64,000 nt of DNA from positions 1 through 64,000 of the forward strand of contig JAJFHV010000020.1 in the NCBI GenBank assembly GCA_021775415.1. Direction: 5' to 3'. The notes under the pieces are model-generated. The model was not told where the DNA came from, searched no databases, and worked only from the letters and a program-made list of their open reading frames with translations. Source of the DNA: Hyphomicrobiales bacterium (GTDB lineage Bacteria > Pseudomonadota > Alphaproteobacteria > Rhizobiales > Rhizobiaceae). Numbering within the stretch: position 1 is the first letter of the stretch; the number at the start of each line of letters is the position of its first letter. Positions 1 through 64,000 of this stretch are shown piece by piece. Both the position numbers and the translations under genes were made by a program.

Positions 1-129
1 CTGCCAGCGATCCCATATCTCGGACTTCTGTTGTCAGGTAAAATACAGTCTGCTTCGTCTCTTCATCGTAACACTCCATCTTTGCAAAAAAGATTAAAGT
101 GTTGCGTCGATCAGTTGTGACCACCGCAC

Positions 130-187
130 AAAGCAGACATAGAGCTATCCATATATGATGTCTGCTTTAACCTCCGAAAGCAGACAT
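130..187. repeat. Dispersed palindrome (MSAFGGKADI-type), with an extra arm copy
   Basis: ATGTCTGCTTT at 158-168 and AAAGCAGACAT at 177-187 form a perfect 11-bp inverted repeat around 8 nt. A further copy of the second arm lies at 130-140. Read on the minus strand it would spell MSAFGG, the start of short spurious proteins often annotated in alphaproteobacterial genomes. Related copies occur in the integrated element at 52441-52468, 53002-53028 and, more degenerate, near 58594, 59692 and 61049. Confidence 0.8.
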
Positions 188-253
188 TCGCTGGAAACCG
201 GTTTAAAACCTATCTTCACGCAGGGTTTATTTGTAAACTCCCTGCCACATATC

Positions 254-268
254 CTAACGCTTCCTTAA
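254..268 (+). promoter_or_regulatory. Possible CtrA box upstream of tolQ
   Basis: CTAA-N7-TTAA followed by CC, one mismatch from the TTAA-N7-TTAA consensus bound by CtrA. It lies about 155 bp before the tolQ start. The motif is short and could be chance; the presence of ctrA in the same window makes it worth listing. Confidence 0.35.
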
Positions 269-425
269 CCCTAATCGATTCTAAACGAATTACGTTGGAG
301 GCGTTCGTATTGAACGCCTTCCTTTGACCATAGTTTTCGGTTTCTCAGGCGCGGAAACGGGTGATAGTAATCGGTTCCCGGTCGACCTGATTTTTACCGA
401 ATTATTTTGAAAGTGACGTGCATCC

Positions 426-1181
426 ATGATTGAGACTGCAATCCTAGGCATATCGAGTGCCTTCGCCCAGGAGGTCGCGGTATCCGACCTCGGCTCAACC
501 AGTGAAGTTTCGCTGGTCGAGTTGTTCATCAATGCGTCCTTTATCGTGCAGATGGTGATGGTGGGGTTGTTGGTTGCTTCGGTCTGGAGCTGGGCCATCA
601 TTGTTGACAAGTGGTTCTTGTATGCGCGCACCAAACGCCAGTTGAACCGGTTTGAGAAAGTTTTCTGGTCCGGCCAATCCCTTGAGGAACTTTACCGTTC
701 CCTGTCAGATCGATCGCCGACCGGCATGGGCGCCCTGTTTGTATCGGCAATGCGTGAGTGGAAACGCTCTTATGAGCGTGGTGCGAGTTCGCAAATCGGA
801 CTGCAAACCCGGATCGACAAGGTGCTGGATGTATCTCTGGCGCGCGAGGCCGAACGGCTTGAGCGGCGGTTGATGTTTTTGGCAACGGTTGGTGCTGCTG
901 CGCCTTTTGTCGGTCTGTTTGGCACCGTTATCGGTATCATGACCTCTTTCCAGGCGATTGCCGGTTCGAAATCCACCAATCTTGCAGTGGTGGCGCCTGG
1001 TATTGCTGAAGCGCTGATGGCGACTGCCCTTGGATTGTTGGCAGCTATTCCTGCAACAATCTTTTACAACAAGCTTTCTTCGGACGTTTCCAAGATCACT
1101 TTGCGGCTTGAAAGTTTTGCGGATGAGTTCTCCGCCATACTTTCGCGCCAGATTGATGAGAAAACCGGTAAGGGCGGCTGA
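426..1181 (+). CDS. tolQ: Tol-Pal system proton-channel subunit TolQ
   Basis: Inner-membrane subunit of the Tol-Pal machine, which uses the proton-motive force to couple inner membrane, peptidoglycan and outer membrane during constriction. The 251-residue product has the three-helix MotA/TolQ/ExbB layout: one hydrophobic helix near residues 35-60, then two in the conserved C-terminal half (about 150-176 and 196-217) with the small-residue-rich segment GLFGTVIGIM typical of the channel. It is the first gene of tolQ-tolR-tolA-tolB-pal-cpoB, with tolR beginning 11 nt downstream. Length and order match alphaproteobacterial Tol operons. The Shine-Dalgarno before the ATG is weak. Confidence 0.96.
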   Translation: MIETAILGISSAFAQEVAVSDLGSTSEVSLVELFINASFIVQMVMVGLLVASVWSWAIIVDKWFLYARTKRQLNRFEKVFWSGQSLEELYRSLSDRSPTGMGALFVSAMREWKRSYERGASSQIGLQTRIDKVLDVSLAREAERLERRLMFLATVGAAAPFVGLFGTVIGIMTSFQAIAGSKSTNLAVVAPGIAEALMATALGLLAAIPATIFYNKLSSDVSKITLRLESFADEFSAILSRQIDEKTGKGG

Positions 1182-1192
1182 GGAAAAACCAG

Positions 1193-1639
1193 ATGGGTAT
1201 GGCTACAGGACAATCCGGTGGTAGTGGCAGTCGCAGAAGGCGGCAGCGGCGACACAAGCCGATGAGTGAAATCAACGTTACGCCCTTTGTGGACGTAATG
1301 CTGGTGCTGTTGATTATTTTCATGGTTGCAGCGCCACTCTTAACGGTTGGTGTACCGATAGATTTGCCGGAAACGCAGGCCAAGGCACTTAATTCAGAAA
1401 CCCAACCGATCACGATCTCGGTCAATGAATCGGGCAAGGTATATTTGCAGGAAACAGAAATTCCGATTGATGAAGTGGTTGCAAAACTGGAAGCGATTGC
1501 CAGCAATGGATACGAAGAACGAATTTATGTACGGGGCGACCGGACAGCCGACTATGGCACAGTGATGCGGATCATGGCGCGAATTTCTGCGGCCGGATAC
1601 AACCGCATCGGGCTGGTGACGCTTCAGGAGCAAGAATGA
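1193..1639 (+). CDS. tolR: Tol-Pal system protein TolR (ExbD family)
   Basis: Partner of TolQ in the proton channel. The 148-residue protein begins with a Gly/Ser/Arg-rich cytoplasmic tail, followed by the family signature INVTPFVDVMLVLLIIF, which contains the protonatable aspartate (Asp34) inside the single transmembrane helix (about 33-52). A periplasmic domain of about 95 residues follows. The stop overlaps the tolA start by 4 nt (ATGA), indicating translational coupling. It is typical in length and position. Confidence 0.96.
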   Translation: MGMATGQSGGSGSRRRRQRRHKPMSEINVTPFVDVMLVLLIIFMVAAPLLTVGVPIDLPETQAKALNSETQPITISVNESGKVYLQETEIPIDEVVAKLEAIASNGYEERIYVRGDRTADYGTVMRIMARISAAGYNRIGLVTLQEQE

Positions 1640-2676
1640 AACTTGGCGTTTCAGTTTCGAGTGCAGCGCATGTCGCTATCCTTGCCTGGGGATTGATATC
1701 TCTGGGTGGGCCGGAACCGCTAAAGGTTGCGGATGTTGAAGCGCTCCCGATTGATATTGTGCCGTTTGAAGAATTGACCCAATCAATTCAGGGTGAAAAA
1801 TCTGCGGAGCTGACTGAAAAACCGGCACCTACACCAACCAAGAAGCCTGAGCTGGCGCCGGAAGCTGAAAATGTTGGCGACAGCGAGAATGATGCCAAAT
1901 CATCCAGCGAGGCAGAGCCCAAACCGGTTCCGGTCGAAAAGGCCGCCACCTCAACCGAGCCGCCAGCGCCGTCATCCACGCCAGATACGGGCCAGGAGAA
2001 AAAAGAGCAACCAGCGCCTGCTACCGAGCTTGCCGCACTTTCTGATCCCGCAGTCCCTGCGACAGAAGAACCGGCTGCGGAAATTCCGGAAATATCCGAA
2101 GAGGGCGAGCAATTTGCCAAACTGCCAGACAGTGTGCCGGTGCCAGTAATCAAGCCAAAACCACCAAAGCCCACAACTGCAAAAACACCGGAGCGCAAGA
2201 AACCCAAAAAAGAACCGGTGAAAGCTGTTAGCAGCTCGGCGCAGCAAGCCGATACCTCAACCCAGGATAAAATTTCTGCGCTTTTGAACAAACAGGAAGC
2301 CGGTTCCACCGGTTCAGCAAATTCCAGCGAGCAAGCTTCACTGGGTACCGAATTGACAAATGGCGCAGAAAAACTAAGCCAGAGCGAAATGGATGCGCTT
2401 AGAGCAGCCATTGAGCGGTGTTCTACCGGTTTTGGGGGCGGCGAAATATCTCCGAATCTGAAGATTACAATTACGATCGAACTGGGGCCCGACGGGAATA
2501 TTATCGGCGATCCACTGGCAGAGGCCCGAGGTGGTACTTCGGAAGAGCGCAATCGGTTTGCCCGGGCCATGCTTCGCTCGGTTCTGCGATGCGCACCCTA
2601 TGATTTGCCGGCGGCCAAGTATAATGCCTGGTCGCGGGTTATCCCGACATTTTATCCAGCTGAGATGTTTAATTGA
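1636..2676 (+). CDS. tolA: Tol-Pal system protein TolA
   Basis: TolA spans the periplasm from the TolQR motor to TolB and Pal. This 346-residue product has one N-terminal transmembrane helix (about residues 5-24), a long low-complexity Pro/Glu/Lys/Ala-rich middle (about 50-240) acting as a flexible or helical stalk, and a compact C-terminal domain (about 250-346) of the TonB/TolA type containing two cysteines (RCSTG and RCAPY). The middle is Pro-rich rather than the long Ala/Lys helix of enterobacterial TolA, as is usual in Rhizobiales. The low complexity produces long antisense open frames, which are not genes. Overlaps tolR by 4 nt and touches tolB. Confidence 0.93.
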
Positions 2677-2723
2677 TGAGCATCTTGGCAGGAAGCCTGA
2701 ACAAGCACCGAAGGGTGGAGAAT

Positions 2724-4085
2724 ATGAAAATGCGAGTGAACGGTAATCCTGAATTACGCTTTGCAAAGCGTAGCGCCAGATCGATTGGACGGCTTTGTCT
2801 GGCTGCAATCCTTGTGTTTGGCCTTGTGTTTGGCATTGTTATGCCAAGCCATGCCGAGGTCAGGCTGGACATCACCAAGGGTAATGTTGAACCCCTGCCG
2901 ATTGCCATCAATGATTTTGCTGGCGAGAAGGTTGCCCGTGACATTGCCGCCGTGGTGGAAGCGGATTTGCGCAATTCGGGATTGTTTCGACCCATCGAAA
3001 AAGCTGCGTTTATTGAAAAGATTTCTGATCCAAATGCGTTGCCGCGTTTTGAAGATTGGCGCGTGATCAATGCCCAGGCGTTGGTAAACGGTCGGGTATC
3101 GCGCACATCTGACGGGCGGCTCAAGGCCGAGTTCAGGCTGTGGGATGTGTTTGGGGCAGAGCAGATAATAGGCCAGCAGTTTTCCACCGATCCAAAACAC
3201 TGGCGCCGGGTTGCGCATATCATTGCTGATTTAATCTATGAAAAGCTCACCGGCGAAAAAGGTTATTTCGACAGTCGCGTTGTCTTTGTTGATGAGACGG
3301 GTCCAAAGGACAAACGGGTAAAACGGCTTGCGATCATGGATCAAGATGGTGCGAATATCCGGACGCTTACGCGCGGTAGCGATCTGGTTCTGACACCGCG
3401 CTTTTCACCCACCCGACAGGAAATTACCTACATGTCGTATGATGGCGGCCAGCCGCGGGTTTACCTTTTGCAGATTGAAACAGGTAAACGCGAAACGGTT
3501 GGTAATTTTCCAGGCATGACATTCGCACCGCGGTTTTCGCCTGACGGCCAGAAAATCGTCCTGAGCCTGCAGCAGGGTGGGGATGCCAATATTTATTTGA
3601 TGGACTTGCGGTCACGCAATACGACACGGCTTACCAACAGTGCATCGATTGATACGGCACCATCATTTTCACCGGATGGTCGTCAGATTGTGTTTGAATC
3701 TGACCGGGGAGGCCGCCAGCAGCTATATGTGATGAATTCTGATGGCAGCAATCCCCAGCGCATATCGTTTGGAACCGGCAGCTATTCGACACCGGTTTGG
3801 TCGCCAAGGGGGGATGTGATCGCATTTACCAAGCAGACCGGCGGAAAGTTCCTGATTGGGGTGATGAAAGCCGATGGTAGCGGTGAACGCATTCTCACGG
3901 AAGGCTATCACAATGAAGGGCCAACCTGGTCGCCAAACGGCCGGGTAATGATGTTTTTTCGTGATAGTCCAGGGGCAACCGGCGGTCCGAAACTTTATTC
4001 AATCGACCTGACCGGTTACCATGAGAGGCAGATAGCGACGCCATCGTTTGCATCTGATCCAGCCTGGTCTCCCTTGCTCGACTAA
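2724..4085 (+). CDS. tolB: Tol-Pal system periplasmic beta-propeller TolB
   Basis: Periplasmic partner that binds Pal and TolA. After a signal peptide ending near PSHA comes the N-terminal TolB domain, then a six-bladed propeller visible as repeats such as [34 protein letters not shown] and [11 protein letters not shown]. Start choice is open. A TGATG overlap with tolA allows ATG at 2676, but GGTGGAG at 2714-2720 favours ATG at 2724 or 2730 (the latter with the better spacing), giving a more normal signal peptide. About 453 residues, a normal family length. About 215 bp separate it from pal. Confidence 0.94.
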
Positions 4086-4219
4086 GTGCTCGATCAAGAA
4101 TGTGGTAGCACCCGTCTTTGACGCCGCGTTTTCGACATAATAGCATGTTGCAAGACACTCGGTTGGGGCGGAAATGCACCGAACCATGGACATGCAGACG
4201 CAGCTTTGGCAACAGATTG

Positions 4220-4260
4220 TTAACTGCGTTTCTTGAACCCCAGTTAACCTGAACAGGTTA
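4220..4260. promoter_or_regulatory. Nested dyad symmetries upstream of pal
   Basis: TAACCTG-AA-CAGGTTA at 4245-4260 is a perfect 7+2+7 palindrome, and TTAACTG at 4220-4226 pairs with CAGTTAA at 4241-4247, sharing bases with it. The block ends about 40 bp before the pal start, where an operator or promoter element would sit. I do not recognise the regulator. The TTAA spacing does not fit a CtrA box. Confidence 0.45.
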
Positions 4261-4299
4261 TTTAGAATTAGATTAAAATCCTAAAGGAGTAACGGACCG

Positions 4300-4797
4300 A
4301 TGCTTACGGCAAAGTCCTTCTTGATGTCACCTTCAGTGGTGGCTGTTGTGCTTGGCCTGGCGCTTGTCGGCTGTGCAGAAAAAAAGTTGCCAGACAATTC
4401 AGGTCAACTGGGTTTGAATGGTGCAACCCCTGGCTCGCAACAGGACTTCACGGTCAATGTTGGTGACCGGGTTTTCTTTGAAACAGATTCTTCTTCGTTG
4501 ACGATTACAGCTCGCGGAGTTCTTGATCGGCAAGCCCAATGGTTGGCCAAATATCCAACCTATCCGGTAACCGTTGAAGGCCATGCGGATGAGCGCGGTA
4601 CGCGCGAGTACAACCTTGCGCTGGGTGCAAGGCGTGCAGCGGCAACGCGCGACTATCTGGTTTCCAAGGGTGTCACAGGAAGTCGCATCCGAACCATCTC
4701 CTATGGCAAGGAGCGCCCGGTCGCGGTTTGTAATGATATTTCCTGCTGGTCGCAGAACCGCCGTGCGGTTACGCTTCTTGCAGCACCCACTGGCTAA
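4300..4797 (+). CDS. pal: Peptidoglycan-associated lipoprotein Pal
   Basis: Outer-membrane lipoprotein that anchors the Tol machine to peptidoglycan. The 165-residue precursor has a lipoprotein signal ending in LVGC with the lipidated cysteine at residue 25. After a short linker comes an OmpA-like domain with the peptidoglycan-binding signature GHADERGTREYN, including the Asp and Arg that contact diaminopimelate. The start has a clear ribosome site (AAAGGAG). It has its own upstream dyads and a strong terminator after it, so it can be a separate transcription unit within the tol cluster. Confidence 0.97.
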   Translation: MLTAKSFLMSPSVVAVVLGLALVGCAEKKLPDNSGQLGLNGATPGSQQDFTVNVGDRVFFETDSSSLTITARGVLDRQAQWLAKYPTYPVTVEGHADERGTREYNLALGARRAAATRDYLVSKGVTGSRIRTISYGKERPVAVCNDISCWSQNRRAVTLLAAPTG

Positions 4798-4822
4798 GAT
4801 GTCGGTAAATTTACAAGATTTG

Positions 4823-4848
4823 GGGCGGTTCTGCGAACCGCCCTTTTT
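4823..4848 (+). terminator. Rho-independent terminator after pal
   Basis: GGGCGGTT-CTGCG-AACCGCCC forms a perfect 8-bp stem with a 5-nt loop, followed directly by five T. It lies 26 nt after the pal stop and separates pal from cpoB. Confidence 0.9.
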
Positions 4849-4982
4849 GTTGTCAAATTTGCTGAAATGCAGTTTAACCCCGTTCGGACAATCTAATTTT
4901 GAACGCAGTTTTGTTGCTATTTTTTATCCGCTGGTTACGTTGAGATGGAAGCTGGCATTTTAACTTGAATGGAAAGTTGCCC

Positions 4983-5921
4983 ATGAGAAAAATCCTGATT
5001 GCCCTGTTGTTGTATTCAGCAAGCAGTTTGCCGGTGCTTGCCCAGTCGGACGATGCAGCATTTCGGATGAACCAGCTCGAAGAGCAGGTCCGGCAGTTGA
5101 ACGGTCGGGTTGAGGAGTTGAATTTTCAAATCCTGGAAATCCAGGAACGTATGCGCCAAATGCAGGAAGACAATGAGTTTCGTTTTCAACAGATTGAAGA
5201 GAAGCTTGGAGGTGGCGTAATCTCCAACTCGAATACTGCTTCAAACTCTAATGTGGAGGATGGCCTGGGAAAGGCCGAACCGTCCGGGCAATCTAGTGGC
5301 GCTGACAGCCTGGACGGAACTTCCCTTGCGCGCAAATCACCAGAAACCATTGACGGGGTTGAGATTTTCCAGGGAGAATCCGGCATTGACGAAAATGCAC
5401 CCGGAACACTTGGTACAATCCAGTTTGATGAGAATGGTAACATTGTTGATACGGCGATCGGCAAACCCCTTGATTTGACCACCCGATTAAATCAGGGAGT
5501 AACAAACGAAGAAGCCGGTGCCATGCCGGAAGATCCTGAGGCGCTGTTTGAATTGGGGTATGACTACATTCAGACTGGCAGATATGCGCAGGCGGAAAAT
5601 ACCTACACGATTTTCTCTGAGCGTTTCCCGAATGATCCGCGGATTGCTGAAGCCCGGTTCTGGCTGGGGGAGAGCTATCTTGGTCGTGGCAATTTTGAAC
5701 AGGCGGCAAAGATTTATCTGGATGCCCACAAGAATTGGCCCGCCAGCCGGTTCGGTGCCCAGACATTGTTAAAGCTTGGAGTTTCAGTTGCCGGTCTCAA
5801 TCAGCGAGAACTTGCTTGCGCAACTTATGCGGAAGTGATTGAAAAGTATCCGGACGCCTCACGTGCCGTTCGCCGCAATGTGGCGCTGGAACAACGGGCT
5901 GCCAATTGCCTCACCAATTGA
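4983..5921 (+). CDS. cpoB: Cell division coordinator CpoB (YbgF)
   Basis: Periplasmic Tol-associated protein that coordinates peptidoglycan synthesis with outer-membrane constriction. A signal peptide of about 19 residues (ending VLAQ) is followed by the N-terminal coiled coil (about 25-75) that trimerises the protein and binds TolA, an acidic linker, and a C-terminal TPR domain (from about 190) with the motifs LFELGYDYIQTGRYAQAE and RFPNDPRIAEARFWLGE. The ATG at 4983 is preceded by GGAAAG at ideal spacing, preferred over an in-frame TTG at 4965. About 312 residues. tilS follows 10 nt later. Confidence 0.93.
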   Translation: MRKILIALLLYSASSLPVLAQSDDAAFRMNQLEEQVRQLNGRVEELNFQILEIQERMRQMQEDNEFRFQQIEEKLGGGVISNSNTASNSNVEDGLGKAEPSGQSSGADSLDGTSLARKSPETIDGVEIFQGESGIDENAPGTLGTIQFDENGNIVDTAIGKPLDLTTRLNQGVTNEEAGAMPEDPEALFELGYDYIQTGRYAQAENTYTIFSERFPNDPRIAEARFWLGESYLGRGNFEQAAKIYLDAHKNWPASRFGAQTLLKLGVSVAGLNQRELACATYAEVIEKYPDASRAVRRNVALEQRAANCLTN

Positions 5922-5931
5922 AAAACGATTA

Positions 5932-7314
5932 ATGAACCGGCTACCTGATCCCAAAACCCTGTTTCAAGATGTTGATACCACCAAACCGGTAATTGTTGCG
6001 GTTTCGGGGGGGAGTGACTCTGTTGCGTTGTTGCTGCTTGCTGCTGCCTGGGCGCGCCACAACGAGGTTGAATTACAAGTCGCAACCGTGGATCACGGAT
6101 TGAGGCCGGAAGCTGCAGCAGAAGCGGCTTTTGTTGCAAGTCTCAGCGAGGCACTTGATGTGTCGCACGTGACTTTGGCATGGGATGGCATCAAACCGGG
6201 GAGTGGAGTACCGGAAGCAGCGCGCGGTGCACGTTACCGTCTTCTGGAAGAATTTGCGCCCGATATCGGTGCAAACACAGTGCTTGCCGGCCATACGGCG
6301 AATGACCAAGCGGAAACGCTTGCAATGCGGCTTGAACGGGAAGGTGATGACAGCAGCGGGCGGGGTCTTTCCGGGATGGCTACCGTTACACTGTTGCCTC
6401 AGGGTACACGGCTGGTACGGCCGCTTTTGAAGCTTACGAGAAATGAGCTGCGCAGCTATTTGCGTGATCATAATCAAAGCTGGATTGAAGATCCGAGTAA
6501 TTCGGATGAAGCCTATGAAAGAGTGCGCGTTCGCAGGATGTTGGAGAACAACCCTGAACAAGTTTACAGGCTATGTCGTTTTGCAGATGTGATGGCGCGA
6601 CTTCGACGTGTTCAGGCAAAGGAAGCTGCGCGCGTGCTGGCGGATAATTTAAAGGTAGACAGTGGTCCGGTTTATACGTTGACGGTCGATGATCTGAGCC
6701 GTGAAACGCCTCAGGTGCTCACGCTTGCACTGCAAAATGTCATCGCAATCGCTGGTGGCGGGGAACATCTGGTTTCTGCAAAATCCGTAAGACCAGTGCT
6801 TGAGTTTCTGACAACGAATAAAGAGACTAAGAAAGAATCGGGCGATAACAAAAAAATCGAACGAACAACCCTGGGAAACGTGGTAATCGAACGCAGGAGC
6901 GATGTATTGCGGATTTACCGCGAGGCACGGAATTTGCCAGCAATTTTGCTAGGTCCAGGCGATGATGCGATCTGGGATGGCAGGCTTCAGATTGAAAACG
7001 GTACGGCCAGTGCGATATTTTGTGGACCGCTTGATCTTGAACAAATTCAGGAAGCGGAGTTCAAACTTGGAGGGAAACTCCCGGTTTCGCCTCGGGTTGC
7101 CTTGCGTTCAATGCCTTATCTACGGGGTGAAGATCATGATGTGTTGCTGCCGTTCATGCGTGGCTTTGTATCACCCAATGGTATTCGCTTGCGGCTTTGT
7201 GTGCGTGCGCTAGAGCATTATTGCCCGGAATTTGATTTTGCATTGCTCGAATGGCTTGTTACATTCCGGGAACACTCGGGTTTGACACCAGTTTCCGACC
7301 AGAAACCGCGATGA
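5932..7314 (+). CDS. tilS: tRNA(Ile)-lysidine synthetase TilS
   Basis: Cytosolic enzyme that converts C34 of the CAU-anticodon tRNA-Ile to lysidine with ATP and lysine, switching decoding from AUG to AUA. The PP-loop SGGSDS is at residues 25-30. The N-type ATP pyrophosphatase domain continues with DHGLRPEA and GHTANDQAET, and a C-terminal tRNA-recognition region follows. The 460-residue length is normal. ATG at 5932 puts the PP-loop at the usual distance; an upstream in-frame start at 5839 would lie inside cpoB. The cpoB-tilS-ftsH order is conserved in alphaproteobacteria. Confidence 0.95.
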   Translation: MNRLPDPKTLFQDVDTTKPVIVAVSGGSDSVALLLLAAAWARHNEVELQVATVDHGLRPEAAAEAAFVASLSEALDVSHVTLAWDGIKPGSGVPEAARGARYRLLEEFAPDIGANTVLAGHTANDQAETLAMRLEREGDDSSGRGLSGMATVTLLPQGTRLVRPLLKLTRNELRSYLRDHNQSWIEDPSNSDEAYERVRVRRMLENNPEQVYRLCRFADVMARLRRVQAKEAARVLADNLKVDSGPVYTLTVDDLSRETPQVLTLALQNVIAIAGGGEHLVSAKSVRPVLEFLTTNKETKKESGDNKKIERTTLGNVVIERRSDVLRIYREARNLPAILLGPGDDAIWDGRLQIENGTASAIFCGPLDLEQIQEAEFKLGGKLPVSPRVALRSMPYLRGEDHDVLLPFMRGFVSPNGIRLRLCVRALEHYCPEFDFALLEWLVTFREHSGLTPVSDQKPR

Positions 7315-7477
7315 TAGTGGATTCACCGTCTTTTGGGAAAATGGGGAATATGTTAGGTTTTCGCAGATTTTACCTTGGCAATGGGGTTTGCCAATCCTAT
7401 TTAAGGTTCTAAGACATTATCGAAATGCAATTGACTGAAAATACCATAATTTTCAGTCCCTTCTCCAGGAAGTATTC

Positions 7478-9409
7478 ATGAATTCCAATTTTCGAAATCT
7501 GGCACTGTGGGCGATCATCGCCGTTATGCTGATCGCGCTCTTCAACCTTTTCCAAGGCCCGGTTCAGCAAAGTGCTGCAGACACAATTGCCTACTCGAAG
7601 TTTCTGGACGAGGTGGAGAACAACCGGGTGAGTTCAGTAACGATATCCGGTCAACAGATTACCGGTACCTACTCCGATAATGACGGGCGGTTTGAAACTT
7701 ATGCACCGGAAGACCCGATGCTCGTCGGCAAGCTGGAACAACGCGGCATTGAAATTCAGGCTACTCCCCCATCCGAGGGTTCGCCGTTTGTAAATTTTCT
7801 CATTTCCTGGCTGCCGATGTTTATAATTTTAGGCGTCTGGATTTTCTTCATGCGCCAGATGCAGGGCTCCAGCCGCGGCGCCATGGGTTTTGGCAAGTCC
7901 AAGGCCAAGCTTTTGACCGAGACACAGGGACGCGTAACATTTGAAGATGTTGCCGGTGTTGATGAAGCCAAGGATGACCTAGAGGAAATTGTCGAGTTTT
8001 TGCGCGACCCGCAAAAGTTTCAACGGCTGGGTGGGCGTATTCCACACGGCGTGCTGCTTGTTGGACCTCCGGGAACCGGTAAAACTTTGTTGGCGCGTGC
8101 GGTAGCAGGGGAAGCAAGTGTGCCGTTCTTTACGATTTCCGGCTCGGATTTTGTCGAAATGTTCGTGGGCGTTGGTGCAAGCCGGGTTCGTGACATGTTT
8201 GAACAGGCGAAGAAAAATGCGCCCTGCATCATCTTTGTTGATGAGATTGATGCCGTGGGCAGACATCGTGGCGCTGGTCTTGGTGGTGGTAACGATGAGC
8301 GCGAACAAACGCTCAACCAACTGCTGGTCGAGATGGACGGGTTTGAGGCGAATGAGGGCATTATCCTGATTGCTGCTACCAACCGCCCAGATGTGCTGGA
8401 TCCGGCATTGTTGCGTCCCGGTCGGTTTGACCGGGAAGTGGTTGTGCCCAACCCGGATGTTACGGGCCGCGAGAAGATCCTGAAAGTACATGTACGCAAA
8501 GTTCCACTGGCGGAAAATGTCGATCTGAAGGTGATTGCCCGTGGTACCCCGGGCTTTTCCGGCGCTGATTTGATGAATCTCGTCAATGAAGCAGCGCTTC
8601 TGGCGGCCCGGCGAAACCGGCGCCTGGTGACGATGGCTGAATTTGAAGATGCCAAAGACAAGGTGATGATGGGTGCCGAACGCAAAACCATGGCCATGAG
8701 CCAGGAAGAAAAGGAACTTACGGCCTATCATGAAGCCGGTCATGCAATACTCGCATTGAATGTTCCAAAAACCGACCCGGTTCACAAGGCGACCATTATC
8801 CCGCGTGGCAGGGCGCTTGGTATGGTGATGCAATTGCCTGAGGGTGACCGGTATTCAATGGATTACACCCAGATGACCTCACGCTTGGCAATCCTGATGG
8901 GTGGCCGGGTAGCTGAGGAACTGAAATTCGGCAAGGACAACATCACTTCCGGTGCGGCTTCCGATATTGAGCAGGCAACCAAACTCGCCCGTGCGATGAT
9001 TACCCAGTGGGGATTTTCCGACGAGCTTGGTCGTGTGGCCTATGGTGAAAACCAGCAGGAAGTATTCTTGGGACATTCTGTTTCACAACAAAAGAACTTG
9101 TCTGAAGCGACAGCCCAAACAATTGATTCCGAGGTTCGCAAGCTGATTGATGTAGCTTACGACACGGCAATGAAAGTGCTGAAGAAGAAAAAGAAGGATT
9201 GGGAAGCTCTTTCGTTAGGCTTGCTCGAGTTTGAAACGCTTTCCGGTGACGAAATTGCGGATTTGCTGAAAGGCAAACCACCCAATCGTGACGAGGATTC
9301 AGACAAGCCTCCAAAGCGCGGCTCGGCTGTACCGTCTGCGGGTGCTGCGAAATCCGACAAGAAGGGTGGCGAATCTGATGCGGGTGATTTAGAGCCGCAA
9401 CCAACTTGA
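7478..9409 (+). CDS. ftsH: ATP-dependent zinc metalloprotease FtsH
   Basis: Membrane-bound AAA+ protease that degrades misassembled membrane proteins and regulators such as RpoH. The 643-residue protein has two N-terminal transmembrane segments (about 8-25 and 109-127) flanking a periplasmic domain, Walker A GPPGTGKT (about 196-203), Walker B IIFVDEID, the second region of homology ending RPGRFDR, and the zinc-binding HEAGH (about 418-422). A Lys-rich stretch (KKKKKD) and a Ser/Asp/Lys-rich tail end it. A 163-bp upstream gap probably carries its promoter. glmM follows after 168 bp. Confidence 0.98.
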
Positions 9410-9577
9410 TCAAAGTCTGGCACAGCGCTGGATTTGATTAACCACCTTTTTGCTAATCTGCAGCAAATTTTGCCCAATTGTGTCATAATCAGACACATAG
9501 AGTGAAGATGCGTTGATGTGTTTGTGTAGTAACTGTCTTTGCATGAACTGCTGCGGGCAGGTGCGGGCATTAAAATT

Positions 9578-10924
9578 ATGACCAAAAAATATTTCGGTAC
9601 GGATGGCATCAGGGGGAAAGCCAATAGTTTCCCAATGACAGCTGATGTCGCGATGAAAGTCGGGATGGCAGCTGGTATTGCGTTCAGGCGCGGCAATCAT
9701 CGCCACAGGGTGGTGATTGGCAAGGATACGCGGCTTTCCGGTTACATGATCGAAAACGCACTGGTTGCAGGTTTCACCGCAGCCGGCATGGACGTGTTTT
9801 TGCTTGGACCTGTTCCAACACCTGCTGTTGCAATGCTGACACGCTCAATGCGTTCCGACATTGGCGTCATGATTTCTGCCTCCCATAATGCCTATCAGGA
9901 CAATGGTCTTAAATTGTTTGGCCCGGATGGCTTCAAGCTTTCTGACAAAATCGAGGCAAATATCGAGGCGCTTATCCATGAGGATTTGAACACGAGACTT
10001 GCTTCAGCTGATGAGATTGGTCGGGCAACCCGGGTTGAAGGCGTAGATGCACGCTATATTGAATTCGCCAAGCGAACTCTGCCACGCGATCAATCGCTGG
10101 AAGGAATTCGCATTGTTGTCGATTGCGCAAATGGAGCCGGATACAAAGTCGCGCCTGAAGCACTTTGGGAACTTGGAGGAGAAGTTATACCCATCGGTGT
10201 CAATCCCAATGGTTTTAACATCAACCTTGATTGCGGTTCCACGGATACCGCTGAGCTTTGCCGCAAGGTGCATGAAACCCGTGCGGACATCGGTATAGCA
10301 CTCGACGGGGATGCGGACCGGGTGATCATCGCTGATGAAAACGGTAATATCATCGACGGCGACCAGATAATGGCTGTTGTCTCGGAATTCTGGAATAACA
10401 GATCCAAATTGTCCGGCGGCGGGGTTGTCGCAACGGTAATGTCCAATCTGGGTCTGGAACGATTTTTGAACGACAAGGGCCTTGAGCTTGCCCGCACCCA
10501 GGTTGGTGACAGGTATGTAGTCGAACATATGCGTTCGCATGGCTATAATCTGGGCGGAGAGCAATCTGGTCATATGATCATGTCTGATTTTGCGACAACC
10601 GGTGACGGGCTGGTCGCTGCACTACAGGTGTTGGCTGTCGTCCAGGCAACCAACAAGCCGGTCAGTGAAGTCTGCAAAAAATTTGAGCCGGTGCCGCAGT
10701 TTCTCAAAAATGTTCGCTACAAGTCCGGCAAGCCACTTGAGGAAAAGCAAGTGGTTGAAGCCATCAAGGAAGGTAAATCCAGACTTGGTGATACGGGTAG
10801 ACTGGTGATCCGTCCTTCGGGAACTGAACCGCTTATCCGGATTATGGCTGAAGGCGATGATGAGGTGCTGGTGCGCGCGGTGGTGAACGACATTGCCGGT
10901 ATTGTGAGCAACATCGCTGCCTGA
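9578..10924 (+). CDS. glmM: Phosphoglucosamine mutase GlmM
   Basis: Converts glucosamine-6-phosphate to glucosamine-1-phosphate for UDP-GlcNAc synthesis. The product of about 448 residues begins with the family start [11 protein letters not shown], has the phosphoserine loop [12 protein letters not shown] near residue 100, the metal site DGDADR near 240, the sugar-binding GGEQSGH, and the phosphate-binding [10 protein letters not shown] near the C-terminus. ATG at 9578 is chosen because it fits the family N-terminus; an in-frame TTG at 9539 would add 13 unconserved residues. A terminator follows. Confidence 0.96.
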
Positions 10925-10960
10925 CAGCTTGCGTGAATTTCCCAAGTTTTTAATTTGAAG

Positions 10961-10986
10961 CGGCTCCGGAAGGGGCCGTTTTGTTA
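10961..10986 (+). terminator. Rho-independent terminator after glmM
   Basis: CGGCTCC-GGAA-GGGGCCG forms a 7-bp stem with one G-T pair and a GGAA tetraloop, followed by TTTTGTT. It lies 37 nt after the glmM stop. Confidence 0.85.
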
Positions 10987-11037
10987 TCGGTATCCCGTCC
11001 AAATCGTATTAAATATTTCATTTACCACTGCCCTTAA

Positions 11038-11068
11038 CCTTAACGATTACGGTTAAGGCACCTTTAAC
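11038..11068 (+). promoter_or_regulatory. CtrA-type box and dyad upstream of the first porin gene
   Basis: TTAA at 11053-11056, seven bases, then TTAAC at 11064-11068: an exact match to the CtrA consensus TTAA-N7-TTAAC. It overlaps a dyad CCTTAAC-N7-GTTAAGG at 11038-11058. The site is about 75-90 bp before the porin start. CtrA is encoded in this window and is known to affect outer-membrane protein genes in Brucella. Control here is inferred from the motif only. Confidence 0.6.
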
Positions 11069-11142
11069 CATTCTGCTGCATCATTCCGCCTATGGAAAAT
11101 TCAAAACGCGCCCGTGGGCGGTATTTAGGAAGGAAAGTTGTA

Positions 11143-12006
11143 ATGCGCAGCTTTAAAAATATTTCACTGGTTGCTGCGGCGCTGATGTCATCCACCATGA
11201 TGGTTCAGGCAGCTGATTTCAATCCACCGCCTGAATATATTCCACCAGAGGTTGTCGTTGAACATGCCGGTGGCTGGTATATCCGTGGCGATATCGGATA
11301 CGCTAAAATGAATATTGATGATGTGACCTACTTTCAGGGCGCATTACTGACCGGTGTTTTCGAACGGAATGACCTTGATACGACTTGGTCATTGCAGGGC
11401 GGTATTGGTTACCAGGTAACCGACTACATGCGTGTGGACGCAACCCTGAAATATTTCGGCTCATCCGACTTTACGGGTTCATCCGCACCGGCCGGTTCCG
11501 TTTGTAATGGAGCATTTCCGGGCAGCACCTGTGCCTTTACGGACAATGCTGAACTTGAATCAACCCTTGTGCTGATGGCCAATGCTTATTGGGACCTCGG
11601 CACGTATCACAGTTTCACACCCTATGTGGGCGCCGGTATTGGTGGTGCTCATGTGAAGTGGGGAGACTTGCTCAACGATCAGGTCTGTACCCCGGCTGAT
11701 CCTCTTTGTGATGCGACGGACTTTACTCATGCAGGAGAGTCTGGATGGCGATTTGCCTGGGCGCTTCATGCGGGTACGTCCTATGACATCAATTGCAAAC
11801 TGAAAGCAGATGCCGGTTACACGTTCACCCGAATTGAAGGTGGTCGCATGTTTGGTTCCGGTGTGCCGGTTGGCGGCGGTGCAGCTGTTGGCGGCAATGT
11901 TTTTGACGGCGGGATTGATGTTCACGAAGGACATGTTGGCCTGCGCTACGCGTTGGGTGGCTGTGCCGAGGCACCCGTTTATGACAATGAAATCGTCTAC
12001 AAATAA
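11143..12006 (+). CDS. Outer-membrane beta-barrel protein (RopB/Omp25 type)
   Basis: Small eight-stranded outer-membrane barrel of the family that includes rhizobial RopB and Brucella Omp25. The start at 11143 gives a clean signal peptide (ending MVQA|ADF) with AGGAAAG upstream; an in-frame ATG at 11092 would put 17 extra residues before it. The mature part has GGWYIRGDIGYAKM, repeated aromatic strands and an aromatic-rich C-terminal strand, with Cys pairs in extracellular loops. It is paralogous to the next gene: compare GWYIRGDIG with GWYLRGDIG. The CtrA-type box upstream suggests cell-cycle control. Confidence 0.85.
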   Translation: MRSFKNISLVAAALMSSTMMVQAADFNPPPEYIPPEVVVEHAGGWYIRGDIGYAKMNIDDVTYFQGALLTGVFERNDLDTTWSLQGGIGYQVTDYMRVDATLKYFGSSDFTGSSAPAGSVCNGAFPGSTCAFTDNAELESTLVLMANAYWDLGTYHSFTPYVGAGIGGAHVKWGDLLNDQVCTPADPLCDATDFTHAGESGWRFAWALHAGTSYDINCKLKADAGYTFTRIEGGRMFGSGVPVGGGAAVGGNVFDGGIDVHEGHVGLRYALGGCAEAPVYDNEIVYK

Positions 12007-12012
12007 GAGATT

Positions 12013-12040
12013 GGGAACGGGGTAACCCCCGTTTCCTTTT
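12013..12040 (+). terminator. Terminator after the first porin gene
   Basis: GGGAACGGGG and CCCCCGTTTCC pair around a TAA-containing loop with one bulged T, followed by TTTT. It lies just after the stop at 12006. Confidence 0.8.
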
Positions 12041-12106
12041 ACATCGACACCGGAAAATACACGAAATCAATCTGGTGAAATTAGCGTCCGTTCCCTGGGG
12101 GAAAAA

Positions 12107-12964
12107 ATGAACCGCACTGTATTAATTAGCGCAATTTTAGCTGCAGCCCTGGCCCAGACAACCAGTGTCTTTGCAGCCGATTATGAATCAGGCGTTGTCC
12201 GCGAAGGTCCTGAAAGTGCCTATACCCAAGTTGAATATGGCAGCGGCTGGTATCTGCGCGGTGACATAGGCCTCAGCTTCAGTCGCGACACCAATCTTTC
12301 CTATTCCACTGATTTTTCCCGGGACTATACCAGTCAGTCGACCCACTCGGAATACTCGGCGGGTGTCGGTTTTGGTTACATTTTCAATGATTTTCTGCGT
12401 GCTGATGCGACATTCGACGTCTTCTCCGGAGGTGAATGGTCAGGTGCCCGCACAGCAGCAACGTTACTTGATCCAACCGGATGTGGCGTAGGCCAAACGG
12501 GTAACTGTTTTTCCAATGACAGTGCAGAATTTGAAGTAACTGCCGCCAGTATAAACGGTTATGTAAGCCTTGGTCGCTGGGGCAAGTTATCTCCATATGC
12601 TGGTGCCGGACTTGGTGTTGCGCATGTGCAATGGAGCAATTACAGTTCAACACCGGTCTGCGAGCTCGACCCGGGTGAGACCTGTGCGCTTGGTGTGCAT
12701 TCAGGCAGTCTGGTCACTGAAACCTTTACCGGTCCAGCGGTCGCCTTTGCGACTGAAGAAAGCATCAATCTGGCGTATGCCCTGATGCTCGGGGTTGATT
12801 ATAAAATGTCCGAATATTGGACTGCCGATTTTGGTTACCGCTACACACACGTATCTGGTGATGTTGTGCTTTCGTCCACTGTAACCGGTTTACCTGGCGA
12901 TTCAGAATTTGACGGCCTTGATTTTCACGAAGTGCGGGCAGGCCTTCGCTACGAGGTTTGGTAA
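12107..12964 (+). CDS. Outer-membrane beta-barrel protein, second tandem copy
   Basis: Paralogue of the preceding gene. The 285-residue precursor has a signal peptide (ending SVFA|ADY), the strand motif GSGWYLRGDIGLSFS, internal repeats ending in aromatic residues, and the C-terminal strand HEVRAGLRYEVW with a terminal aromatic residue as recognised by the BAM machine. A GGGGG-containing ribosome site precedes the ATG. A terminator separates the two copies, so they are probably transcribed independently. The loop sequences differ strongly, which is expected for surface-exposed regions. Confidence 0.83.
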   Translation: MNRTVLISAILAAALAQTTSVFAADYESGVVREGPESAYTQVEYGSGWYLRGDIGLSFSRDTNLSYSTDFSRDYTSQSTHSEYSAGVGFGYIFNDFLRADATFDVFSGGEWSGARTAATLLDPTGCGVGQTGNCFSNDSAEFEVTAASINGYVSLGRWGKLSPYAGAGLGVAHVQWSNYSSTPVCELDPGETCALGVHSGSLVTETFTGPAVAFATEESINLAYALMLGVDYKMSEYWTADFGYRYTHVSGDVVLSSTVTGLPGDSEFDGLDFHEVRAGLRYEVW

Positions 12965-13006
12965 GCCTTGGTTCCAACTGCACCTCAAATCCTTTATGCT
13001 CTAAAT

Positions 13007-13948
13007 TTATCCAGCTGCTTTTTGCGCAATCCAAATGCCGCTCAAAACCAATGTGAGCGCTATGGCGTGGAACAGTTGAAACTGCTCGCCAAGAATAAGA
13101 ATTGCCAGCAGGGCGCCGAATATCGGTACCAGGTTCACAAACAATCCACCCAAATTTGAGCCGACCAGGTCCAGACCCCGAACCCAAAACAGTTGGGAGA
13201 TGATTGAGGGGAATACTCCGGTGTACAAAATTACTCCCAGGCCTTGCATGTCGGGCAGGATCATTTTCTGTGTTGCAGCTTCGTATGCGGTGAAGGGTAG
13301 CGAGGTTACAAAGGCTGATACTGCGAGTACGAAAATGAAGCCCAGCAGATGGATGTCCGGTTTGTTCCTCAAAAACACAGAGTAAATCCCGTAGGTCATC
13401 ATGCCGCAAATCATCAACACGTCACCGATGTTCAAGTTCTGCAATACCGCACCGCTGAATTTACCGCCGGTCGCAGTGACCAAAACACCGAGTAACGTCA
13501 GCATGTATCCGCCAATTCGTAACCAGGTGGTGCGTATTTGAAACAGGATAAAATTGAGCGCGAATACAAAGAGTGGCATCGAAGCCTGTTCGATTGCGAC
13601 ATTGATGGCGCTGGTATAATTGAGCGCCAGATACATCAAATTATTAAAGATTGCGAAGCCGGTCGCGCCAAACAGAAAGAGATATGGCAGTGTACGCCGA
13701 ATTGTTGGCCAGTCCTTGCGCAGGTGGGGAAGGGCAAACGGAAACAGCACTATACAAGCTGTAAGCCAGCGAAATGTGGTTAGTGTGAAGGGTGAGATAT
13801 GACCTACTGCCAGCTTTCCGGCAACTGCATTACCCCCCCAAAAAAGGGCGGTTATTGTCAAAAGCAGGTAGGGATTTGCCAGGAACCGGGTGTGCAGGTG
13901 CCTATCTCCGTTGCTGACCAGTTTCGAACCTGTCCACACCAGATTCAT
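13007..13948 (-). CDS. EamA/DMT-family exporter
   Basis: Integral membrane protein of the drug/metabolite transporter superfamily, usually exporting amino acids or related metabolites. The 313-residue product shows about ten hydrophobic helices in two repeated EamA domains (about 27-155 and 170-305), with NPYLLLTITALFWGGNAVAGK at the first helix, typical of the family. The substrate cannot be read from sequence. It converges on the porin gene and diverges from purA. A second, unrelated-looking DMT gene lies at 20652. Confidence 0.85.
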   Translation of the reverse strand: MNLVWTGSKLVSNGDRHLHTRFLANPYLLLTITALFWGGNAVAGKLAVGHISPFTLTTFRWLTACIVLFPFALPHLRKDWPTIRRTLPYLFLFGATGFAIFNNLMYLALNYTSAINVAIEQASMPLFVFALNFILFQIRTTWLRIGGYMLTLLGVLVTATGGKFSGAVLQNLNIGDVLMICGMMTYGIYSVFLRNKPDIHLLGFIFVLAVSAFVTSLPFTAYEAATQKMILPDMQGLGVILYTGVFPSIISQLFWVRGLDLVGSNLGGLFVNLVPIFGALLAILILGEQFQLFHAIALTLVLSGIWIAQKAAG

Positions 13949-14118
13949 CAGTCTTAGACCTGATGCTTGATGTATGCGGTCATTTCATACTAATAACAAC
14001 CGCAATCTGGAAATGTCCGTAACCGGATACTCCCTCATAATTGCTTTAAGGCCGGTTCGTGAATCTGGTTTCGCGGTCCAGTATCTTGTTGTCTTGTTGG
14101 AAATGGAGCAATCCCGAA

Positions 14119-15417
14119 ATGACAAATGTGGCGGTGGTTGGTTCCCAGTGGGGAGACGAAGGCAAAGGCAAGATCGTCGATTGGCTGTCCGAACGGGCAG
14201 ACATTGTAGTTCGTTTTCAAGGTGGCCATAACGCAGGTCATACGCTGGTAATCGATGGTATCAGCTACAAATTGAGCCTGTTGCCTTCTGGTGTTGTGCG
14301 CAAAGGCAAGCTTGCCATCATTGGAAACGGAGTGGTGATTGATCCACATGCGCTTCTGGCAGAGATTGAACGTCTGGGAGAGCAGGGAGTTAAAGTCACC
14401 CACGAGAATTTGCGTATCGCGGACAATGCGACACTCATTCTTTCGCTGCACCGGGAGCTGGATGCTATTCGTGAAGATGCAGCATCAAACAGTGGTACCA
14501 AGATTGGCACAACGCGACGTGGTATTGGACCGGCATACGAAGACAAAGTGGGACGCCGGGCAATCCGGGTGCTTGATCTGGCCAATCTGGAAACCCTTCC
14601 TCAAAAAATCGACAGAATTTTAACGCACCACAACGCGCTTAGGCGCGGGCTTGATCAGCCTGAAATTGAGTTTGATACAATCCTTCAGGAGCTTACAGAA
14701 GTTGCTGAGCGCATCGTACCGTTCAGTGAACCCGTGTGGCGGCTTCTCGATAAGGAAAAACGCAAGGGTTCCCGGATTCTGTTTGAAGGTGCGCAGGGAA
14801 CGATGCTCGACATTGACCATGGTACGTATCCGTTTGTAACATCTTCAAACACCGTGGCAGGTCAGGCAGCAGCAGGGTCTGGCATCGGGCCTGGTTCGGT
14901 TGGGTACATTCTTGGTATCACCAAAGCCTACACAACCCGTGTGGGTGAGGGGCCTTTCCCGACGGAACAGGATAATGAAGTCGGTAATTTTCTTGGTGAA
15001 CGAGGCCATGAATTTGGCACGGTTACGGGGCGCAAACGGCGTTGTGGCTGGTTTGATGCAACCATGGTCCGCCAGGCTGTTGCGACAAACGGCATTACGG
15101 GCATTGCCCTTACCAAGCTGGATGTGCTCGATGGACTTGAAGAAATCAAGATATGTACCGGCTATATGCTGGATGGTGAAAAAATTGATTACCTGCCTGC
15201 CAGTCAGGGGCGCCAGGCGCGGGTTGAACCGATTTATGAAACACTGGAAGGTTGGAAAGACACCACGGTGGGAGCGCGAACCTGGAATGAACTGCCTGCA
15301 CAGGCGGTAAAATATGTGCGCCATGTGGAAGAATTGATTGGTGCACCAGTAGCTCTACTTTCAACCAGTCCCGAGCGGGATGACACCATACTTGTCCATG
15401 ACCCATTTCAAGACTAG
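14119..15417 (+). CDS. purA: Adenylosuccinate synthetase PurA
   Basis: Catalyses GTP-dependent condensation of IMP and aspartate to adenylosuccinate. The 432-residue product starts [20 protein letters not shown] with the GTP-binding P-loop GDEGKGK, continues with GGHNAGHT, the IMP-binding [13 protein letters not shown] and the C-terminal [10 protein letters not shown] and [11 protein letters not shown] motifs. ATG at 14119 fits the family start and has GGAG 10 nt upstream; in-frame codons further upstream are not conserved. An unknown membrane protein gene follows after 48 nt. Confidence 0.97.
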
Positions 15418-15465
15418 GGTCAGGTTTCCGCGAAGTAACCGGGGTTAAAAAATAGCGACAAAAAC

Positions 15466-17214
15466 ATGGCTGATTACTATTCAATTTTAAGCAAGACCAT
15501 TTCAGGTCTAGCCAACAACTCCGGCGAAATTCGCGGCATGGTTTATAACAAAGCCAGGGCTGCGATAGAAAAACAACTGCGGGCGATGCACCCAACGCCA
15601 AGTGATGCGGCAATTGCTGGCCAGATGAAGCAGCTGGAAAACGCCATTACCAAACTTGAAGCGGAAAACGGTGTCGCAACAGATCAGCGCACTCCAGAGC
15701 CTGTCGTTGAACAGGCGGCTGCAGATCCTAAACCTGCCGGAGAAACAGAACCCCAGCCTACACAAGAGGCTGTCTCTCAACCCGTGACAGAAACCAATAC
15801 AGTGCCTGCTGCGGAAACCACAGTGGCGCCGGAGCCTGTAGTCGCAGCAGAGCCCCTCGAGACTGTTTCGGCAACGCCGGCTGAGGAACCCGATGCGCCG
15901 GAAGGCCATGTCGCGTCCGGTAGTGATGTTGTGGCCGCTACTGCTGGTGAGACAGTCCAGGAGCCCGCTGCACTTGAGCCTGAGATGCCGGCATCTGAAG
16001 ACACTGTATCATCGCCCTCTGTGGATGGCCCGTCTGTGACTGTTGAAAATACACCGCAAGCCGAACAACCAGCCATGCCCGAGGCGCCGCCATCGGTCGT
16101 TGAACTTGACCCCGAACCGCGACCTGGAGACAAACGGGACATTCAACAGCAACGGCCAGCCGGAAGTTCCGGTGGAGGGGCACTTTTTATTGGCAGGCTG
16201 CTTCCGTATGTCCTGGTGCTGTTGGTGCTGGGTGGTGGTGCATACGCGCTTTGGCTCAACAAGGATGCGCTGATACAGGCATTTGATAATTTTTCCAAGC
16301 AGGAGGAAGTAGTCTCGGTGGCCGAACCTGTGAGTGAAAACGATAGCCAGGAAAGTCAAACTTCTACTGAACAGGAAGCTGAAGTTGCAGTTGTCGAACC
16401 GGAACCTGAAGTTGTCGTTGTCGAGCCGGAAGCACCTGCCGATAGCGATCAAGGCGAGGTTAAGGAAGCCGTGCGGCTTGGTGAAAATGGAGAAGACGTT
16501 GTAGCAGATCCGGTTGAGCCGGATACGGTTAGTGGTCAGACTGAAGTACCGCTGGTGTTGGATCCTGCGCCTGAGACATCTGAACCAGCCGGTGAGGTTG
16601 AACCGGTGGCTGAGCCAAATCAGAGTGAGGAAAACGTTGCAACAGAAACTGCAGAAATAGTCACACCGGCAGTTGGTGAGAGAGCGTATCTTTACGAGGA
16701 GGGTGGCACCAGTGAAGGCGCTGCGCGCAGTAATGCATCGGTTGTGTGGTCGCTTGGTTCTGAAAGTCCGCAAGAAGGTTTACTGGAAGAAGCTGTCATC
16801 ATCGCTCAACTTGAAGTGCCGGAAAAGGCGCTGTCGATGAACCTCAAAATTAAGCGGAATACCGATGAAGCATTGTCGGCCAGCCATATAATTGAACTGA
16901 TTTTCACATCACCTGAGGGTTTTGTTGGTGGCTCGATCGATAATGTTGCGCGGTTTGTCATGAAAGCCACGGAGCAAGCCCGTGGGGAAGGGCTGATTGC
17001 CGTGCCGGTCCGTATTGATGCAGGATTTTTCCTGATCGCATTAAACAACCTTCAACAGGCTGTTGATACCAACACCAATCTGCTGCTTCAATCGGGGTGG
17101 ATCGACATCCCTCTCGGTTACGCCAGTGGCCGACGTGCACTGGTCACCTTCGAAAAGGGTGATCGGGGCGAACAGGTGTTCAAAGATGCCTTCGAGGACT
17201 GGAAAAACCGGTGA
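15466..17214 (+). CDS. Large acidic single-span membrane protein next to purA
   Basis: Not identified by function. The 582-residue protein starts with a short conserved-looking cytoplasmic segment (ADYYSILSKTISGLAN; EKQLRAMHP) of about 70 residues, then an extremely Pro/Glu/Ala-rich linker (about 75-225), one transmembrane helix (about 240-262), a second acidic linker, and a compact C-terminal domain from about residue 405. Proteins of this layout follow purA in other Rhizobiales, where some carry misleading names based on low complexity. The low-complexity codons generate long antisense open frames that are not genes. Possibly envelope-associated. Confidence 0.8.
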   Translation: MADYYSILSKTISGLANNSGEIRGMVYNKARAAIEKQLRAMHPTPSDAAIAGQMKQLENAITKLEAENGVATDQRTPEPVVEQAAADPKPAGETEPQPTQEAVSQPVTETNTVPAAETTVAPEPVVAAEPLETVSATPAEEPDAPEGHVASGSDVVAATAGETVQEPAALEPEMPASEDTVSSPSVDGPSVTVENTPQAEQPAMPEAPPSVVELDPEPRPGDKRDIQQQRPAGSSGGGALFIGRLLPYVLVLLVLGGGAYALWLNKDALIQAFDNFSKQEEVVSVAEPVSENDSQESQTSTEQEAEVAVVEPEPEVVVVEPEAPADSDQGEVKEAVRLGENGEDVVADPVEPDTVSGQTEVPLVLDPAPETSEPAGEVEPVAEPNQSEENVATETAEIVTPAVGERAYLYEEGGTSEGAARSNASVVWSLGSESPQEGLLEEAVIIAQLEVPEKALSMNLKIKRNTDEALSASHIIELIFTSPEGFVGGSIDNVARFVMKATEQARGEGLIAVPVRIDAGFFLIALNNLQQAVDTNTNLLLQSGWIDIPLGYASGRRALVTFEKGDRGEQVFKDAFEDWKNR

Positions 17215-17415
17215 GCGAATTGATAGGTATTCTGCAGGTGATTGACAGACGATAGTCGAACACCTATCTAGCGGGCTGGGAAAGGCCCCTGCCGCTCGCT
17301 GGCAAACCACGGTGAAGTCCTTAAACAACTCATCATCCAACTTCAATTGTATGCGGTTTGATGGCAATGCGAGCACCATTTTCTTTCCGCATCCAAACAT
17401 TGAATGAGGTTTGTG

Positions 17416-17856
17416 ATGACTGGATTATCTCTACTACCAGCTATTGAAGCATTGAAGGCGCAGGCGAAGCGTCTGCGTGCTGCGCTTGATAGTGATGGCA
17501 CGGCGATTGGACATAGCCGGTCGCTGGAATTGCTGGCGCATCAACATGGGTACAAGGACTGGAACACATTGCACGCGGCAGTTGGCAATCGGCCATTGGC
17601 CTGTCCAGTGGTGCCCGGGCAGAGGGTAAGCGGTCAATATCTTGGCCAATCCTTTGACGGTGAGGTCTTGAGTGTTCAAAACCTTGTGTCGCCGGGCAGG
17701 TTTCGTGTGACGTTGCTGTTTGACGAGCCCGTGGATGTCGTTACCTTTGACAGCTTTTCTGCATTTAGAAAGCGGGTATCCTGTTCCATTGGAACTGCGG
17801 GCTTTACGACCGAGAAGACATCGAACGGTCAACCTCAGTTGCGCCTGGACCTATAA
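17416..17856 (+). CDS. Glyoxalase-related small protein
   Basis: Product of about 146 residues with the segment AKRLRAALDSDGTAIGHSRS followed by LELLAHQHGYKDWNTLHAA, the pattern of the glyoxalase-related domain found alone or fused to glyoxalase superfamily proteins. A C-terminal part of about 80 residues resembles the extension usual in this family. The catalytic role is unknown. ATG at 17416 is preceded by TGAGGT at good spacing and is preferred to the ATG four codons earlier. It stands alone between the purA-linked gene and the TPP riboswitch. Confidence 0.65.
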   Translation: MTGLSLLPAIEALKAQAKRLRAALDSDGTAIGHSRSLELLAHQHGYKDWNTLHAAVGNRPLACPVVPGQRVSGQYLGQSFDGEVLSVQNLVSPGRFRVTLLFDEPVDVVTFDSFSAFRKRVSCSIGTAGFTTEKTSNGQPQLRLDL

Positions 17857-17913
17857 GTGACGGATATCTGGCCTTGTCACCGGATTGAGGACGGTTTAAG
17901 AACGCAAAATATC

Positions 17914-18062
17914 CTCCAGGGGGTGTCCAGAGTGTGGACTGAGATGGCGAAAGCCGAACCCCTGATTACCAGGAACCAGAGGCCAGCAGGCTAAAGGTTC
18001 CGGCGCTTGAATGTGCAGGTGATCTGGAACCTGATCTGGTTTATGCCAGCGTAGGGATGGAG
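17914..18062 (+). promoter_or_regulatory. TPP riboswitch (THI element)
   Basis: Both conserved halves of the thiamin pyrophosphate aptamer are visible: GGGGTGTCC then GGACTGAGATGG and CCGAACCCCTGA in the 5' part, and GAACCTGATCTGG then TTATGCCAGCGTAGGGA in the 3' part. CTCCA at 17914-17918 pairs with TGGAG at 18058-18062 as P1. The P3 arm is long, giving about 149 nt. A TGGGGAA-T-TTCCCCA hairpin follows at 18065-18079, before the permease ribosome site. There is no T-run, so control of translation is more likely than termination. It should repress the downstream uptake genes when TPP is abundant. Confidence 0.93.
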
Positions 18063-18133
18063 ACTGGGGAATTTCCCCAAACTTCGACCGGATTACCGAT
18101 GTTCATGTGCCATTCAACGGAAACGTTTTTGAA

Positions 18134-18910
18134 ATGGCAGAACCAACCTCCAGAGCACAATTCCTCAATGGTGTGATCAGTGTTGTGGTAGTTGTCGCGT
18201 TGCTCATTTTGATCTGGAAAATTGCGATTATCGTGTTCCAGCCCGCAAGTTTTCTGGTGCCTGCACCGGAAGCGGTGTGGGAGGCATTGGTAACCAAGCA
18301 GCATTATTTGTTTTCCAACGCAATGATCACCTTTTTGGAAATGGTGCTCGGGCTCTTTGCCGGTGCGGTATCCGGTATTCTGGTTGCGTTGGTGCTGGCC
18401 CAGTCTCGATTTCTGGATCGGTTTCTTACCCCTGTGGTGGTTACCAGCCAAACCTTGCCGGTGTTTGCCATTGCACCCTTGCTGGTCATCTGGTTTGGCC
18501 TCGGCATGGGATCAAAAGTTGTCATGGCATCGCTGATTATCTTCTTTCCCATCGTGTCGGCATTTTATGACGGATTGAAATCCACCCCGCAGACCTGGCT
18601 TGACCTTGCCCGGACATGGCGGGCAAGCCGTTTGCAGACGTTGCTGCATTTTCGTGTTCCGGCGGCTCTGCCTTCGCTCGGTTCCGGTTTGAAAATTGCC
18701 GCTACCATCGCACCGATCGGTGCAGTGGTTGGCGAATGGGCAGGTGCATCGGGCGGACTTGGGTTCGTAATGCTTCAAGCCAATGCGAGAATTGAGACAG
18801 ATGTGGTGTTTGCCGCCATTCTCATGCTCGCGGTTTCCGCCGTGTTTCTAAGATTTTGTGTTTCGTTTGCCGTGGACCGTTTGGTGTTCTGGTCAGGTAA
18901 ATCCATCTAA
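18134..18910 (+). CDS. ABC transporter permease, thiamin-precursor uptake (ThiX-like)
   Basis: Inner-membrane permease of the nitrate/sulfonate/taurine class. The product of about 258 residues has about six helices and the cytoplasmic-loop motif region WRASRLQTLLHFRVPAALPS, with GASGGLGFVM following, typical of this ABC permease family. ATG at 18134 lies after CGGAAACG; an upstream GTG at 18107 is possible. The TPP riboswitch just upstream and the ThiY-like binding protein 16 nt downstream point to uptake of the HMP pyrimidine or a related thiamin precursor. No ATPase gene accompanies it here. Confidence 0.88.
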   Translation: MAEPTSRAQFLNGVISVVVVVALLILIWKIAIIVFQPASFLVPAPEAVWEALVTKQHYLFSNAMITFLEMVLGLFAGAVSGILVALVLAQSRFLDRFLTPVVVTSQTLPVFAIAPLLVIWFGLGMGSKVVMASLIIFFPIVSAFYDGLKSTPQTWLDLARTWRASRLQTLLHFRVPAALPSLGSGLKIAATIAPIGAVVGEWAGASGGLGFVMLQANARIETDVVFAAILMLAVSAVFLRFCVSFAVDRLVFWSGKSI

Positions 18911-18926
18911 CGCCAAGGAGTTTTTA

Positions 18927-19859
18927 ATGCGCGTTCTTGTTTCTATCCTCTTTTTCCTTTCGCTTTGCCTGCCTGCGCAGGCGGATGGCAAACTCACTGT
19001 GCTGCTCGACTGGTTCGTCAATCCGGACCACGCGCCGCTGGTTATTGCCAAACAGCGCGGCATGTTTGCGGCTGCCGGTCTTGATGTAACGCTCATCCCG
19101 CCGGCGGACCCAAGTGCGCCGCCAAGACTGGTTGCCAGCGGTGAGGGAGATATTGCAATTTCCTACCAGCCACAATTGCATGTTCAGGTGGCGCAGGGAC
19201 TGCCGTTGACACGCATTGGTACCATTGCGGAAACCCCGCTCAACTCCCTTGTTGTGCTTGAAGAGGGGCCGATCAAATCAATCGCCGACCTTAAGGGCAA
19301 AACCGTTGGCTTCTCGGTTGGCGGATTTGAGGATGCATTGCTTGGTGCGATGTTGAAGACGGCCGGTCTCAGTCTTTCTGATGTTAAACTGGTCAATATC
19401 AACTTTGCCCTGTCTCCGTCTTTAATTACCGGCAATGTGGATGCGGTGATTGGTGCATACCGAAATTTTGAACTCAACCAGCTTGATCTGGAAGGAAAGC
19501 CGGGTCGTGCATTCTATCCGGAAGAAAATGGCGTTCCGGTTTTTGATGAGTTGATCCTTGTTGCACACAACGACCGGCTTGATGATCCACAGTTTCGGAC
19601 GTTTCTTGATGTAATTGAACAGGCAACGCTATGGCTTACCAATCATCCCGATGAGGCCTGGGGGCAATTTATCAAGGCCCATCCGGATCTCGATAATGAA
19701 CTGAACAAGCGAGCATGGTCTGACACACTACCGCGTTTTGCCAAGCGTCCAGCCGCACTTGATTCAAACCGGTACAATCGATTTGCGGAGTTTATGAAGC
19801 AATCAGGACTGATTGATTCTGTGCCTGCGCTGGAAACTTACGCTGTAGAGTTACCGTAA
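18927..19859 (+). CDS. thiY: ABC transporter substrate-binding protein, ThiY/NMT1 type
   Basis: Periplasmic binding protein of the THI5/NMT1 family that captures formylaminopyrimidine or HMP for thiamin salvage. The precursor of about 310 residues has an 18-residue signal peptide (ending PAQA), then KLTVLLDWFVNPDHAPLVIA, the family hallmark, and a conserved GEGDIAISYQPQ loop. AAGGAG lies 6 nt before the ATG. It is cotranscribed with the permease under the TPP riboswitch. Its 3' end overlaps the convergent WYL regulator gene by 22 nt. The stop is TAA at 19857-19859. Confidence 0.9.
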   Translation: MRVLVSILFFLSLCLPAQADGKLTVLLDWFVNPDHAPLVIAKQRGMFAAAGLDVTLIPPADPSAPPRLVASGEGDIAISYQPQLHVQVAQGLPLTRIGTIAETPLNSLVVLEEGPIKSIADLKGKTVGFSVGGFEDALLGAMLKTAGLSLSDVKLVNINFALSPSLITGNVDAVIGAYRNFELNQLDLEGKPGRAFYPEENGVPVFDELILVAHNDRLDDPQFRTFLDVIEQATLWLTNHPDEAWGQFIKAHPDLDNELNKRAWSDTLPRFAKRPAALDSNRYNRFAEFMKQSGLIDSVPALETYAVELP

Positions 19860-20548
19860 TCTTTCGGGCGCTTCGTTTCGTCATTTCCTCCACGTTCGTG
19901 TTTCCATTGCTCCCGGAGTTTGGAACCTTCTCCAATGAAGGTCTCATCAAGGAACTGGCAGGCATGGACGCGGTCAGCGCGGAAATGGCGAAATGCTTCG
20001 CGCAGTTCGCACCAGGCCGCGATTACGATGACCTCGACATAATAAACCATCGCGACGGGTAGAATGATCCGCTCGCTTCGCACACCGTGCTGGTCGAAAT
20101 ATTCCAGTCGGATTTTTTGCTCGGTCCGGATTGCATTGCGAACCTCGCTTAACTCGATCTTCCCCGGCGGGTCTGCTCCCCACGCATCCACATGAAGGTT
20201 TTGCAGATTGGTGCGCAGGCCTTCGAGTTTGTTGTAGATGCGCCGTGCAGCTTTTTGCAGGCTGGTGTCGCCGGTTCGGTTCAGCAAGCTTAAACCCACA
20301 ACCATTGCCTCAATTTCCTCAATGTCAAAATTGGGCGGTGGCAAATCGTATCCTGGACGCATGATGTAACCGATACCTGCCTCGCCAGCTATGGGCACAC
20401 GCATCGCTTGAAGACTGGCGATGTCACGATAGATGGTTCTCGAAGAAACTTCGAGAATTTCACCAATCTGGCCCGCGGTTATTGGTTTCCTGGAGGTTCG
20501 CAGGATCTGGATCAGTTCAAACAGTCTTTCAGCCTTGCGCATTGTCAT
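19838..20548 (-). CDS. WYL-domain transcriptional regulator (YafY family)
   Basis: The 236-residue protein has an N-terminal winged HTH of the HTH_11/DeoR type (KAERLFELIQILRTSRKPIT; SSRTIYRDIASLQ) and a C-terminal WYL domain with VIAAWCELREAFRHFRADRV matching the family consensus. WYL proteins sense nucleotide-like ligands or stress and usually repress neighbouring genes. It lies convergent to thiY with a 22-nt overlap of 3' ends and divergent from a DMT exporter gene (104 bp gap), which is its most likely target. A second start two codons in (20542) is possible. Confidence 0.88.
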   Translation of the reverse strand: MTMRKAERLFELIQILRTSRKPITAGQIGEILEVSSRTIYRDIASLQAMRVPIAGEAGIGYIMRPGYDLPPPNFDIEEIEAMVVGLSLLNRTGDTSLQKAARRIYNKLEGLRTNLQNLHVDAWGADPPGKIELSEVRNAIRTEQKIRLEYFDQHGVRSERIILPVAMVYYVEVIVIAAWCELREAFRHFRADRVHACQFLDETFIGEGSKLREQWKHERGGNDETKRPKDYGNSTA

Positions 20549-20651
20549 TCTCGCTACCTATAGAAAATGCACAATAACTGATCACTCCTGACAGTATGGT
20601 GTCAGCAGTGTTGCTGTAGCGGTAGATTTAATCGGAAGGATATAAAGTCTC

Positions 20652-21527
20652 GTGGAAGCAGCAATCACAACAGACAAGCAGCGCGCAATTGGGGTGGGCC
20701 TGATTTTGGTGTCTGCCACTGTTTTTAGTACGGGGGGCCTCTTCATCAAGGGGGTCAGTGCTGACTCTTGGTCGATTATTTTCTGGCGCAGTCTGTTTGC
20801 AGCACTTTTCATGATTGGCTTTACCGGTTTCCATGGCAAGTGGCGGTCCGAGTTCGTTGGGATGGGCTGGACCGGGATAGTTGCAGGCTTTGTTGGTGCT
20901 CTTGCAACCACGGTGTTTATTCCGGCATTCAAATACACAACCATTGCCAATGTTTCATTGATCTATGCGGCCGCTCCCTTCGTGGCAGCGTTTTTTGCAT
21001 GGCTATGGATGCGGGAACGCCCGACGCTTCCTGTCATTTTTGGCAGCGTGCTGGCGCTCGCAGGTGTCGCTATCATCATGTCCGGTTCTTTAGGCAGCCT
21101 CAATATCAAGGGCGATCTGCTGGCACTGTTGATGACCTTCGGGATGGCACTGTGGATGGTGATTTACCGGCGGTATCCCAATACACCTTCCACCGGGCCG
21201 ATGGTGTTGATGTGTGCGTTCCTGATGATGTTTGCGCTTGTTTTTGGAAAGCCTTTCGATGCGATACCGCACGAAATTCCCATCATCGCAACGTTTGGAC
21301 TGGTGTTTTCTGTTGCCAGCGTCACTTTGGCTGAGGGTGCAAAACGATTGCCATCAGGCGAGGTCGCGCTGATCAGCGCATTGGAAACACCCCTTGCGCC
21401 GATCTGGGCAGTGCTGATGTTTTCAGAATGGCCAAATATGCTGGCAGTTTTCGGTGGGCTGATTGTGATGGTAGCGGTGCTTGGCTCGCAGCTGGCGAAC
21501 ATGCGTCGTGGGGACGGGAACTCTTAG
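20652..21527 (+). CDS. EamA/DMT-family exporter
   Basis: The 291-residue integral membrane protein has ten predicted helices in two EamA repeats; the first begins IGVGLILVSATVFSTGGLF and the second contains ALLMTFGMALWMVIYRRYP. The start is a GTG at 20652 with GGAAGGA about 11 nt upstream, since no in-frame ATG exists before the first helix. It is divergent from the WYL regulator and may be controlled by it. Substrate unknown. Converges on rpoH. Confidence 0.85.
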   Translation: MEAAITTDKQRAIGVGLILVSATVFSTGGLFIKGVSADSWSIIFWRSLFAALFMIGFTGFHGKWRSEFVGMGWTGIVAGFVGALATTVFIPAFKYTTIANVSLIYAAAPFVAAFFAWLWMRERPTLPVIFGSVLALAGVAIIMSGSLGSLNIKGDLLALLMTFGMALWMVIYRRYPNTPSTGPMVLMCAFLMMFALVFGKPFDAIPHEIPIIATFGLVFSVASVTLAEGAKRLPSGEVALISALETPLAPIWAVLMFSEWPNMLAVFGGLIVMVAVLGSQLANMRRGDGNS

Positions 21528-21637
21528 CGTCACTCAGAATAGAGCTGATCCATGAGATCGACAGACGCTTGGATGTAGGCGTAATCCCGTCGAAAAACTC
21601 TGAAACCGAGCTTCCGGCGGGATTGTTTCCATGAGGT

Positions 21638-22546
21638 TTAGGCGGGTTGTGCTTCCAATGCAGCCGGCGGACGGGCCAGCTCTTTGGCTGCAGCTTTCAT
21701 CACCTTTTGAACCTTCTCGAAAGCGCGAACTTCAATCTGGCGCACCCGCTCGCGGGAGATATCAAACTCGCCGGAAAGCTCTTCGAGCGTGATTGGACTA
21801 TCCTCAAGCCGACGGGCAAGGAATATACGTTTCTCACGCTCATTCAACACGTCCATTGCGTCTTTCAGCATGTCCCGGCGGTTTTCCAGTTCATCCTGGG
21901 CAATCAGGGTTTTTTCGGCATCGTCTGATTCATCGACAAGCCAATCCTGCCATTCGCCGCTTTCTCCTTCGGCGGCCTTGATCGGCGCGTTAAGCGATGC
22001 ATCGCCACCTAGACGGCGGTTCATGGAAATGACTTCTTCCTCATGAACCCCAAGCTGGGTTGCTATTTGCTTCACCTGATCCGGGCGCAGATCACCATCA
22101 TCGAGTGCCTGAATGCGGGTCTTTGCCTTGCGCAGGTTGAAGAACAATCGTTTCTGATTGGCGGTTGTACCCATTTTCACCAGCGACCAGGAACGCAGTA
22201 CATATTCCTGAATAGAAGCCCGGATCCACCACATGGCATAAGTCGCCAGACGGAAACCCCGTTCGGGGTCAAATTTCTTTACAGCCTGCATCAGGCCAAC
22301 ATTGCCTTCGGAAATTACCTCGCCGACCGGCAGGCCGTAGCCGCGATAGCCCATCGCAATTTTGGCAACCAGCCGCAAATGGCTGGTGACCAGCTTGTGG
22401 GCAGCCTTGCGGTCATCATGTTCCAGATAGCTCTTTGCGAGCATGTATTCTTCATTCGGCTCCAGCATCGGAAAGCGGCGAATTTCCTGCATATAGCGGT
22501 TCAAACCGTTTTCGCTGGCAGCGATTGTTGGCATTTTTTGGGCCAT
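21638..22546 (-). CDS. rpoH: Heat-shock sigma factor RpoH (sigma-32)
   Basis: Alternative sigma factor for heat-shock genes. The 302-residue protein has region 2 with SHLRLVAKIAMGYRGYGLP and FDPERGFRLATYAMWWIRASIQEYVL, the RpoH box QKRLFFNLRKAK that distinguishes sigma-32 from other sigma-70 proteins, and region 4.2 with DISRERVRQIEVRAFEKVQ. Hyphomicrobiales usually have two rpoH genes. The upstream leader of about 200 bp may hold its promoter. In relatives the RluD-type gene usually lies directly upstream; here about 6 kb separates them. Confidence 0.97.
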   Translation of the reverse strand: MAQKMPTIAASENGLNRYMQEIRRFPMLEPNEEYMLAKSYLEHDDRKAAHKLVTSHLRLVAKIAMGYRGYGLPVGEVISEGNVGLMQAVKKFDPERGFRLATYAMWWIRASIQEYVLRSWSLVKMGTTANQKRLFFNLRKAKTRIQALDDGDLRPDQVKQIATQLGVHEEEVISMNRRLGGDASLNAPIKAAEGESGEWQDWLVDESDDAEKTLIAQDELENRRDMLKDAMDVLNEREKRIFLARRLEDSPITLEELSGEFDISRERVRQIEVRAFEKVQKVMKAAAKELARPPAALEAQPA

Positions 22547-22758
22547 TTATTGCACCCTTTCCATCATTATTGGTGTTTGGTTCCCTCAGAGAGGCGAACC
22601 TTGTTAATCAGAAATCAGAGCGTGGGAAACACTCCCCCTTCATGCCTACACACTATATAGGTATTTATTTCGACGGTTTCATGAAACTTTGGTAATAATC
22701 GCTCAAAAGCCCTGAAAACAGGGGTTTTCGCGTGGTATTTGGTGTGATTTTTTATGAC

Positions 22759-23721
22759 TTAAAGGCTGTCTTTTGGCGATTTTCCGGCAAAAAAAGCGTC
22801 AAGATTGTCCAAAGCACGATATCCCATGGCATCGCGTGTTTGGTCGGTTGCGCTGCCAATATGGGGTAACATGAATACATTGTCGTATTTTGCCAGGGCT
22901 GGATTGCCACCGGGTTCCGTGACAAAACAGTCCAACCCTGCTGCCGACAGCCTGCCGGAATCCAGTGCACCCATCAGGGCGGTTTCATCGACCAGTGCGC
23001 CACGTGCCGTATTTATTAGAATAGCCCCATCCGGCAATAGTGCAAAGCGCTCTGCGTTCATGAGGCTGATCGTCTCGGGTTTAGCCGGGCAGTGCAGGGA
23101 GAGAAAGTCGGCGACACCCAACAGGCTCTCGATCGTGTCGTGATAGGTGGCACCATGTTCAAGATCTGGCGTCAGCTTGTTACGGTTGTAATAGTGTATC
23201 TGCATGCCAAGGCCGCGGGAAAACCTGGCCATTGTCTGACCGACACGGCCCATGCCAATGATCCCGAGCGGCTGGCCGGAAACCTGCTTGCCCACCATGA
23301 ATGACGGGCTCCAGAACTTCCAGCTTGCTGTTCGCATCATCCGGTCGCCCTCAACCGCCCGCCGGGCTGCCCCCAGCATCAAAAGCAGGGCGATTTCCGC
23401 AGTCGCATCCGAAAGCACATCAGGGGTGTTGGTGACTACAACGCCGCGTTGTTTCAGAGCGGGTATGTCACAATGGTCCACACCAACCGAATAATTGGCA
23501 ACAATTTTCAGCCTTGAATCGAGTTTGGCAGCGACATCTGCATCAAACCGTTCGGAATGGCAGGGTACTATCGCGTCGACCTTTGCACTCATCGCGATGA
23601 TTTCATCAGCGCTACGCGGTGCATCTTCAGGGTTTGTGATGAGTTCGTATTTCTGTCCGGCACGTTCAAGGATTGCATTTGAAAGTGCGCGGGTAATCCA
23701 CACAACAGGCTTGTTCGTCAT
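22759..23721 (-). CDS. D-2-hydroxyacid dehydrogenase
   Basis: NAD(P)-dependent reductase of the glyoxylate/hydroxypyruvate reductase group. The 320-residue protein has the nucleotide-binding GIIGMGRVGQTMARF, the substrate Arg in INTARGALVDE and the catalytic His in MLPHIGSAT; the Glu of the dyad lies in FVTEPGG. The gene abuts a small membrane protein gene and follows the amidase and TRAP genes on the same strand. With the TakP-like transporter upstream, a role in 2-oxo or 2-hydroxy acid metabolism is plausible but not proven. Confidence 0.88.
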   Translation of the reverse strand: MTNKPVVWITRALSNAILERAGQKYELITNPEDAPRSADEIIAMSAKVDAIVPCHSERFDADVAAKLDSRLKIVANYSVGVDHCDIPALKQRGVVVTNTPDVLSDATAEIALLLMLGAARRAVEGDRMMRTASWKFWSPSFMVGKQVSGQPLGIIGMGRVGQTMARFSRGLGMQIHYYNRNKLTPDLEHGATYHDTIESLLGVADFLSLHCPAKPETISLMNAERFALLPDGAILINTARGALVDETALMGALDSGRLSAAGLDCFVTEPGGNPALAKYDNVFMLPHIGSATDQTRDAMGYRALDNLDAFFAGKSPKDSL

Positions 23722-23919
23722 CTACTTGTTCCGAAAACACTGGTCCCACAGATCGTAAAGCGCCAGGCTCAGTACGGCGATGGAGATAATCCAGAACGGC
23801 AGGCCACCGTAGAAACCGGCAAATCCGGTTGAAATGCTGTGCGCCAGTCCGAGAATAAAAACAACAAGCAGTGTGGTTGCGATAAGCCCGAGGATTTTTC
23901 TGTTTGTGTTCGAAAGCAT
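23722..23919 (-). CDS. Small two-helix membrane protein
   Basis: The 65-residue product has two hydrophobic segments (about 9-27 and 38-58) separated by SISTGFAGFYGG and a charged C-terminus. Function unknown. Its stop is immediately adjacent to the dehydrogenase start at 23721, and its start is 23 nt from the amidase stop, so it is embedded in the minus-strand operon. That tight packing is the main reason to accept it as a gene. Confidence 0.7.
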   Translation of the reverse strand: MLSNTNRKILGLIATTLLVVFILGLAHSISTGFAGFYGGLPFWIISIAVLSLALYDLWDQCFRNK

Positions 23920-23942
23920 ACCGTAAATTCCCTTAATGCGGC

Positions 23943-25280
23943 TCAGGAGCTAGTGGCTCCGGTATCCAATTCTGCCAACATCCAGTTGGCTGTTCTCAAC
24001 AGGCGGTCATCTTCTTCGGCTGCACCGATCAGTTGGATGCCGATCGGCAGGCCAGCTTCTCCAACCAATAGTGGCATGGTGAGGCATGGTAGTCCACCAA
24101 GTGTCCAGATGGTGCAAAATACCGGGTCTCCAGTGCTTGGGCCAAATTTAACTGCTTCGCCAGCAGCACTTGGCGCAATGATCGCATCGTAGTCGTTGAA
24201 GAAATCGGCGAAGAAACTGTTAGCGGATGCCATTACCGCGAGGGCGTCCTCGTATTGCGCTTGTGTGATCTTCCGTGCCTCAACAATCACGGCCTGTAAT
24301 GCCGGGCTGATTTGGTCCCAATGATCGCTGAACTCAGCTTCCAGATGCTGGCAAATCTCATATTCATGGATTGTGTTGTGGACGGTGACCAGACCTGAAA
24401 GTGTTTCAGGGGCTTGTAGTCGTTCAACCTTCGCGCCAAATGCACCCAGGAGCTCTTCTACGCCCTCCTTGGCATCGGGTGTCAGTCGATCATCATAAGG
24501 CATGTCAAACCAGGCAAGTGCGGGTTCAACCGGGGCCGGCGCGCGGCTACCATCCAGCATTTTAGGTCGTGGTCTTGAATAACAGGATGGATCAGATGGA
24601 TCATATCCAGCGATAACATCGACAAGCAGTGCCGCATCTTCATGGGTGCGAGCAAATACACCAACCTGATCAAGGGATTTGGAGGTTTGCAGCAGGCCAC
24701 GACGTGAAATTACTCCTCGTGTGGGTTTAAATCCATAAGTTCCGCAAAATGAGGCTGGCCGGATCACCGAGCCGTTGGTTTGGGTGCCGATTGCCAATGG
24801 CACATGAAAAGCTGCAACGGCGGCGGCAGACCCGCTGGATGAGCCACCGGGAGAATGATCCGGATTATGGGGATTTCTGGTTTCGGCTGGTTGTACAAAA
24901 GCGAGTTCTGCGGTTGCCGTTTTACCCAGGATCACGGCCCCGGCTTCCCGTAGCCGTTCAACGATTGCAGCATCTTTTTCCGGCTGACGACCGGCAAATA
25001 TTGGGCTTCCGCTTTCCGCAGGAAAATCACTGCTGTCGACAATGTCCTTCAGCCCGACGGGCACGCCATGTAGCTGCCCAAGGGGTTTCCCGGATTGGCG
25101 GATAGCGTCCAGTTCAACCGCCTGTACCAGTGCATGCTCAGGATCGAGATGCACCCAGGCTTTCACCTGGCTGTCGGTCTGTTCAATGCGGGAAAGGCAG
25201 GCTTTTACCAGGTCGGTGGATGTAAGTGAGCCTTCGCGAATTTTGCGGGCGGCATCTACTGCATTGAGGGCGTTCGGCAT
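23943..25280 (-). CDS. Amidase (amidase signature family)
   Basis: Hydrolase of the amidase signature family with the Ser-cisSer-Lys triad. In the 445-residue product the lysine is in GVPVGLKDIVDS (about 78), and the signature GGSSSGSAAAVAA carries the cis-serine, followed by GTQTNGSVIRPASFCGTYGFKPT where the serine nucleophile sits. Substrate unknown; members include aryl amidases and allophanate-type enzymes. A Gln-tRNA amidotransferase subunit is unlikely, since no gatB/gatC neighbours exist. It lies between the TRAP genes and the dehydrogenase on one strand, suggesting an amide or oxo-acid catabolic operon. Confidence 0.87.
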   Translation of the reverse strand: MPNALNAVDAARKIREGSLTSTDLVKACLSRIEQTDSQVKAWVHLDPEHALVQAVELDAIRQSGKPLGQLHGVPVGLKDIVDSSDFPAESGSPIFAGRQPEKDAAIVERLREAGAVILGKTATAELAFVQPAETRNPHNPDHSPGGSSSGSAAAVAAFHVPLAIGTQTNGSVIRPASFCGTYGFKPTRGVISRRGLLQTSKSLDQVGVFARTHEDAALLVDVIAGYDPSDPSCYSRPRPKMLDGSRAPAPVEPALAWFDMPYDDRLTPDAKEGVEELLGAFGAKVERLQAPETLSGLVTVHNTIHEYEICQHLEAEFSDHWDQISPALQAVIVEARKITQAQYEDALAVMASANSFFADFFNDYDAIIAPSAAGEAVKFGPSTGDPVFCTIWTLGGLPCLTMPLLVGEAGLPIGIQLIGAAEEDDRLLRTANWMLAELDTGATSS

Positions 25281-25305
25281 GCTCAGCTACCAATCCGGGT
25301 GATAA

Positions 25306-26670
25306 TCACGGAATATATTTGCCAAACAGATAGTCCGGGAACCACAGGGCAATTCCGGGGTATTGATACATCAAAACCATACAGAATATCACGATGCCAA
25401 GATAAGGAATGATACCCTTGAATATCTGGACCAGTTCAATCTGGTCGCGCAGGACACCTTTGAGATAATAAGCCGACATTGCCATTGGCGGGGTAAGGAA
25501 CGAGGTTTGCAAGTTAAGTGCTACCAGCATGGCAAAGAAATACGGGTTCACGCCAAATGTATCGAGCATCGGCAGGAAGATCGGCACAAAGATAATCAGA
25601 ATCTCAGACCATTCCAGCGGCCAACCCAGTATGAATATGATCAACTGCACCATGACCAGGAACTGCCATGGTTCAAGCTCCATGGCCAGAACCCAGCCTT
25701 CGATTACATCATGACCACCAAGATAGGAAAATACTGAGGCGAAGGTCCACGAACCTACAAACAGCCAGCAGACCATCGCGGTTGCCTTGGCGGTGAGGAA
25801 CACGCTTTCCTTGACTTTTTGCCAGGTGAGTGACCGGTAGAGTGCTGCAAGCGCCAAGCCGCCAAATGCACCCATGGCAGCGGCTTCCGCAGGGGTTGCC
25901 AGGCCACCCAAAATTGAGCCCAGCACCAACATAATCAGTACCGTCAACGGCACAAACGAGAAAAGAAGATCTTTGTATATTTTGAGCCGGGGAGGGATGT
26001 CCTCCTCTTTTGGTTTCGGTGCAATCGAGGGATTAATATAGACCCGGACGATCACATACAAAATGTATAGCCCAGCCAACATCAGGCCCGGGAATACAGC
26101 AGCAGCGTATAATCTTAGAGGTGAGAGCTCTGCAATTGCAGCATAAACTATCAGCATGATGGAGGGCGGGATCAATATGCCCAGTGTGCCGCCCGCGCAA
26201 ATCACACCTGAAGCAAATTCCTTGTTATAATTGGCGGATGCCATTGCCGGGAATGCCAACAGTCCCATGAGCGTTACCACAGCACCTACGATACCGGAGG
26301 CAGTTGAAAATATTGTACAGGTGACCAGCGCAGCAATTGCCATGGAACCCGGCAGGTTTCGGGCAGCCATTTGCAAGGAGAAAAACAAACGATCAACGAT
26401 GTTTGCGCGTTCAACCACATACCCCATGAACAGGAACAGGGGGATCGCCACCAGCGTGTCGTTTTCCATCACCGAATAAGTGTTCTGGTTCAGCAGATAG
26501 AAAATGTTGTTGTTGAAGATGTCTGAGAAAGTTTCAATGCCGCCCTGATAGTAGGCGAAATAACCAAAGCCCACGCCCATGGCGAGTAGCGTAAATGCAA
26601 TCGGAAAACCCAAAAGCACCAGCACGATAAACAGGCACAGCATGAAAATGGCGACTTCAGGATTGGTCAT
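25306..26670 (-). CDS. TRAP transporter large permease (DctM)
   Basis: Sodium-coupled membrane subunit of a tripartite ATP-independent periplasmic transporter. The 454-residue protein has about twelve hydrophobic helices, with the N-terminal MTNPEVAIFMLCLFIVLVLLG-like start, the segment ICAGGTLGILIPPSIMLIVY and FLTPPMAMSAYYLKG near the C-terminus, all typical of DctM. It overlaps the DctQ gene by 4 nt. The operon order is DctP, DctQ, DctM, amidase, small protein, dehydrogenase. Confidence 0.94.
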   Translation of the reverse strand: MTNPEVAIFMLCLFIVLVLLGFPIAFTLLAMGVGFGYFAYYQGGIETFSDIFNNNIFYLLNQNTYSVMENDTLVAIPLFLFMGYVVERANIVDRLFFSLQMAARNLPGSMAIAALVTCTIFSTASGIVGAVVTLMGLLAFPAMASANYNKEFASGVICAGGTLGILIPPSIMLIVYAAIAELSPLRLYAAAVFPGLMLAGLYILYVIVRVYINPSIAPKPKEEDIPPRLKIYKDLLFSFVPLTVLIMLVLGSILGGLATPAEAAAMGAFGGLALAALYRSLTWQKVKESVFLTAKATAMVCWLFVGSWTFASVFSYLGGHDVIEGWVLAMELEPWQFLVMVQLIIFILGWPLEWSEILIIFVPIFLPMLDTFGVNPYFFAMLVALNLQTSFLTPPMAMSAYYLKGVLRDQIELVQIFKGIIPYLGIVIFCMVLMYQYPGIALWFPDYLFGKYIP

Positions 26671-27248
26671 TTTGATGTTTTTCCTGTGTCATCTTGCATG
26701 TGCATGAGCAGGTCTTCGGTTTCTTTTACATCATCCAGACGTTCCATCCAGATGCCGGTTTTTATGGCTTTCCAGCAACGAATTAGCTCGGCCAGTCCTT
26801 GCAGCATCAGCAAAAACCCGGCAATCGGGATTAGTGTCTTGAAGAAATAGATTTGAATGCGCGCAGGGCTGTTCCAGCTGACTTCCTTGTAGCGCCAGCT
26901 ATCCGCTGCGATTTCCCAGCCGTACCAGAAAAGCGCCATCATGCCGGGAAAGAAAAACAGAATGTAGAGTGTGAAATCGACCCTGGCCTGCCAGCGCACA
27001 GAAAACAGCCGATAGAGCACGTCGCCCCGGACATGGGTGTCCTGAGCAAGAGCGTATGGCCCAGCCATCAAGAACAGCGCACCATACATCTGAACCATCA
27101 TGTCAAAGGCCCAGACAGTAGGGGAGTTTAAAACATAACGTACGAACACTTCATAAGAGACTGAAAGGGTCAGTATCAAAATGCACCAGCCGAAGGCGCG
27201 TCCTACCCAGATGCTCAGTCCCTCAATTGCGTAGACAAGTTTTTCCAG
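26667..27248 (-). CDS. TRAP transporter small permease (DctQ), non-standard start
   Basis: Four-helix membrane subunit that pairs with DctM. The conserved lead-in SLEKLVYAIEGLSIWVGRAF and first helix are encoded upstream of the first usual start codon (TTG at 27179, which would remove half of helix 1). The frame is open back to a TAA near 27279 but has no ATG, GTG or TTG there. GGGGAGG at 27254-27260 with a CTG at 27246-27248 five nt later looks like a CTG start, giving 193 residues. An ATT at 27261-27263 is less well placed. A sequencing error is a possible alternative. Confidence 0.85.
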   Translation of the reverse strand: MEKLVYAIEGLSIWVGRAFGWCILILTLSVSYEVFVRYVLNSPTVWAFDMMVQMYGALFLMAGPYALAQDTHVRGDVLYRLFSVRWQARVDFTLYILFFFPGMMALFWYGWEIAADSWRYKEVSWNSPARIQIYFFKTLIPIAGFLLMLQGLAELIRCWKAIKTGIWMERLDDVKETEDLLMHMQDDTGKTSK

Positions 27249-27341
27249 AGAAGCCTCCCCAATACGCCCACGGGGCTCAAATTAAACAAGACCGGGGACC
27301 ATGAACACGGCCCCCGGCAATAGATGTACTAACTGAACGAC

Positions 27342-28445
27342 TTAACCGAAGTAGTGGTTGTAAGCCAGTTTGTAGTCCGGCTGGTTCAGATTAAGATAGT
27401 TCATCACGTTTTTGGCGTAGGTCTTTTGTGAATCGATCACCTTGGCAAAGAACGCATCCTCACCTGATAGCCGATCTACCACAATGTCCCAGGCTTTTAA
27501 CTGTTCGACCATCACCGAGTCCGGTGTGCGATGAACGTTTACGCCCTGTTGGTCACGCAGCTTCACAAGGTCATCCGCATAACGCTTGGTGTTGTGCCAG
27601 TAGAAGTTTGAATTCTCCGCTTCAGAAGCATGTTTCAGAATCGCCTGAAGTTCAGCCGGCAATGAATTATGCTTATCCTTGTTAAAGGTTACTTCGAAGA
27701 ATTCCTGGCTCTGGTGGAATGATGCCAAATGATAGTCTTTCGACACATCCTGCATACCGAAGTCTCGGTCAGATGTCGGGTTGTTGAATTCTGCCGCATC
27801 AATCAGGCCGGATTTCATCGCGGGCTGAATTTCCCCACCAGGAAGCTGAACAACGGACATGCCCATTTCCAGCAAAACGTCAGCTGCCAAGCCAACCGTG
27901 CGGTATTTCAGGCCCTTCATTTGTGAAGCATCGGTAATGTGCTCCTTGAACCAACCAAGTGGCTGGGCAGGCATCGGGCTGTTGAAATACGAGACCACGT
28001 TGAGGCCAAGTGAACCCATGAGTTCGTCAAACAGTTCCTGGCCACCGCCATAGTGTACCCACCCGAGCACCTCTTGAGAGGACCAGCCAAAGCATGGGCC
28101 AGTTCCAAACAGCGAAGCCGCCTTGGATTTTGAGTACCAGTAGGCAGGTACATAGTGGGCTGCATCAAGAACACCGCGGTGTACGGCATCCTGCATTTGG
28201 CTGGTTTTCACAACGGCATTTACCGCGAGAAGGTCAATTTTCAATGCATCGCCGGCCATTGCATGGACACGATCCACATAGGATTTCGCATTTTCAAGAA
28301 AAATGCCACCACCCCAGGCTGCCTGCATTTTCAATACAACCGGCTCTGCACGTGCGACGGCTGGAGCAGCCAGTGCTCCTGCGGTGGCAGTAGCTGCAAG
28401 TGCACTGCCCTTCAGAAATTTTCTACGATTTAGTGTGTCAGTCAT
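27342..28445 (-). CDS. TRAP transporter substrate-binding protein (TakP-like DctP)
   Basis: Periplasmic solute receptor. The N-terminus is a twin-arginine signal (NRRKFLKGSALAATA, cut after AVARA), so it is exported folded. The 367-residue protein has KYRTVGLAADVLLEMG and AEFNNPTSDRDFGMQDVSK, motifs shared with the TakP group that binds 2-oxo acids such as pyruvate, and lactate receptors related to it. The ligand is inferred from this similarity only. It is the first gene of the minus-strand operon; palindromes at 28466-28481 and 28515-28531 lie upstream. Confidence 0.9.
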   Translation of the reverse strand: MTDTLNRRKFLKGSALAATATAGALAAPAVARAEPVVLKMQAAWGGGIFLENAKSYVDRVHAMAGDALKIDLLAVNAVVKTSQMQDAVHRGVLDAAHYVPAYWYSKSKAASLFGTGPCFGWSSQEVLGWVHYGGGQELFDELMGSLGLNVVSYFNSPMPAQPLGWFKEHITDASQMKGLKYRTVGLAADVLLEMGMSVVQLPGGEIQPAMKSGLIDAAEFNNPTSDRDFGMQDVSKDYHLASFHQSQEFFEVTFNKDKHNSLPAELQAILKHASEAENSNFYWHNTKRYADDLVKLRDQQGVNVHRTPDSVMVEQLKAWDIVVDRLSGEDAFFAKVIDSQKTYAKNVMNYLNLNQPDYKLAYNHYFG

Positions 28446-28465
28446 TAGTTTCCTCCCTGCACCGA

Positions 28466-28531
28466 TGGCAGATTTCTGCCAATGTCTATAGATCGGTAAA
28501 AAATCTAACCACCTTTGCCAGAAGTCGGCAA
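28466..28531. promoter_or_regulatory. Operator-like palindromes upstream of the TRAP operon
   Basis: TGGCAGA-TT-TCTGCCA at 28466-28481 is a 7+2+7 palindrome about 20 bp before the DctP start, and TTGCC-N7-GGCAA at 28515-28531 lies further upstream. Such sites suit a dimeric repressor. No regulator gene is adjacent, so the protein is unknown. Confidence 0.45.
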
Positions 28532-28678
28532 GCGCAATCGGTGAGCTGATTATTAGACAAAAGTTCTAGCAGTCACATGCTTATCAAGCATAACTTTGAA
28601 CGGTTGCATGATTTTTGGGCATAATTTCAATGAGTTATTGCTTGGGCTCCACTCATAAATCGCAGAGCTACGTCTATC

Positions 28679-29710
28679 CTATCCTAGGTCGAAACCGGAA
28701 ATCAGCAGTTGGAAATCCTTTGGCGGAGGGGTTGTAAAGCTTGAATGATCGCCGGTTACGGGATGTTCAAAGCCAAGTAGCTCTGCATGCAGCGCCTGGC
28801 GTTGAAATTTCTCGACCTTTGCCCGCAGTTTTTGGGGTAGTGCATTTTGTTTGGTCTGGAAATGCTTGCCGTAGTCCTGATCCCCAATCAGCGGATGCCC
28901 GATATGGGCAAGATGAACCCGGATCTGGTGGGTGCGACCGGTTTCGAGACGACACTCAACCAGCGATACCGTTGGTGTTTTATCTTTCGTCTCATCGCTC
29001 TGCGCGCGCACTGTGTAATGGGTAATCGCCTCGCGCGCATCTTGGGTTCCAGGCTTTACCACAGCCCTCTTTTTGCGGTTTGAGGACGAACGACCAAGAT
29101 GCGCGTCTATGGTTCCGGTCATTCGGGCAAAGCGCTCCCACACGAGGGCCAGGTAATGCCGCTCCAACGGGCCAGTTCGGCCATGGTCGGCAAACTGGGC
29201 TGAAAGACCCGCGTGAGCCATTTCCGACTTTGCGACTACCATCAAGCCGGAGGTATCCTTGTCCAGGCGGTGAACGATTCCCGGGCGTTTGACACCGCCT
29301 ATGCCTGACAGGGTGTCGCCGCAATGATGCAGCAGGGCATTTACCAATGTGCCGTCCCAATTGCCGGGGCCTGGATGTACCACCAGACCGGGTGGCTTGT
29401 TGACCACCAGCAGGTGGTCATCCTCAAAATGAATGTCGAGTGGAATATCCTGTGGCTCGGGTGCAGCATCTTCGGCATCGGGTACCATCATTGTGATGGT
29501 TTCACCGCCTTTTAGTCGTATCTTGGGTTCGCTGCAGATTGTTTCGTCAAGTGACACGCCGCCTGCCTTGAGGATCGTCTGTACCCGGGAGCGTGAGACA
29601 TGGGGCGGCATTTTTGAAGCAATAAACGCATCAATTCGCTGCCCGGCATCGGCCTCTTCAACAATCAACACTTCACTTGTTGGGTCGTGTGGGCTAACTG
29701 TGTCGCTCAT
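28679..29710 (-). CDS. rluD: RluA/RluD-family rRNA pseudouridine synthase
   Basis: The 343-residue protein has an N-terminal S4 RNA-binding domain (QRIDAFIASKMPPHVSRSR; ILKAGGVSLD) and the catalytic domain with the HRLDKDTSGLMVVAK motif containing the active-site Asp, and RPGIVHR before it. It probably modifies 23S rRNA in helix 69, as RluD does, although RluC-type specificity cannot be excluded. Its 5' end overlaps upstream codons of the divergent DUF6476 gene region; its ATG (29710) is 21 nt from that gene's start. The typical downstream neighbour rpoH is displaced by the TRAP/amidase block. Confidence 0.9.
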   Translation of the reverse strand: MSDTVSPHDPTSEVLIVEEADAGQRIDAFIASKMPPHVSRSRVQTILKAGGVSLDETICSEPKIRLKGGETITMMVPDAEDAAPEPQDIPLDIHFEDDHLLVVNKPPGLVVHPGPGNWDGTLVNALLHHCGDTLSGIGGVKRPGIVHRLDKDTSGLMVVAKSEMAHAGLSAQFADHGRTGPLERHYLALVWERFARMTGTIDAHLGRSSSNRKKRAVVKPGTQDAREAITHYTVRAQSDETKDKTPTVSLVECRLETGRTHQIRVHLAHIGHPLIGDQDYGKHFQTKQNALPQKLRAKVEKFQRQALHAELLGFEHPVTGDHSSFTTPPPKDFQLLISGFDLG

Positions 29711-29731
29711 TCAAAGACCTTCGGAATTTCC

Positions 29732-30100
29732 ATGACAAAAAAACAAGAACAAGACGACGAACAACCGCTTGATCCGGTGATGGAAAAAGTCCGGCGCAAA
29801 ATGGTTCGGCTGCTGATTATATCGATTGGTATCATGGTAGTTGGGCTTATGGCTGTCTTGGGCGCCATTGTCTACAAAATCACTAATCCCGCAAAGGAAA
29901 CTGTAATTGCACCTGTTGTTGTTTCGTCAGACATGATTTCAGGTGCGGAAATCGACCTGCCGGATGGGGCAAGTGTCATGTCTGCTTCAATCCATGGTAA
30001 TCGGATGTTGCTGAACGTACGGCTTGACGATGGTGGCCAGGAATTTTGGGTACTCGATCTTTCGAGCGGAGAGGTTGCAAGCCGTATTCGGATAAAATGA
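29732..30100 (+). CDS. DUF6476-type single-span membrane protein
   Basis: Product of about 122 residues with a charged N-terminus (TKKQEQDDEQPLDPVMEKV), one transmembrane helix (about 28-50) and a small periplasmic beta domain ending QEFWVLDLSSGEVASRIRI. This matches the DUF6476 protein that is divergent from the RluD gene in many alphaproteobacteria. Function unknown. ATG at 29732 is preferred over an in-frame ATG at 29687 that would overlap the rluD coding region. Converges on the peroxidase gene, 11 nt apart. Confidence 0.8.
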   Translation: MTKKQEQDDEQPLDPVMEKVRRKMVRLLIISIGIMVVGLMAVLGAIVYKITNPAKETVIAPVVVSSDMISGAEIDLPDGASVMSASIHGNRMLLNVRLDDGGQEFWVLDLSSGEVASRIRIK

Positions 30101-30111
30101 GCAGGATGAAA

Positions 30112-31245
30112 TTATTCCCCGCGGTTTATAAACGGGTTTGAATATTTTGGGTCAAACAGGAATTTTTCATCTGTAAGGGTTTCCAGGAACGCTTTTAGCG
30201 CAGCTTTTTCGGGTAGATTGATGTTAAGGCGCAGAGGATTTCCATTACCGTCTTTTAGTTGAGCGCCGAGTAGCGGATGCGGTTGGATGTCGGTTGAATA
30301 GTGATCAATCGCAGCACCAAGCGTTGGAAACCGCCCGTCATGCATATGGGGTGCACGCACCGCAATGTTGCGTAGCGATGCGCCTCGCAGGGAAGCATTT
30401 TCAGGTTTGGTGTTTCGTTCTCTATCAAGGCCATTGTTATGGCGCCCAAGCATGATGAAGGCATCAGTCTCATGGCACGAGGCACAGCCATAACCGCCCG
30501 CACTTTTGGGTGTCATAAACAGAAATTTTCCCCCGTTTTGCAGTTTTGAGAAAGCTGGAAACGGTTTCGTGCGGTCTTTGACTTTTGAACGTGCCCGGTC
30601 ATAGGGGGCATCAAAGCTCACCATGGAGCGGACGAATTGGGCGAGTGCCCTGGAAATCCTTGTTTGCGTAATTTTCGCGTCACCAAAGGCATTTGTGAAC
30701 AATTGGGCGTACCAGGGACGCATTGAAACCCTCGTCACCAGGTCACCCTTCGCCAGTCCCATTTCAATTTGGTCATGAATTGGTTCGAGTACCTGGTCTT
30801 CGAGAGTTACCGCATGTTCGTCGCGAAAATACCGGCCATTTGCGTTAAAGCCGGCGAATGCCAAACCGGTCGAATGGCGTTCGGTGATTTTTCCCGACAA
30901 TCCAATGGAGAAGCGGTTTGGGCCATCAAAACCCGCAATCTGGGTGTGGCACGAGGAACATGCCACAAGGGTGTTGCGTGATAGTCCGCGATCATAAAAC
31001 AAAACACGGCCAAGGGTCGCCCCGTGATTGGTAAGCGGATTATCTTTCGGCTGCGTCGAATATTGTTTTAATTCACGTAAGTGAACTGGAAGTTTTATCG
31101 CGTAGTCAAACGGGGAAAGCGGCAGATAAGGTGCCTGCATCACACTGACGGGCAGGGGTTTGGGCGTATTCAAGAATTGTTGATATGCGAAGGCGGCGAT
31201 GATTGCCGCAACCATCATCAGTGCTGCATAGATGAGAGGTTTCAT
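30112..31245 (-). CDS. Di-haem cytochrome c peroxidase / MauG-family protein
   Basis: The 377-residue protein has an N-terminal membrane anchor or uncleaved signal (about 5-22) and two c-type haem motifs, CSSCH near residue 97 and CASCH near 260, the layout of bacterial di-haem peroxidases. After the first haem comes GFDGPNRFSIGLSGK. RAPHMHDGRFPTLGAAIDHY near the C-terminus matches the family signature. It probably reduces peroxide in the periplasm or performs a MauG-like oxidation. It stands alone, convergent to the DUF6476 gene. Confidence 0.88.
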   Translation of the reverse strand: MKPLIYAALMMVAAIIAAFAYQQFLNTPKPLPVSVMQAPYLPLSPFDYAIKLPVHLRELKQYSTQPKDNPLTNHGATLGRVLFYDRGLSRNTLVACSSCHTQIAGFDGPNRFSIGLSGKITERHSTGLAFAGFNANGRYFRDEHAVTLEDQVLEPIHDQIEMGLAKGDLVTRVSMRPWYAQLFTNAFGDAKITQTRISRALAQFVRSMVSFDAPYDRARSKVKDRTKPFPAFSKLQNGGKFLFMTPKSAGGYGCASCHETDAFIMLGRHNNGLDRERNTKPENASLRGASLRNIAVRAPHMHDGRFPTLGAAIDHYSTDIQPHPLLGAQLKDGNGNPLRLNINLPEKAALKAFLETLTDEKFLFDPKYSNPFINRGE

Positions 31246-31292
31246 TGAGAAACTATAACGCCCGTGCCGTCGCCCGTCATCTGTAAGAAAAT

Positions 31293-32567
31293 CTAGCTGC
31301 GCGAGCTGCTGGCTTCCTGCAGTGCACGAATACGGTCGGCAAGGGTCTGCGGATTAGGGTCAGCAGCTTTTGAAGATTTACGGGGTTTTGCTTTCGCGGA
31401 TTTACCGGTGCCATTAATTGCGAGGATGTCATTGATCGGCGATTTATCGCCTTCAAGTGCGGCGGTCATGGCGGTAACTTGAGCTGCCATATCGTTGATG
31501 CGTTCGCGCAATATGGCGTTGTCGCGCCGTTCTGCCGCCCAATCTCGCCCCTTGTCGTTTTCAATGGCTGCGAGTTGCTTGACCAGCTTGTCTCTTTCGC
31601 CGGCAGTCTCTGTCAATTCCGCTGTGATTCTGTCGAGGTCGGCTCTCACCGAGGCCATTGCATGTTGAACGTTCTCATTTGAGGCGTCACTCAGCAATGC
31701 TTCTGTTTTCAAGACCTGAGAAGCCAGTTTTGCCTCCAGTTCAACCGTGTTCTCTTTTTCGTCAATCAACTGACGTGTGAGTTCGGCGCTGGTTGAATCA
31801 TCACTGCTGTTTGTTTTACGCAAATTGTTCAAATCCCGCTCACGTCGCTCGAGTTTTTCACGCGATTCTGCAAGCTGCTTTTTGGTTTGCATAAGCCGCT
31901 CTTCAAGTTCAGCATTGTTTTGCTGTTCACTGGCAAGCTTGGTTTTTCCAGTTGTGACCTGTCGTTTTAGATTTTTCACCGTTTTAGGGATGTCTTTTTC
32001 ATCGACCTTCAATGCGGACAAAGTGTCGTTAAGATTGTTAATTGTCGCATCACGGGCAACGAGTTCAATGCGCTGGCCGTTCAATTTGTCTTCATGTGTC
32101 GCAAGATTGGCGGTTACTTCTTCATATTCCCGGGCACTGCTTTCCAGTTTTGCCTGAAGTTTTTTGTGTTCAGCTGCAAGTTCTTCAACTTTACCCTCGC
32201 GGTCTTGAAGTTGGGCCCGCAGTTCACTTGCCTTTGCTTCCAACTGCTGAACGGTTGAAAGGCGCTCTTCGCTGTCGGCTGAAAGTTTGGCAAGTTCATC
32301 GCGCTTGCGATTGATTTCAATAACCTGGGTTGAAGCCTTTTCCCGCAATTCTTCGACGCTCATTTCCAGACGTCGCGTACTCATGGCAAATTCGGCCCTC
32401 AATTGGTCCTTGTCCGCCTGGATTTCATTGAGAGTTAGGGGAACTGAGCTTTCTATGCGCCGTTTGGTGAGTACTACCGCGCGGTTCCATATTGCAGGGG
32501 AAACCATCAGTGCCAACAATCCGGCACTCAAAAAGCCGAGGACAAAATACAATACTGCTTCAAGCAC
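31293..32567 (-). CDS. Membrane-anchored long coiled-coil protein
   Basis: The 424-residue protein has one N-terminal transmembrane helix (about 3-25, FVLGFLSAGLLALMVSPAIW) followed by an almost continuous coiled coil (about 45-350, rich in Glu, Lys, Leu, Ala) and a basic C-terminal tail (AKAKPRKSSKAADPN). The anchor resembles that of RmuC-like proteins, but no nuclease domain follows. Function unknown; envelope organisation or scaffolding is possible. The gene is monocistronic, with about 250 bp between it and eipA. Confidence 0.8.
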   Translation of the reverse strand: MLEAVLYFVLGFLSAGLLALMVSPAIWNRAVVLTKRRIESSVPLTLNEIQADKDQLRAEFAMSTRRLEMSVEELREKASTQVIEINRKRDELAKLSADSEERLSTVQQLEAKASELRAQLQDREGKVEELAAEHKKLQAKLESSAREYEEVTANLATHEDKLNGQRIELVARDATINNLNDTLSALKVDEKDIPKTVKNLKRQVTTGKTKLASEQQNNAELEERLMQTKKQLAESREKLERRERDLNNLRKTNSSDDSTSAELTRQLIDEKENTVELEAKLASQVLKTEALLSDASNENVQHAMASVRADLDRITAELTETAGERDKLVKQLAAIENDKGRDWAAERRDNAILRERINDMAAQVTAMTAALEGDKSPINDILAINGTGKSAKAKPRKSSKAADPNPQTLADRIRALQEASSSRS

Positions 32568-32730
32568 AATCGGGTTCCAATTTGTTACAAATCAAGGCGG
32601 TAGGCGCAAATTAACCAGAGCCCCGCGTTACCATTCGATCAGACTTTGCCATGATGGCGGCAAAAATTCCAACTAAACAATTCATTAACCTTAAAATTGT
32701 GGCGTGAAGCAGGACGCTACCGGTTCGCGT

Positions 32731-32760
32731 AAAAACAGGAATGCGTCAGCCGCATTCCTG
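32731..32760 (-). terminator. Rho-independent terminator after eipA
   Basis: Read on the minus strand, CAGGAATGCG-GCTGA-CGCATTCCTG is a perfect 10-bp stem followed by TTTTT. It lies about 60 nt downstream of the eipA stop. Confidence 0.9.
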
Positions 32761-32819
32761 TTCTTGTTCTGAAGGAAGTTCGAAGTGCCTACTGGAGATT
32801 AGTAACAACGAAGAATAAA

Positions 32820-33422
32820 TCAGAATGGATTGACTGTGGGGTATCTGCGAAGCTTCAAATAGCCAATATTGACACCCAATCGGGCCCCAAGACCGGTACG
32901 AACTGGTACCAAATGCACGCCACGGCGTGTAAGTGCAGTAACACCAACCCCGCCAATCAAAAACGCAGAACCGGTGACACCGACATATCGGCGGTAAAGT
33001 TCGTCGATGGAAGGAAGGTTATAAACAAGCATCATGGTGCGGTTACCATCCAATCCATAGTCCCAGCCCACAGATGGTCCCTGCCAAAATACTTTGTGGT
33101 CGCCTGCATTTTTGGTGTTGAGTACACCTTCGCCATAACGCAGGCCGCCGATGAAGGCGCCGCTGGCTTCTTCACCCAGAATATAACCGTTTGGAAGGCC
33201 GTATTTGGCAAAGATACGCTCAAATGCTGCAGCCAGGCTACCGGATGTGGCGCCAAAGAAGTCATGCCCTGCGTCCACAACTTCACGGGATGAATAATAC
33301 TGGCTGCTTTGAGCACGGGCTTGCTGCAGAAAACCGGCTGCTATCACAACCATCATGAAGGCTACGAGCATGCATTGTTTTAACACGGGCAATCGTAGAA
33401 GGGCGGAATTCGTTGATGTCAT
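32820..33422 (-). CDS. eipA: Cell-envelope integrity protein EipA (DUF1134)
   Basis: Secreted envelope protein required for stress resistance and virulence in Brucella. The 200-residue precursor has a signal peptide (about 12-37, ending ARAQ) and one DUF1134 domain: FFGATSGSLAAAFERIFAKYG, GRYGEG-like LRYGEGVL, QGPSVGWDYG and GSAFLIGGVGV, which form the small barrel. In Alphaproteobacteria eipA is often linked to cell-cycle genes; here it is divergent from chpT with a gap of about 280 bp. Regulation by CtrA has been reported in Brucella, but I see no clear box here. Confidence 0.9.
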   Translation of the reverse strand: MTSTNSALLRLPVLKQCMLVAFMMVVIAAGFLQQARAQSSQYYSSREVVDAGHDFFGATSGSLAAAFERIFAKYGLPNGYILGEEASGAFIGGLRYGEGVLNTKNAGDHKVFWQGPSVGWDYGLDGNRTMMLVYNLPSIDELYRRYVGVTGSAFLIGGVGVTALTRRGVHLVPVRTGLGARLGVNIGYLKLRRYPTVNPF

Positions 33423-33701
33423 TTGCGAGGGTCCTTCAGCAAAATTGTAAAAGACGCCTGTCCTGTATTCGGGTCTTTTGCCCGCTCACTGCTGGGCCCG
33501 CCCGTTATCTGCGAACTATGGGCTGAAAACTTTGCTGAAAGGTGAACAAATTATGACGATGTTGCGATTGTTGGCCTTACAGGTCACTTTCGCAAACGCC
33601 TTACATTGTGTATCGCCTATTGTATTGGCTGGTTGGGTGATTCGCCGAGGATTTGCGCGTCTACCGACCGGTCAACGGGACAAAAACACGAGGCTCTCAA
33701 T

Positions 33702-34340
33702 ATGCAAAAATTGCCTGACATTGCAGGTTTGGATCTGGCAGCACTTTTGTGCTCACGGGTTTGCCATGACATTATTTCGCCAGTTGGAGCGATCGCCAAC
33801 GGCCTTGAGTTGCTTGATGAGGGCGCGGATAGCGAAACATCGGAAATTGCGATGGACTTAATCCGGGCATCTGCAAAAAATGCTTCTGCTCGTTTGCAGT
33901 TTGCCAGAATTGCGTTCGGCGCGGCGGGCTCCGCCGGCGCACATATCGATACAGGTGACGCAGAAAGTGTTGCCCGGTCGTTTTTTGATAATGAGAAGAA
34001 AACTGACCTGGAGTGGCATGGTGAACGTGCTTTGTTACCAAAGAACAAGGTCAAATTACTGTTGAATCTTATTTTGGTGGGATTGGGAGCGATACCGCGA
34101 GGTGGTCTCGTCAAGGCAGAAATCGAGGATCCAAACGGTACACCGAAACTTCGGGTAACTTCCACCGGTGTGAATGCGCGAGTGGCCCCTGCATTTGCCA
34201 ATCTTCTTAATGGCACCTTTGAAGAAGAAATAGATGCCCATGCAATTCAGCCAATTTACACGCTGCAGCTTGCCCAAGCTGCCGGAATGGCTGTTTCAGC
34301 GCGTCTTGAGGGTGAAAATGTGGTTTTTGAGGCCGGATAA
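33702..34340 (+). CDS. chpT: Histidine phosphotransferase ChpT
   Basis: Relays phosphate from the CckA kinase to CtrA and CpdR in the cell-cycle phosphorelay. The product of about 212 residues begins with the dimerising helical hairpin LAALLCSRVCHDIISPVGAI, in which His22 is the phosphorylated residue in the conserved CHDL/I-SP motif, and ends with a degenerate HATPase-like domain lacking ATP-binding motifs. ATG at 33702 follows a GAGG; in-frame upstream codons from 33606 are not family-like. It lies two genes from ctrA, which faces it. Confidence 0.92.
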   Translation: MQKLPDIAGLDLAALLCSRVCHDIISPVGAIANGLELLDEGADSETSEIAMDLIRASAKNASARLQFARIAFGAAGSAGAHIDTGDAESVARSFFDNEKKTDLEWHGERALLPKNKVKLLLNLILVGLGAIPRGGLVKAEIEDPNGTPKLRVTSTGVNARVAPAFANLLNGTFEEEIDAHAIQPIYTLQLAQAAGMAVSARLEGENVVFEAG

Positions 34341-34375
34341 GACTAATTACCCGGTATTTGTTGAATTTTGCGTTG

Positions 34376-34390
34376 TTAACCAGTTGCTAA
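34376..34390 (+). promoter_or_regulatory. Possible CtrA box upstream of the receiver gene
   Basis: TTAA-N7-CTAA followed by C, one mismatch from the CtrA consensus, about 135 bp before the receiver-protein start. A short motif, but in a locus that encodes CtrA and its phosphotransferase. Confidence 0.4.
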
Positions 34391-34520
34391 CGCTGCTTGC
34401 AATTCCTTGGGTTCAGAATCTGATTTGTAAGACATTGTTGGATACTTCGCGGTACCCTGAGGCTTGAATCCGGATGGTAATTTCTGGACAAAAGTGTGCC
34501 GTATCTGTTGGAGTAACCCT

Positions 34521-34904
34521 ATGAAGATTTTCATGCTAGTGGATGATTCCCCAGTCATTCAGAAAGTTGCAAACCGCATTCTTACGGATTTGGGTTTTGT
34601 TGTCGTTGAATCAGATGACGGACTAGATGCACTTTCCAAATGTGCACATAACATGCCGGATGTGATGTTGGTGGATTGGGATTTGCCTTCAATGTCGGGT
34701 GTTGAACTTATTGAAGAGTTCAAAAAAATCCCTGATTCCGACAATACCAAAATACTGTATTGCACCAGCGAAATCCTGGTGTCAGAGATGACCAAAGCCA
34801 AGCGGGCAGGCGCACATGGGTTCTTGATGAAGCCTTTTAACCGCGCAATTTTGTCAAACAAGCTTGTTGAACTTGGACTTATGCAGGATCAAAAAGCCGC
34901 ATAA
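34521..34904 (+). CDS. Single-domain response regulator (CheY-like)
   Basis: Product of about 127 residues consisting only of a receiver domain. The acidic pocket DD is in MLVDDSP (residues 8-9), the phosphoacceptor Asp in VMLVDWDLPSMSG near residue 52, the Thr/Ser switch in ILYCTSE, and the conserved Lys in FLMKPFN. There is no output domain. It follows chpT in the same direction, as in other Hyphomicrobiales, so it may be another ChpT target, but it is not CpdR by sequence. TTGGAG lies 7 nt before the ATG. It converges on ctrA. Confidence 0.88.
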   Translation: MKIFMLVDDSPVIQKVANRILTDLGFVVVESDDGLDALSKCAHNMPDVMLVDWDLPSMSGVELIEEFKKIPDSDNTKILYCTSEILVSEMTKAKRAGAHGFLMKPFNRAILSNKLVELGLMQDQKAA

Positions 34905-34936
34905 GCGAATATCTGTCATAAAAATCAGCTAGTTAT

Positions 34937-34968
34937 AAAAAAACCCGCCTCAAGAGAGCGGGTTTTAA
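34937..34968. terminator. Bidirectional terminator between receiver gene and ctrA
   Basis: AAAACCCGC and GCGGGTTTT pair across CTCAAGAGA, with A-run on one side and T-run on the other, so it can terminate both the plus-strand receiver gene and the minus-strand ctrA. Confidence 0.88.
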
Positions 34969-34989
34969 TTATTGGAATATGAGGAAAAA

Positions 34990-35685
34990 TCAGGCGCTTT
35001 CGCGAATTTCCTCTGGTTCCCGCAGAACATAGCCACGGCCCCATACGGTTTCGATGTAGTTCATGCCGTCGGCAGCTGCCGCAAGCTTCTTGCGCAGTTT
35101 GCAGATAAATACATCGATAATTTTCAATTCCGGTTCATCCATTCCACCATAAAGATGGTTGAGGAACATTTCCTTGGTGAGGGTGGTACCCTTGCGCAAG
35201 GAAAGCAATTCCAGCATCTGGTATTCCTTGCCGGTCAGGTGGACCCTCTGGCCATTCACTTCGACGGTTTTTGCATCGAGGTTAACAACCAGATCGCCGG
35301 TTGTAATGACCGATTGGGCGTGGCCCTTGGAACGGCGCACTACCGCATGAATGCGAGCCACAAGTTCATCCTTGTGGAATGGTTTTGTCATATAGTCATC
35401 TGCGCCAAATCCGAGGCCACGAACCTTGTCTTCAATCCCGGCAAGTCCGGAAAGAATAAGGATTGGCGTCTTGATTTTGGAAAGTCTGAGTGTGCGGAGC
35501 ACCTCATAGCCGGACATATCCGGAAGATTTAGATCGAGAAGAATGATGTCGTAATCATAGAGTTTGCCGAGATCGACACCCTCTTCACCCAAATCAGTTG
35601 TGTAGACGTTGAAACTCTCTGACTTAAGCATCAACTCGATGCTTTGGGCTGTAGCGCTGTCATCTTCAATCAGCAGTACTCGCAT
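34990..35685 (-). CDS. ctrA: Cell-cycle master response regulator CtrA
   Basis: OmpR-type regulator controlling replication, division and motility genes in Alphaproteobacteria. The 231-residue protein starts [20 protein letters not shown], has the phosphoacceptor Asp in [18 protein letters not shown], the Lys in [20 protein letters not shown], and a winged-helix C-terminal domain with the family-specific [20 protein letters not shown] and GRGYVLREP. The near-identical length and motifs make the assignment firm. chpT and sciP lie within 6 kb. A long upstream region of about 490 bp contains several TTAAC half-sites compatible with autoregulation. Confidence 0.98.
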
Positions 35686-36177
35686 CTTATTCCCCTTCTT
35701 GCCGCTTCTGTATTTGTCTCATCGGGTCTGTTCTGGAAGGATCGCCGGTTTGAGACATGATTAATAAACTCATACGCGGATGCTGGTGCATAATGGTTAA
35801 CAAATTGTAATTCGTAAACGCAAGCCCCCAAATTTAATTCAGAAAACACCCGTAAACGGCTGAAAATCAACGATTTATGGTTTTCACTTTTGTTAACAAA
35901 ACACATTAGGAAAGCCGTGTAACCGAATCACTTTCAAGTTTTACCAAATTTTTCTGTTTCGTAGCTTGCAGTTTACCGACCCTTAAGGCCTTGGTCGTAT
36001 GATTAAAAAATCGAGTAAACGAAGGATTAACAAACAGGCAATTGGTTAACTTTTATTTTGCCTGAAACCATGTTGGGAGAATTCGAATTCCGGGAATGTT
36101 TGCCCGGTGCTTGATGAGTTTAGTTAGGGCTTTGTTTGCCCGGAATGCGGTCAGACGCTTTCACAGGAGTATTGAGT
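35686..36177. promoter_or_regulatory. ctrA / FliJ-like divergent intergenic region
   Basis: A 492-bp region without a gene between ctrA and the FliJ-like gene. It holds repeated TTAAC elements: TTAACAAATTGTAAT at 35797-35811 (a near-match to TTAA-N7-TTAA), TTAAC at 35893, TTAAC at 36027 and GGTTAAC at 36044. None is a perfect CtrA box, but the density suggests CtrA or another regulator binds here. A short minus-strand open frame at 35670-35906 runs through it and into ctrA and is not credible as a gene. Confidence 0.5.
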
Positions 36178-36570
36178 ATGAAATCGCGTGACAACCTGCT
36201 TCGCCTGAAACATTTTCAGGTGGAAGATAAAACCCGCCAGTTGGCGCAAATTGACATGATGATCGCTGAGTTTGAGCGAATGCATGGCGATCTTGATGCA
36301 CAAATCACCATCGAAGAGGAAAAGGCCGGTATTACCGACGTTTCCCACTTTGCCTATCCAACTTTTGCCAAGGCAGCGCGCCAGCGCCAGGAAAACCTGG
36401 TCGGTTCCATCCGGGATCTGAAGGAAAAGCGGATCAATGCTGAAGCAGCCTTGCAAGAAGCTGATGAGGATTTGGTGAAGGCGCAAAAACTTGAAGCCCG
36501 CGATGGCGGCACCGGTATTGTCGATCAATCAGTGGATGATCTGGCAGAAAACCGGGCAATGATCGGCTAA
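36178..36570 (+). CDS. FliJ-like coiled-coil protein
   Basis: Product of about 130 residues, helical and charged throughout: KSRDNLLRLKHFQVEDKTRQ, MMIAEFERMHGDLD, then a coiled coil to about residue 115. It resembles the flagellar export chaperone FliJ in length and pattern and is the usual neighbour of ctrA in Rhizobiales. No other flagellar gene is in this window, so a flagellar role is inferred from the family only. AGGAG lies 8 nt before the ATG at 36178. A hairpin follows the stop. Confidence 0.75.
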   Translation: MKSRDNLLRLKHFQVEDKTRQLAQIDMMIAEFERMHGDLDAQITIEEEKAGITDVSHFAYPTFAKAARQRQENLVGSIRDLKEKRINAEAALQEADEDLVKAQKLEARDGGTGIVDQSVDDLAENRAMIG

Positions 36571-36601
36571 TCAACTAACCGAACAGGTTTCTACTCCTGA
36601 T

Positions 36602-36628
36602 GTCCCGTAGGTTTTAGGCCTGCGGGAC
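36602..36628 (+). terminator. Hairpin after the FliJ-like gene
   Basis: GTCCCGTAGG and CCTGCGGGAC pair (one G-T) around a 7-nt loop. No T-run follows, so it is a weak or factor-dependent terminator between convergent genes. Confidence 0.5.
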
Positions 36629-36669
36629 GCCTTGCGTTGTTTGTTGCCAATGTGATGGTGTGAAATTTC

Positions 36670-37284
36670 TTATGAAAGACCGTGCAGACGTGCGAATGGA
36701 TCCCATGATGCATCATCGTGCCAATCATACTCCGCCCACAATGCGGCATCCCGTGCAGCTTTCTCGCCAAGTAGTCTTTCAATGAGAGCCAGTGACATAT
36801 CCATACCTGCTGATACTCCTGAGGATGTGAAAATGTTTCCATCTTCGACCCAGCGCGCCTCATGCACCCAGTCCACGTCGGGGCCGTGAGCCGCAACCCA
36901 GTTGAAACTCATCTTGTTGCTTGTGGCACGAACACCGTTCAGCAATCCGGATTTGGCAAGCAAGGCGCTTCCGGTGCATACGGATGTGAGGTATTTGGTG
37001 CTTGCTGATTTATCAACCAGCCAGTTCATCATCGTTTTGTTGTTGACTTCCTGTCTGATGCCTCGGCCGCCTGGCACGAGCAAAATGTCAAACTGAACGC
37101 TGTCAGCAAATGTATGATCTGCAATGAATTTCGGGCCTTGGGCGCTCGCAATTTCACGGTCAGATTCGGATACAAGCAGCGTCTTGAAATGTTTTGGGTG
37201 CATCCCAAACAGTTCAATCGGCCCACAAGCATCGAGAATTTCAAAGCCCTTAAACAGGACAACGCCAATTGTGTATGTGGTCAT
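36670..37284 (-). CDS. DJ-1/PfpI-family protein
   Basis: The 204-residue protein has the DJ-1/PfpI fold: start TYTIGVVLFKGFEILDACGP, the nucleophile-elbow cysteine in LTSVCTGSALLAKSG, and a His-containing helper region. Members include isonitrile hydratases, glyoxalase-like enzymes and chaperones, so the reaction is not assigned. It forms a minus-strand pair with a DUF1272 gene 10 nt upstream, divergent from a GlxA-type regulator that has the same fold as its sensor domain, which suggests regulation of this pair. Confidence 0.85.
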   Translation of the reverse strand: MTTYTIGVVLFKGFEILDACGPIELFGMHPKHFKTLLVSESDREIASAQGPKFIADHTFADSVQFDILLVPGGRGIRQEVNNKTMMNWLVDKSASTKYLTSVCTGSALLAKSGLLNGVRATSNKMSFNWVAAHGPDVDWVHEARWVEDGNIFTSSGVSAGMDMSLALIERLLGEKAARDAALWAEYDWHDDASWDPFARLHGLS

Positions 37285-37294
37285 GGGTTTTCCT

Positions 37295-37549
37295 TTATGC
37301 CTTGATTTTGGTGCACTGGGGATGATCCCGGGTTACCCGCTTTGTGGACGGAGGGTTCTCAGCAAGATGGTGGGCTGGGCGTATGGGTCTGCGAAGAAGT
37401 TCCCCACCGCAGTTTGGGCAAATATTTTCAAAGTGATTTTCTGCGCAATCGGCGCAAAAGGTGCACTCGAAAGAACAACTACGGGCGTCCGTTGCATCTG
37501 CTGGCAAGTCCTTGTCGCAGCATTCGCAGTTCGGTTTGAGTATGAGCAT
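37295..37549 (-). CDS. DUF1272 small cysteine-rich protein
   Basis: The 84-residue protein has CECCDKDLPADA, CSFECTFCADC and ICPNCGGEL, a set of Cys pairs that match the DUF1272 family and probably bind zinc. Function unknown. It is immediately upstream of the DJ-1 gene in the same operon and 74 bp from the divergent AraC-type regulator. The C-terminal 30 residues (RRPIRPAHHLAENPP) are poorly conserved-looking. Confidence 0.85.
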   Translation of the reverse strand: MLILKPNCECCDKDLPADATDARSCSFECTFCADCAENHFENICPNCGGELLRRPIRPAHHLAENPPSTKRVTRDHPQCTKIKA

Positions 37550-37623
37550 CGCCTGTCCTTTTTGGTCGGTAATGTTTGTATCAGCCCTAGACTACTAAAA
37601 TCTGATATGGCATAAATGACAAT

Positions 37624-38607
37624 ATGCCCTCGAAATATGACAAACAATCAAAAACAATCGCCTTCCTAGTTTTTGGTGATGTGAAATTACTGGATGTTGC
37701 CGGGGCTTTGCAGGTTTTTGCGGATGCCAACCTGGTTCGGGAGGATTCCTATAAAACGGTCGTGATCTCCATGAACGGTGGGCAGACCAACACCGATACC
37801 GTTTTATCCATTCCAACTGAATGTGCTGCAGATTGGCTAAATCGCAGGGTTGATACGCTTATCATTGCTGGGGGGCCGGGCTCACGCAATGCCTCACAAG
37901 ATGTGCGCGTTATCGCTCAAGTGCAGGCACTTGCTGCGCGGTGTAAGCGTGTCGGTTCGATTTGTACTGGCGCATTTGTGCTCGCCGCCGCCGGGTTTTT
38001 GGACGGACGCCGGGCGGTAACCCACTGGGAATCCTGTGTGCAATTGGCGCAGAAATACCCGCTGGTGAGGGTCGAAACCGATCCGATATATATTAGAGAT
38101 GAAAACATCTGGACTTCGGCCGGGGTAACTGCCGGAATAGATATGGCGCTTGCGATGGTTACGGATGACTTCGGCAGACCAACCGCATTAGCTCTCGCGC
38201 GGTTACTTGTTACCTACATGGTTCGTCCAGGAGGACAATCCCAATTCAGTGCAACTCTCAATAGACAGTTTGAAGATAGTTCAGGTCGCTTCGACCCACT
38301 GCATTGCTGGATTGAAAACAATCTTCACAGTGATTTGCGTGTTGAACGGCTCGCGGAGCAAGTGAATATGAGCCCGAGGAACTTTGCCAGGGTTTACACG
38401 ACCCATACTAACCAGTCGCCCGCCAAAGCGGTTGAGGGAATGAGGGCGGAAGCCGCGCGGCAGCTTTTGGAAGATACTGATCTTCCGGTTACGGCTATCG
38501 CCGAGCGCTGCGGTTTTGGAGATGACGAACGGTTGCGGCGGGCACTGCACCGCACATTGAACGTTTCACCCAGCGATTATCGGCAGCGCTTTAAAGTGCC
38601 GGCCTGA
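37624..38607 (+). CDS. GlxA-family AraC-type transcriptional activator
   Basis: The 327-residue regulator has an N-terminal DJ-1/PfpI-like domain (KTIAFLVFGDVKLLDVAGAL; the elbow cysteine in VGSICTGAFVLAAAG) and a C-terminal AraC HTH pair (LRVERLAEQVNMSPRNFARV and LPVTAIAERCGFGDDERLRR). The DJ-1 part is a sensor rather than an enzyme in this group. Divergent orientation to the DJ-1/DUF1272 pair makes that pair the likely target. Confidence 0.9.
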   Translation: MPSKYDKQSKTIAFLVFGDVKLLDVAGALQVFADANLVREDSYKTVVISMNGGQTNTDTVLSIPTECAADWLNRRVDTLIIAGGPGSRNASQDVRVIAQVQALAARCKRVGSICTGAFVLAAAGFLDGRRAVTHWESCVQLAQKYPLVRVETDPIYIRDENIWTSAGVTAGIDMALAMVTDDFGRPTALALARLLVTYMVRPGGQSQFSATLNRQFEDSSGRFDPLHCWIENNLHSDLRVERLAEQVNMSPRNFARVYTTHTNQSPAKAVEGMRAEAARQLLEDTDLPVTAIAERCGFGDDERLRRALHRTLNVSPSDYRQRFKVPA

Positions 38608-38648
38608 TGTGATAGGCCCCGCGTGTTTTCAATGGAATCGATATCTGC

Positions 38649-39074
38649 ATGAAATCTTTGCGCCCATTTTTCTTGCTGTTTGCCGCAATATCCTTTGGCC
38701 TTGGCATATCTTTGCCACTAGTGCGGTTTGAGAAACTGTTTTTCTTTTCTGAAACCCCTTCACTTCTCGATATAATTCACGGTCTCTGGCAGGAGCAGGA
38801 ACTCATGCTTGCAGTAGTGGTTGCTGCATTTTCAGTGTTGTTCCCGCTGTTAAAACTCGGAGCCAGTTTTCAGGCTGTCTTCAGGGGAAGAAAACCGGCC
38901 GGTTGGGCAGGGGCGTTGGCAAAATGGTCAATGGCCGATGTGTTGTTGGTGGCAATATTGATCTTCGCAGCCAAAACCAGCGGCTTTGCAACTGCGGTTT
39001 CCCAGCCGGGCCTTTGGTTTTTCGGTCTTTCGACCCTTACGGTTGCGATTGCATCAGCGGGCCTGCGGCGATAA
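38649..39074 (+). CDS. PqiA-like inner-membrane protein
   Basis: The 141-residue protein has four hydrophobic helices and the PqiA-domain motifs FFSETPSLLDII, LFPLLKLGA and AKWSMADVLLVAILIF. It corresponds to a single PqiA domain without the MCE partner, which is common in Alphaproteobacteria. PqiA proteins are linked to lipid transport between the membranes. It lies 41 nt after the GlxA regulator and could share its transcript. Confidence 0.8.
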   Translation: MKSLRPFFLLFAAISFGLGISLPLVRFEKLFFFSETPSLLDIIHGLWQEQELMLAVVVAAFSVLFPLLKLGASFQAVFRGRKPAGWAGALAKWSMADVLLVAILIFAAKTSGFATAVSQPGLWFFGLSTLTVAIASAGLRR

Positions 39075-39175
39075 CGGACAAATTTGACAGTGTGCAAGCT
39101 TTCCATTCATAATTGAGTGTATCTCGGGGCAGGGACGTTTGGCGTAGCCATTCGTGGAAGCTGTGGGATTATTTC

Positions 39176-41158
39176 ATGAAAAAGCAATTGATAGTGGTCG
39201 TTCACGGTGTTGGTGTGAAAGAGGCCGGGGTTAGCTCAGATTTATTGGCTGTATCACTTGCAGATGCCCGGTTGAAACCGGTTTCCAGTGATGATTTCAA
39301 TATTGCCGAAGATGATCTTTATAATGAATCTGATAAGCGGCAAGTGTACCCGTGCAGGGTTCGCCAATATGCCGATGAGACACGAAAACGTGTCGTTGCA
39401 GATTTTTATTGGGGTGACATTGCAAACTCCAAGAGCGGCGTATTGGGGTTATGGATTTCGCTTTTCAAAACGATCATGGGGTTGGGACACGTCATTCGTG
39501 AGAGCGCGGCTGAAGTTTATCGCGAGGATTCTGCCGGGCGCTCGATTGCTTCCTTTATTGTAAAGGTTCTTCATGGCCCGATTGTTGCAATAAATCTTGT
39601 GATGTTGATCGGGGTTTTGATTGCATGGGCTTTGGAATGGGCAACTGGTGTACGTGGTGGCGGAGAATTGTCACCTTTGGTAATTGGAATGCTTGCAATC
39701 ACAGGCGGTTGGCTTTTGAGGGGCCGGGCGTGGTCATATTTGGAGCGTTTATTGTGGTGCTGGGTTATCGTGACTGGGATGGCGGTGCTCGTATTCCAAG
39801 TTATATCATTCATTTTACCGCACCAGGGCTTGGTTCTTTTAGATCAACTTAAAATGTGGGTTGGGGACCTGATCTGTTCCAGTGGAACTTCCGAATGCAC
39901 TGATGCCGTTTCGGGTATTTATTTTGACGGCATATTGCTGCTGATGTTTGTGCAACTTTGTTCGTTGCTCAATCTTGTATTGCTTCTCATGTTGTCACTG
40001 TTTTTTAGGAAGCCGGATGCAGGGAACAACGCCAGCGTCCCTGGGATTGTCTTTCCAACCGTTATGGTCATGACGGTCATGTGGATATTTTTCATTGCAT
40101 GCGTCTGGATTTTGACCATTACCCCTTGGTGGCAACTCATCCCACACAAGGATATTCAGAATTTTGGATTACGGATCCTGCTCGCGGTTGTTCCGATTTT
40201 GGTGATGATTGGAGTTGTCAGTGCAATCGTTTTATTCAAACGGATCGCGTGGGCCCAATCACTGAGGCAACGATGGCAGCAGATGGATTATTTCAGTGAG
40301 CAAGTCGAAAGCGTCGAAGCGCATCGGGTGATTGTAAATTCGAAAATTACTGGCCTGATGTATGTGTCATATATCTTCTACACATTGCTATCGGTCTACA
40401 TCCTGTTTGACTTGGCCAACAATGCCGCACTGAATGAATTGGTATTTTTCGGATTCATTGCTTCAATAATTTCAAGCGCCAGCGCCTACTATGATCATAT
40501 ATTGGCGTTTGTTCTGGTATCAGTCATTGCAATCACATGGTTTGCATATCTGGTTCGTGATGGCATCGATGTAGCAACAGACATCATCACCTATATGAAC
40601 GATTATTCATGGGAGTCCGAGCGGTCAGGAACCCTGGAAACACAAACCATGCTGGAGAAGTGGTTTAAGCTAAGAACACCGCCTCCAGCGAAATCCGGTT
40701 ACTACAATCGAAACCGTATCAAACGACGGCTGGAAATGTTGGTTGATCGTTTGGTGCAACAAGAAGCGCCAGATGAACTTTACATCGTTGCCCATAGTCA
40801 AGGCACGGTAATTGCCATGGATGTGATCGAGGCTTACGGTCAACAATGGAGAAAGGCAATGAAGCCAAAGTCTGCTCTTGGTCTGATCACGATGGGTTCT
40901 CCCTATGCCCACATTCACAACCACTATTTTCCATCAAGTTTTCCACCGGTTGCCTCACTTGAAAACCTGCAACCGGCGAAAGATGGCGGGTTGTTGGACA
41001 GCTGGATTAACATTTTTCGGGTGGATGACTTTGTTGGAACCCATATTGACCCGTCAGGGATTTGGCCGAAGGAACATCCGGTGCCACCGAATGGCCATAC
41101 CAATTACTGGATTGATGTAAATGTTGCGAAGATTTTGCGCAAGGTTTTGAAATTTTGA
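39176..41158 (+). CDS. Polytopic membrane protein with alpha/beta hydrolase motif
   Basis: Product of about 660 residues of unusual design. It starts KKQLIVVVHGVGVKEAG, a hydrolase beta1 strand with oxyanion-type HG, and near residue 535 has ELYIVAHSQGTVIAMDVIE, the GxSxG-like nucleophile elbow (HSQG). Between them are about nine hydrophobic helices in several groups (about 115-190, 230-345, 380-465). So a hydrolase fold appears to be split by a membrane region. C-terminal DFVGTHI and NGHTNYW could supply the acid and His. Substrate unknown; a lipase or esterase role is inferred. ATG at 39176 is chosen for the family-like start. Confidence 0.75.
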   Translation: MKKQLIVVVHGVGVKEAGVSSDLLAVSLADARLKPVSSDDFNIAEDDLYNESDKRQVYPCRVRQYADETRKRVVADFYWGDIANSKSGVLGLWISLFKTIMGLGHVIRESAAEVYREDSAGRSIASFIVKVLHGPIVAINLVMLIGVLIAWALEWATGVRGGGELSPLVIGMLAITGGWLLRGRAWSYLERLLWCWVIVTGMAVLVFQVISFILPHQGLVLLDQLKMWVGDLICSSGTSECTDAVSGIYFDGILLLMFVQLCSLLNLVLLLMLSLFFRKPDAGNNASVPGIVFPTVMVMTVMWIFFIACVWILTITPWWQLIPHKDIQNFGLRILLAVVPILVMIGVVSAIVLFKRIAWAQSLRQRWQQMDYFSEQVESVEAHRVIVNSKITGLMYVSYIFYTLLSVYILFDLANNAALNELVFFGFIASIISSASAYYDHILAFVLVSVIAITWFAYLVRDGIDVATDIITYMNDYSWESERSGTLETQTMLEKWFKLRTPPPAKSGYYNRNRIKRRLEMLVDRLVQQEAPDELYIVAHSQGTVIAMDVIEAYGQQWRKAMKPKSALGLITMGSPYAHIHNHYFPSSFPPVASLENLQPAKDGGLLDSWINIFRVDDFVGTHIDPSGIWPKEHPVPPNGHTNYWIDVNVAKILRKVLKF

Positions 41159-41190
41159 GGCTTAAAAACGCCAAACACCCACCAGGAATT

Positions 41191-41225
41191 AAAAAAGGGC
41201 GACATTCTTTCGAACATCGCCCTTT
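41191..41225. terminator. Bidirectional terminator between hydrolase and sciP genes
   Basis: AAAGGGCGA and TCGCCCTTT pair around a 14-nt loop, with a run of six A before and CCTTTGG after, placed between converging genes. It can serve both strands, better on the minus strand. Confidence 0.8.
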
Positions 41226-41258
41226 GGTATTTGTGCTCTTTATTCGGTATCGCTTTAT

Positions 41259-41543
41259 TTAGGCGCGATATTCCTGAATTCTTGTTGTGCGCAGGCCTGC
41301 GAGGCCGTGCTCGTCAATTGAACTCTGCCAATTGAGAAATTCTTCTACCGTTAGCGTATAACGCTCACAGGCCTCTTCCAGGGACAATAACCCACCACGA
41401 ACCGCGGCTACCACTTCAGCTTTCCTGCGGATCACCCAACGCCTGGTTGAGGCGGGGGGAAGATCGGCAATGGTCAGCGGGCTGCCATCGGGGCCAATTA
41501 CGTATTTCACTCGGGGTCGAACGAGATCGGTCATACTACTCAC
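41259..41543 (-). CDS. sciP: CtrA inhibitor SciP (DUF1153)
   Basis: Small cell-cycle regulator that binds CtrA and blocks its recruitment of RNA polymerase. The product of 91-94 residues contains the DUF1153 core KYVIGPDGSPLTIADLPP, RRWVIRRKAEVVAAVRGG and LSLEEACERYTLTVEEFLNW, a Trp-containing helix-turn-helix. ATG at 41534 (MTDLVRP) is the more family-like start; 41543 adds three residues. A TTAA-N7-CTAA site lies 46-60 bp upstream, consistent with CtrA-driven expression as in Caulobacter. Confidence 0.95.
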   Translation of the reverse strand: MSSMTDLVRPRVKYVIGPDGSPLTIADLPPASTRRWVIRRKAEVVAAVRGGLLSLEEACERYTLTVEEFLNWQSSIDEHGLAGLRTTRIQEYRA

Positions 41544-41588
41544 TACTCACAAAAAGACCAATTAGACCGTCAATGTAACCGCCTTACC

Positions 41589-41603
41589 TTAAATTTTGGC
41601 TAA
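41589..41603 (-). promoter_or_regulatory. Possible CtrA box upstream of sciP
   Basis: TTAA-N7-CTAA on the plus strand (TTAG-N7-TTAA on the sciP strand), one mismatch from consensus and in the promoter position of sciP. sciP is CtrA-activated in Caulobacter. Confidence 0.5.
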
Positions 41604-41764
41604 AGCGTTGGTTACAATTCGGTAAGATTTGGAGATAAATTCTTAAAGGCCATTTCGACCTGATCGTTGCCATAACTTCCCTTTGTAAATTGAAGCGCAA
41701 AGGTCTATACAGCATTCCGGTTTAGACAGTGCCGCCTTTAACGGCACATGCGCTAGGAAAATAA

Positions 41765-42967
41765 ATGCTGAACTCCCTTGATCTGCCGGGTCGTCCCGAG
41801 GACACCCGTATTGTTGTTGCCATGTCGGGTGGTGTGGATTCATCCGTTGTTGCCGGGCTTTTGGCGCGCGAAGGCTATGATGTGGTTGGCATGACCTTGC
41901 AGCTCTATGATCACGGCGAAGCAATTCATCGCAAAGGTGCCTGTTGTGCCGGTCAGGATATCCATGATGCGCGGCGTGTTGCCGAGACACTTGGTATTCC
42001 TCACTATGTGCTCGATTACCAACAGAAGTTTCGTGAGCAGGTGATTAACCCGTTCATGGAGAGCTATATTGCCGGGGAAACACCCATCCCATGCGTTGCG
42101 TGCAACCAGACGGTCAAATTTGCTGATCTGTTGTCGATGGCCAAGGATCTGGGTGCTGCAGCGCTTGCGACCGGGCATTACATCCGCTCAACACAGGTCA
42201 ATGAATCAAACGGCCGGCGCGCGCTTTTTCGACCGTGCGACACCAATCGCGACCAAAGCTACTTCCTGTTTGCCACCACACAGGCGCAGGTTGATTATTT
42301 GCGTTTTCCGTTAGGCGATTTGCCAAAAAGCGAAACGCGCGATCTTGCCCGCGAGCTTGGGCTTGCGGTGGCTGAAAAATCAGACAGCCAGGACATTTGT
42401 TTTGTGCCGCAAGGGCGCTATTCGGATGTAATCTCCAAATTGCAGCCGGAAGCCGCAACGCCGGGTGAAATTCATCATATTGACGGACGTGTCATGGGGC
42501 ATCATGAGGGGATCATCAATTTCACCGTTGGTCAGCGTCGAGGCATGGGAATTGCCACTGGTGAGCCGATCTATGTGGTGCATCTGGATGCCAAGAATGC
42601 CCGGGTGATTGTTGGTCCGCGCGAGGCGCTGGATACACGCAGGCTATTTCTAAGAGATGTTAACTGGCTTGGTGATGGTAATGTTGAAGACCTGCCAGAA
42701 GAAGGCTTGGGAATTTTTGTGAAAGTCCGCTCCACACGGCCACCGGTTGAAGCAAAACTGTTTCGGGATGAGACGAACGCCATACAAGTTGAATTGATTG
42801 GTGGTGAAGCGGGCATTGCGCCGGGGCAGGCTTGTGTATTTTATGCTGACGACTGTGAGCGATCACGGGTATTGGGCGGCGGATTTATTGCCCGTGCCGA
42901 GCGTGAGGCAACAACGGAAACAAGGCTTCAGGCATTGCTTGATGAGGGCGTTCGGCAGTCGGCATAA
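41765..42967 (+). CDS. mnmA: tRNA-specific 2-thiouridylase MnmA
   Basis: Makes 2-thiouridine at position 34 of tRNAs for Lys, Glu and Gln. The 400-residue protein has the PP-loop [16 protein letters not shown] (about 18-33), the first catalytic Cys in [11 protein letters not shown], the second in [13 protein letters not shown], and [13 protein letters not shown] in the C-terminal domains. Length is normal. The upstream gap of about 220 bp is shared with sciP. The tRNA-Met gene that bounds the integrated element follows 150 bp later. Confidence 0.97.
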
Positions 42968-43116
42968 TCCGCCATCAAATTAAGGCGTAAAATTGCGCTA
43001 TGTAATGCTGGAATTCCTTGACAGGGGCAGGTCACACTTCTTATATGCGGCGGCGTTCGGGACTGCTTTTATCAGCAACGCCCAATCGACGTTAAGGGGC
43101 CCTGTACGGTCTTGAT

Positions 43117-43193
43117 GGCGGGGTAGCTCAGGTGGTTAGAGCAGCGGAATCATAATCCGCGTGTCGGGGGTTCAAGTCCCTCTCCCGCTACCA
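43117..43193 (+). tRNA. tRNA-Met (anticodon CAT), element integration site
   Basis: The 77-nt cloverleaf has D-arm AGCTCAGGTGGTTAGAGC, anticodon stem GCGGA/TCCGC with loop ATCATAA (anticodon CAT), T-arm around GGTTCAAGTCC and an encoded CCA. The acceptor pairs GGCGGGG with TCCCGCT, with two G-T pairs. Elongator tRNA-Met is most likely; the lysidine-modified tRNA-Ile2 also carries CAT and is the alternative. A tyrosine integrase gene begins 110 bp after its 3' end, so the 3' part is the likely attachment site. Confidence 0.93.
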
Positions 43194-43303
43194 AATTCAT
43201 CAATAAAAACAAAATGATATGGCGAAATTTGATTTTCGTCACGCTTTGAATTACCCTTGCACAAAACTTACACAAACTACACACCGCGAGGGAGAACCAC
43301 CAA

Positions 43304-44443
43304 ATGAGTGAGAAACACACGATTATGGGTGGAAAAGTCCACGTTTACAAAAGGCCCGGAAGCCCGGTTTGGCAGTGTTCTTCATATTTGGCCGGGAAAA
43401 ATCGCCGATTCAGCACCAAAGAAGAGAGCCTAGCTAAGGCCAAGGAGTTCGCCGAAGATTGGTATCTTGAATTGCGCGGCAAAAATACACGCGGTGAAAT
43501 AACCAATGAAAAAACGTTCAAGGATGCTGCGGAACGTTTCACGGTTGAATATGAGGTCATGACCGAAGGCGAACGGAATGTGAAGTACGTTCAGGATCAT
43601 CAGAGTCGCTTACGAAATCACTTGATCCCCCATTTTGGAAAAATGGGCTTGTCTGAGATTACTGCCGGCGCGGTACAGGAATATCGGTTGAAACGCATGA
43701 ATGGCGAAGGCGGGTTCAAGCCACCGGCTCGAAGTACCCTTCAACATGAAGTGGTTACGCTGCGGCAGGTTCTCAAAACTGCCCTGCGTCATAACTGGCT
43801 GACCGGTCTGCCAGATATATCGATGCCCTATCGGGCATCAGGAAAGGTTGTACATCGGGCTTGGTTTTCACCTGATGAATACAAGCAGCTGTATACGGCC
43901 ACCAGAGAGAATGTCAAAGCAGCACAGGGTCAATCTTGGCAATGGGCAGCTGAACAGCTCCATGACAAGATTCTATTCATGGCCAATACCGGCATCCGCC
44001 CCGACGAAGCGAACTGGCTTGAATACCGGGATGTTGAAATTGTGGAAGATGAGGCTACCGACGAAACTATCCTGCTCATTGTGGTTCGCGGTAAACGTGG
44101 CATCGGGTATTGCAAAAGCATGCCTGGCGCAGTGCGGCCATTTGAAAGAATGCGGGATAGAAACATTCCTGTTCCAACAGACAAATTGTTTCCGGTAGAC
44201 CACAAGCGGCAGTTCAATCGCATTTTAGAAGAGCTCAATTTGAAACTTGACCGTGAGGGTAACCGTCGAACCCTCTACTCATTGCGCCACAGCTACATAT
44301 CTTTTCGACTGCTCGAAAATGCAGACATTTATCAGGTCGCAAAAAACTGCCGTACCAGCGTCGAGATGATCGAAAAGCACTACGCTGCACATTTAGCAAA
44401 TTCAATTGATGCAGCAGCGGTGAACGTGAGGCGAAGTCGATAG
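43304..44443 (+). CDS. Tyrosine-type site-specific integrase
   Basis: The 379-residue phage-type integrase has an N-terminal SAM-like/arm-binding region (about 75-175, with VKYVQDHQSRLRNHLIPHF) and a catalytic domain with Arg in ANTGIRPDEANWLEY, the LRHSYISFRLLE box, and the nucleophile Tyr in IEKHYAAHL near the C-terminus. GGGAG precedes the ATG. Its position directly after tRNA-Met, pointing away from it, is the classic arrangement for an element that integrates at the tRNA 3' end. Confidence 0.93.
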   Translation: MSEKHTIMGGKVHVYKRPGSPVWQCSSYLAGKNRRFSTKEESLAKAKEFAEDWYLELRGKNTRGEITNEKTFKDAAERFTVEYEVMTEGERNVKYVQDHQSRLRNHLIPHFGKMGLSEITAGAVQEYRLKRMNGEGGFKPPARSTLQHEVVTLRQVLKTALRHNWLTGLPDISMPYRASGKVVHRAWFSPDEYKQLYTATRENVKAAQGQSWQWAAEQLHDKILFMANTGIRPDEANWLEYRDVEIVEDEATDETILLIVVRGKRGIGYCKSMPGAVRPFERMRDRNIPVPTDKLFPVDHKRQFNRILEELNLKLDREGNRRTLYSLRHSYISFRLLENADIYQVAKNCRTSVEMIEKHYAAHLANSIDAAAVNVRRSR

Positions 44444-44540
44444 ATTTATCTTGGCAATTTATTCTTTCCTACGAGAATGTTTGTAATTCGACCACACAGC
44501 AAGTATTTGTTGGGTATCAAATACTTTCGGGAGCTGTGCC

Positions 44541-45842
44541 TTGAACGATCAAACAAACATTGAGAAGCCAGACCCAAAACCAATCAGTGTGGACCTGTTT
44601 CAGCGTAGGGCTAACAAAACCACCCAACTAGTAAACAATTCAGATGAAGAGTTTTTTGTTGATGGAAAACATCGTTGGTTTAAGTTTGAATTTGAATCCC
44701 CAGTAATTGTTCAAAAAATAATTGTTGAAACTGAAGGTTATGGTGACCAAAGCAAAGTTAGCTTTGAATTCTTTCACGTTGATCAAAGCACCTATGGAAG
44801 CCGCGTAGATTTTTCAAACGGTAGTTTTTCCGTTGAGTTAAACAAATTGATTTCCGGCTTTCGCTTCAGACCGGATACCAAATTTTTGTCACTGAAAAAT
44901 CAAAAAATCAAAAAAGTTGTTGTTGTAGGCTATACCCCGGAAGAATTGGCTAATCTTGAGGAAGCCATCCATTTGATGGATCAAAGAGCTGAGGAGATTG
45001 ACCAAAAATATCAAGGGTTAGAAACCAAAGAAAATGATACCCAGCAGAAGGTAGATGAGTTCACCGAACAAATTGAAGAGCTTAATCAATCAAAAGCTGA
45101 CTTGGATAATCAAATAGGTGAAACGCAAAAACAAATTGAAAAGTTAGAGCGTGAATCAAAAGCTAGCGGTAAAAAAGCGGAAGAAGTGTCTTCGATCGTC
45201 GCCGATCTTGAAGCTGAGGTAAATCGCAATAGAGATGAACGACGCACCCTTGCTGACGAAATATCAAAAAGTGAATCTCAACTAAATCGAATTAAGCAAG
45301 AAATTGGACTCTTTCCAAGCGAGATTGCCGGTTTTGTCAAAGAGGGTCGGCGAAATATTTGGGCTTATCTAATTTACGCATCACCTTTTGCAGCCGCTAT
45401 CCTGTATGTGACCTATCAGTTGTTCTATAGCGCTGTTGATCTCACTCATATACTGAGCAATGAAAACGTAGATGTATGGACTGTAATACTTACTCGCCTA
45501 CCATTTGTTGTAGTCGCGGTTACAATATTACAAGTTTGCGGTGTCGTTGTGTCGCGACTTGTAGGTGAAATTGTGCAAATTAACACACAACGATTGAATC
45601 TATCCAAACTGAGTATAATTGCAAAAGATGTCGCCAACGCCTCTGCGGCGGATATTGAACTAACGGCAAATGAGCGTTTTGAGATGGAAACACACTTGAA
45701 GATGGAGCTCTTGCGCGAACATATGAAGTTCTACATTGGAGAGAATTATGCTTATCAAGGTGGCCGTGTTGGTCGACTTGTAAAAGATTGGTCAAGCAGG
45801 AAGAAAGAGGAGCCTTCAAATCCGGACGGCAAGGAAGAATAA
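44541..45842 (+). CDS. Membrane coiled-coil protein with beta-rich N-terminal domain
   Basis: Unrecognised. The 433-residue protein has a beta-rich N-terminal domain (about 12-135) whose pattern HRWFKFEFESPVIVQKIIVE resembles discoidin-like (F5/8 C) folds, then a coiled coil (about 140-270), two transmembrane helices (about 278-302 and 318-345) and a charged C-terminal tail. The start is the TTG at 44541. It is AT-rich compared with the core genes and is the first cargo gene after the integrase. A sensor-plus-membrane layout is compatible with a defence or surface role, but nothing in the sequence proves either. Confidence 0.75.
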   Translation: MNDQTNIEKPDPKPISVDLFQRRANKTTQLVNNSDEEFFVDGKHRWFKFEFESPVIVQKIIVETEGYGDQSKVSFEFFHVDQSTYGSRVDFSNGSFSVELNKLISGFRFRPDTKFLSLKNQKIKKVVVVGYTPEELANLEEAIHLMDQRAEEIDQKYQGLETKENDTQQKVDEFTEQIEELNQSKADLDNQIGETQKQIEKLERESKASGKKAEEVSSIVADLEAEVNRNRDERRTLADEISKSESQLNRIKQEIGLFPSEIAGFVKEGRRNIWAYLIYASPFAAAILYVTYQLFYSAVDLTHILSNENVDVWTVILTRLPFVVVAVTILQVCGVVVSRLVGEIVQINTQRLNLSKLSIIAKDVANASAADIELTANERFEMETHLKMELLREHMKFYIGENYAYQGGRVGRLVKDWSSRKKEEPSNPDGKEE

Positions 45843-46034
45843 GCGACTAAAAACCAAATCTAGGAATGTATGGGCGAGCACGTGACGCCTAAAATTTACT
45901 CCAGTGGAACTTGCAACAATGCAGGCTAATCATTATTTTTTGTTGAGTCTGTTAAAGAAACCTCCGGTGTGCCCGGTTGCAAATTCGAAAGTAATTGTCA
46001 CCAAACTGTGTCGTGTTTCCTTTAATCGGTAACG

Positions 46035-47204
46035 TCAGATAAGTGCTTGAGTTTTTGCGGAAAATGGCTTCGTCTGCACTCCGTCGATCATGAGTTTCAC
46101 ATACATTTGGAAATTAGGAAGATTGATTAGATCACGCGGCTTAGGAACATCGGCGCCAAATTGCTTGGCCAAAATGGGTGCGTCCGTCGCCCCAACTCGG
46201 AACGAAATCAACGATCCAACATTGCCCAAGATAGCTTCAAAAATATCTTTGCTGATCTGAGAAGTGAATTGCTGAGAGATTATTAGCGCCAATCCATATT
46301 TGCGAAGTTCAGATAGCATGTCAGCAAACGCCGATGTGGTGAAGGAATGAAATTCATCAATGTACAGGTGGAAGGGACTGCGCTCCTCTTCTGGTTGATC
46401 AGCCCGGCTATGGGCCGACAGCGCAAAGTTTGAGACAATCATCCCGCCAAGGATATTGGCGATGTCTGCTCCTAGTTTGCCCTTGGCGAGATTGACTATC
46501 AGGGTTTTGCCTTCATCCATGATCTTTCGAAAGCGCAGTGGTTTTTGGGGTTCGCAGACGGCTTGCCGCACAAGTGGATTGGCTAAGAAGCCCCCCAATT
46601 TGTTGGCAATTGGAGCGACACCATCTACAGCAGTCTTGTAGTTCATGGCTGGGAATTCCTTGGTCCAGAATGCCCGCACATAGGGATCGGAGACAAAACT
46701 CAATGCTTCGTATCTAAAGGATCGATCCAAGAACATTGGAATGATGTCCTGAAGATTTGATCCTGGCCGTTCCAGCAACGCCAGTAAAGCATAACGAAGC
46801 AAGTGTTCCATCCGAGCACCCCAGGCATCGGACCATTGCTTCTTTAGTGTATCAATCAGACCAGAGGCTACCAATGGTCTATACTCGGCTGACACATGGG
46901 TGAGGGGATTATATCCATATGAACATTCAGGATCAGCCGGATTCCAATATACTGTCTCACAATTCACAGCCGCTCTAACCGACTCGGCTAAATCGCCGTG
47001 TGGATCAATCACACAAAACCCTTGGTTAGATTTAGAGTCTTGGTTCATCAATTGAAAAAGCAGTGTCGATTTACCCGTTCCGGTTTGACCGATTATGTAT
47101 TGATGAAACAGTCGGTCGGCAGGTTGAATACCAAACGTCTTGTGTGGGTGTCTGCCGAGCGTTTGACCAATTATTGTGAGCTGTTGTTTTGCGTAGTTCA
47201 CCAC
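46035..47204 (-). CDS. VirD4/TraG-like ATPase, soluble type
   Basis: The 389-residue protein has Walker A GQTGTGKST at residues 39-47, CVIDPHGDLAE (motif seen in TraG/VirD4 and HerA relatives), Walker B FHLYIDEFHSF and LALIISQQFTSQI (sensor region). There is no transmembrane helix, unlike true coupling proteins. The start is a GTG at 47204 that overlaps by 7 nt the stop of a recombinase-gene remnant, so it was once the next gene of a recombinase operon. It probably moves DNA or acts as a motor in element transfer or maintenance. Confidence 0.88.
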   Translation of the reverse strand: MVNYAKQQLTIIGQTLGRHPHKTFGIQPADRLFHQYIIGQTGTGKSTLLFQLMNQDSKSNQGFCVIDPHGDLAESVRAAVNCETVYWNPADPECSYGYNPLTHVSAEYRPLVASGLIDTLKKQWSDAWGARMEHLLRYALLALLERPGSNLQDIIPMFLDRSFRYEALSFVSDPYVRAFWTKEFPAMNYKTAVDGVAPIANKLGGFLANPLVRQAVCEPQKPLRFRKIMDEGKTLIVNLAKGKLGADIANILGGMIVSNFALSAHSRADQPEEERSPFHLYIDEFHSFTTSAFADMLSELRKYGLALIISQQFTSQISKDIFEAILGNVGSLISFRVGATDAPILAKQFGADVPKPRDLINLPNFQMYVKLMIDGVQTKPFSAKTQALI

Positions 47205-47352
47205 TCAATTGTGCGTTGCTCATGCTTTTCTGCATAGACGGCCCCAATCTTTGTAGCTGCGTCTGATTGAGAAAGCTCGATCAACGCCTCCAGTTGTTGA
47301 TTTCGCAACTTAGACCTAGCTCGAGAAGTGGGTCGATAAGAGTACAAGACAT
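47198..47352 (-). pseudogene. Remnant A: detached 3' end of a serine recombinase gene
   Basis: On the minus strand an open frame reads YRPTSRARSKLRNQQLEALI then ELSQSDAATKIGAVYAEKHE and ends at TGA (47198-47200). It matches the last 40 or so residues of the intact recombinase encoded at 49221-50762 (YRPTSRTLPKLRNQQLETLI, ELSQSEA). It lacks any 5' part; a stop lies upstream in frame. Its end overlaps the start of the TraG-like gene. The 22-bp core at 47292-47313 is identical to those in the other two copies. Confidence 0.85.
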
Positions 47353-47510
47353 CCTTAAATCAGGATATTGCGTTTCGGACGGTTAGACAAAATTAACTGG
47401 GAAAATTCTATCAGAAACATATTCATGGGTCGAATTTCTCTAACCTTAGGGAACATCGAGAAATTCTCACAAATGTTGTATCATGAGTGGGAATCAACTA
47501 ATTTATTCCT
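47205..47510. other. Junction region with the remnant A repeat
   Basis: No independent gene. It contains remnant A (to about 47352) and then about 160 bp of AT-rich sequence leading to the TIR-like gene. The homology to the recombinase gene fades close to 47345, which should mark the inner junction of the TIR/RipA module. Confidence 0.6.
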
Positions 47511-47909
47511 ATGAGCACCAATTCAAAAGTACGCGTATTTGTTAGCTTTGACTACGATCATGATAAAGATCTCAAGGATTTACTCATTGGTCAGTCAAAG
47601 AATGACGATTCACCGTTTGAGATATCCGATTGGTCAGTAAAACAAGAACTGACTGGTGATTGGAAAGAGAAGGCAAAAAAGAAAATCAAGCAGTCACAGG
47701 TTGTTGCGGTTATTTGTGGGAAACACACCGATTCAGCGACGGGTGTGAGTGCTGAGGTGGGCATCGCTCAAGGTGAAAAAATCGACTATTTCCTGCTAGC
47801 TGGAAGAAGTGATGGTGGAAACAAGAAACCGAAAAGCGCAAAATCATCAGACAAATTGTATAAGTGGACGTGGAAAAATTTAAAATCGCTAATTCATGGC
47901 GGAAGATAA
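47511..47909 (+). CDS. TIR-like (ThsB/DUF1863-type) protein
   Basis: The 132-residue protein begins KVRVFVSFDYDHDKDLKDLL, the betaA strand and box 1 of TIR-like proteins, followed by FEISDWSVKQ, a SQVVAVICGKHTDSATGVS segment and AEVGIAQGEKIDYFLL, where the Glu corresponds to the catalytic or signalling position. This pattern fits the Thoeris ThsB / DUF1863 type, which makes NAD-derived signals on phage infection. It overlaps the next gene by 14 nt, so the two are coupled. Flanked by recombinase-gene remnants A and B. Function as an antiphage sensor is inferred. Confidence 0.82.
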   Translation: MSTNSKVRVFVSFDYDHDKDLKDLLIGQSKNDDSPFEISDWSVKQELTGDWKEKAKKKIKQSQVVAVICGKHTDSATGVSAEVGIAQGEKIDYFLLAGRSDGGNKKPKSAKSSDKLYKWTWKNLKSLIHGGR

Positions 47910-48405
47910 TAACCAACTTAAATTACTGAACACCGATGCAGATAGCTACGGTGTTGAATACAATCAACACTTGCTTGAACAGTATAAATTGTATGTGTCT
48001 AGCGCTGAAAATATCAGTGACAGAAGGCAAAGAGCAAACACCTATTTTATTGCCCTCAATGCTGCATTGATCTCTTTCTATGGAGCGTCTAATCAATTCG
48101 ACCTCCTACGAGATGGCCTTGTGCCTCAAATCACTATTTCAATATTGGGTTTGATTGTTAGCGTGGTATTTTGGTTCTTAATCAGAGCATATAAGCAACT
48201 TAACACCGGCAAGTTTTTGGTGATCCATGAAATAGAAAAGGAGCTGCCTTTGTCAATTTATCGCTATGAATGGGAAAAACTTGAAAAAGGTGAAAATTGG
48301 AAAGCATATTTTCCGTTTTCCCATATCGAGCTGACGATACCAATTGTTTTTGGTGCCTTTTACGTCCTGTTCGCGATTAAGGCAGTTCATTCGTTTTTCT
48401 GTTGA
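47896..48405 (+). CDS. RipA-like small membrane protein, TIR partner
   Basis: The 169-residue protein starts with a soluble helix (about 20-45, LLEQYKLYVSSAENISDRRQ) then RANTYFIALNAALISFYGAS as the first membrane helix, a second at about 78-98 (ISILGLIVSVVFWFLIRAY) and a third near the C-terminus (about 143-166). The helix preceding membrane helix 1 resembles the family of RipA-type oligomeric membrane proteins, often encoded next to TIR proteins. As a membrane effector opened by the TIR product it would parallel Thoeris variants with membrane effectors. The ATG at 47896 lies inside the TIR gene. Confidence 0.7.
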   Translation: MAEDNNQLKLLNTDADSYGVEYNQHLLEQYKLYVSSAENISDRRQRANTYFIALNAALISFYGASNQFDLLRDGLVPQITISILGLIVSVVFWFLIRAYKQLNTGKFLVIHEIEKELPLSIYRYEWEKLEKGENWKAYFPFSHIELTIPIVFGAFYVLFAIKAVHSFFC

Positions 48406-48559
48406 ATGTGACATTGTTATCCATGCCATTCATCACCTCAAACACTTCATTAGACTGAGTAAGATCACTTAACTCCAAGAGTTGTTGATTTCGCAACTTA
48501 GATCTAGTTCGAGAAGTGGATCGATCAGGGTCACAAAAGGACGTCTTGACAACAAGCAT
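48377..48559 (-). pseudogene. Remnant B: second detached 3' end of a serine recombinase gene
   Basis: A 60-codon minus-strand frame reads SFCDPDRSTSRTRSKLRNQQ, then LLELSDLTQSNEVFEVMNGM, and stops at 48377. The first part matches the intact recombinase (LFGDPYRPTSRTLPKLRNQQ); after the core it diverges (LLELSDLTQ versus LETLIELSQ). Its 22-bp core at 48480-48501 is identical to copies A and C. It overlaps the 3' end of the RipA-like gene by 29 nt. Tails that differ after an invariant core are what recombination at the core would leave. Confidence 0.85.
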
Positions 48560-48612
48560 AAAGATTGGATTTTGCTTACATGTCTCAATCCAAGTGAGTT
48601 AAAATAACTTTT

Positions 48613-49185
48613 ATGGGAAAAACTCCGTCGAAAAATCAACTTGAAACACATCCGAATTATTGGAATGGCATGGAACACATGCTTTTTTTCAAATCTTTGA
48701 TGAGCGCGTTATCCAGTGGTCCTGAGCGGTTTGCTGAAGGCATTGAAAGGCGCGACGCCTGGTTAGCTGACAGAAGCTACCATTTTCCAGCTTTAATGCT
48801 CATTGGCAGCTTTTCGTATTTGGAAGGCGAGCTAAAGCATGACTGGATAAATTTATTTGGTGGAGTTCACAAACGTGAACTATATGTCCTCAGACATATA
48901 CGAAACGCAGTGGTACACCATGCGGGTAACTTGCATCAATTGCGTACGATTCCACCTAAACGAATAAACGCACGACGTGGCAGACCAGCTAACATTTCAA
49001 CATACGTCCGCAGGTTTGCGTCTGATTTGCGTCGCGGGCAAGTGAAAGACCAAAAAGGTACAAAGATAGTTGCTTATTTTGAGGTTTCGAGAGCCGGTGA
49101 AGTTAGGTTGAACGACATAGGATACTCAAGAATAAGAGTATTGTGCCACGCCGTTTTGGCAAACGCCGGAAAGTTCTCGAGCTAG
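48613..49185 (+). CDS. HEPN-like protein (RxxxxH motif)
   Basis: Unrecognised as a named family. The 190-residue protein is mostly helical with FPALMLIGSFSYLEGELKHD and then ELYVLRHIRNAVVHHAGNL, where RNAVVH is the Rx4H motif of HEPN RNases in the usual C-terminal-helix context. A basic segment follows (PPKRINARRGRPANISTYVR). It stands alone between recombinase-gene copies B and C, opposite in strand to the recombinase. HEPN proteins often act as toxins or abortive-infection RNases. The assignment rests on one motif and helical context. Confidence 0.6.
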   Translation: MGKTPSKNQLETHPNYWNGMEHMLFFKSLMSALSSGPERFAEGIERRDAWLADRSYHFPALMLIGSFSYLEGELKHDWINLFGGVHKRELYVLRHIRNAVVHHAGNLHQLRTIPPKRINARRGRPANISTYVRRFASDLRRGQVKDQKGTKIVAYFEVSRAGEVRLNDIGYSRIRVLCHAVLANAGKFSS

Positions 49186-49220
49186 TAGATCGTTTTTTGG
49201 TCTCAATGCCTGCAATAAAG

Positions 49221-50762
49221 TTATTTACTTGAAATGCGGAGCTCAATCTCCGCTATCGCTTCTGACTGGGAAAGCTCAATCAGCGTCTCCAGTTGTTGAT
49301 TTCGCAACTTAGGCAAAGTTCGAGAAGTGGGTCGATAAGGGTCACCAAAGAGGCCAGACAAGGCAGTTTCGGTCCGAATCAGCCAATCTGCTGGCTCTAG
49401 ATATACGTTTTTTCCTGACACAATACGGTTCGAGGTTGTGGATATGAGTAATTCCCGTTTTTCGGCCGGATTGGCAAAAATATAGGTGACTGCAAGGTTT
49501 TTTATCAGTTCGAGAAATTTTTGAATCCTATTCAAATCACACCGCTTTTGGGCGGCTTTTTCCGCTTCTTCCTCCAGCCGGTTTTGCTCCATGAGCAGTT
49601 TCTGCTTTCGTTGATTATAGACCTCTTGGTCGATGAGGCGGTCGATCAGCGCATCAGTCAGGCTTTCCAGTTTGTGCGCAGTATTGGAAATTTGAAGCGC
49701 GATGGTCTTACCTTCGTCTTCCTCAACTCTAGCTGCGCACCACTCCGAAAATACCTTCGCCAGACTGGCAACATCGGCCTCCTTCAGACGAACACGGCTG
49801 AGCGTTGTTTTGACAGATTGTTCTATCGAATCTTCCCGCACCGTTTTGGTCGGGCATTCTCGCGTCTGGCAGCGATAATAGACTCGGGCCTTTTGCAACT
49901 CCGGCGTCATGGCGGCATTGCAATGGCCGCATCGAAAAAGGCCGCGATACGTATGATTGTGTTTGGTGGTCTTCTTACCTGATTTTCCCAAGCGAACCTG
50001 TTGCACATTTTCAAACAGGTTTACTGTGATAATTGGTTCGTGGATTCCCTTGTGTACTGCACCGGTTCGTCGGATGCGGATGAGTCCGCAGTAAAAGGGG
50101 TTACCCAAAAAGGTCTCAAGTCCGTGTTTTGAAATCGGGCCGCCTTGACTGTTTCGCAGTCCCATTTGATCTAGTTTTGTTCGGAGCGACCGGAAAGAAT
50201 ATTGGCCGCTGGCATACAGTTCAAACGCTTGGGTTATCAGCGGTGCCTTCACTGGATCAGGTGTCTTGGGCTTGCCCCCACCATTGTCGAGGTACCCGAT
50301 CGGTGCTTTGAAGGGATAAAGTCCTTGTTTCAACCGACCGTTGATGCCTTTGATGGTTTCTTCGCGCAGGTTACGAATGTAGTCAGCGGCAATGACGGCT
50401 TGGATATCTGCAGACAAGCGACCCCCACGGGAGCTAAAATCTAGAGTTTCAGTAGCAAAACAAACCTCAATACCAGCGTCGGACAAGTCACCAATTTTGG
50501 CCCAGTCGGCAAAGTTGCGAGCTGATCGATCAATCTTGTGCATGATCAATCCCTCGGCTTTACTCTTGCGCAAGGCCTTGATCATGTTTGTGAAGATGGG
50601 GCGCCCGGATTTGGCAGCGGTTTCTTTTTCTTCAAACCACTGCGTTATCGCCAATTGATTTCGCTCAGCATACGCGGTGATGGCCTCACGTTGGGCTTCC
50701 AGCGAAACGCCTTCGCCTTGTTTGGCGGTAGAGACGCGAGTGTATCCAAAGCAAGATTTCAT
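49221..50762 (-). CDS. Large serine recombinase
   Basis: The 513-residue protein has a resolvase catalytic domain with the nucleophile Ser11 in GYTRVSTAKQGEGVSLEAQ and the MHKIDRSARNFADWAKI motif, a recombinase domain (FKAPIGYLDNGG; LDQMGLRNSQGGPISKHG), a zinc ribbon (FRCGHCNAAM, CQTRECPTK) and a coiled coil before a C-terminal tail. The tail segment (residues about 477-500) is the part repeated as remnants A and B. Its ATG overlaps the TGA of a 58-codon gene upstream (ATGA). It may integrate or excise cargo modules at its own 3' end. Confidence 0.93.
   Translation of the reverse strand: MKSCFGYTRVSTAKQGEGVSLEAQREAITAYAERNQLAITQWFEEKETAAKSGRPIFTNMIKALRKSKAEGLIMHKIDRSARNFADWAKIGDLSDAGIEVCFATETLDFSSRGGRLSADIQAVIAADYIRNLREETIKGINGRLKQGLYPFKAPIGYLDNGGGKPKTPDPVKAPLITQAFELYASGQYSFRSLRTKLDQMGLRNSQGGPISKHGLETFLGNPFYCGLIRIRRTGAVHKGIHEPIITVNLFENVQQVRLGKSGKKTTKHNHTYRGLFRCGHCNAAMTPELQKARVYYRCQTRECPTKTVREDSIEQSVKTTLSRVRLKEADVASLAKVFSEWCAARVEEDEGKTIALQISNTAHKLESLTDALIDRLIDQEVYNQRKQKLLMEQNRLEEEAEKAAQKRCDLNRIQKFLELIKNLAVTYIFANPAEKRELLISTTSNRIVSGKNVYLEPADWLIRTETALSGLFGDPYRPTSRTLPKLRNQQLETLIELSQSEAIAEIELRISSK
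49255..49345 (-). repeat. Recombinase 3'-end repeat, copy C (candidate att site)
   Basis: About 80 bp of the intact recombinase 3' end that recur at 47258-47345 (A) and 48440-48533 (B) in the same orientation. The invariant core is 22 bp, at 49291-49312 here; inside it GTTGTTGATTTCGCAAC is a partial palindrome. Copies A and C agree beyond the core on both sides; B agrees with both upstream of the core (in gene direction) but differs downstream. Distances between cores are 1188 bp and 811 bp. Confidence 0.85.
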
Positions 50763-50935
50763 GGACTCAGGGGATTATCTCCAGAGTCTACCACGTCATC
50801 GGAATCCGTCGAATCCAGCTCAGGCTGATCAGGATCATCTGGCCACGGCCAGGTACCTTCTCGCTCCATGCGCTCATAAATACGTTTGCAGAGTGCCAAA
50901 TAGCGCTCTAGTTCTGGTGGAATGTTGGGTTTCAT
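50759..50935 (-). CDS. 58-residue acidic protein coupled to the recombinase
   Basis: Small gene on the minus strand. It starts at ATG 50933-50935 with KPNIPPELERYLALCKRIYE, continues RMEREGTWPWPDDPDQPELD and ends in an acidic Ser/Asp tail. Its TGA overlaps the recombinase ATG (ATGA), so the two are translated together. The N-terminal half looks like a folded helix with a Trp-Pro-Trp turn; the tail is disordered. It could be a directionality or specificity partner of the recombinase, but I do not recognise the family. Confidence 0.75.
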   Translation of the reverse strand: MKPNIPPELERYLALCKRIYERMEREGTWPWPDDPDQPELDSTDSDDVVDSGDNPLSP

Positions 50936-51283
50936 GAAAGAATTTTAGCGCCGATACGTCTTAATAAAAGACGGTCCCATTTTGATCTGACGCAACTGGG
51001 GCCTACTTGCATCGATTTTAGATTCCGGTAGCCTTAAAGACACTAAACACTTAGCCACTAATACCACCACCAATTCGCTATGGGTTGTATATGGAGGGGT
51101 TTCACCCCTCCTGAGTACTACTTTCCCATGGCGGATTGGTGGTTTTGTGTTCTTTGGTGAAATCCAAAGTGGCCCAACTGTTGCTGGTGTTGAGTTGCGA
51201 AATTCGCAACTGGGGACGTCTACCGCCACCGTGCCCGCGGATATAAACTCGGAGCTGGGATTATCAATTTAAACCCACAACGT
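50936..51283. promoter_or_regulatory. Divergent regulatory region with palindromes and hairpins
   Basis: No gene in 348 bp between the recombinase operon and the XRE gene. Contents: CGCAACTGGGG at 50991-51001 repeated at 51205-51215; a perfect GGAGGGGT-TTC-ACCCCTCC hairpin at 51093-51111; CTTTGG-N6-CCAAAG at 51152-51169; and GTTGCGAAATTCGCAAC at 51194-51210, a 17-bp palindrome about 75 bp before the XRE start. The palindrome agrees with the recombinase-gene core at 14 of 17 positions. It may be an XRE operator, an attachment site, or both. Confidence 0.65.
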
Positions 51284-51637
51284 ATGTCGCAAGCATTTGC
51301 GTTTGACCTCAAGGTTGCCCGGAAAAAGTCGGGACTGACCCAGCAGGACTGCGCTCATTTATTAGACGTGCACAAAGCCAAAATTTCACTGTTGGAGCAG
51401 GGCAAGACCCTGCCGAGTGTATTGGAGATTTGCACGTTATCGATCCTCTACGGGAAATCATTTGAAAGCCTGTTTGGAGGATTGATGGAGGAGGCCCATC
51501 GGGGACTCAAGGACCGGCTCACCACCCTGCCGGAGATATCAAACCGGTGGATTGGTCGATTTATCCGTCACAATACCCTGAACCGTATCGCAGCCCGTTT
51601 GGATGAATATGATCCAACTGATCATGGCTCGGCATAG
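51284..51637 (+). CDS. XRE-family HTH regulator
   Basis: The 117-residue protein has one Cro/C1-type HTH (about 8-62: LKVARKKSGLTQQDCAHLLD, HKAKISLLEQGKTLPS) and a helical C-terminal part (RLTTLPEISNRWIGRFIRHN). Such regulators control excision and cargo genes in integrative elements. It overlaps the RuvC-like gene, and the palindrome at 51194-51210 upstream is a good autoregulatory operator candidate. Confidence 0.88.
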   Translation: MSQAFAFDLKVARKKSGLTQQDCAHLLDVHKAKISLLEQGKTLPSVLEICTLSILYGKSFESLFGGLMEEAHRGLKDRLTTLPEISNRWIGRFIRHNTLNRIAARLDEYDPTDHGSA

Positions 51638-52088
51638 CGTTCTGGCATTTGCTGCGGCAACAGGCCGGGTTGGTTATGTCTTTTTAGTAGATGGTGTCCT
51701 TCGGGACTGGAAAATCTCCAAGAAAGCCAGCCAATCGCCGCAGGCAGCGCAAGAATACGCTACCAAATGGATCGAGCTCTTTAGGCCCAACGTAGTCATA
51801 ACGGAAAAGATTAAAGACGAATCTCGTAAAGGAGAGCAAGCCAAAAGCCTGATCGCTGCAATCGCCAGTGTGGCCGAGCAGCATCAACTTTTGGATGTGG
51901 TGGTGGAACGCGTGCAAGCGTTCAAGAACAAGTATGAGGAAGCGCGCGCTTTGGTTTCGCACTTCCCTGATCTGCGACCTCAGTTGCCAAAGCAGCCACG
52001 CTGCTGGCAGTCTGAGCCATTTAGTACCACCTACTTCGAAGCACTGGCATTGGCGCTGGTGGTCATTGATCAACCGAGGACATCGTAA
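51624..52088 (+). CDS. RuvC/RNase H-fold protein lacking the first catalytic Asp
   Basis: Product of 154-161 residues. The order of elements fits the RuvC-like RNase H fold: strand 1 HSVLAFAAATGRVGYVFLVD, a strand with acidic residue in FRPNVVITEKI, a helix with basic residues, and a C-terminal helix STTYFEALALALVVID containing Glu. In active RuvC nucleases strand 1 carries a catalytic Asp (DPG); here the position reads AAA, so it may be inactive or use other residues. ATG at 51624 or 51603 are both possible. It overlaps the XRE gene by 14 or 35 nt, so the two are coupled. Confidence 0.6.
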   Translation: MARHSVLAFAAATGRVGYVFLVDGVLRDWKISKKASQSPQAAQEYATKWIELFRPNVVITEKIKDESRKGEQAKSLIAAIASVAEQHQLLDVVVERVQAFKNKYEEARALVSHFPDLRPQLPKQPRCWQSEPFSTTYFEALALALVVIDQPRTS

Positions 52089-52116
52089 CTCAGTCAACAG
52101 AGCTTACTCACTAATA

Positions 52117-52145
52117 AAGGCGGGTTAGTACCTAACTCGCCTTTT
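52117..52145 (+). terminator. Rho-independent terminator after the XRE/RuvC-like pair
   Basis: AAGGCGGGTTAG and CTAACTCGCCTT pair with one G-T around TAC, followed by TTCTT. It lies 28 nt after the stop. Confidence 0.85.
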
Positions 52146-52440
52146 CTTAATGGCGCTCTCCCAAGCCCACAGTCGTCCGGCGCGACCAGTCACGCTTGAA
52201 GTATCGAAAAGGGCCGAAGCGAAGCGTAGGATGGCGAAGCCATTGACGGGGCAAGCCTGACGGCTCAAGTCCAAGGGAGTGCATTGCCAACACTTCTTTC
52301 CAAGCGGAGCGCGGTAGGCGCCAGGGATCAAGCCCGGATGGCCAAGACAGTATAGTAGCGGAGCAGTTTACTGGCTTGGTGCGCGCGAGCCCGTTCCGCG
52401 ATAGCGGAGGTGCAAAACCAGGATTTGTTTTAAGTTTACA

Positions 52441-52468
52441 ATGTCTGCTTTGTGCCAAAAGCGGACAT
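52441..52468. repeat. Dispersed palindrome (MSAFGGKADI-type)
   Basis: ATGTCTGCTTT at 52441-52451 and AAAGCGGACAT at 52458-52468 form a stem with one G-T. Same family as 158-187 and 53002-53028. With the next copy it brackets the gene at 52516-52851. Confidence 0.75.
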
Positions 52469-52515
52469 TGAGCAAACAGACTGTAACAAACATTATGGAT
52501 CTTTTTTCGGTGCTA

Positions 52516-52851
52516 TTAAATATCTGGCTGATAATTGCACGGGCCGAATGACGTAGGTTTTTCCAAACTGGCCAAGACTGAAATTCCTTGGGAAATCAAT
52601 AAATTTACTTGTGCACTTTTTTGTATTTCAATTTTTAACGCCGCATCCGTCTGGGCTTCCACACAATGTCGGTCTCCTGCTAGGTCAAAAATTGATCCGA
52701 TCGATTGAAAGGTTATCGAATATACGTTTGTATCTTTGTCTTCTGCATCGATATGCTCAACAAATTCGGCATCCCAATTCCTATCTTTTGATCGCTCACT
52801 AACAATAAATTGATATGTTGCAATTGCAGGTACGGTTGTAATAGAAGCCAT
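52516..52851 (-). CDS. Hypothetical 111-residue protein
   Basis: Unrecognised. The protein looks like a small folded beta-rich domain: ATYQFIVSERSKDRNWDAEF, VEHIDAEDKDTNVYSITFQS, then DAALKIEIQKSAQVNLLISQ. There is no signal peptide or membrane helix. AAGGTGA lies 6 nt before the ATG, the main evidence for a real gene. It is flanked on both sides by dispersed palindromes (52441-52468 and 53002-53028), so it may have moved as a unit. Confidence 0.65.
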   Translation of the reverse strand: MASITTVPAIATYQFIVSERSKDRNWDAEFVEHIDAEDKDTNVYSITFQSIGSIFDLAGDRHCVEAQTDAALKIEIQKSAQVNLLISQGISVLASLEKPTSFGPCNYQPDI

Positions 52852-53151
52852 TGATAATCACCTTATTGCTCAAGTAAACTCGTTTGAAGCCGTAGCTTAC
52901 TTGATTGCAATTTACATGCAAGTAGTTGCTCCACTAATATCATCTTCTTAGTCACAACCACATCGCGAGCGAACAAACATTGTGGAACGTTTCTGTAGGA
53001 AATGTCTGCTTTGGGTCAAAAGCGGAGTTTACAGTATAAGTATCTGACAAATTGAAACGCCATCAGATAGATTTACCTTGAACGCCGGGATAGAAAAAGG
53101 TTTGATGTTAACTGACTAATTTCAGGCAGCGCGAAGTAATTGGGTGGGGAA
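52852..53151. other. Non-coding stretch with a dispersed palindrome
   Basis: No gene in 300 bp. It holds the dispersed palindrome at 53002-53028 and AT-rich flanks that probably contain the promoters of the two divergent genes around it. I see nothing else. Confidence 0.55.
53002..53028. repeat. Dispersed palindrome (MSAFGGKADI-type), degenerate arm
   Basis: ATGTCTGCTTT at 53002-53012 and AAAGCGGAGTT at 53018-53028 pair except at the outer end. The loop is GGGTC. Same family as the copies at 158-187 and 52441-52468. Confidence 0.7.
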
Positions 53152-53682
53152 ATGACCGACACAAGTGGAATTGAAGAATCGCCCGTACATGCCGGATATC
53201 GACGCAATATGCAGCATGTGCTTCGCCGGGTAGACATTGTCGCCGGAGGCCATCGCAGAATCCTCAACGCATCCGTGATTGCATGTATTGTGATTGTAGT
53301 TGCGATATTTTTCGCTGATGTGTTTCTGGGGCCGCTGATTTGGCTAAAAATTCTCGGGATAATTCTGCTGCTCACTTGGTTAGCCGCATTTAGCCGATTT
53401 CTCGCGCAATTTAATGTGCCAATTACCTGTTTGGGTTGCGATCAACAAATCAATCTCAATCAGGATTGGGTTTGCGGTTACTGCGATGACGCAAAAAGTC
53501 CGCTTCTGATGCAAACATATGTTCGTTATCATGTGCCGTTGGAAAAGTGCATGGGATGCGGAAACCACGCCACGGCGGTTGAGTGCCCGTATTGTAATAC
53601 AAACGTGGTCTTTGATATTGATCGGTTCAACATTGAAGAACAGGCTGGCACCAAACGCTTTGGCGTTGCCAGATTTTTGTAG
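53152..53682 (+). CDS. Membrane protein with zinc-ribbon pairs
   Basis: Unrecognised. Product of about 176 residues: a charged N-terminus, two adjacent membrane helices (about 40-60 and 63-85) and a cytosolic part with four CxxC pairs, CLGC and CGYC, then CMGC and CPYC, which should bind two zinc ions. A start at 53152 follows GGTGGGG; a GTG at 53140 is possible. It is followed 10 nt later by a coiled-coil membrane gene that starts with TTG, so both form one operon. Confidence 0.75.
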   Translation: MTDTSGIEESPVHAGYRRNMQHVLRRVDIVAGGHRRILNASVIACIVIVVAIFFADVFLGPLIWLKILGIILLLTWLAAFSRFLAQFNVPITCLGCDQQINLNQDWVCGYCDDAKSPLLMQTYVRYHVPLEKCMGCGNHATAVECPYCNTNVVFDIDRFNIEEQAGTKRFGVARFL

Positions 53683-53692
53683 GGGGATGTAA

Positions 53693-54562
53693 TTGTTTAT
53701 TGATCCGTATGTTCTGGTAATTGCCATACTTTTGATGGTTATCGGCTCAAATTTTGGTGCACCCTACTCGGCAAATCGCTTTGTGATTTTTGGAGTGGCA
53801 TTAGCACTCCTCGTCTTATCCTTCACCTTTGAGTATCTAAAACATGTTGCGGAAGAGAAGCAAATAGCCATCATTGCTGCTGAAAACGAACGAATACGTT
53901 TGGAGGAGGAAGCGCAAAAAGCCGAGGCAGCAAGGCTCCAGGCAGAAGCCGACAGGCTAAAAGCTGAAGAGGCAGAACGCCAAGCCGCTAAACTAAAGAA
54001 ACAACAAGAAGCAGCCGCAGCGCGGCAAAAGGAGCAGCAAGCGGCCTTACTGCTCAAACAGCAAGAAGAGGATGCAAAGAAAGCCGAAAGATCGCAGCTG
54101 CGCTCGGTTTCTTTCCATCAATACAATGCGAACTTACAAGGCCAACGAAGAACAATATTCAACGCCGAGCGGGATTGTCTCTATTATGATGCGCCGCGCA
54201 ATCGACGAAATCTGAACTACATCAAATTGCAGGTCGCCGCGGATGTTGCCAAGTTTCAATTTACAAACTCCAGCTACCGAAGAGTTCGAACGCTAATTGT
54301 TTACTACGATGACATGGAGCAGAACTGCCAAGCTTCATTTCGAGCCCTATACACTGAAGGTCATCTTGGGCAACTCAATCTAGGGCCACAAGATTGGCAA
54401 CGGGCGGTACGCGTTCGGCAGGATGGCGCTATTTGGCCAACCGAAAATAGCCAAACCGTGTCAAATGACCTAACTGAGGATGCAAAGCCGGGCGAAGTCA
54501 TTGGAGAAATTGTCGGGGATGCGGTGAACAACGTATTGAACAACATTTTCAAAAAGAAATAA
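53693..54562 (+). CDS. Membrane-anchored coiled-coil protein
   Basis: Unrecognised. The 289-residue protein has two N-terminal membrane helices (about 4-21 and 28-47), a long Ala/Glu/Lys/Gln coiled coil (about 50-140) and a C-terminal domain (about 145-260) with DCLYYDAPRNRRNLNYIKLQ and TLIVYYDDMEQNCQASFRAL. The start is a TTG with AGGGGGA 6 nt upstream. It is paired with the zinc-ribbon membrane protein. The C-terminal domain may be a small surface or periplasmic sensor. A hairpin at 54563-54582 follows the stop. Confidence 0.72.
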   Translation: MFIDPYVLVIAILLMVIGSNFGAPYSANRFVIFGVALALLVLSFTFEYLKHVAEEKQIAIIAAENERIRLEEEAQKAEAARLQAEADRLKAEEAERQAAKLKKQQEAAAARQKEQQAALLLKQQEEDAKKAERSQLRSVSFHQYNANLQGQRRTIFNAERDCLYYDAPRNRRNLNYIKLQVAADVAKFQFTNSSYRRVRTLIVYYDDMEQNCQASFRALYTEGHLGQLNLGPQDWQRAVRVRQDGAIWPTENSQTVSNDLTEDAKPGEVIGEIVGDAVNNVLNNIFKKK

Positions 54563-54582
54563 CCGCGTCTCAAAAGACGCGG
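54563..54582. terminator. Hairpin between convergent membrane-protein genes
   Basis: CCGCGTCT-CAAA-AGACGCGG is a perfect 8-bp stem. The plus side has no T-run; on the minus strand TTATTT follows, so it may terminate the minus-strand gene more efficiently. Confidence 0.6.
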
Positions 54583-54598
54583 TGTAGTTGATGGTTCT

Positions 54599-54886
54599 CT
54601 AAATGGGATATTTTATCGTGTTGTTTTGCCTGAGTTCTTCAAGCGCGTAACCAGAAATTACTCCATAAAACGCTACTGCCAAAATTGGCGGCACCACAAC
54701 GATTGTCGCTATGGACAGCTCTCTACCAAGTTGCAGTGTTAGGCAAAAGTAGCCGACAAGAAGAACCGAAATAATCCCGATCGCCACTGAAGTAGCGAAT
54801 TCTCGCTCTTCGAACTTTTCAAGCTTGTAGCAATCGCGGACAATGTTTTTCTCATTACAATCACGCAGATAATGATATGCGAACAT
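54599..54886 (-). CDS. Small two-helix membrane protein
   Basis: The 95-residue product has a charged N-terminal half (YLRDCNEKNIVRDCYKLEKF) and two membrane helices (about 33-51 and 57-76). Function unknown. AAGGAGGAAAC directly before the ATG is an excellent ribosome site and shows that it is a real gene. It is convergent to the coiled-coil gene. Confidence 0.75.
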   Translation of the reverse strand: MFAYHYLRDCNEKNIVRDCYKLEKFEEREFATSVAIGIISVLLVGYFCLTLQLGRELSIATIVVVPPILAVAFYGVISGYALEELRQNNTIKYPI

Positions 54887-55035
54887 GTTTCCTCCTTGAG
54901 CCGGTCATCACCAGCTCGGTTAAGAGTTGGTGATTTGCCCAAGGTAGGGCTACCTTATTTAAGCACGAAATTCGCCCAATGTCAATAAAAAAATCAATAA
55001 AATCAATATGTTAGCCATATTATCGGCTCAAATAT

Positions 55036-56037
55036 CTAAATCAGAAGGGTCTTTACCTCCCCAACCCCATTCTCGACCGGCAGGGTCACTAGATCGGATC
55101 CGTGTTTTCGGATTGTATTCCAGTCGGTGAAGAGAAAGCGGTTATTGTCCACCTCATGCGGTTTGATGCTCAGGCGGCTTCGAAACATTTTTTGCATCTC
55201 AGCCACCCGCTCTCGATTGGTTGTGACTGTCAGCACCTGAAAAGTTGGAATGCCAAACACCGTTTGATGGACGTTGCGGGCAAAAGCGTAGGAGTAGATG
55301 ACGAATTTCCGTAGGATCGAAGTCCCCTGCCAGAACCGCAGGGATTTTATTGTGCGATCCGTGGGATTAATTGTTTCAGTGCCACGATCAATCTCAAGAA
55401 AAATAGACCGCCGTTGTTTCCCCTCAGGTGCCATTGGATTGTAGAGCATGAAAAACCCGTCTGGGTTTGTGCCTTGTTCTTCACGATAGTCAAACCAACG
55501 CACTCGCGTGCGGATACCAATAGGTAGCCGATCACGCTTCAGTACCTGCTGGGCAAAATGTTGGTAAATATCCTCTGGGTACAGAAAATGAAGATCATCG
55601 CGGTCATCCACGCTTTTGCGCATTGAGACGATGAACTGAGCCAGTTCAAGATCATGCAGTATGCGGGAGGATGAAAGTCCCTTGGCTCGTTCGCGCAATC
55701 GTGTCCGCTTTGGTTTGAAGCCAAATCGCTCTGTTACTAAGGCCATGCCCTTGTCATCAAGGGTGTAGGCAATTGGCCGCGAGCCACCGCCAGCAACATA
55801 GATTTCTTCCAGTTGGAGAAACCGATGCAGGTAACGGGCCTTAAACAGTTTGTTCAAGCGGCGGCTGATCTTGTCCGGTGATCGGGGCTGCAAAAGTGAG
55901 TAAATGGTTTTGGCATCGATGATGTCATGGCGATACACTTCCAACAATATTTGCTCGTCGTCCGGCGTTGGCGCCAGTTTGAGGGTTTTGTCTGGTAATC
56001 GGTATTTATGATGGGAGCTTCGTGGAGGTTTGGTCAT
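55036..56037 (-). CDS. Replic_Relax-family protein
   Basis: The 333-residue protein fits the replication-relaxation family found on integrative elements and plasmids. It begins with a winged-helix region (about 25-115: DEQILLEVYRHDIIDAKTIY, KISRRLNKLFKARYLHR), followed by HDLELAQFIVSMRKSVDDRD and FFMLYNPMAPEGKQRRSIFLEIDRGTE, a nuclease-like core with acidic residues. It lies 17 nt from the TraG-like gene upstream on the same strand. The pair probably processes or moves element DNA. Confidence 0.8.
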   Translation of the reverse strand: MTKPPRSSHHKYRLPDKTLKLAPTPDDEQILLEVYRHDIIDAKTIYSLLQPRSPDKISRRLNKLFKARYLHRFLQLEEIYVAGGGSRPIAYTLDDKGMALVTERFGFKPKRTRLRERAKGLSSSRILHDLELAQFIVSMRKSVDDRDDLHFLYPEDIYQHFAQQVLKRDRLPIGIRTRVRWFDYREEQGTNPDGFFMLYNPMAPEGKQRRSIFLEIDRGTETINPTDRTIKSLRFWQGTSILRKFVIYSYAFARNVHQTVFGIPTFQVLTVTTNRERVAEMQKMFRSRLSIKPHEVDNNRFLFTDWNTIRKHGSDLVTLPVENGVGEVKTLLI

Positions 56038-56054
56038 CGGGCAAAACCGGCTTA

Positions 56055-57776
56055 CTAGCCAACCCCATCATCATCATTGCGGCCGGTGAAGGCGGGATCA
56101 AAATCTCTGGCCAGATTTTCAAGCTGCCGCTGAACTTGTTGCATCAACTCTTTCGCTTCATCCGCTTTGATTGTGTACGGGCTGGCAGCGAGTATTGCTT
56201 GTTTTTTGCGTTTATACTCCTGGTCAGAAATAGCCGGTTCAACAATTTCGTAGGTGGCGATATCGAAGGTTGGTGTGTCAAAACTCTTCACGATGGCGTT
56301 GCGGGGAGGGATGCTTCGTAGCCGCGCCACGGCGATGTGCCGGATATTCTCCAAACTATGCACCGCGCCGACAAAGTTCTTTAGGATTGGAATCAACGCC
56401 TCTGAGGCACCTTGGCTTGACGACGATGTTTCTGAGCGTGAACTAGTGTGCGAATGGCTGGATGACTTACCACTGGCACTCGATATACCCATGGCATCTA
56501 CCTGTGCGCTACTGCTGCCATCAACCACGCTGTAGACGCCAGTTGGAAACCCATTCTCATCATAATTTTGGGTTACCGATGTGTTGGACCCTGCGCTGTC
56601 ACTATGCAACTCGCTGGTGCTTTCCATCTCGCTCTCGCTGTCACTTTCTGAATCACTCTCAGAATACGAAACGGATTCTGAACTGCTCCAATTGTTTAGC
56701 CAGGTACGGCGGTAACCCGCCACTTTCGGCTGAGTCAGCGCATGTATCGGTGTTTCCAAATCATACTCGGAGCGAAACAATTGATCAGCTAGTATCACTG
56801 CATCTTCGTCGGACAGCCCGCCGAAAACGACTTTGTTTTGGATACCCATTACCCCGTGGTAAATATCTGATCCGTGTTCTCGTAACTGTTCTAACCATTG
56901 ATGGGCGAGGATTAGATGAAACCCTCGTTTACGGGCACGGGCTAATATTTTCGAGATATCCTTGGTTATGAATCCGGCGCACTCGTCGACATAGGCGTAG
57001 AATGGTCGTTGTTTTGCTGCCTTGGGTTCACGACGGCTGGCGCAATAAAACATTTCTCGAAGCAACAAAGCGCCAAACGCTCGGGCTGGGTCATCCCCCA
57101 TCGCCTCTGGCGATAGATTAATCAGTACAATGTCGCCATCGTCCATAATTTGTTTGAAGTCGATTGGATCCTTGTAAGAAGCGAGAATTTCTCGAATCTC
57201 GTCATCGGAAAGCAATTCAGCCAGCCGCCGTCGCGAACCGCTAAACTCAATCATATGCTCGCGTCTGGCAGTGTCAGCCGACTGGCGATAGCCGTCCCAA
57301 ATTTCCCGCAAAATTGGATTTTTAATATCGTGCGTCAGAAACTCAATGATTTGATACGGGTCAAAAGTGCTGGTCAACGAAAACGCTTCAGCCAAGGTGT
57401 ATCCTCGACTGATCAGAGCAGAAAAGATGGCCCGGATAGTGGTGCGTATACTTGGCGTGTTGCGGGAATCTTCACCACCCCACACCTGAGCCAGCGCCTC
57501 AATCACATTGTCTACTCGATGCCGGGGTTTTTCACCTTCATGCAAATGCAGCGGATTGAAGCGAAACCGCCAACTTGATTCAGCTGGATCGAATAGGTGA
57601 ATTTTTCGGTCAGGACTTCTATCGATGTGATGTTCGATGCAAAACCTGAGAATGTTCTCATACAGATCACCCTCAGGGTCGATCAGGCATACGCCATGGC
57701 CAGCTAAGATATCTTCGCGGATGCAGTGCTCTAGAAATTTGGATTTTCCTTGACCCGACGCGCCAACGACATGCAT
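56055..57776 (-). CDS. VirD4/TraG-like ATPase with Ser-rich insertion; 5' end probably further upstream
   Basis: From ATG 57776 the protein is 573 residues with Walker A VVGASGQGKSK at its very N-terminus, LIDPEGDLYE, Walker B FYAYVDECAGF and LILAHQWLEQL. The normal lead-in to this P-loop, HIPSRIPIGRADGRRVYLDP, is encoded in frame just upstream, with no ATG, GTG or TTG between it and the preceding stop. An ATT at 57866 overlapping the upstream gene's TAA (ATTAA) would give 603 residues. A Ser/Glu/Asp-rich, then Ser/His-rich insertion of about 100 residues (about 370-470) separates core and C-terminal parts. It has no membrane helix. Confidence 0.88.
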   Translation of the reverse strand: MHVVGASGQGKSKFLEHCIREDILAGHGVCLIDPEGDLYENILRFCIEHHIDRSPDRKIHLFDPAESSWRFRFNPLHLHEGEKPRHRVDNVIEALAQVWGGEDSRNTPSIRTTIRAIFSALISRGYTLAEAFSLTSTFDPYQIIEFLTHDIKNPILREIWDGYRQSADTARREHMIEFSGSRRRLAELLSDDEIREILASYKDPIDFKQIMDDGDIVLINLSPEAMGDDPARAFGALLLREMFYCASRREPKAAKQRPFYAYVDECAGFITKDISKILARARKRGFHLILAHQWLEQLREHGSDIYHGVMGIQNKVVFGGLSDEDAVILADQLFRSEYDLETPIHALTQPKVAGYRRTWLNNWSSSESVSYSESDSESDSESEMESTSELHSDSAGSNTSVTQNYDENGFPTGVYSVVDGSSSAQVDAMGISSASGKSSSHSHTSSRSETSSSSQGASEALIPILKNFVGAVHSLENIRHIAVARLRSIPPRNAIVKSFDTPTFDIATYEIVEPAISDQEYKRKKQAILAASPYTIKADEAKELMQQVQRQLENLARDFDPAFTGRNDDDGVG

Positions 57777-57861
57777 GTGGACTTCCCGTCGTTCAGGATC
57801 AAGGTATACACGGCGACCATCGGCCCTTCCGATCGGGATACGAGATGGGATGTGTGGCGGT

Positions 57862-58533
57862 TTAATCGTCGTCTCGTTTTTTTACGTCGTCCGCGACAGC
57901 GATTTTATATTCCCGAAGCCAGTGTTCCTGCCTAGCTGGTGGAATTTTCTTCCAACTTCCGTAGTGAAGCTTATCCTCTTCAATTAAGTTCACTACAATT
58001 TGGGACTTTGGTCCAAATACTCGGAATTCGGAATCAGCGCCTTGGCGCAGGCGTTCTTCATAAATCTCTTCTTCAGTGGGTTCCCGTTTGAGATTTTCGC
58101 TTGGACCGGGTTGTGCACGAGCACCCCTCAGTTTCTCAGCGTCGAGTGCGTTCTGCCGTTCAATGCGACGCTTTTCTTTGTTGAATTCAATTTCGTCGTC
58201 TTGGTCAGTGGCAACAGCAGTCGTCTTTGTTTGCTCGTTGAACAAATCTCGCTCGGATTTGGAAAGGTCAGCTTTGCTGTAATTTTGGTCTTTTCTTGAC
58301 TCGTCGAGCGCATTTTCGACGTTGTTTAGCCGCATCTCTTTCTGCTTGGCACGGCGTATACTGCCCTCGGAATTCTTTAGGGCTTTGCCAATTGTCGTGA
58401 TGATCGGAGTCCGACTTTGCGGCTTTGCGGCTCGCTTGTCGACTGGTTCAAATATTGGGATATCTTTATCTTTGACCTTTTTGTCAATTTTACTTGGGTC
58501 AAATCTACCATCGTCCCCCACGCCATTACTCAT
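57862..58533 (-). CDS. Charged helical protein upstream of the TraG-like gene
   Basis: Unrecognised. The 223-residue protein is highly charged and helical: KKVKDKDIPIFEPVDKRAAK, LDESRKDQNYSKADLSKSER, DEIEFNKEKRRIERQNALDA; C-terminal third ends in VVNLIEEDKLHYGSWKKIPP. GGAGGA precedes the ATG, so the gene is real. It ends ADDVKKRDDD over a run of seven A that precedes the TraG frame; loss of one A would fuse the two proteins. It may be a relaxosome-type accessory for the ATPase. Confidence 0.75.
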   Translation of the reverse strand: MSNGVGDDGRFDPSKIDKKVKDKDIPIFEPVDKRAAKPQSRTPIITTIGKALKNSEGSIRRAKQKEMRLNNVENALDESRKDQNYSKADLSKSERDLFNEQTKTTAVATDQDDEIEFNKEKRRIERQNALDAEKLRGARAQPGPSENLKREPTEEEIYEERLRQGADSEFRVFGPKSQIVVNLIEEDKLHYGSWKKIPPARQEHWLREYKIAVADDVKKRDDD

Positions 58534-58593
58534 CTAAAAATCCTCCTACAATATAAATAGGATTACTTAAATGCTGACGCAAGTTATTTGGGC

Positions 58594-58620
58594 CTCCACT
58601 TTACCCTCGAAAGCGGAAGT
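58594..58620. repeat. Degenerate dispersed palindrome
   Basis: CTCCACTTT at 58594-58602 and AAAGCGGAAGT at 58610-58620 around ACCCTCG resemble the MSAFGGKADI-type repeat with several changes. It lies at the 3' end of the SRAP gene. Confidence 0.5.
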
Positions 58621-59289
58621 TCAGCCAATTGGCACAATAAGTTCAGGCCCACTTGCTCTAGAATTGTTTACTTCTCGTCCTACCCGATAACTCACCAACT
58701 CCGATCCGCGATTTTCGCCAAGCGCAGACCGGGCATCCTCAACACTCGTTTTCGCGTTCAGCCACGTATCATAGACAGACTGTTTCAAGGTAATTGGCAT
58801 TCGATGATGAATATGATTTATCTCTGGTGCGGCGGCGGCGGTGAGGATTGTACACGAGGTAACATCAAGGGTCGGGTTGTGTGCCCACAAGCCCGCAAAG
58901 GCAAAAGGCTCCCAATCTGGCAGTGTGATGCAATGTGGGTCCTTACCGCCATCGTCAGAATTCTTGATCCACTCATAATAGCCATCAGCCGGGATTAAAC
59001 AGCGTTTGGTTTTAAACCCATCTCGGAACGATGGTTTTTCATGAGCAGTTTCACAACGTGCATTGAATGCAGGGAACTTCGAGCTAATTTCCTTTGCCCA
59101 ATGCGGGACAAGCCACCACCGGCCCTCTGAGACACTTCTCTGGCCGTCCTGGCTATGAACGAACAGCACATCCTGTGTTGGTGCTATGTTGTAGCGGGCT
59201 GGAACATTTCTGCCAGATTCTGCGCTCTTAAGGCTGAGCATGGCATGGATGTATCTCCACGGGCCTTTGAATATGAAACGTCCGCACAT
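58621..59289 (-). CDS. SRAP (YedK/HMCES) abasic-site shielding protein
   Basis: The 222-residue protein has the catalytic Cys2 in MCGRF, NIAPTQDVLFV, FNARCETAHEKPSF, CLIPADGYYEW and HHRMPITL, the full set of SRAP motifs. SRAP proteins form a covalent thiazolidine link to abasic sites in single-stranded DNA. The gene is often carried by mobile elements and phage-like islands, where it may protect single-stranded transfer intermediates. Here it lies beside the TraG/Replic_Relax genes. Confidence 0.94.
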   Translation of the reverse strand: MCGRFIFKGPWRYIHAMLSLKSAESGRNVPARYNIAPTQDVLFVHSQDGQRSVSEGRWWLVPHWAKEISSKFPAFNARCETAHEKPSFRDGFKTKRCLIPADGYYEWIKNSDDGGKDPHCITLPDWEPFAFAGLWAHNPTLDVTSCTILTAAAAPEINHIHHRMPITLKQSVYDTWLNAKTSVEDARSALGENRGSELVSYRVGREVNNSRASGPELIVPIG

Positions 59290-59462
59290 TCTTGGAATGT
59301 AGCTTCACAATTGCACAAGACGCAATGTTGGGTAGACTAGATGTGCGGATTGATCTCTCCTCAGGGTGGTCAGCCGTGGGCGGCTGGCTCGGAGTGCTAA
59401 CACATACTAGGCTGGCCGCTTATTTTCTTGCGTTTTGCGTGAGGGAATGTATTCCTAAGTGA

Positions 59463-59681
59463 ATGGTAAGAAAGCGAACCGAACGGATGATTGGGCAAAA
59501 CCTGTCGTCAGTTCTCGAAAATCTGAAGGTTGGCCGGGACGGCGCAGTTCTCGTGTGTAGGGACACCAAGCCGTTTGGCCCGGAGTACAAGAAGGCACAT
59601 ACAGTCATCGAAGCTATTGATGATCTGGTTGGAGACCTGACGGGCGACAGAGAGATGTTTTATCTCAAGGGACACGGATGA
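59463..59681 (+). CDS. Hypothetical 72-residue protein
   Basis: Unrecognised. The small protein reads as folded: RMIGQNLSSVLENLKVGRDG, AVLVCRDTKPFGPEYKKAHT, IEAIDDLVGDLTGDREMFYL. No membrane helix or signal. ATG at 59463 has a poor ribosome site, and an internal ATG at 59487 is possible. It is isolated between the SRAP gene and a dispersed palindrome, so it could also be a remnant. Confidence 0.5.
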   Translation: MVRKRTERMIGQNLSSVLENLKVGRDGAVLVCRDTKPFGPEYKKAHTVIEAIDDLVGDLTGDREMFYLKGHG

Positions 59682-59691
59682 GGATTCGTGT

Positions 59692-59719
59692 TGTTTGCTT
59701 TACTCCCAAAAGCGGAAAT
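59692..59719. repeat. Degenerate dispersed palindrome
   Basis: TGTTTGCTTT and AAAGCGGAAAT flank a short loop and match the MSAFGGKADI-type repeat with a few changes. A further decayed half follows near 59740-59765. The 235 bp between the neighbouring genes hold nothing else I can identify. Confidence 0.5.
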
Positions 59720-59919
59720 TGGGAATCCGAAATCTAACTTCTACTTTGTGCCAGTATTGGACACACGGTATCTCTCCCAAGGTCTGCTTCGAGCCCTTCT
59801 CGGTCATTCAGTTTCTGTCGTAGATAGGACGTCCTTCGATGGCGAGTAGGGTTGTTGTTGACCCCACGCGGACCTCTTTGACCAGTTGAATTTCATCGCT
59901 GCCTTGAGTTCGCTGGTTG

Positions 59920-60873
59920 ATGCACAGCCACCACTATGATTTAATGCAAGCGTTTTTTCAAAGAGTGAAGCCTGTCAATCAAATGCCGTTGTTCTCTGAC
60001 AAATACTATCAGGATCGAGCTGCTGGCATGTCCGGGATGGCCGCAGTTGAGAACGAGAATCTGCGAGACATGCAGAAGAGATCGGCCAATAATAGTTTGC
60101 CCGGCAGCCCAACAAACTACGGTCCTCTTCTCTCCATTCTTTGGTTTTTATGGTTGGCGGGCATCGCTATCGGCTTGCTGCTGGCTGTTCTAACGCTCGT
60201 TGGTAAAGTAGCCGAATATGCGATTAGCAATCCAATCGCTGCTGTAGCCGTGATTGTTATTCTGCTCGCCTACCCCGTGTTTCTGTTTTTGTGTCTAAAA
60301 TTAATGAACAGCTTTTACCTAACAGAAATTATATTCAACCGGTCTGGCCAAATCTCGGTAGCGTATATGATGTGCTATGTCGCGTTGCTCTTCTTTGTAG
60401 GCCTATTCAATTTTGATTTGGGTACACTAGACCTCTTCTACATCAGCTTCATAACCTCGTCTCCTCTTCTGGCTGTACTGACGTTGATAACTTTCCTGAA
60501 AATCAAACGTCCTGAACAAATTTCTGGCACTATTTTTTTTCATGGTTCAAAAGCAACATATTTTTTAAACATAACCAAAGAACTGGTTACAGGATTCACT
60601 CGAAAATTCCTTAGGGCAAATATCGCCGCTGTTGTTTTTTTTGTATTTCTGCTGGCGATCAGCCTTGGGTTCGAATACGCCTACAGACATGCAACGGGTC
60701 AGGTAATAGTACGTTTGCCGTTCTCGGACACTGCAAGGTTCTACTCCAACGTGATGTGGCATATAACCAACTCCAAATTTGGATGGGCGCTCTATCTTTC
60801 AGCAGTGTTTTACTTAGGTTGGCTGTTGGCATTTCGTGAACAACACTTCAGAAGGTTTCCAAGATCTGTTTAG
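59920..60873 (+). CDS. Polytopic membrane protein, unknown
   Basis: Unrecognised. The product of about 317 residues has a soluble N-terminus (about 1-70, with LFSDKYYQDRAAGMSGMAAV) and about seven hydrophobic helices (near 75-95, 100-120, 140-160, 165-190, 225-250, 285-305). The start is uncertain: TTG 59917, ATG 59920 or a later ATG could serve, and none has a strong ribosome site. No catalytic motif is visible. It is isolated, with about 240 bp on each side. Confidence 0.65.
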   Translation: MHSHHYDLMQAFFQRVKPVNQMPLFSDKYYQDRAAGMSGMAAVENENLRDMQKRSANNSLPGSPTNYGPLLSILWFLWLAGIAIGLLLAVLTLVGKVAEYAISNPIAAVAVIVILLAYPVFLFLCLKLMNSFYLTEIIFNRSGQISVAYMMCYVALLFFVGLFNFDLGTLDLFYISFITSSPLLAVLTLITFLKIKRPEQISGTIFFHGSKATYFLNITKELVTGFTRKFLRANIAAVVFFVFLLAISLGFEYAYRHATGQVIVRLPFSDTARFYSNVMWHITNSKFGWALYLSAVFYLGWLLAFREQHFRRFPRSV

Positions 60874-61122
60874 TTTGTTCAATTATTTGTGGCTGCCGGA
60901 TGTTCATTATCGAATGGACCTCTAACTGGCTTCAATTTGTAACGTCTCAAAGCGAATTTCGCGCCACACCACATAGCTCCCACCGCGGCGACCCACAAAT
61001 GTTCGCTATTGGTACGAACCCGTCATTTCCAACAACATGATTGGTGCCCGCTGCTGACCCAAAGCGGATATCCGAATTGTTTACCTGATGATGATGTCTA
61101 TTCTTGACGCAAAGTGACACAC
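60874..61122. other. Non-coding stretch with a decayed palindrome
   Basis: About 250 bp between converging genes. CCGCTGCTGACCCAAAGCGG at 61049-61068 is the most decayed member of the dispersed palindrome family. No other feature is visible. Confidence 0.45.
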
Positions 61123-62058
61123 TTATTCGTCGATTATGCTCAACAACAACGGCAAGTCATTGCTTTCCATTTTGTTGTAAATATCTGCATAACTGAGTGA
61201 ATTTTGAAAATCCTCCAATCCAACAATTTTTCTATATCCATCTACTCCAGAAACATAAAATGAAATGATTGGATCGTCACCTCTGAACACAACACCTCTT
61301 TCTGTGGTACACGACTTAATATTGTTTCGTGCTTTTGTAATCTGAGCAACTGAATGTTTGACTCCTAGATCTGAACTAATCTGCACAGTGATGTGGTTCT
61401 CGACCTGTTTGATTTTTTTCTCGTACTCTTCGAGTTGATTTCTGAGATCGACATGTTTTGATTCCAGCAAAACAATTTTCTCCTCAACATTCTTCATTTC
61501 CTTTTCGTATTCATCTATGTCTACGTCTTCAGAATTCGAAATTCTTCGTTTAATCTCTTTTGATTTTGCTGTCTGGTACAACGTTAATTCTTTGCTCTCG
61601 TTAAGGCTGGCTTTTAAATTATCGCTTATAACCTGCCGTTCATTTATTAGTCTTTTTTCCAAATTTATGCCTAATTCGGCCAGGGTGATAAGTGACCATT
61701 GAATTGAACTACAAAAAGTTTTAAATCTTCCAGGTTCTTTAGTGGCTGTATCATGAAAAAATAGCTCGGTTTTTTCGTCCCTAAAACTGCCAACAATGTT
61801 CTTGGAAAAATACCTCAACAGAGATGTGTAAATTTTTTCAATTTTTTCACTATCACCACCTTTTAGGTCCACTTTATGGGCATATGCAAACGCGATAGGA
61901 TCTACATTTTTCAGAAAAAATTCTTGCGCTTCAGAATGGGATTTATTCTTGAGGTTGTGTAATCCCCTGGAGATTTCTTTGTATGTTTCAGCGCTGACTG
62001 GCAGAATGCATGTAAATACAAATCCACAGAAAAAAAGGAACGCTTGCATAAATTTCAT
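61123..62058 (-). CDS. Secreted coiled-coil protein
   Basis: Unrecognised. ATG at 62058 gives a clean signal peptide (MKFMQAFLFFCGFVF, cut after LPVSA) and GGAG lies about 10 nt upstream; an upstream start at 62100 would overlap the preceding gene as TGATG. The mature protein has a helical domain (about 25-150), a coiled coil (about 165-235) and a C-terminal domain with CTTERGVVFRGDDPIISFYV. It is AT-rich. It forms an operon with the lipoprotein gene upstream, suggesting an envelope complex. Confidence 0.72.
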   Translation of the reverse strand: MKFMQAFLFFCGFVFTCILPVSAETYKEISRGLHNLKNKSHSEAQEFFLKNVDPIAFAYAHKVDLKGGDSEKIEKIYTSLLRYFSKNIVGSFRDEKTELFFHDTATKEPGRFKTFCSSIQWSLITLAELGINLEKRLINERQVISDNLKASLNESKELTLYQTAKSKEIKRRISNSEDVDIDEYEKEMKNVEEKIVLLESKHVDLRNQLEEYEKKIKQVENHITVQISSDLGVKHSVAQITKARNNIKSCTTERGVVFRGDDPIISFYVSGVDGYRKIVGLEDFQNSLSYADIYNKMESNDLPLLLSIIDE

Positions 62059-62099
62059 CGCGTAGATGCTCCATCGAGTTAGATTAGTGTGTTTGAACA

Positions 62100-63077
62100 T
62101 CACCGAGTTTTGAGGCGCTCCATAATCAACTTGTCGTCAAAAAAACTTATTATGCCGAAATAAAATGGATTCTTTTGGTTCTCCTCAATGCACCATAGCA
62201 CCATAGCACTGCCTTTGCCGTGGCACGTCAAATCAGCCTCAAATATACAAGTATTTTCATCACAGTTTGTCAGTACAATATTGTGAATTCCAAACACAAT
62301 AGTGGGACTAAACGCACTATGAAATTCACATTCTACATCGTTCATTTCAGAGCCGATGAGGTTGGCTTGTCCCCCTAACGCTTCGCCCAGCGACAAGGCT
62401 GAATCCCAAACATCATCAATACCGTTGCACGCATTTCGCAAACTGGTGGTCAGCTCGCGCTCAATGAACTCAATGCGTTTGTTCTTTTCAAGGGTTTCCG
62501 GTGAACTTAGAAGTGCAAATTCCGCCTCCAGCATCTCCATTTTTCTCACGTGTGCGTCATTCTCCGGATCGTAGATTAAAACATTGTGTTCTTCGAGGTC
62601 GATCTCAACGCCATCAATTGCGATGTTGGTGTGCCGCTTCATCGAATTCTTAAACTGTTTTGTGTACCAAACCACCTCCTTTATGGAGTAGGGAACGCCT
62701 CGAATATAATAAGGGACATAAAGATTGAGGTATTTTTCATAAAGTTTGACGCCGTACGATTCATTGGGACCATAGTCTCTAATAAGCGTATAATAGGTTT
62801 TATCGGACTTTCGATGGGTGCCTTGGACCAGATAGGTGTTTTCAGCACGAACACCCATCACCATGATGTTTTCAAAATCACGAGACTCGTAAGTAGCACG
62901 GTGCCCTGGCTTCAAGGTAATCTCTCGTTTCTTTTCACCAATGTAAACAATGGATCGTTCTTTGAAAAACGGTAGAGCCTGATCATCATCTGGATTGAGA
63001 TAGGGATCGGCTTCCATGCAACCGGCCAGCAATGTCAAAAGCAGAAAAAGTAGCGGCCAGCTGAAATTTGTACGCAA
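62100..63077 (-). CDS. Lipoprotein, unknown
   Basis: Unrecognised. The TTG at 63077, with TCGGAG about 9 nt upstream, gives a lipoprotein signal RTNFSWPLLFLLLTLLAGC with the lipidated Cys in LLAGC; an earlier ATG at 63233 would add about 50 residues before the signal and is unlikely. The mature protein of about 305 residues has beta-rich segments (EKKREITLKPGHRATYESRD; YIRGVPYSIKEVVWYTKQF) and a Cys-rich C-terminal part (CDENTCIFEADLTCHGKG). It overlaps or abuts the secreted coiled-coil gene, so the two are cotranscribed. Confidence 0.72.
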   Translation of the reverse strand: MRTNFSWPLLFLLLTLLAGCMEADPYLNPDDDQALPFFKERSIVYIGEKKREITLKPGHRATYESRDFENIMVMGVRAENTYLVQGTHRKSDKTYYTLIRDYGPNESYGVKLYEKYLNLYVPYYIRGVPYSIKEVVWYTKQFKNSMKRHTNIAIDGVEIDLEEHNVLIYDPENDAHVRKMEMLEAEFALLSSPETLEKNKRIEFIERELTTSLRNACNGIDDVWDSALSLGEALGGQANLIGSEMNDVECEFHSAFSPTIVFGIHNIVLTNCDENTCIFEADLTCHGKGSAMVLWCIEENQKNPFYFGIISFFDDKLIMERLKTR

Positions 63078-63665
63078 TGGTTGAATCTCCGAAATCAACA
63101 AGAATGAGCGGGCAATTTTTAAGATTGCAACGCATTGATCTGACACGAGTATACTAAAACGCTTGAAACGTTTGAGATAACAAAATCGTGATATGCGAGA
63201 TGCTATAATTTTGAGACTCGCTATTACACACAAAGTGCAAAATCTAGTTTACCGATATTGTCCGTTCTTGACACTTAACAGACATCGCAATTGTGTCGCT
63301 GGCAGACTAATCCAATTTGCAACTGATGTTGCTATGTCCGCATAGCGGCCGTTTAGGGCAGTCAGGCTGATTCGAGTTTCGCCAACGGCAGCACTGAGCC
63401 TAAAACGGCACAGGCCGCTTTTGTTTATTGCGCTGTTTGCGACAACGATAGTTTGTTGCACATGGCCGCAATTATGAAGGTTTTTGCATCGGTGTTCTGC
63501 GCTCAGCTATTTCAAAGGCTTAGCTGTTGCAAAAACATTGTCGTTAGTAGATTGGCTAATCTTTCGTTGAAAGACAATTATTCACAGCGGTATGATTAAA
63601 CGATACTGCGATGTGACAATATCATATATAAATTAAGGCAATACACAGGCGCGAAGGAGGGAAGG
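63078..63665. other. Non-coding stretch with an imperfect inverted repeat
   Basis: About 590 bp with no supported gene. GCCGTTTAGG at 63348-63357 and CCTAAAACGGC at 63399-63409 pair with one bulge across about 40 nt. A minus-strand open frame at 63249-63461 runs through it but lacks start signals and looks accidental. AT-rich flanks probably hold the promoters of the lipoprotein operon and of the gene at 63666. Confidence 0.5.
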
Positions 63666-64000
63666 GTGACAGAGAAAAATTCTGGAAGAACCTGGGCAGA
63701 TGTAGTGGGTCAAGTCCCTGCCAAATTGGTCACATGGGCATTTGTCATCCTAACTGGAATTCTATCGATCTTTTCAGGCATAGCAATATTCGCTTGGATT
63801 ACAAACGAGACGCTAGTGCTCGCAGGGTATGAGTTCGGCAGGGCAAGCGTGGGTTCAGGAGCTGTGGTGGCGTATGATCTTACAAAATGTCCAAATGGAT
63901 GGAGTTCTTTTAAGCCAGCAACTGGTCGGTTCCTTGTTGGAGCGGGATCTGAATTTGACGTATCCTACGAGAAGGATAGTTCAGGCAATAGATTGTCGGC
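63666..64000 (+). CDS. Membrane-anchored tail-collar-like protein (partial)
   Basis: The gene runs off the right edge. GTG at 63666 is preceded by AAGGAGG at 5 nt. The 111 residues visible comprise a short cytosolic start (TEKNSGRTWADVVGQVP), one membrane helix (about 24-50), then SVGSGAVVAYDLTKCPNGWS and FKPATGRFLVGAGSEFD. The CPxGW then GRFxVGAG pattern is that of phage tail-collar and related fibre-tip domains. Here it is fused to a membrane anchor, which is not usual for phage fibres. Confidence 0.75.
   Translation, partial: MTEKNSGRTWADVVGQVPAKLVTWAFVILTGILSIFSGIAIFAWITNETLVLAGYEFGRASVGSGAVVAYDLTKCPNGWSSFKPATGRFLVGAGSEFDVSYEKDSSGNRLS

Follow-up and report, generated by a model that had tools for sequence, protein, structure and literature searches.

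We report here a palindromic DNA element upstream of a small XRE regulator gene, together with a related element in the end of a neighbouring large serine recombinase gene, and find that the two co-vary from locus to locus. From comparison of these sites across related loci, we consider it rather probable that the XRE protein occupies the promoter of its own gene and, at many of the loci, also the attachment arm of the serine recombinase, working in the manner of the coliphage 186 protein Apl. The features are collected in Table 1, with positions numbered along the window, by which we mean the whole 64-kb stretch of DNA that was analysed.

Table 1. Genes and sequence elements around the palindrome and the adjoining cassette array
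Feature	Positions	Strand	Remarks
TraG/VirD4-like ATPase gene	46035..47204	-	Accompanies the module in many relatives
Third recombinase-end copy	47259..47343	-	Beside the TraG-like gene; 17-mer 47293-47309; core is CGAG
Cassette 1	47511..48405	+	TIR (ThsB-like) gene 47511-47909 and 8xMP membrane protein gene 47896-48405
Second recombinase-end copy	48480..48533	-	17-mer 48481-48497
Cassette 2, 190-aa protein	48613..49185	+	Neither Pfam nor PADLOC gives a match at E <= 0.01
Large serine recombinase, 513 aa	49221..50762	-	Pfam Resolvase, Recombinase, Zn_ribbon_recom
Recombinase 3' end, presumed attachment region	49234..49344	-	Block CCACTTCTCGA, then arm with CTAAGTTGCGAAATCAACAACT; 17-mer 49292-49308
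Small ORF, 58 aa, overlapping the recombinase start	50759..50935	-	Beside the recombinase in many relatives
CGCAACTGGGG, left copy	50991..51001	+	Half-site upstream of a promoter-like stretch running into the hairpin
Long hairpin between the divergent genes	51066..51143	+	Compensatory changes
Perfect 9-1-9 palindrome AGTTGCGAAATTCGCAACT, proposed XRE operator	51193..51211	.	Centre 81.5 bp upstream of the XRE start codon
8-1-8 part of the palindrome, GTTGCGAAATTCGCAAC	51194-51210		Inside 51193-51211
CGCAACTGGGG, right copy	51205..51215	+	Operator half and part of the spacer toward the CTA element
GTCTAC element	51218..51223	+	CTA at 51220-51222 is the anchor, counterpart of the recombinase-end CGAA
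TATAAACT, -10-like element of the presumed XRE promoter	51242..51249	+	4-locus alignment and 8-locus listing; promoter role presumed
XRE/HTH_3 regulator, 117 aa	51284..51637	+	Pfam HTH_3
RuvC-like (RNase H fold) protein, 161 aa, co-encoded with XRE	51603..52088	+	AlphaFold model, Foldseek

A conserved palindrome upstream of the XRE gene

The palindrome lies between two divergent units, with the 58-aa ORF and the recombinase gene on its left and the genes for XRE and the 161-aa protein on its right. A first-pass annotation, made from the sequence alone, had described a perfect 8-1-8 palindrome 75 bp before the XRE gene; the palindrome is there and extends to 9-1-9, and its upstream position stands, the distance being 73 bp to the ATG at 51284 rather than 75. 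No other perfect 8-1-8 palindrome occurs in the window, but chance would already give about one (64000/4^8), so that the palindrome proves nothing by itself. What lifts it above chance is its conservation in relatives, and a chance palindrome was rejected on this ground. The reported agreement of its reverse complement with the recombinase-end 17-mer GTTGTTGATTTCGCAAC at 14 of 17 positions was reproduced, and in the opposite orientation AGTTGCGAAATTCGCAACT and AGTTGCGAAATCAACAACT are identical at 16 of 19. Exact copies of the 17-mer start at 47293, 48481 and 49292 in the window, and five matches with up to three mismatches are present against 0.37 expected, comprising the three recombinase-end copies, the palindrome and a site at 10115, far from the locus. 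The overlapping repeat CGCAACTGGGG likewise occurs twice, as described.

The XRE protein matches PF01381 at 30.8 bits (cut-off 23). With at most one mismatch, the palindrome occurs at three places in the source genome; two of these lie 73 bp before the genome's only two XRE matches (E <= 0.001), and the third lies within a 505-aa ORF. The second XRE gene, on contig C2, encodes a paralog of about 75-76% identity and has its palindrome at the same 73-bp distance.

The locus set comprised 42 loci found via the RuvC-like protein in public genomes, 14 further stretches and two own loci, 58 in total, in 55 of which the XRE gene could be read together with sufficient upstream DNA. Among these 55, the XRE proteins closest to the window's are those of L041 (81% identity), L040 (80%) and C2, with the next at 60%, and all three loci at or above 75% identity keep (G/A)TTGC-N7-GCAAC with its centre at 80.5-81.5. 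The window's three nearest XREs also retain similar recognition helices along with similar half-site letters, a comparison made without a statistic, with a regular expression that found no recognition helix in 19 of the 55 loci.

Anchoring at a CTA element that stands about 63 bp upstream of XRE was possible in 32 of the 55 loci and not in the other 23. Across the 32 anchored sites (the anchors of L043, L044 and L050 being hand-chosen), the dyad score peaks at centre +18, with 3.78 of 6 against a mean of 1.44 at other centres; 13 sites reach at least 5 of 6 and the remaining 19 fall below. The letters of the strong dyads differ among loci (GTTGC/GCAAC, TGTGC/GCACA, ATATGC/GCATAT, TATCAT/ATGATA) and the position of the dyad is constant, and we therefore read the element as a dimer operator whose letters change with the protein. 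The palindrome upstream of the window's XRE gene looks like the operator of the XRE regulator, and is proposed here as such.

Co-variation of the XRE site and the recombinase arm

To compare the two sites, the XRE-side CTA was set against the recombinase-end CGAA and 30 positions were scored, an anchoring idea that came from inspecting the sequences. In a free-anchor test, in which all candidate anchors were admitted with equal freedom for own and mismatched pairs, own pairs scored 12.42 of 30 against 9.85 for mismatched pairs in 24 loci, a difference reached in 0 of 50,000 permutations; for the 10-nt spacer by itself the scores were 4.50 against 3.48 (p = 4e-5, 24 loci). These are the anchorable loci among 38 with both genes, the other 14 being left out. 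The loci are mutually related, and relatedness lifts mismatched scores along with own scores. An initial test on 27 loci gave p = 1e-4 and an earlier test on 21 loci gave 11.90 (own) against 9.06 (mismatched) of 30, several recombinase cores having been hand-chosen in both; in the fixed-anchor tests, the anchors of L043 and L044 were also chosen by hand.

The correspondence is sharply located. Among 41 registers, a clear excess appears at register 0 only (+0.130, the others reaching at most +0.036; 19 loci). Block tests on the same number of loci place it in the spacer (p = 2e-5), half-site A (p = 0.002) and half-site B (p = 2e-5), with no significant locus-specific similarity in the middle (p = 0.42), upstream of the core (p = 0.39) or beyond (p = 0.50). 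The single register and the confinement to spacer and half-sites lead us to regard the likeness as a genuine, evolving correspondence. Shared base composition was rejected as the cause of the co-variation, with flanks and registers other than 0 showing no clear excess. The recombinase arms have their own dyad peak at the same +18 centre (2.64 of 6 against 1.52 elsewhere, 33 loci), and 2 of the 33 arms score at least 5 of 6.

Individual loci vary in the strength of the match. Own pairs reach at least 14 of 30 in 10 of the 24 loci, with L042 and L111 at 22, L041 and L046 at 19, L056 and L072 at 18, the window at 17, L100 at 16, L045 at 15 and L044 at 14; the other 14 loci score lower. The own pair of L043 reaches 19 in the 21-locus test, only with a 2-nt shift. 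At L111, ATATGC-N7-GCATAT stands at the XRE site and the recombinase arm alike, and at L042 an unanchored blastn search with the recombinase end retrieved the XRE-upstream site. The suggestion that the regulator and the recombinase may share recognition sites, or have competing ones, thus gains support in a sharper form, as co-variation in one register that takes in the spacer and both half-sites, with dyads whose centres lie 18 nt away from the core, or from the element resembling it, and with a presumed binder that is considered below.

Which protein reads the sites

In 19 loci, the XRE sites track XRE identity (partial p = 0.029) but show no significant dependence on recombinase identity (p = 0.15); the arms track recombinase identity weakly (p = 0.049), with XRE identity not significant (p = 0.14). 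The similarities of arm and XRE site remain correlated after control for recombinase identity (rho 0.45, p = 6e-4), and their link also holds after control for XRE (p = 2e-4; both in 19 loci). The tracking of XRE by the XRE sites, together with the dyad, is the reason for reading XRE as binding both sites, probably beside the recombinase. XRE would accordingly be the presumed binder of both composite sites, and the recombinase would contact the spacer.

The main rival is that the recombinase itself reads the composite site twice, recombining at its gene end and repressing the XRE operon, with XRE having no role at the palindrome. A serine recombinase domain is expected to sit on the spacer next to the core, and this core-adjacent 10-nt spacer does co-vary (p = 2e-5), as the arms do, weakly, with recombinase identity. 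We nevertheless judge this reading unlikely, given that the XRE-side sites track XRE and not the recombinase, and that C2 shares the operator of the window while the arms of its recombinase differ. Nor is a dyad within a single arm expected of a recombinase half-site, and 3 of the 13 strong XRE-side palindromes belong to loci without a recombinase match on the stored DNA, which for L040 is a 3-kb contig only and for L066 a stretch that stops in the TraG-like gene.

Binding of both sites by XRE has its clearest exception in the C2 locus, where the operator is kept but the four recombinase-end copies vary and carry no operator-like element, the own pair scoring 8 of 30. The first-pass annotation had held that related islands retaining the XRE gene without likeness between operator and recombinase core would speak against shared recognition; C2 is one clear case of this kind, and other loci are also without a match. 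As C2 and these loci show no match, the link between XRE and the arm is real but not universal. Repeated losses or gains of the link, or a change of recombinase, may lie behind this. C2 is also exactly what plain autoregulation predicts, with the palindrome as an XRE operator only and the likeness of the recombinase end due to chance or to the conserved protein tail LRNQQ. The window's pair taken alone is compatible with chance, its own arm ranking 4 of 24 for the window's XRE site, and by eye the arm partly encodes a partly conserved tail LRN.Q. Against such an account, which we think has a small chance of being right, stand the co-variation across the 24 loci and its single register, and a protein-coding constraint would not tie an arm to the promoter site of its own locus.

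The recombinase gene end and the cassette array

In the three window copies of the recombinase gene end, the block CCACTTCTCGA is invariant and is followed by A, A and G, respectively; beyond it and a variable stretch come 22 invariant arm columns, CTAAGTTGCGAAATCAACAACT, which include the operator-like stretch, and the flanks vary. The 17-mer GTTGTTGATTTCGCAAC, which had been taken for the recombinase core, is probably not the crossover core but an arm element, as it lies in the second invariant block, about 10 nt from the conserved CGAA, in the coding end of the gene. By eye, the recombinases of relatives are conserved until the CGAA-containing stretch and divergent after it. The repeated gene ends would represent att sites. 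In the cassette array (47204-50762), each insertion appears to supply the recombinase gene with a new 3' end. A blastn search with the recombinase ends of 38 readable loci gave a further match in 8; that of L042 is its own XRE-upstream site, so that extra recombinase-end copies are present in 7 of the 38, those of L060 and L107 being only 28-30 bp long.

The repeated ends surround the TIR/8xMP and 190-aa cassettes and adjoin the TraG-like ATPase gene. The TraG/VirD4-like ATPase has a PADLOC mad8 match (3.4e-20). Elsewhere, the cargo between copies includes an AAA_15/AAA_21 ATPase at C2, and Schlafen AlbA_2, an AAA_21/SMC-like ATPase and DUF3800 at L038; five of the eight ORFs tested at these two loci have a Pfam match and three have none. 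Going by family names only, the cargo has a defence-like flavour.

Each arm could also be an XRE-controlled promoter that activates the captured cassette, copying the operator-spacer--35 layout of the XRE promoter, and both window cassettes do read away from the copies in the required direction. We give this idea little credence. Among mechanically called ORFs, the large cassette ORFs of C2 include one antiparallel and two parallel to the recombinase, and the L038 DUF3800 gene between two copies runs parallel; because cassette ORFs in these other arrays point both ways, a pure cassette-promoter role is unlikely. By eye, the window copies also lack a clear -10 element at the corresponding distance. 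Finally, the earlier proposal that the site upstream of XRE serves as a fourth att site bounding the array, cut and joined by the recombinase, is very improbable: although an arm element and spacer with the expected likeness start from a core-like CTA at the right distance, the invariant block CCACTTCTCGA is absent at 51190-51290, the other side of the core has no locus-specific similarity (p = 0.39), and operator, promoter and XRE gene are contiguous, without insertion, in the four closest loci.

The RuvC-like protein and the long hairpin

The AlphaFold model of the 161-aa protein has a mean pLDDT of 89, and its top Foldseek matches are RuvC (best E 3.2e-6, TM about 0.6); the protein has no Pfam or NCBIfam family above cut-off. 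In its relatives, the motif I aspartate, one of the catalytic residues of RuvC, seems to be replaced by alanine or serine.

The hairpin between the divergent genes was aligned in 14 loci, giving 26 consensus pairs, 17 of them changed on both sides, and a fold z-score of -7.7. Its base, ACCAC/GTGGT, and an apex resembling GG..GGTTTyACC..CC are constant, and the aligned form is found in some of the loci and not in all. A search across 45000-54000 returned no Rfam family at gathering score, its four weak matches all falling below. The hairpin is possibly a new structured RNA, or else a cruciform for the RuvC-like protein. From the left half-site CGCAACTGGGG, the hairpin RNA may be under XRE control as well; the half-site's form CGCAA(C/T)TGGGG is present in the window, C2 and L040 and not in L041. 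A promoter-like CTTG, then TAGCCT, can be seen by eye between the left half-site and the hairpin.

Comparison with known systems

The partner of Apl is a tyrosine integrase, whereas the partner here is a large serine recombinase. Apl of coliphage 186 is a dual factor, serving as recombination directionality factor and transcription regulator (PMC7498355), and the likeness would lie in a small element-encoded DNA-binding protein that occupies both a promoter control region and an attachment site. The Apl sites are direct repeats one turn apart (PMC7498355), whereas the sites here form a dyad, GC-N7-GC. The present system would resemble an Apl-type dual factor in its working but, by the tests made, is not a member of that kind, because its sites form a dyad rather than direct repeats and its partner is a serine recombinase.

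Other systems share single traits with the locus. XafT, an XRE-type Xer recombination activation factor (NCBIfam NF040522, VC1465 family), is likewise an XRE-like protein acting on site-specific recombination; it acts with Xer tyrosine recombinases and is not known to have an operator within an att site, and the window's XRE scores well below the cut-off of the family (E 0.0058, 16.7 bits, cut-off 70). HTH_3/XRE autoregulators with a palindromic operator have in common with the locus the HTH_3 domain and a conserved palindrome before the protein's own gene, but here a related site lies also in the recombinase attachment arm. Integrons, with their IntI tyrosine integrase and attI site, and SCC elements (CcrA/CcrB), whose site lies in rlmH, resemble the array in having inserted genes beside a recombinase. 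In contrast, the array-side recombinase here is of the Resolvase/Recombinase type and not IntI, and the site is in the recombinase gene's own end, not in attI or rlmH. The NCBIfam matches of the recombinase are to XisF, followed by CcrB and CcrA, all below cut-off (CcrB 87.8 bits against 900, CcrA 77.4 against 700, CcrC 40.8 against 900).

Distribution, proposed mechanism and significance

Among genomes sampled within the order, 11 of 397 have a match to the RuvC-like partner, and among those sampled within the class 5 of 385 do (E <= 1e-8, the source genome being counted in both). A pattern scan of viral contigs found no relatives, and among plasmids there is one record, from Sulfitobacter. 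Searches of open-licence literature, judged by titles and abstract openings, turned up no paper that describes the element, a result that holds for those searches and not for print at large.

In the mechanism that we propose, an XRE dimer would sit on the dyad just upstream of the -35 position of the XRE promoter and set the XRE level. A second composite site, made of the 10-nt spacer and a dyad whose centre is 18 nt away from the core, would lie within one att arm at the recombinase 3' end, where XRE would serve as an accessory or directionality factor, aiding or blocking the recombinase at the adjoining core; this effect on recombination is one that we infer. Cassettes would accumulate at the att site in the recombinase's own 3' end. 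A wider reading, which we put forward tentatively and with somewhat more doubt than belief, is that the locus represents a new cassette-capture platform, in which a serine recombinase collects (often defence-like) genes in its own 3' end, and XRE, co-encoded with a RuvC-fold protein and a long hairpin, governs exchange through an arm operator that is also the operator of its own expression.

The factors that steer large serine integrases usually bind the integrase and not DNA. If the proposed mechanism is true, an operator within the arm of the attachment site would control direction in a different way, encoded in the DNA, that can be read from sequence by co-variation, and it would hint at how an apparently defence-like cassette array at the end of a recombinase gene stays in check.
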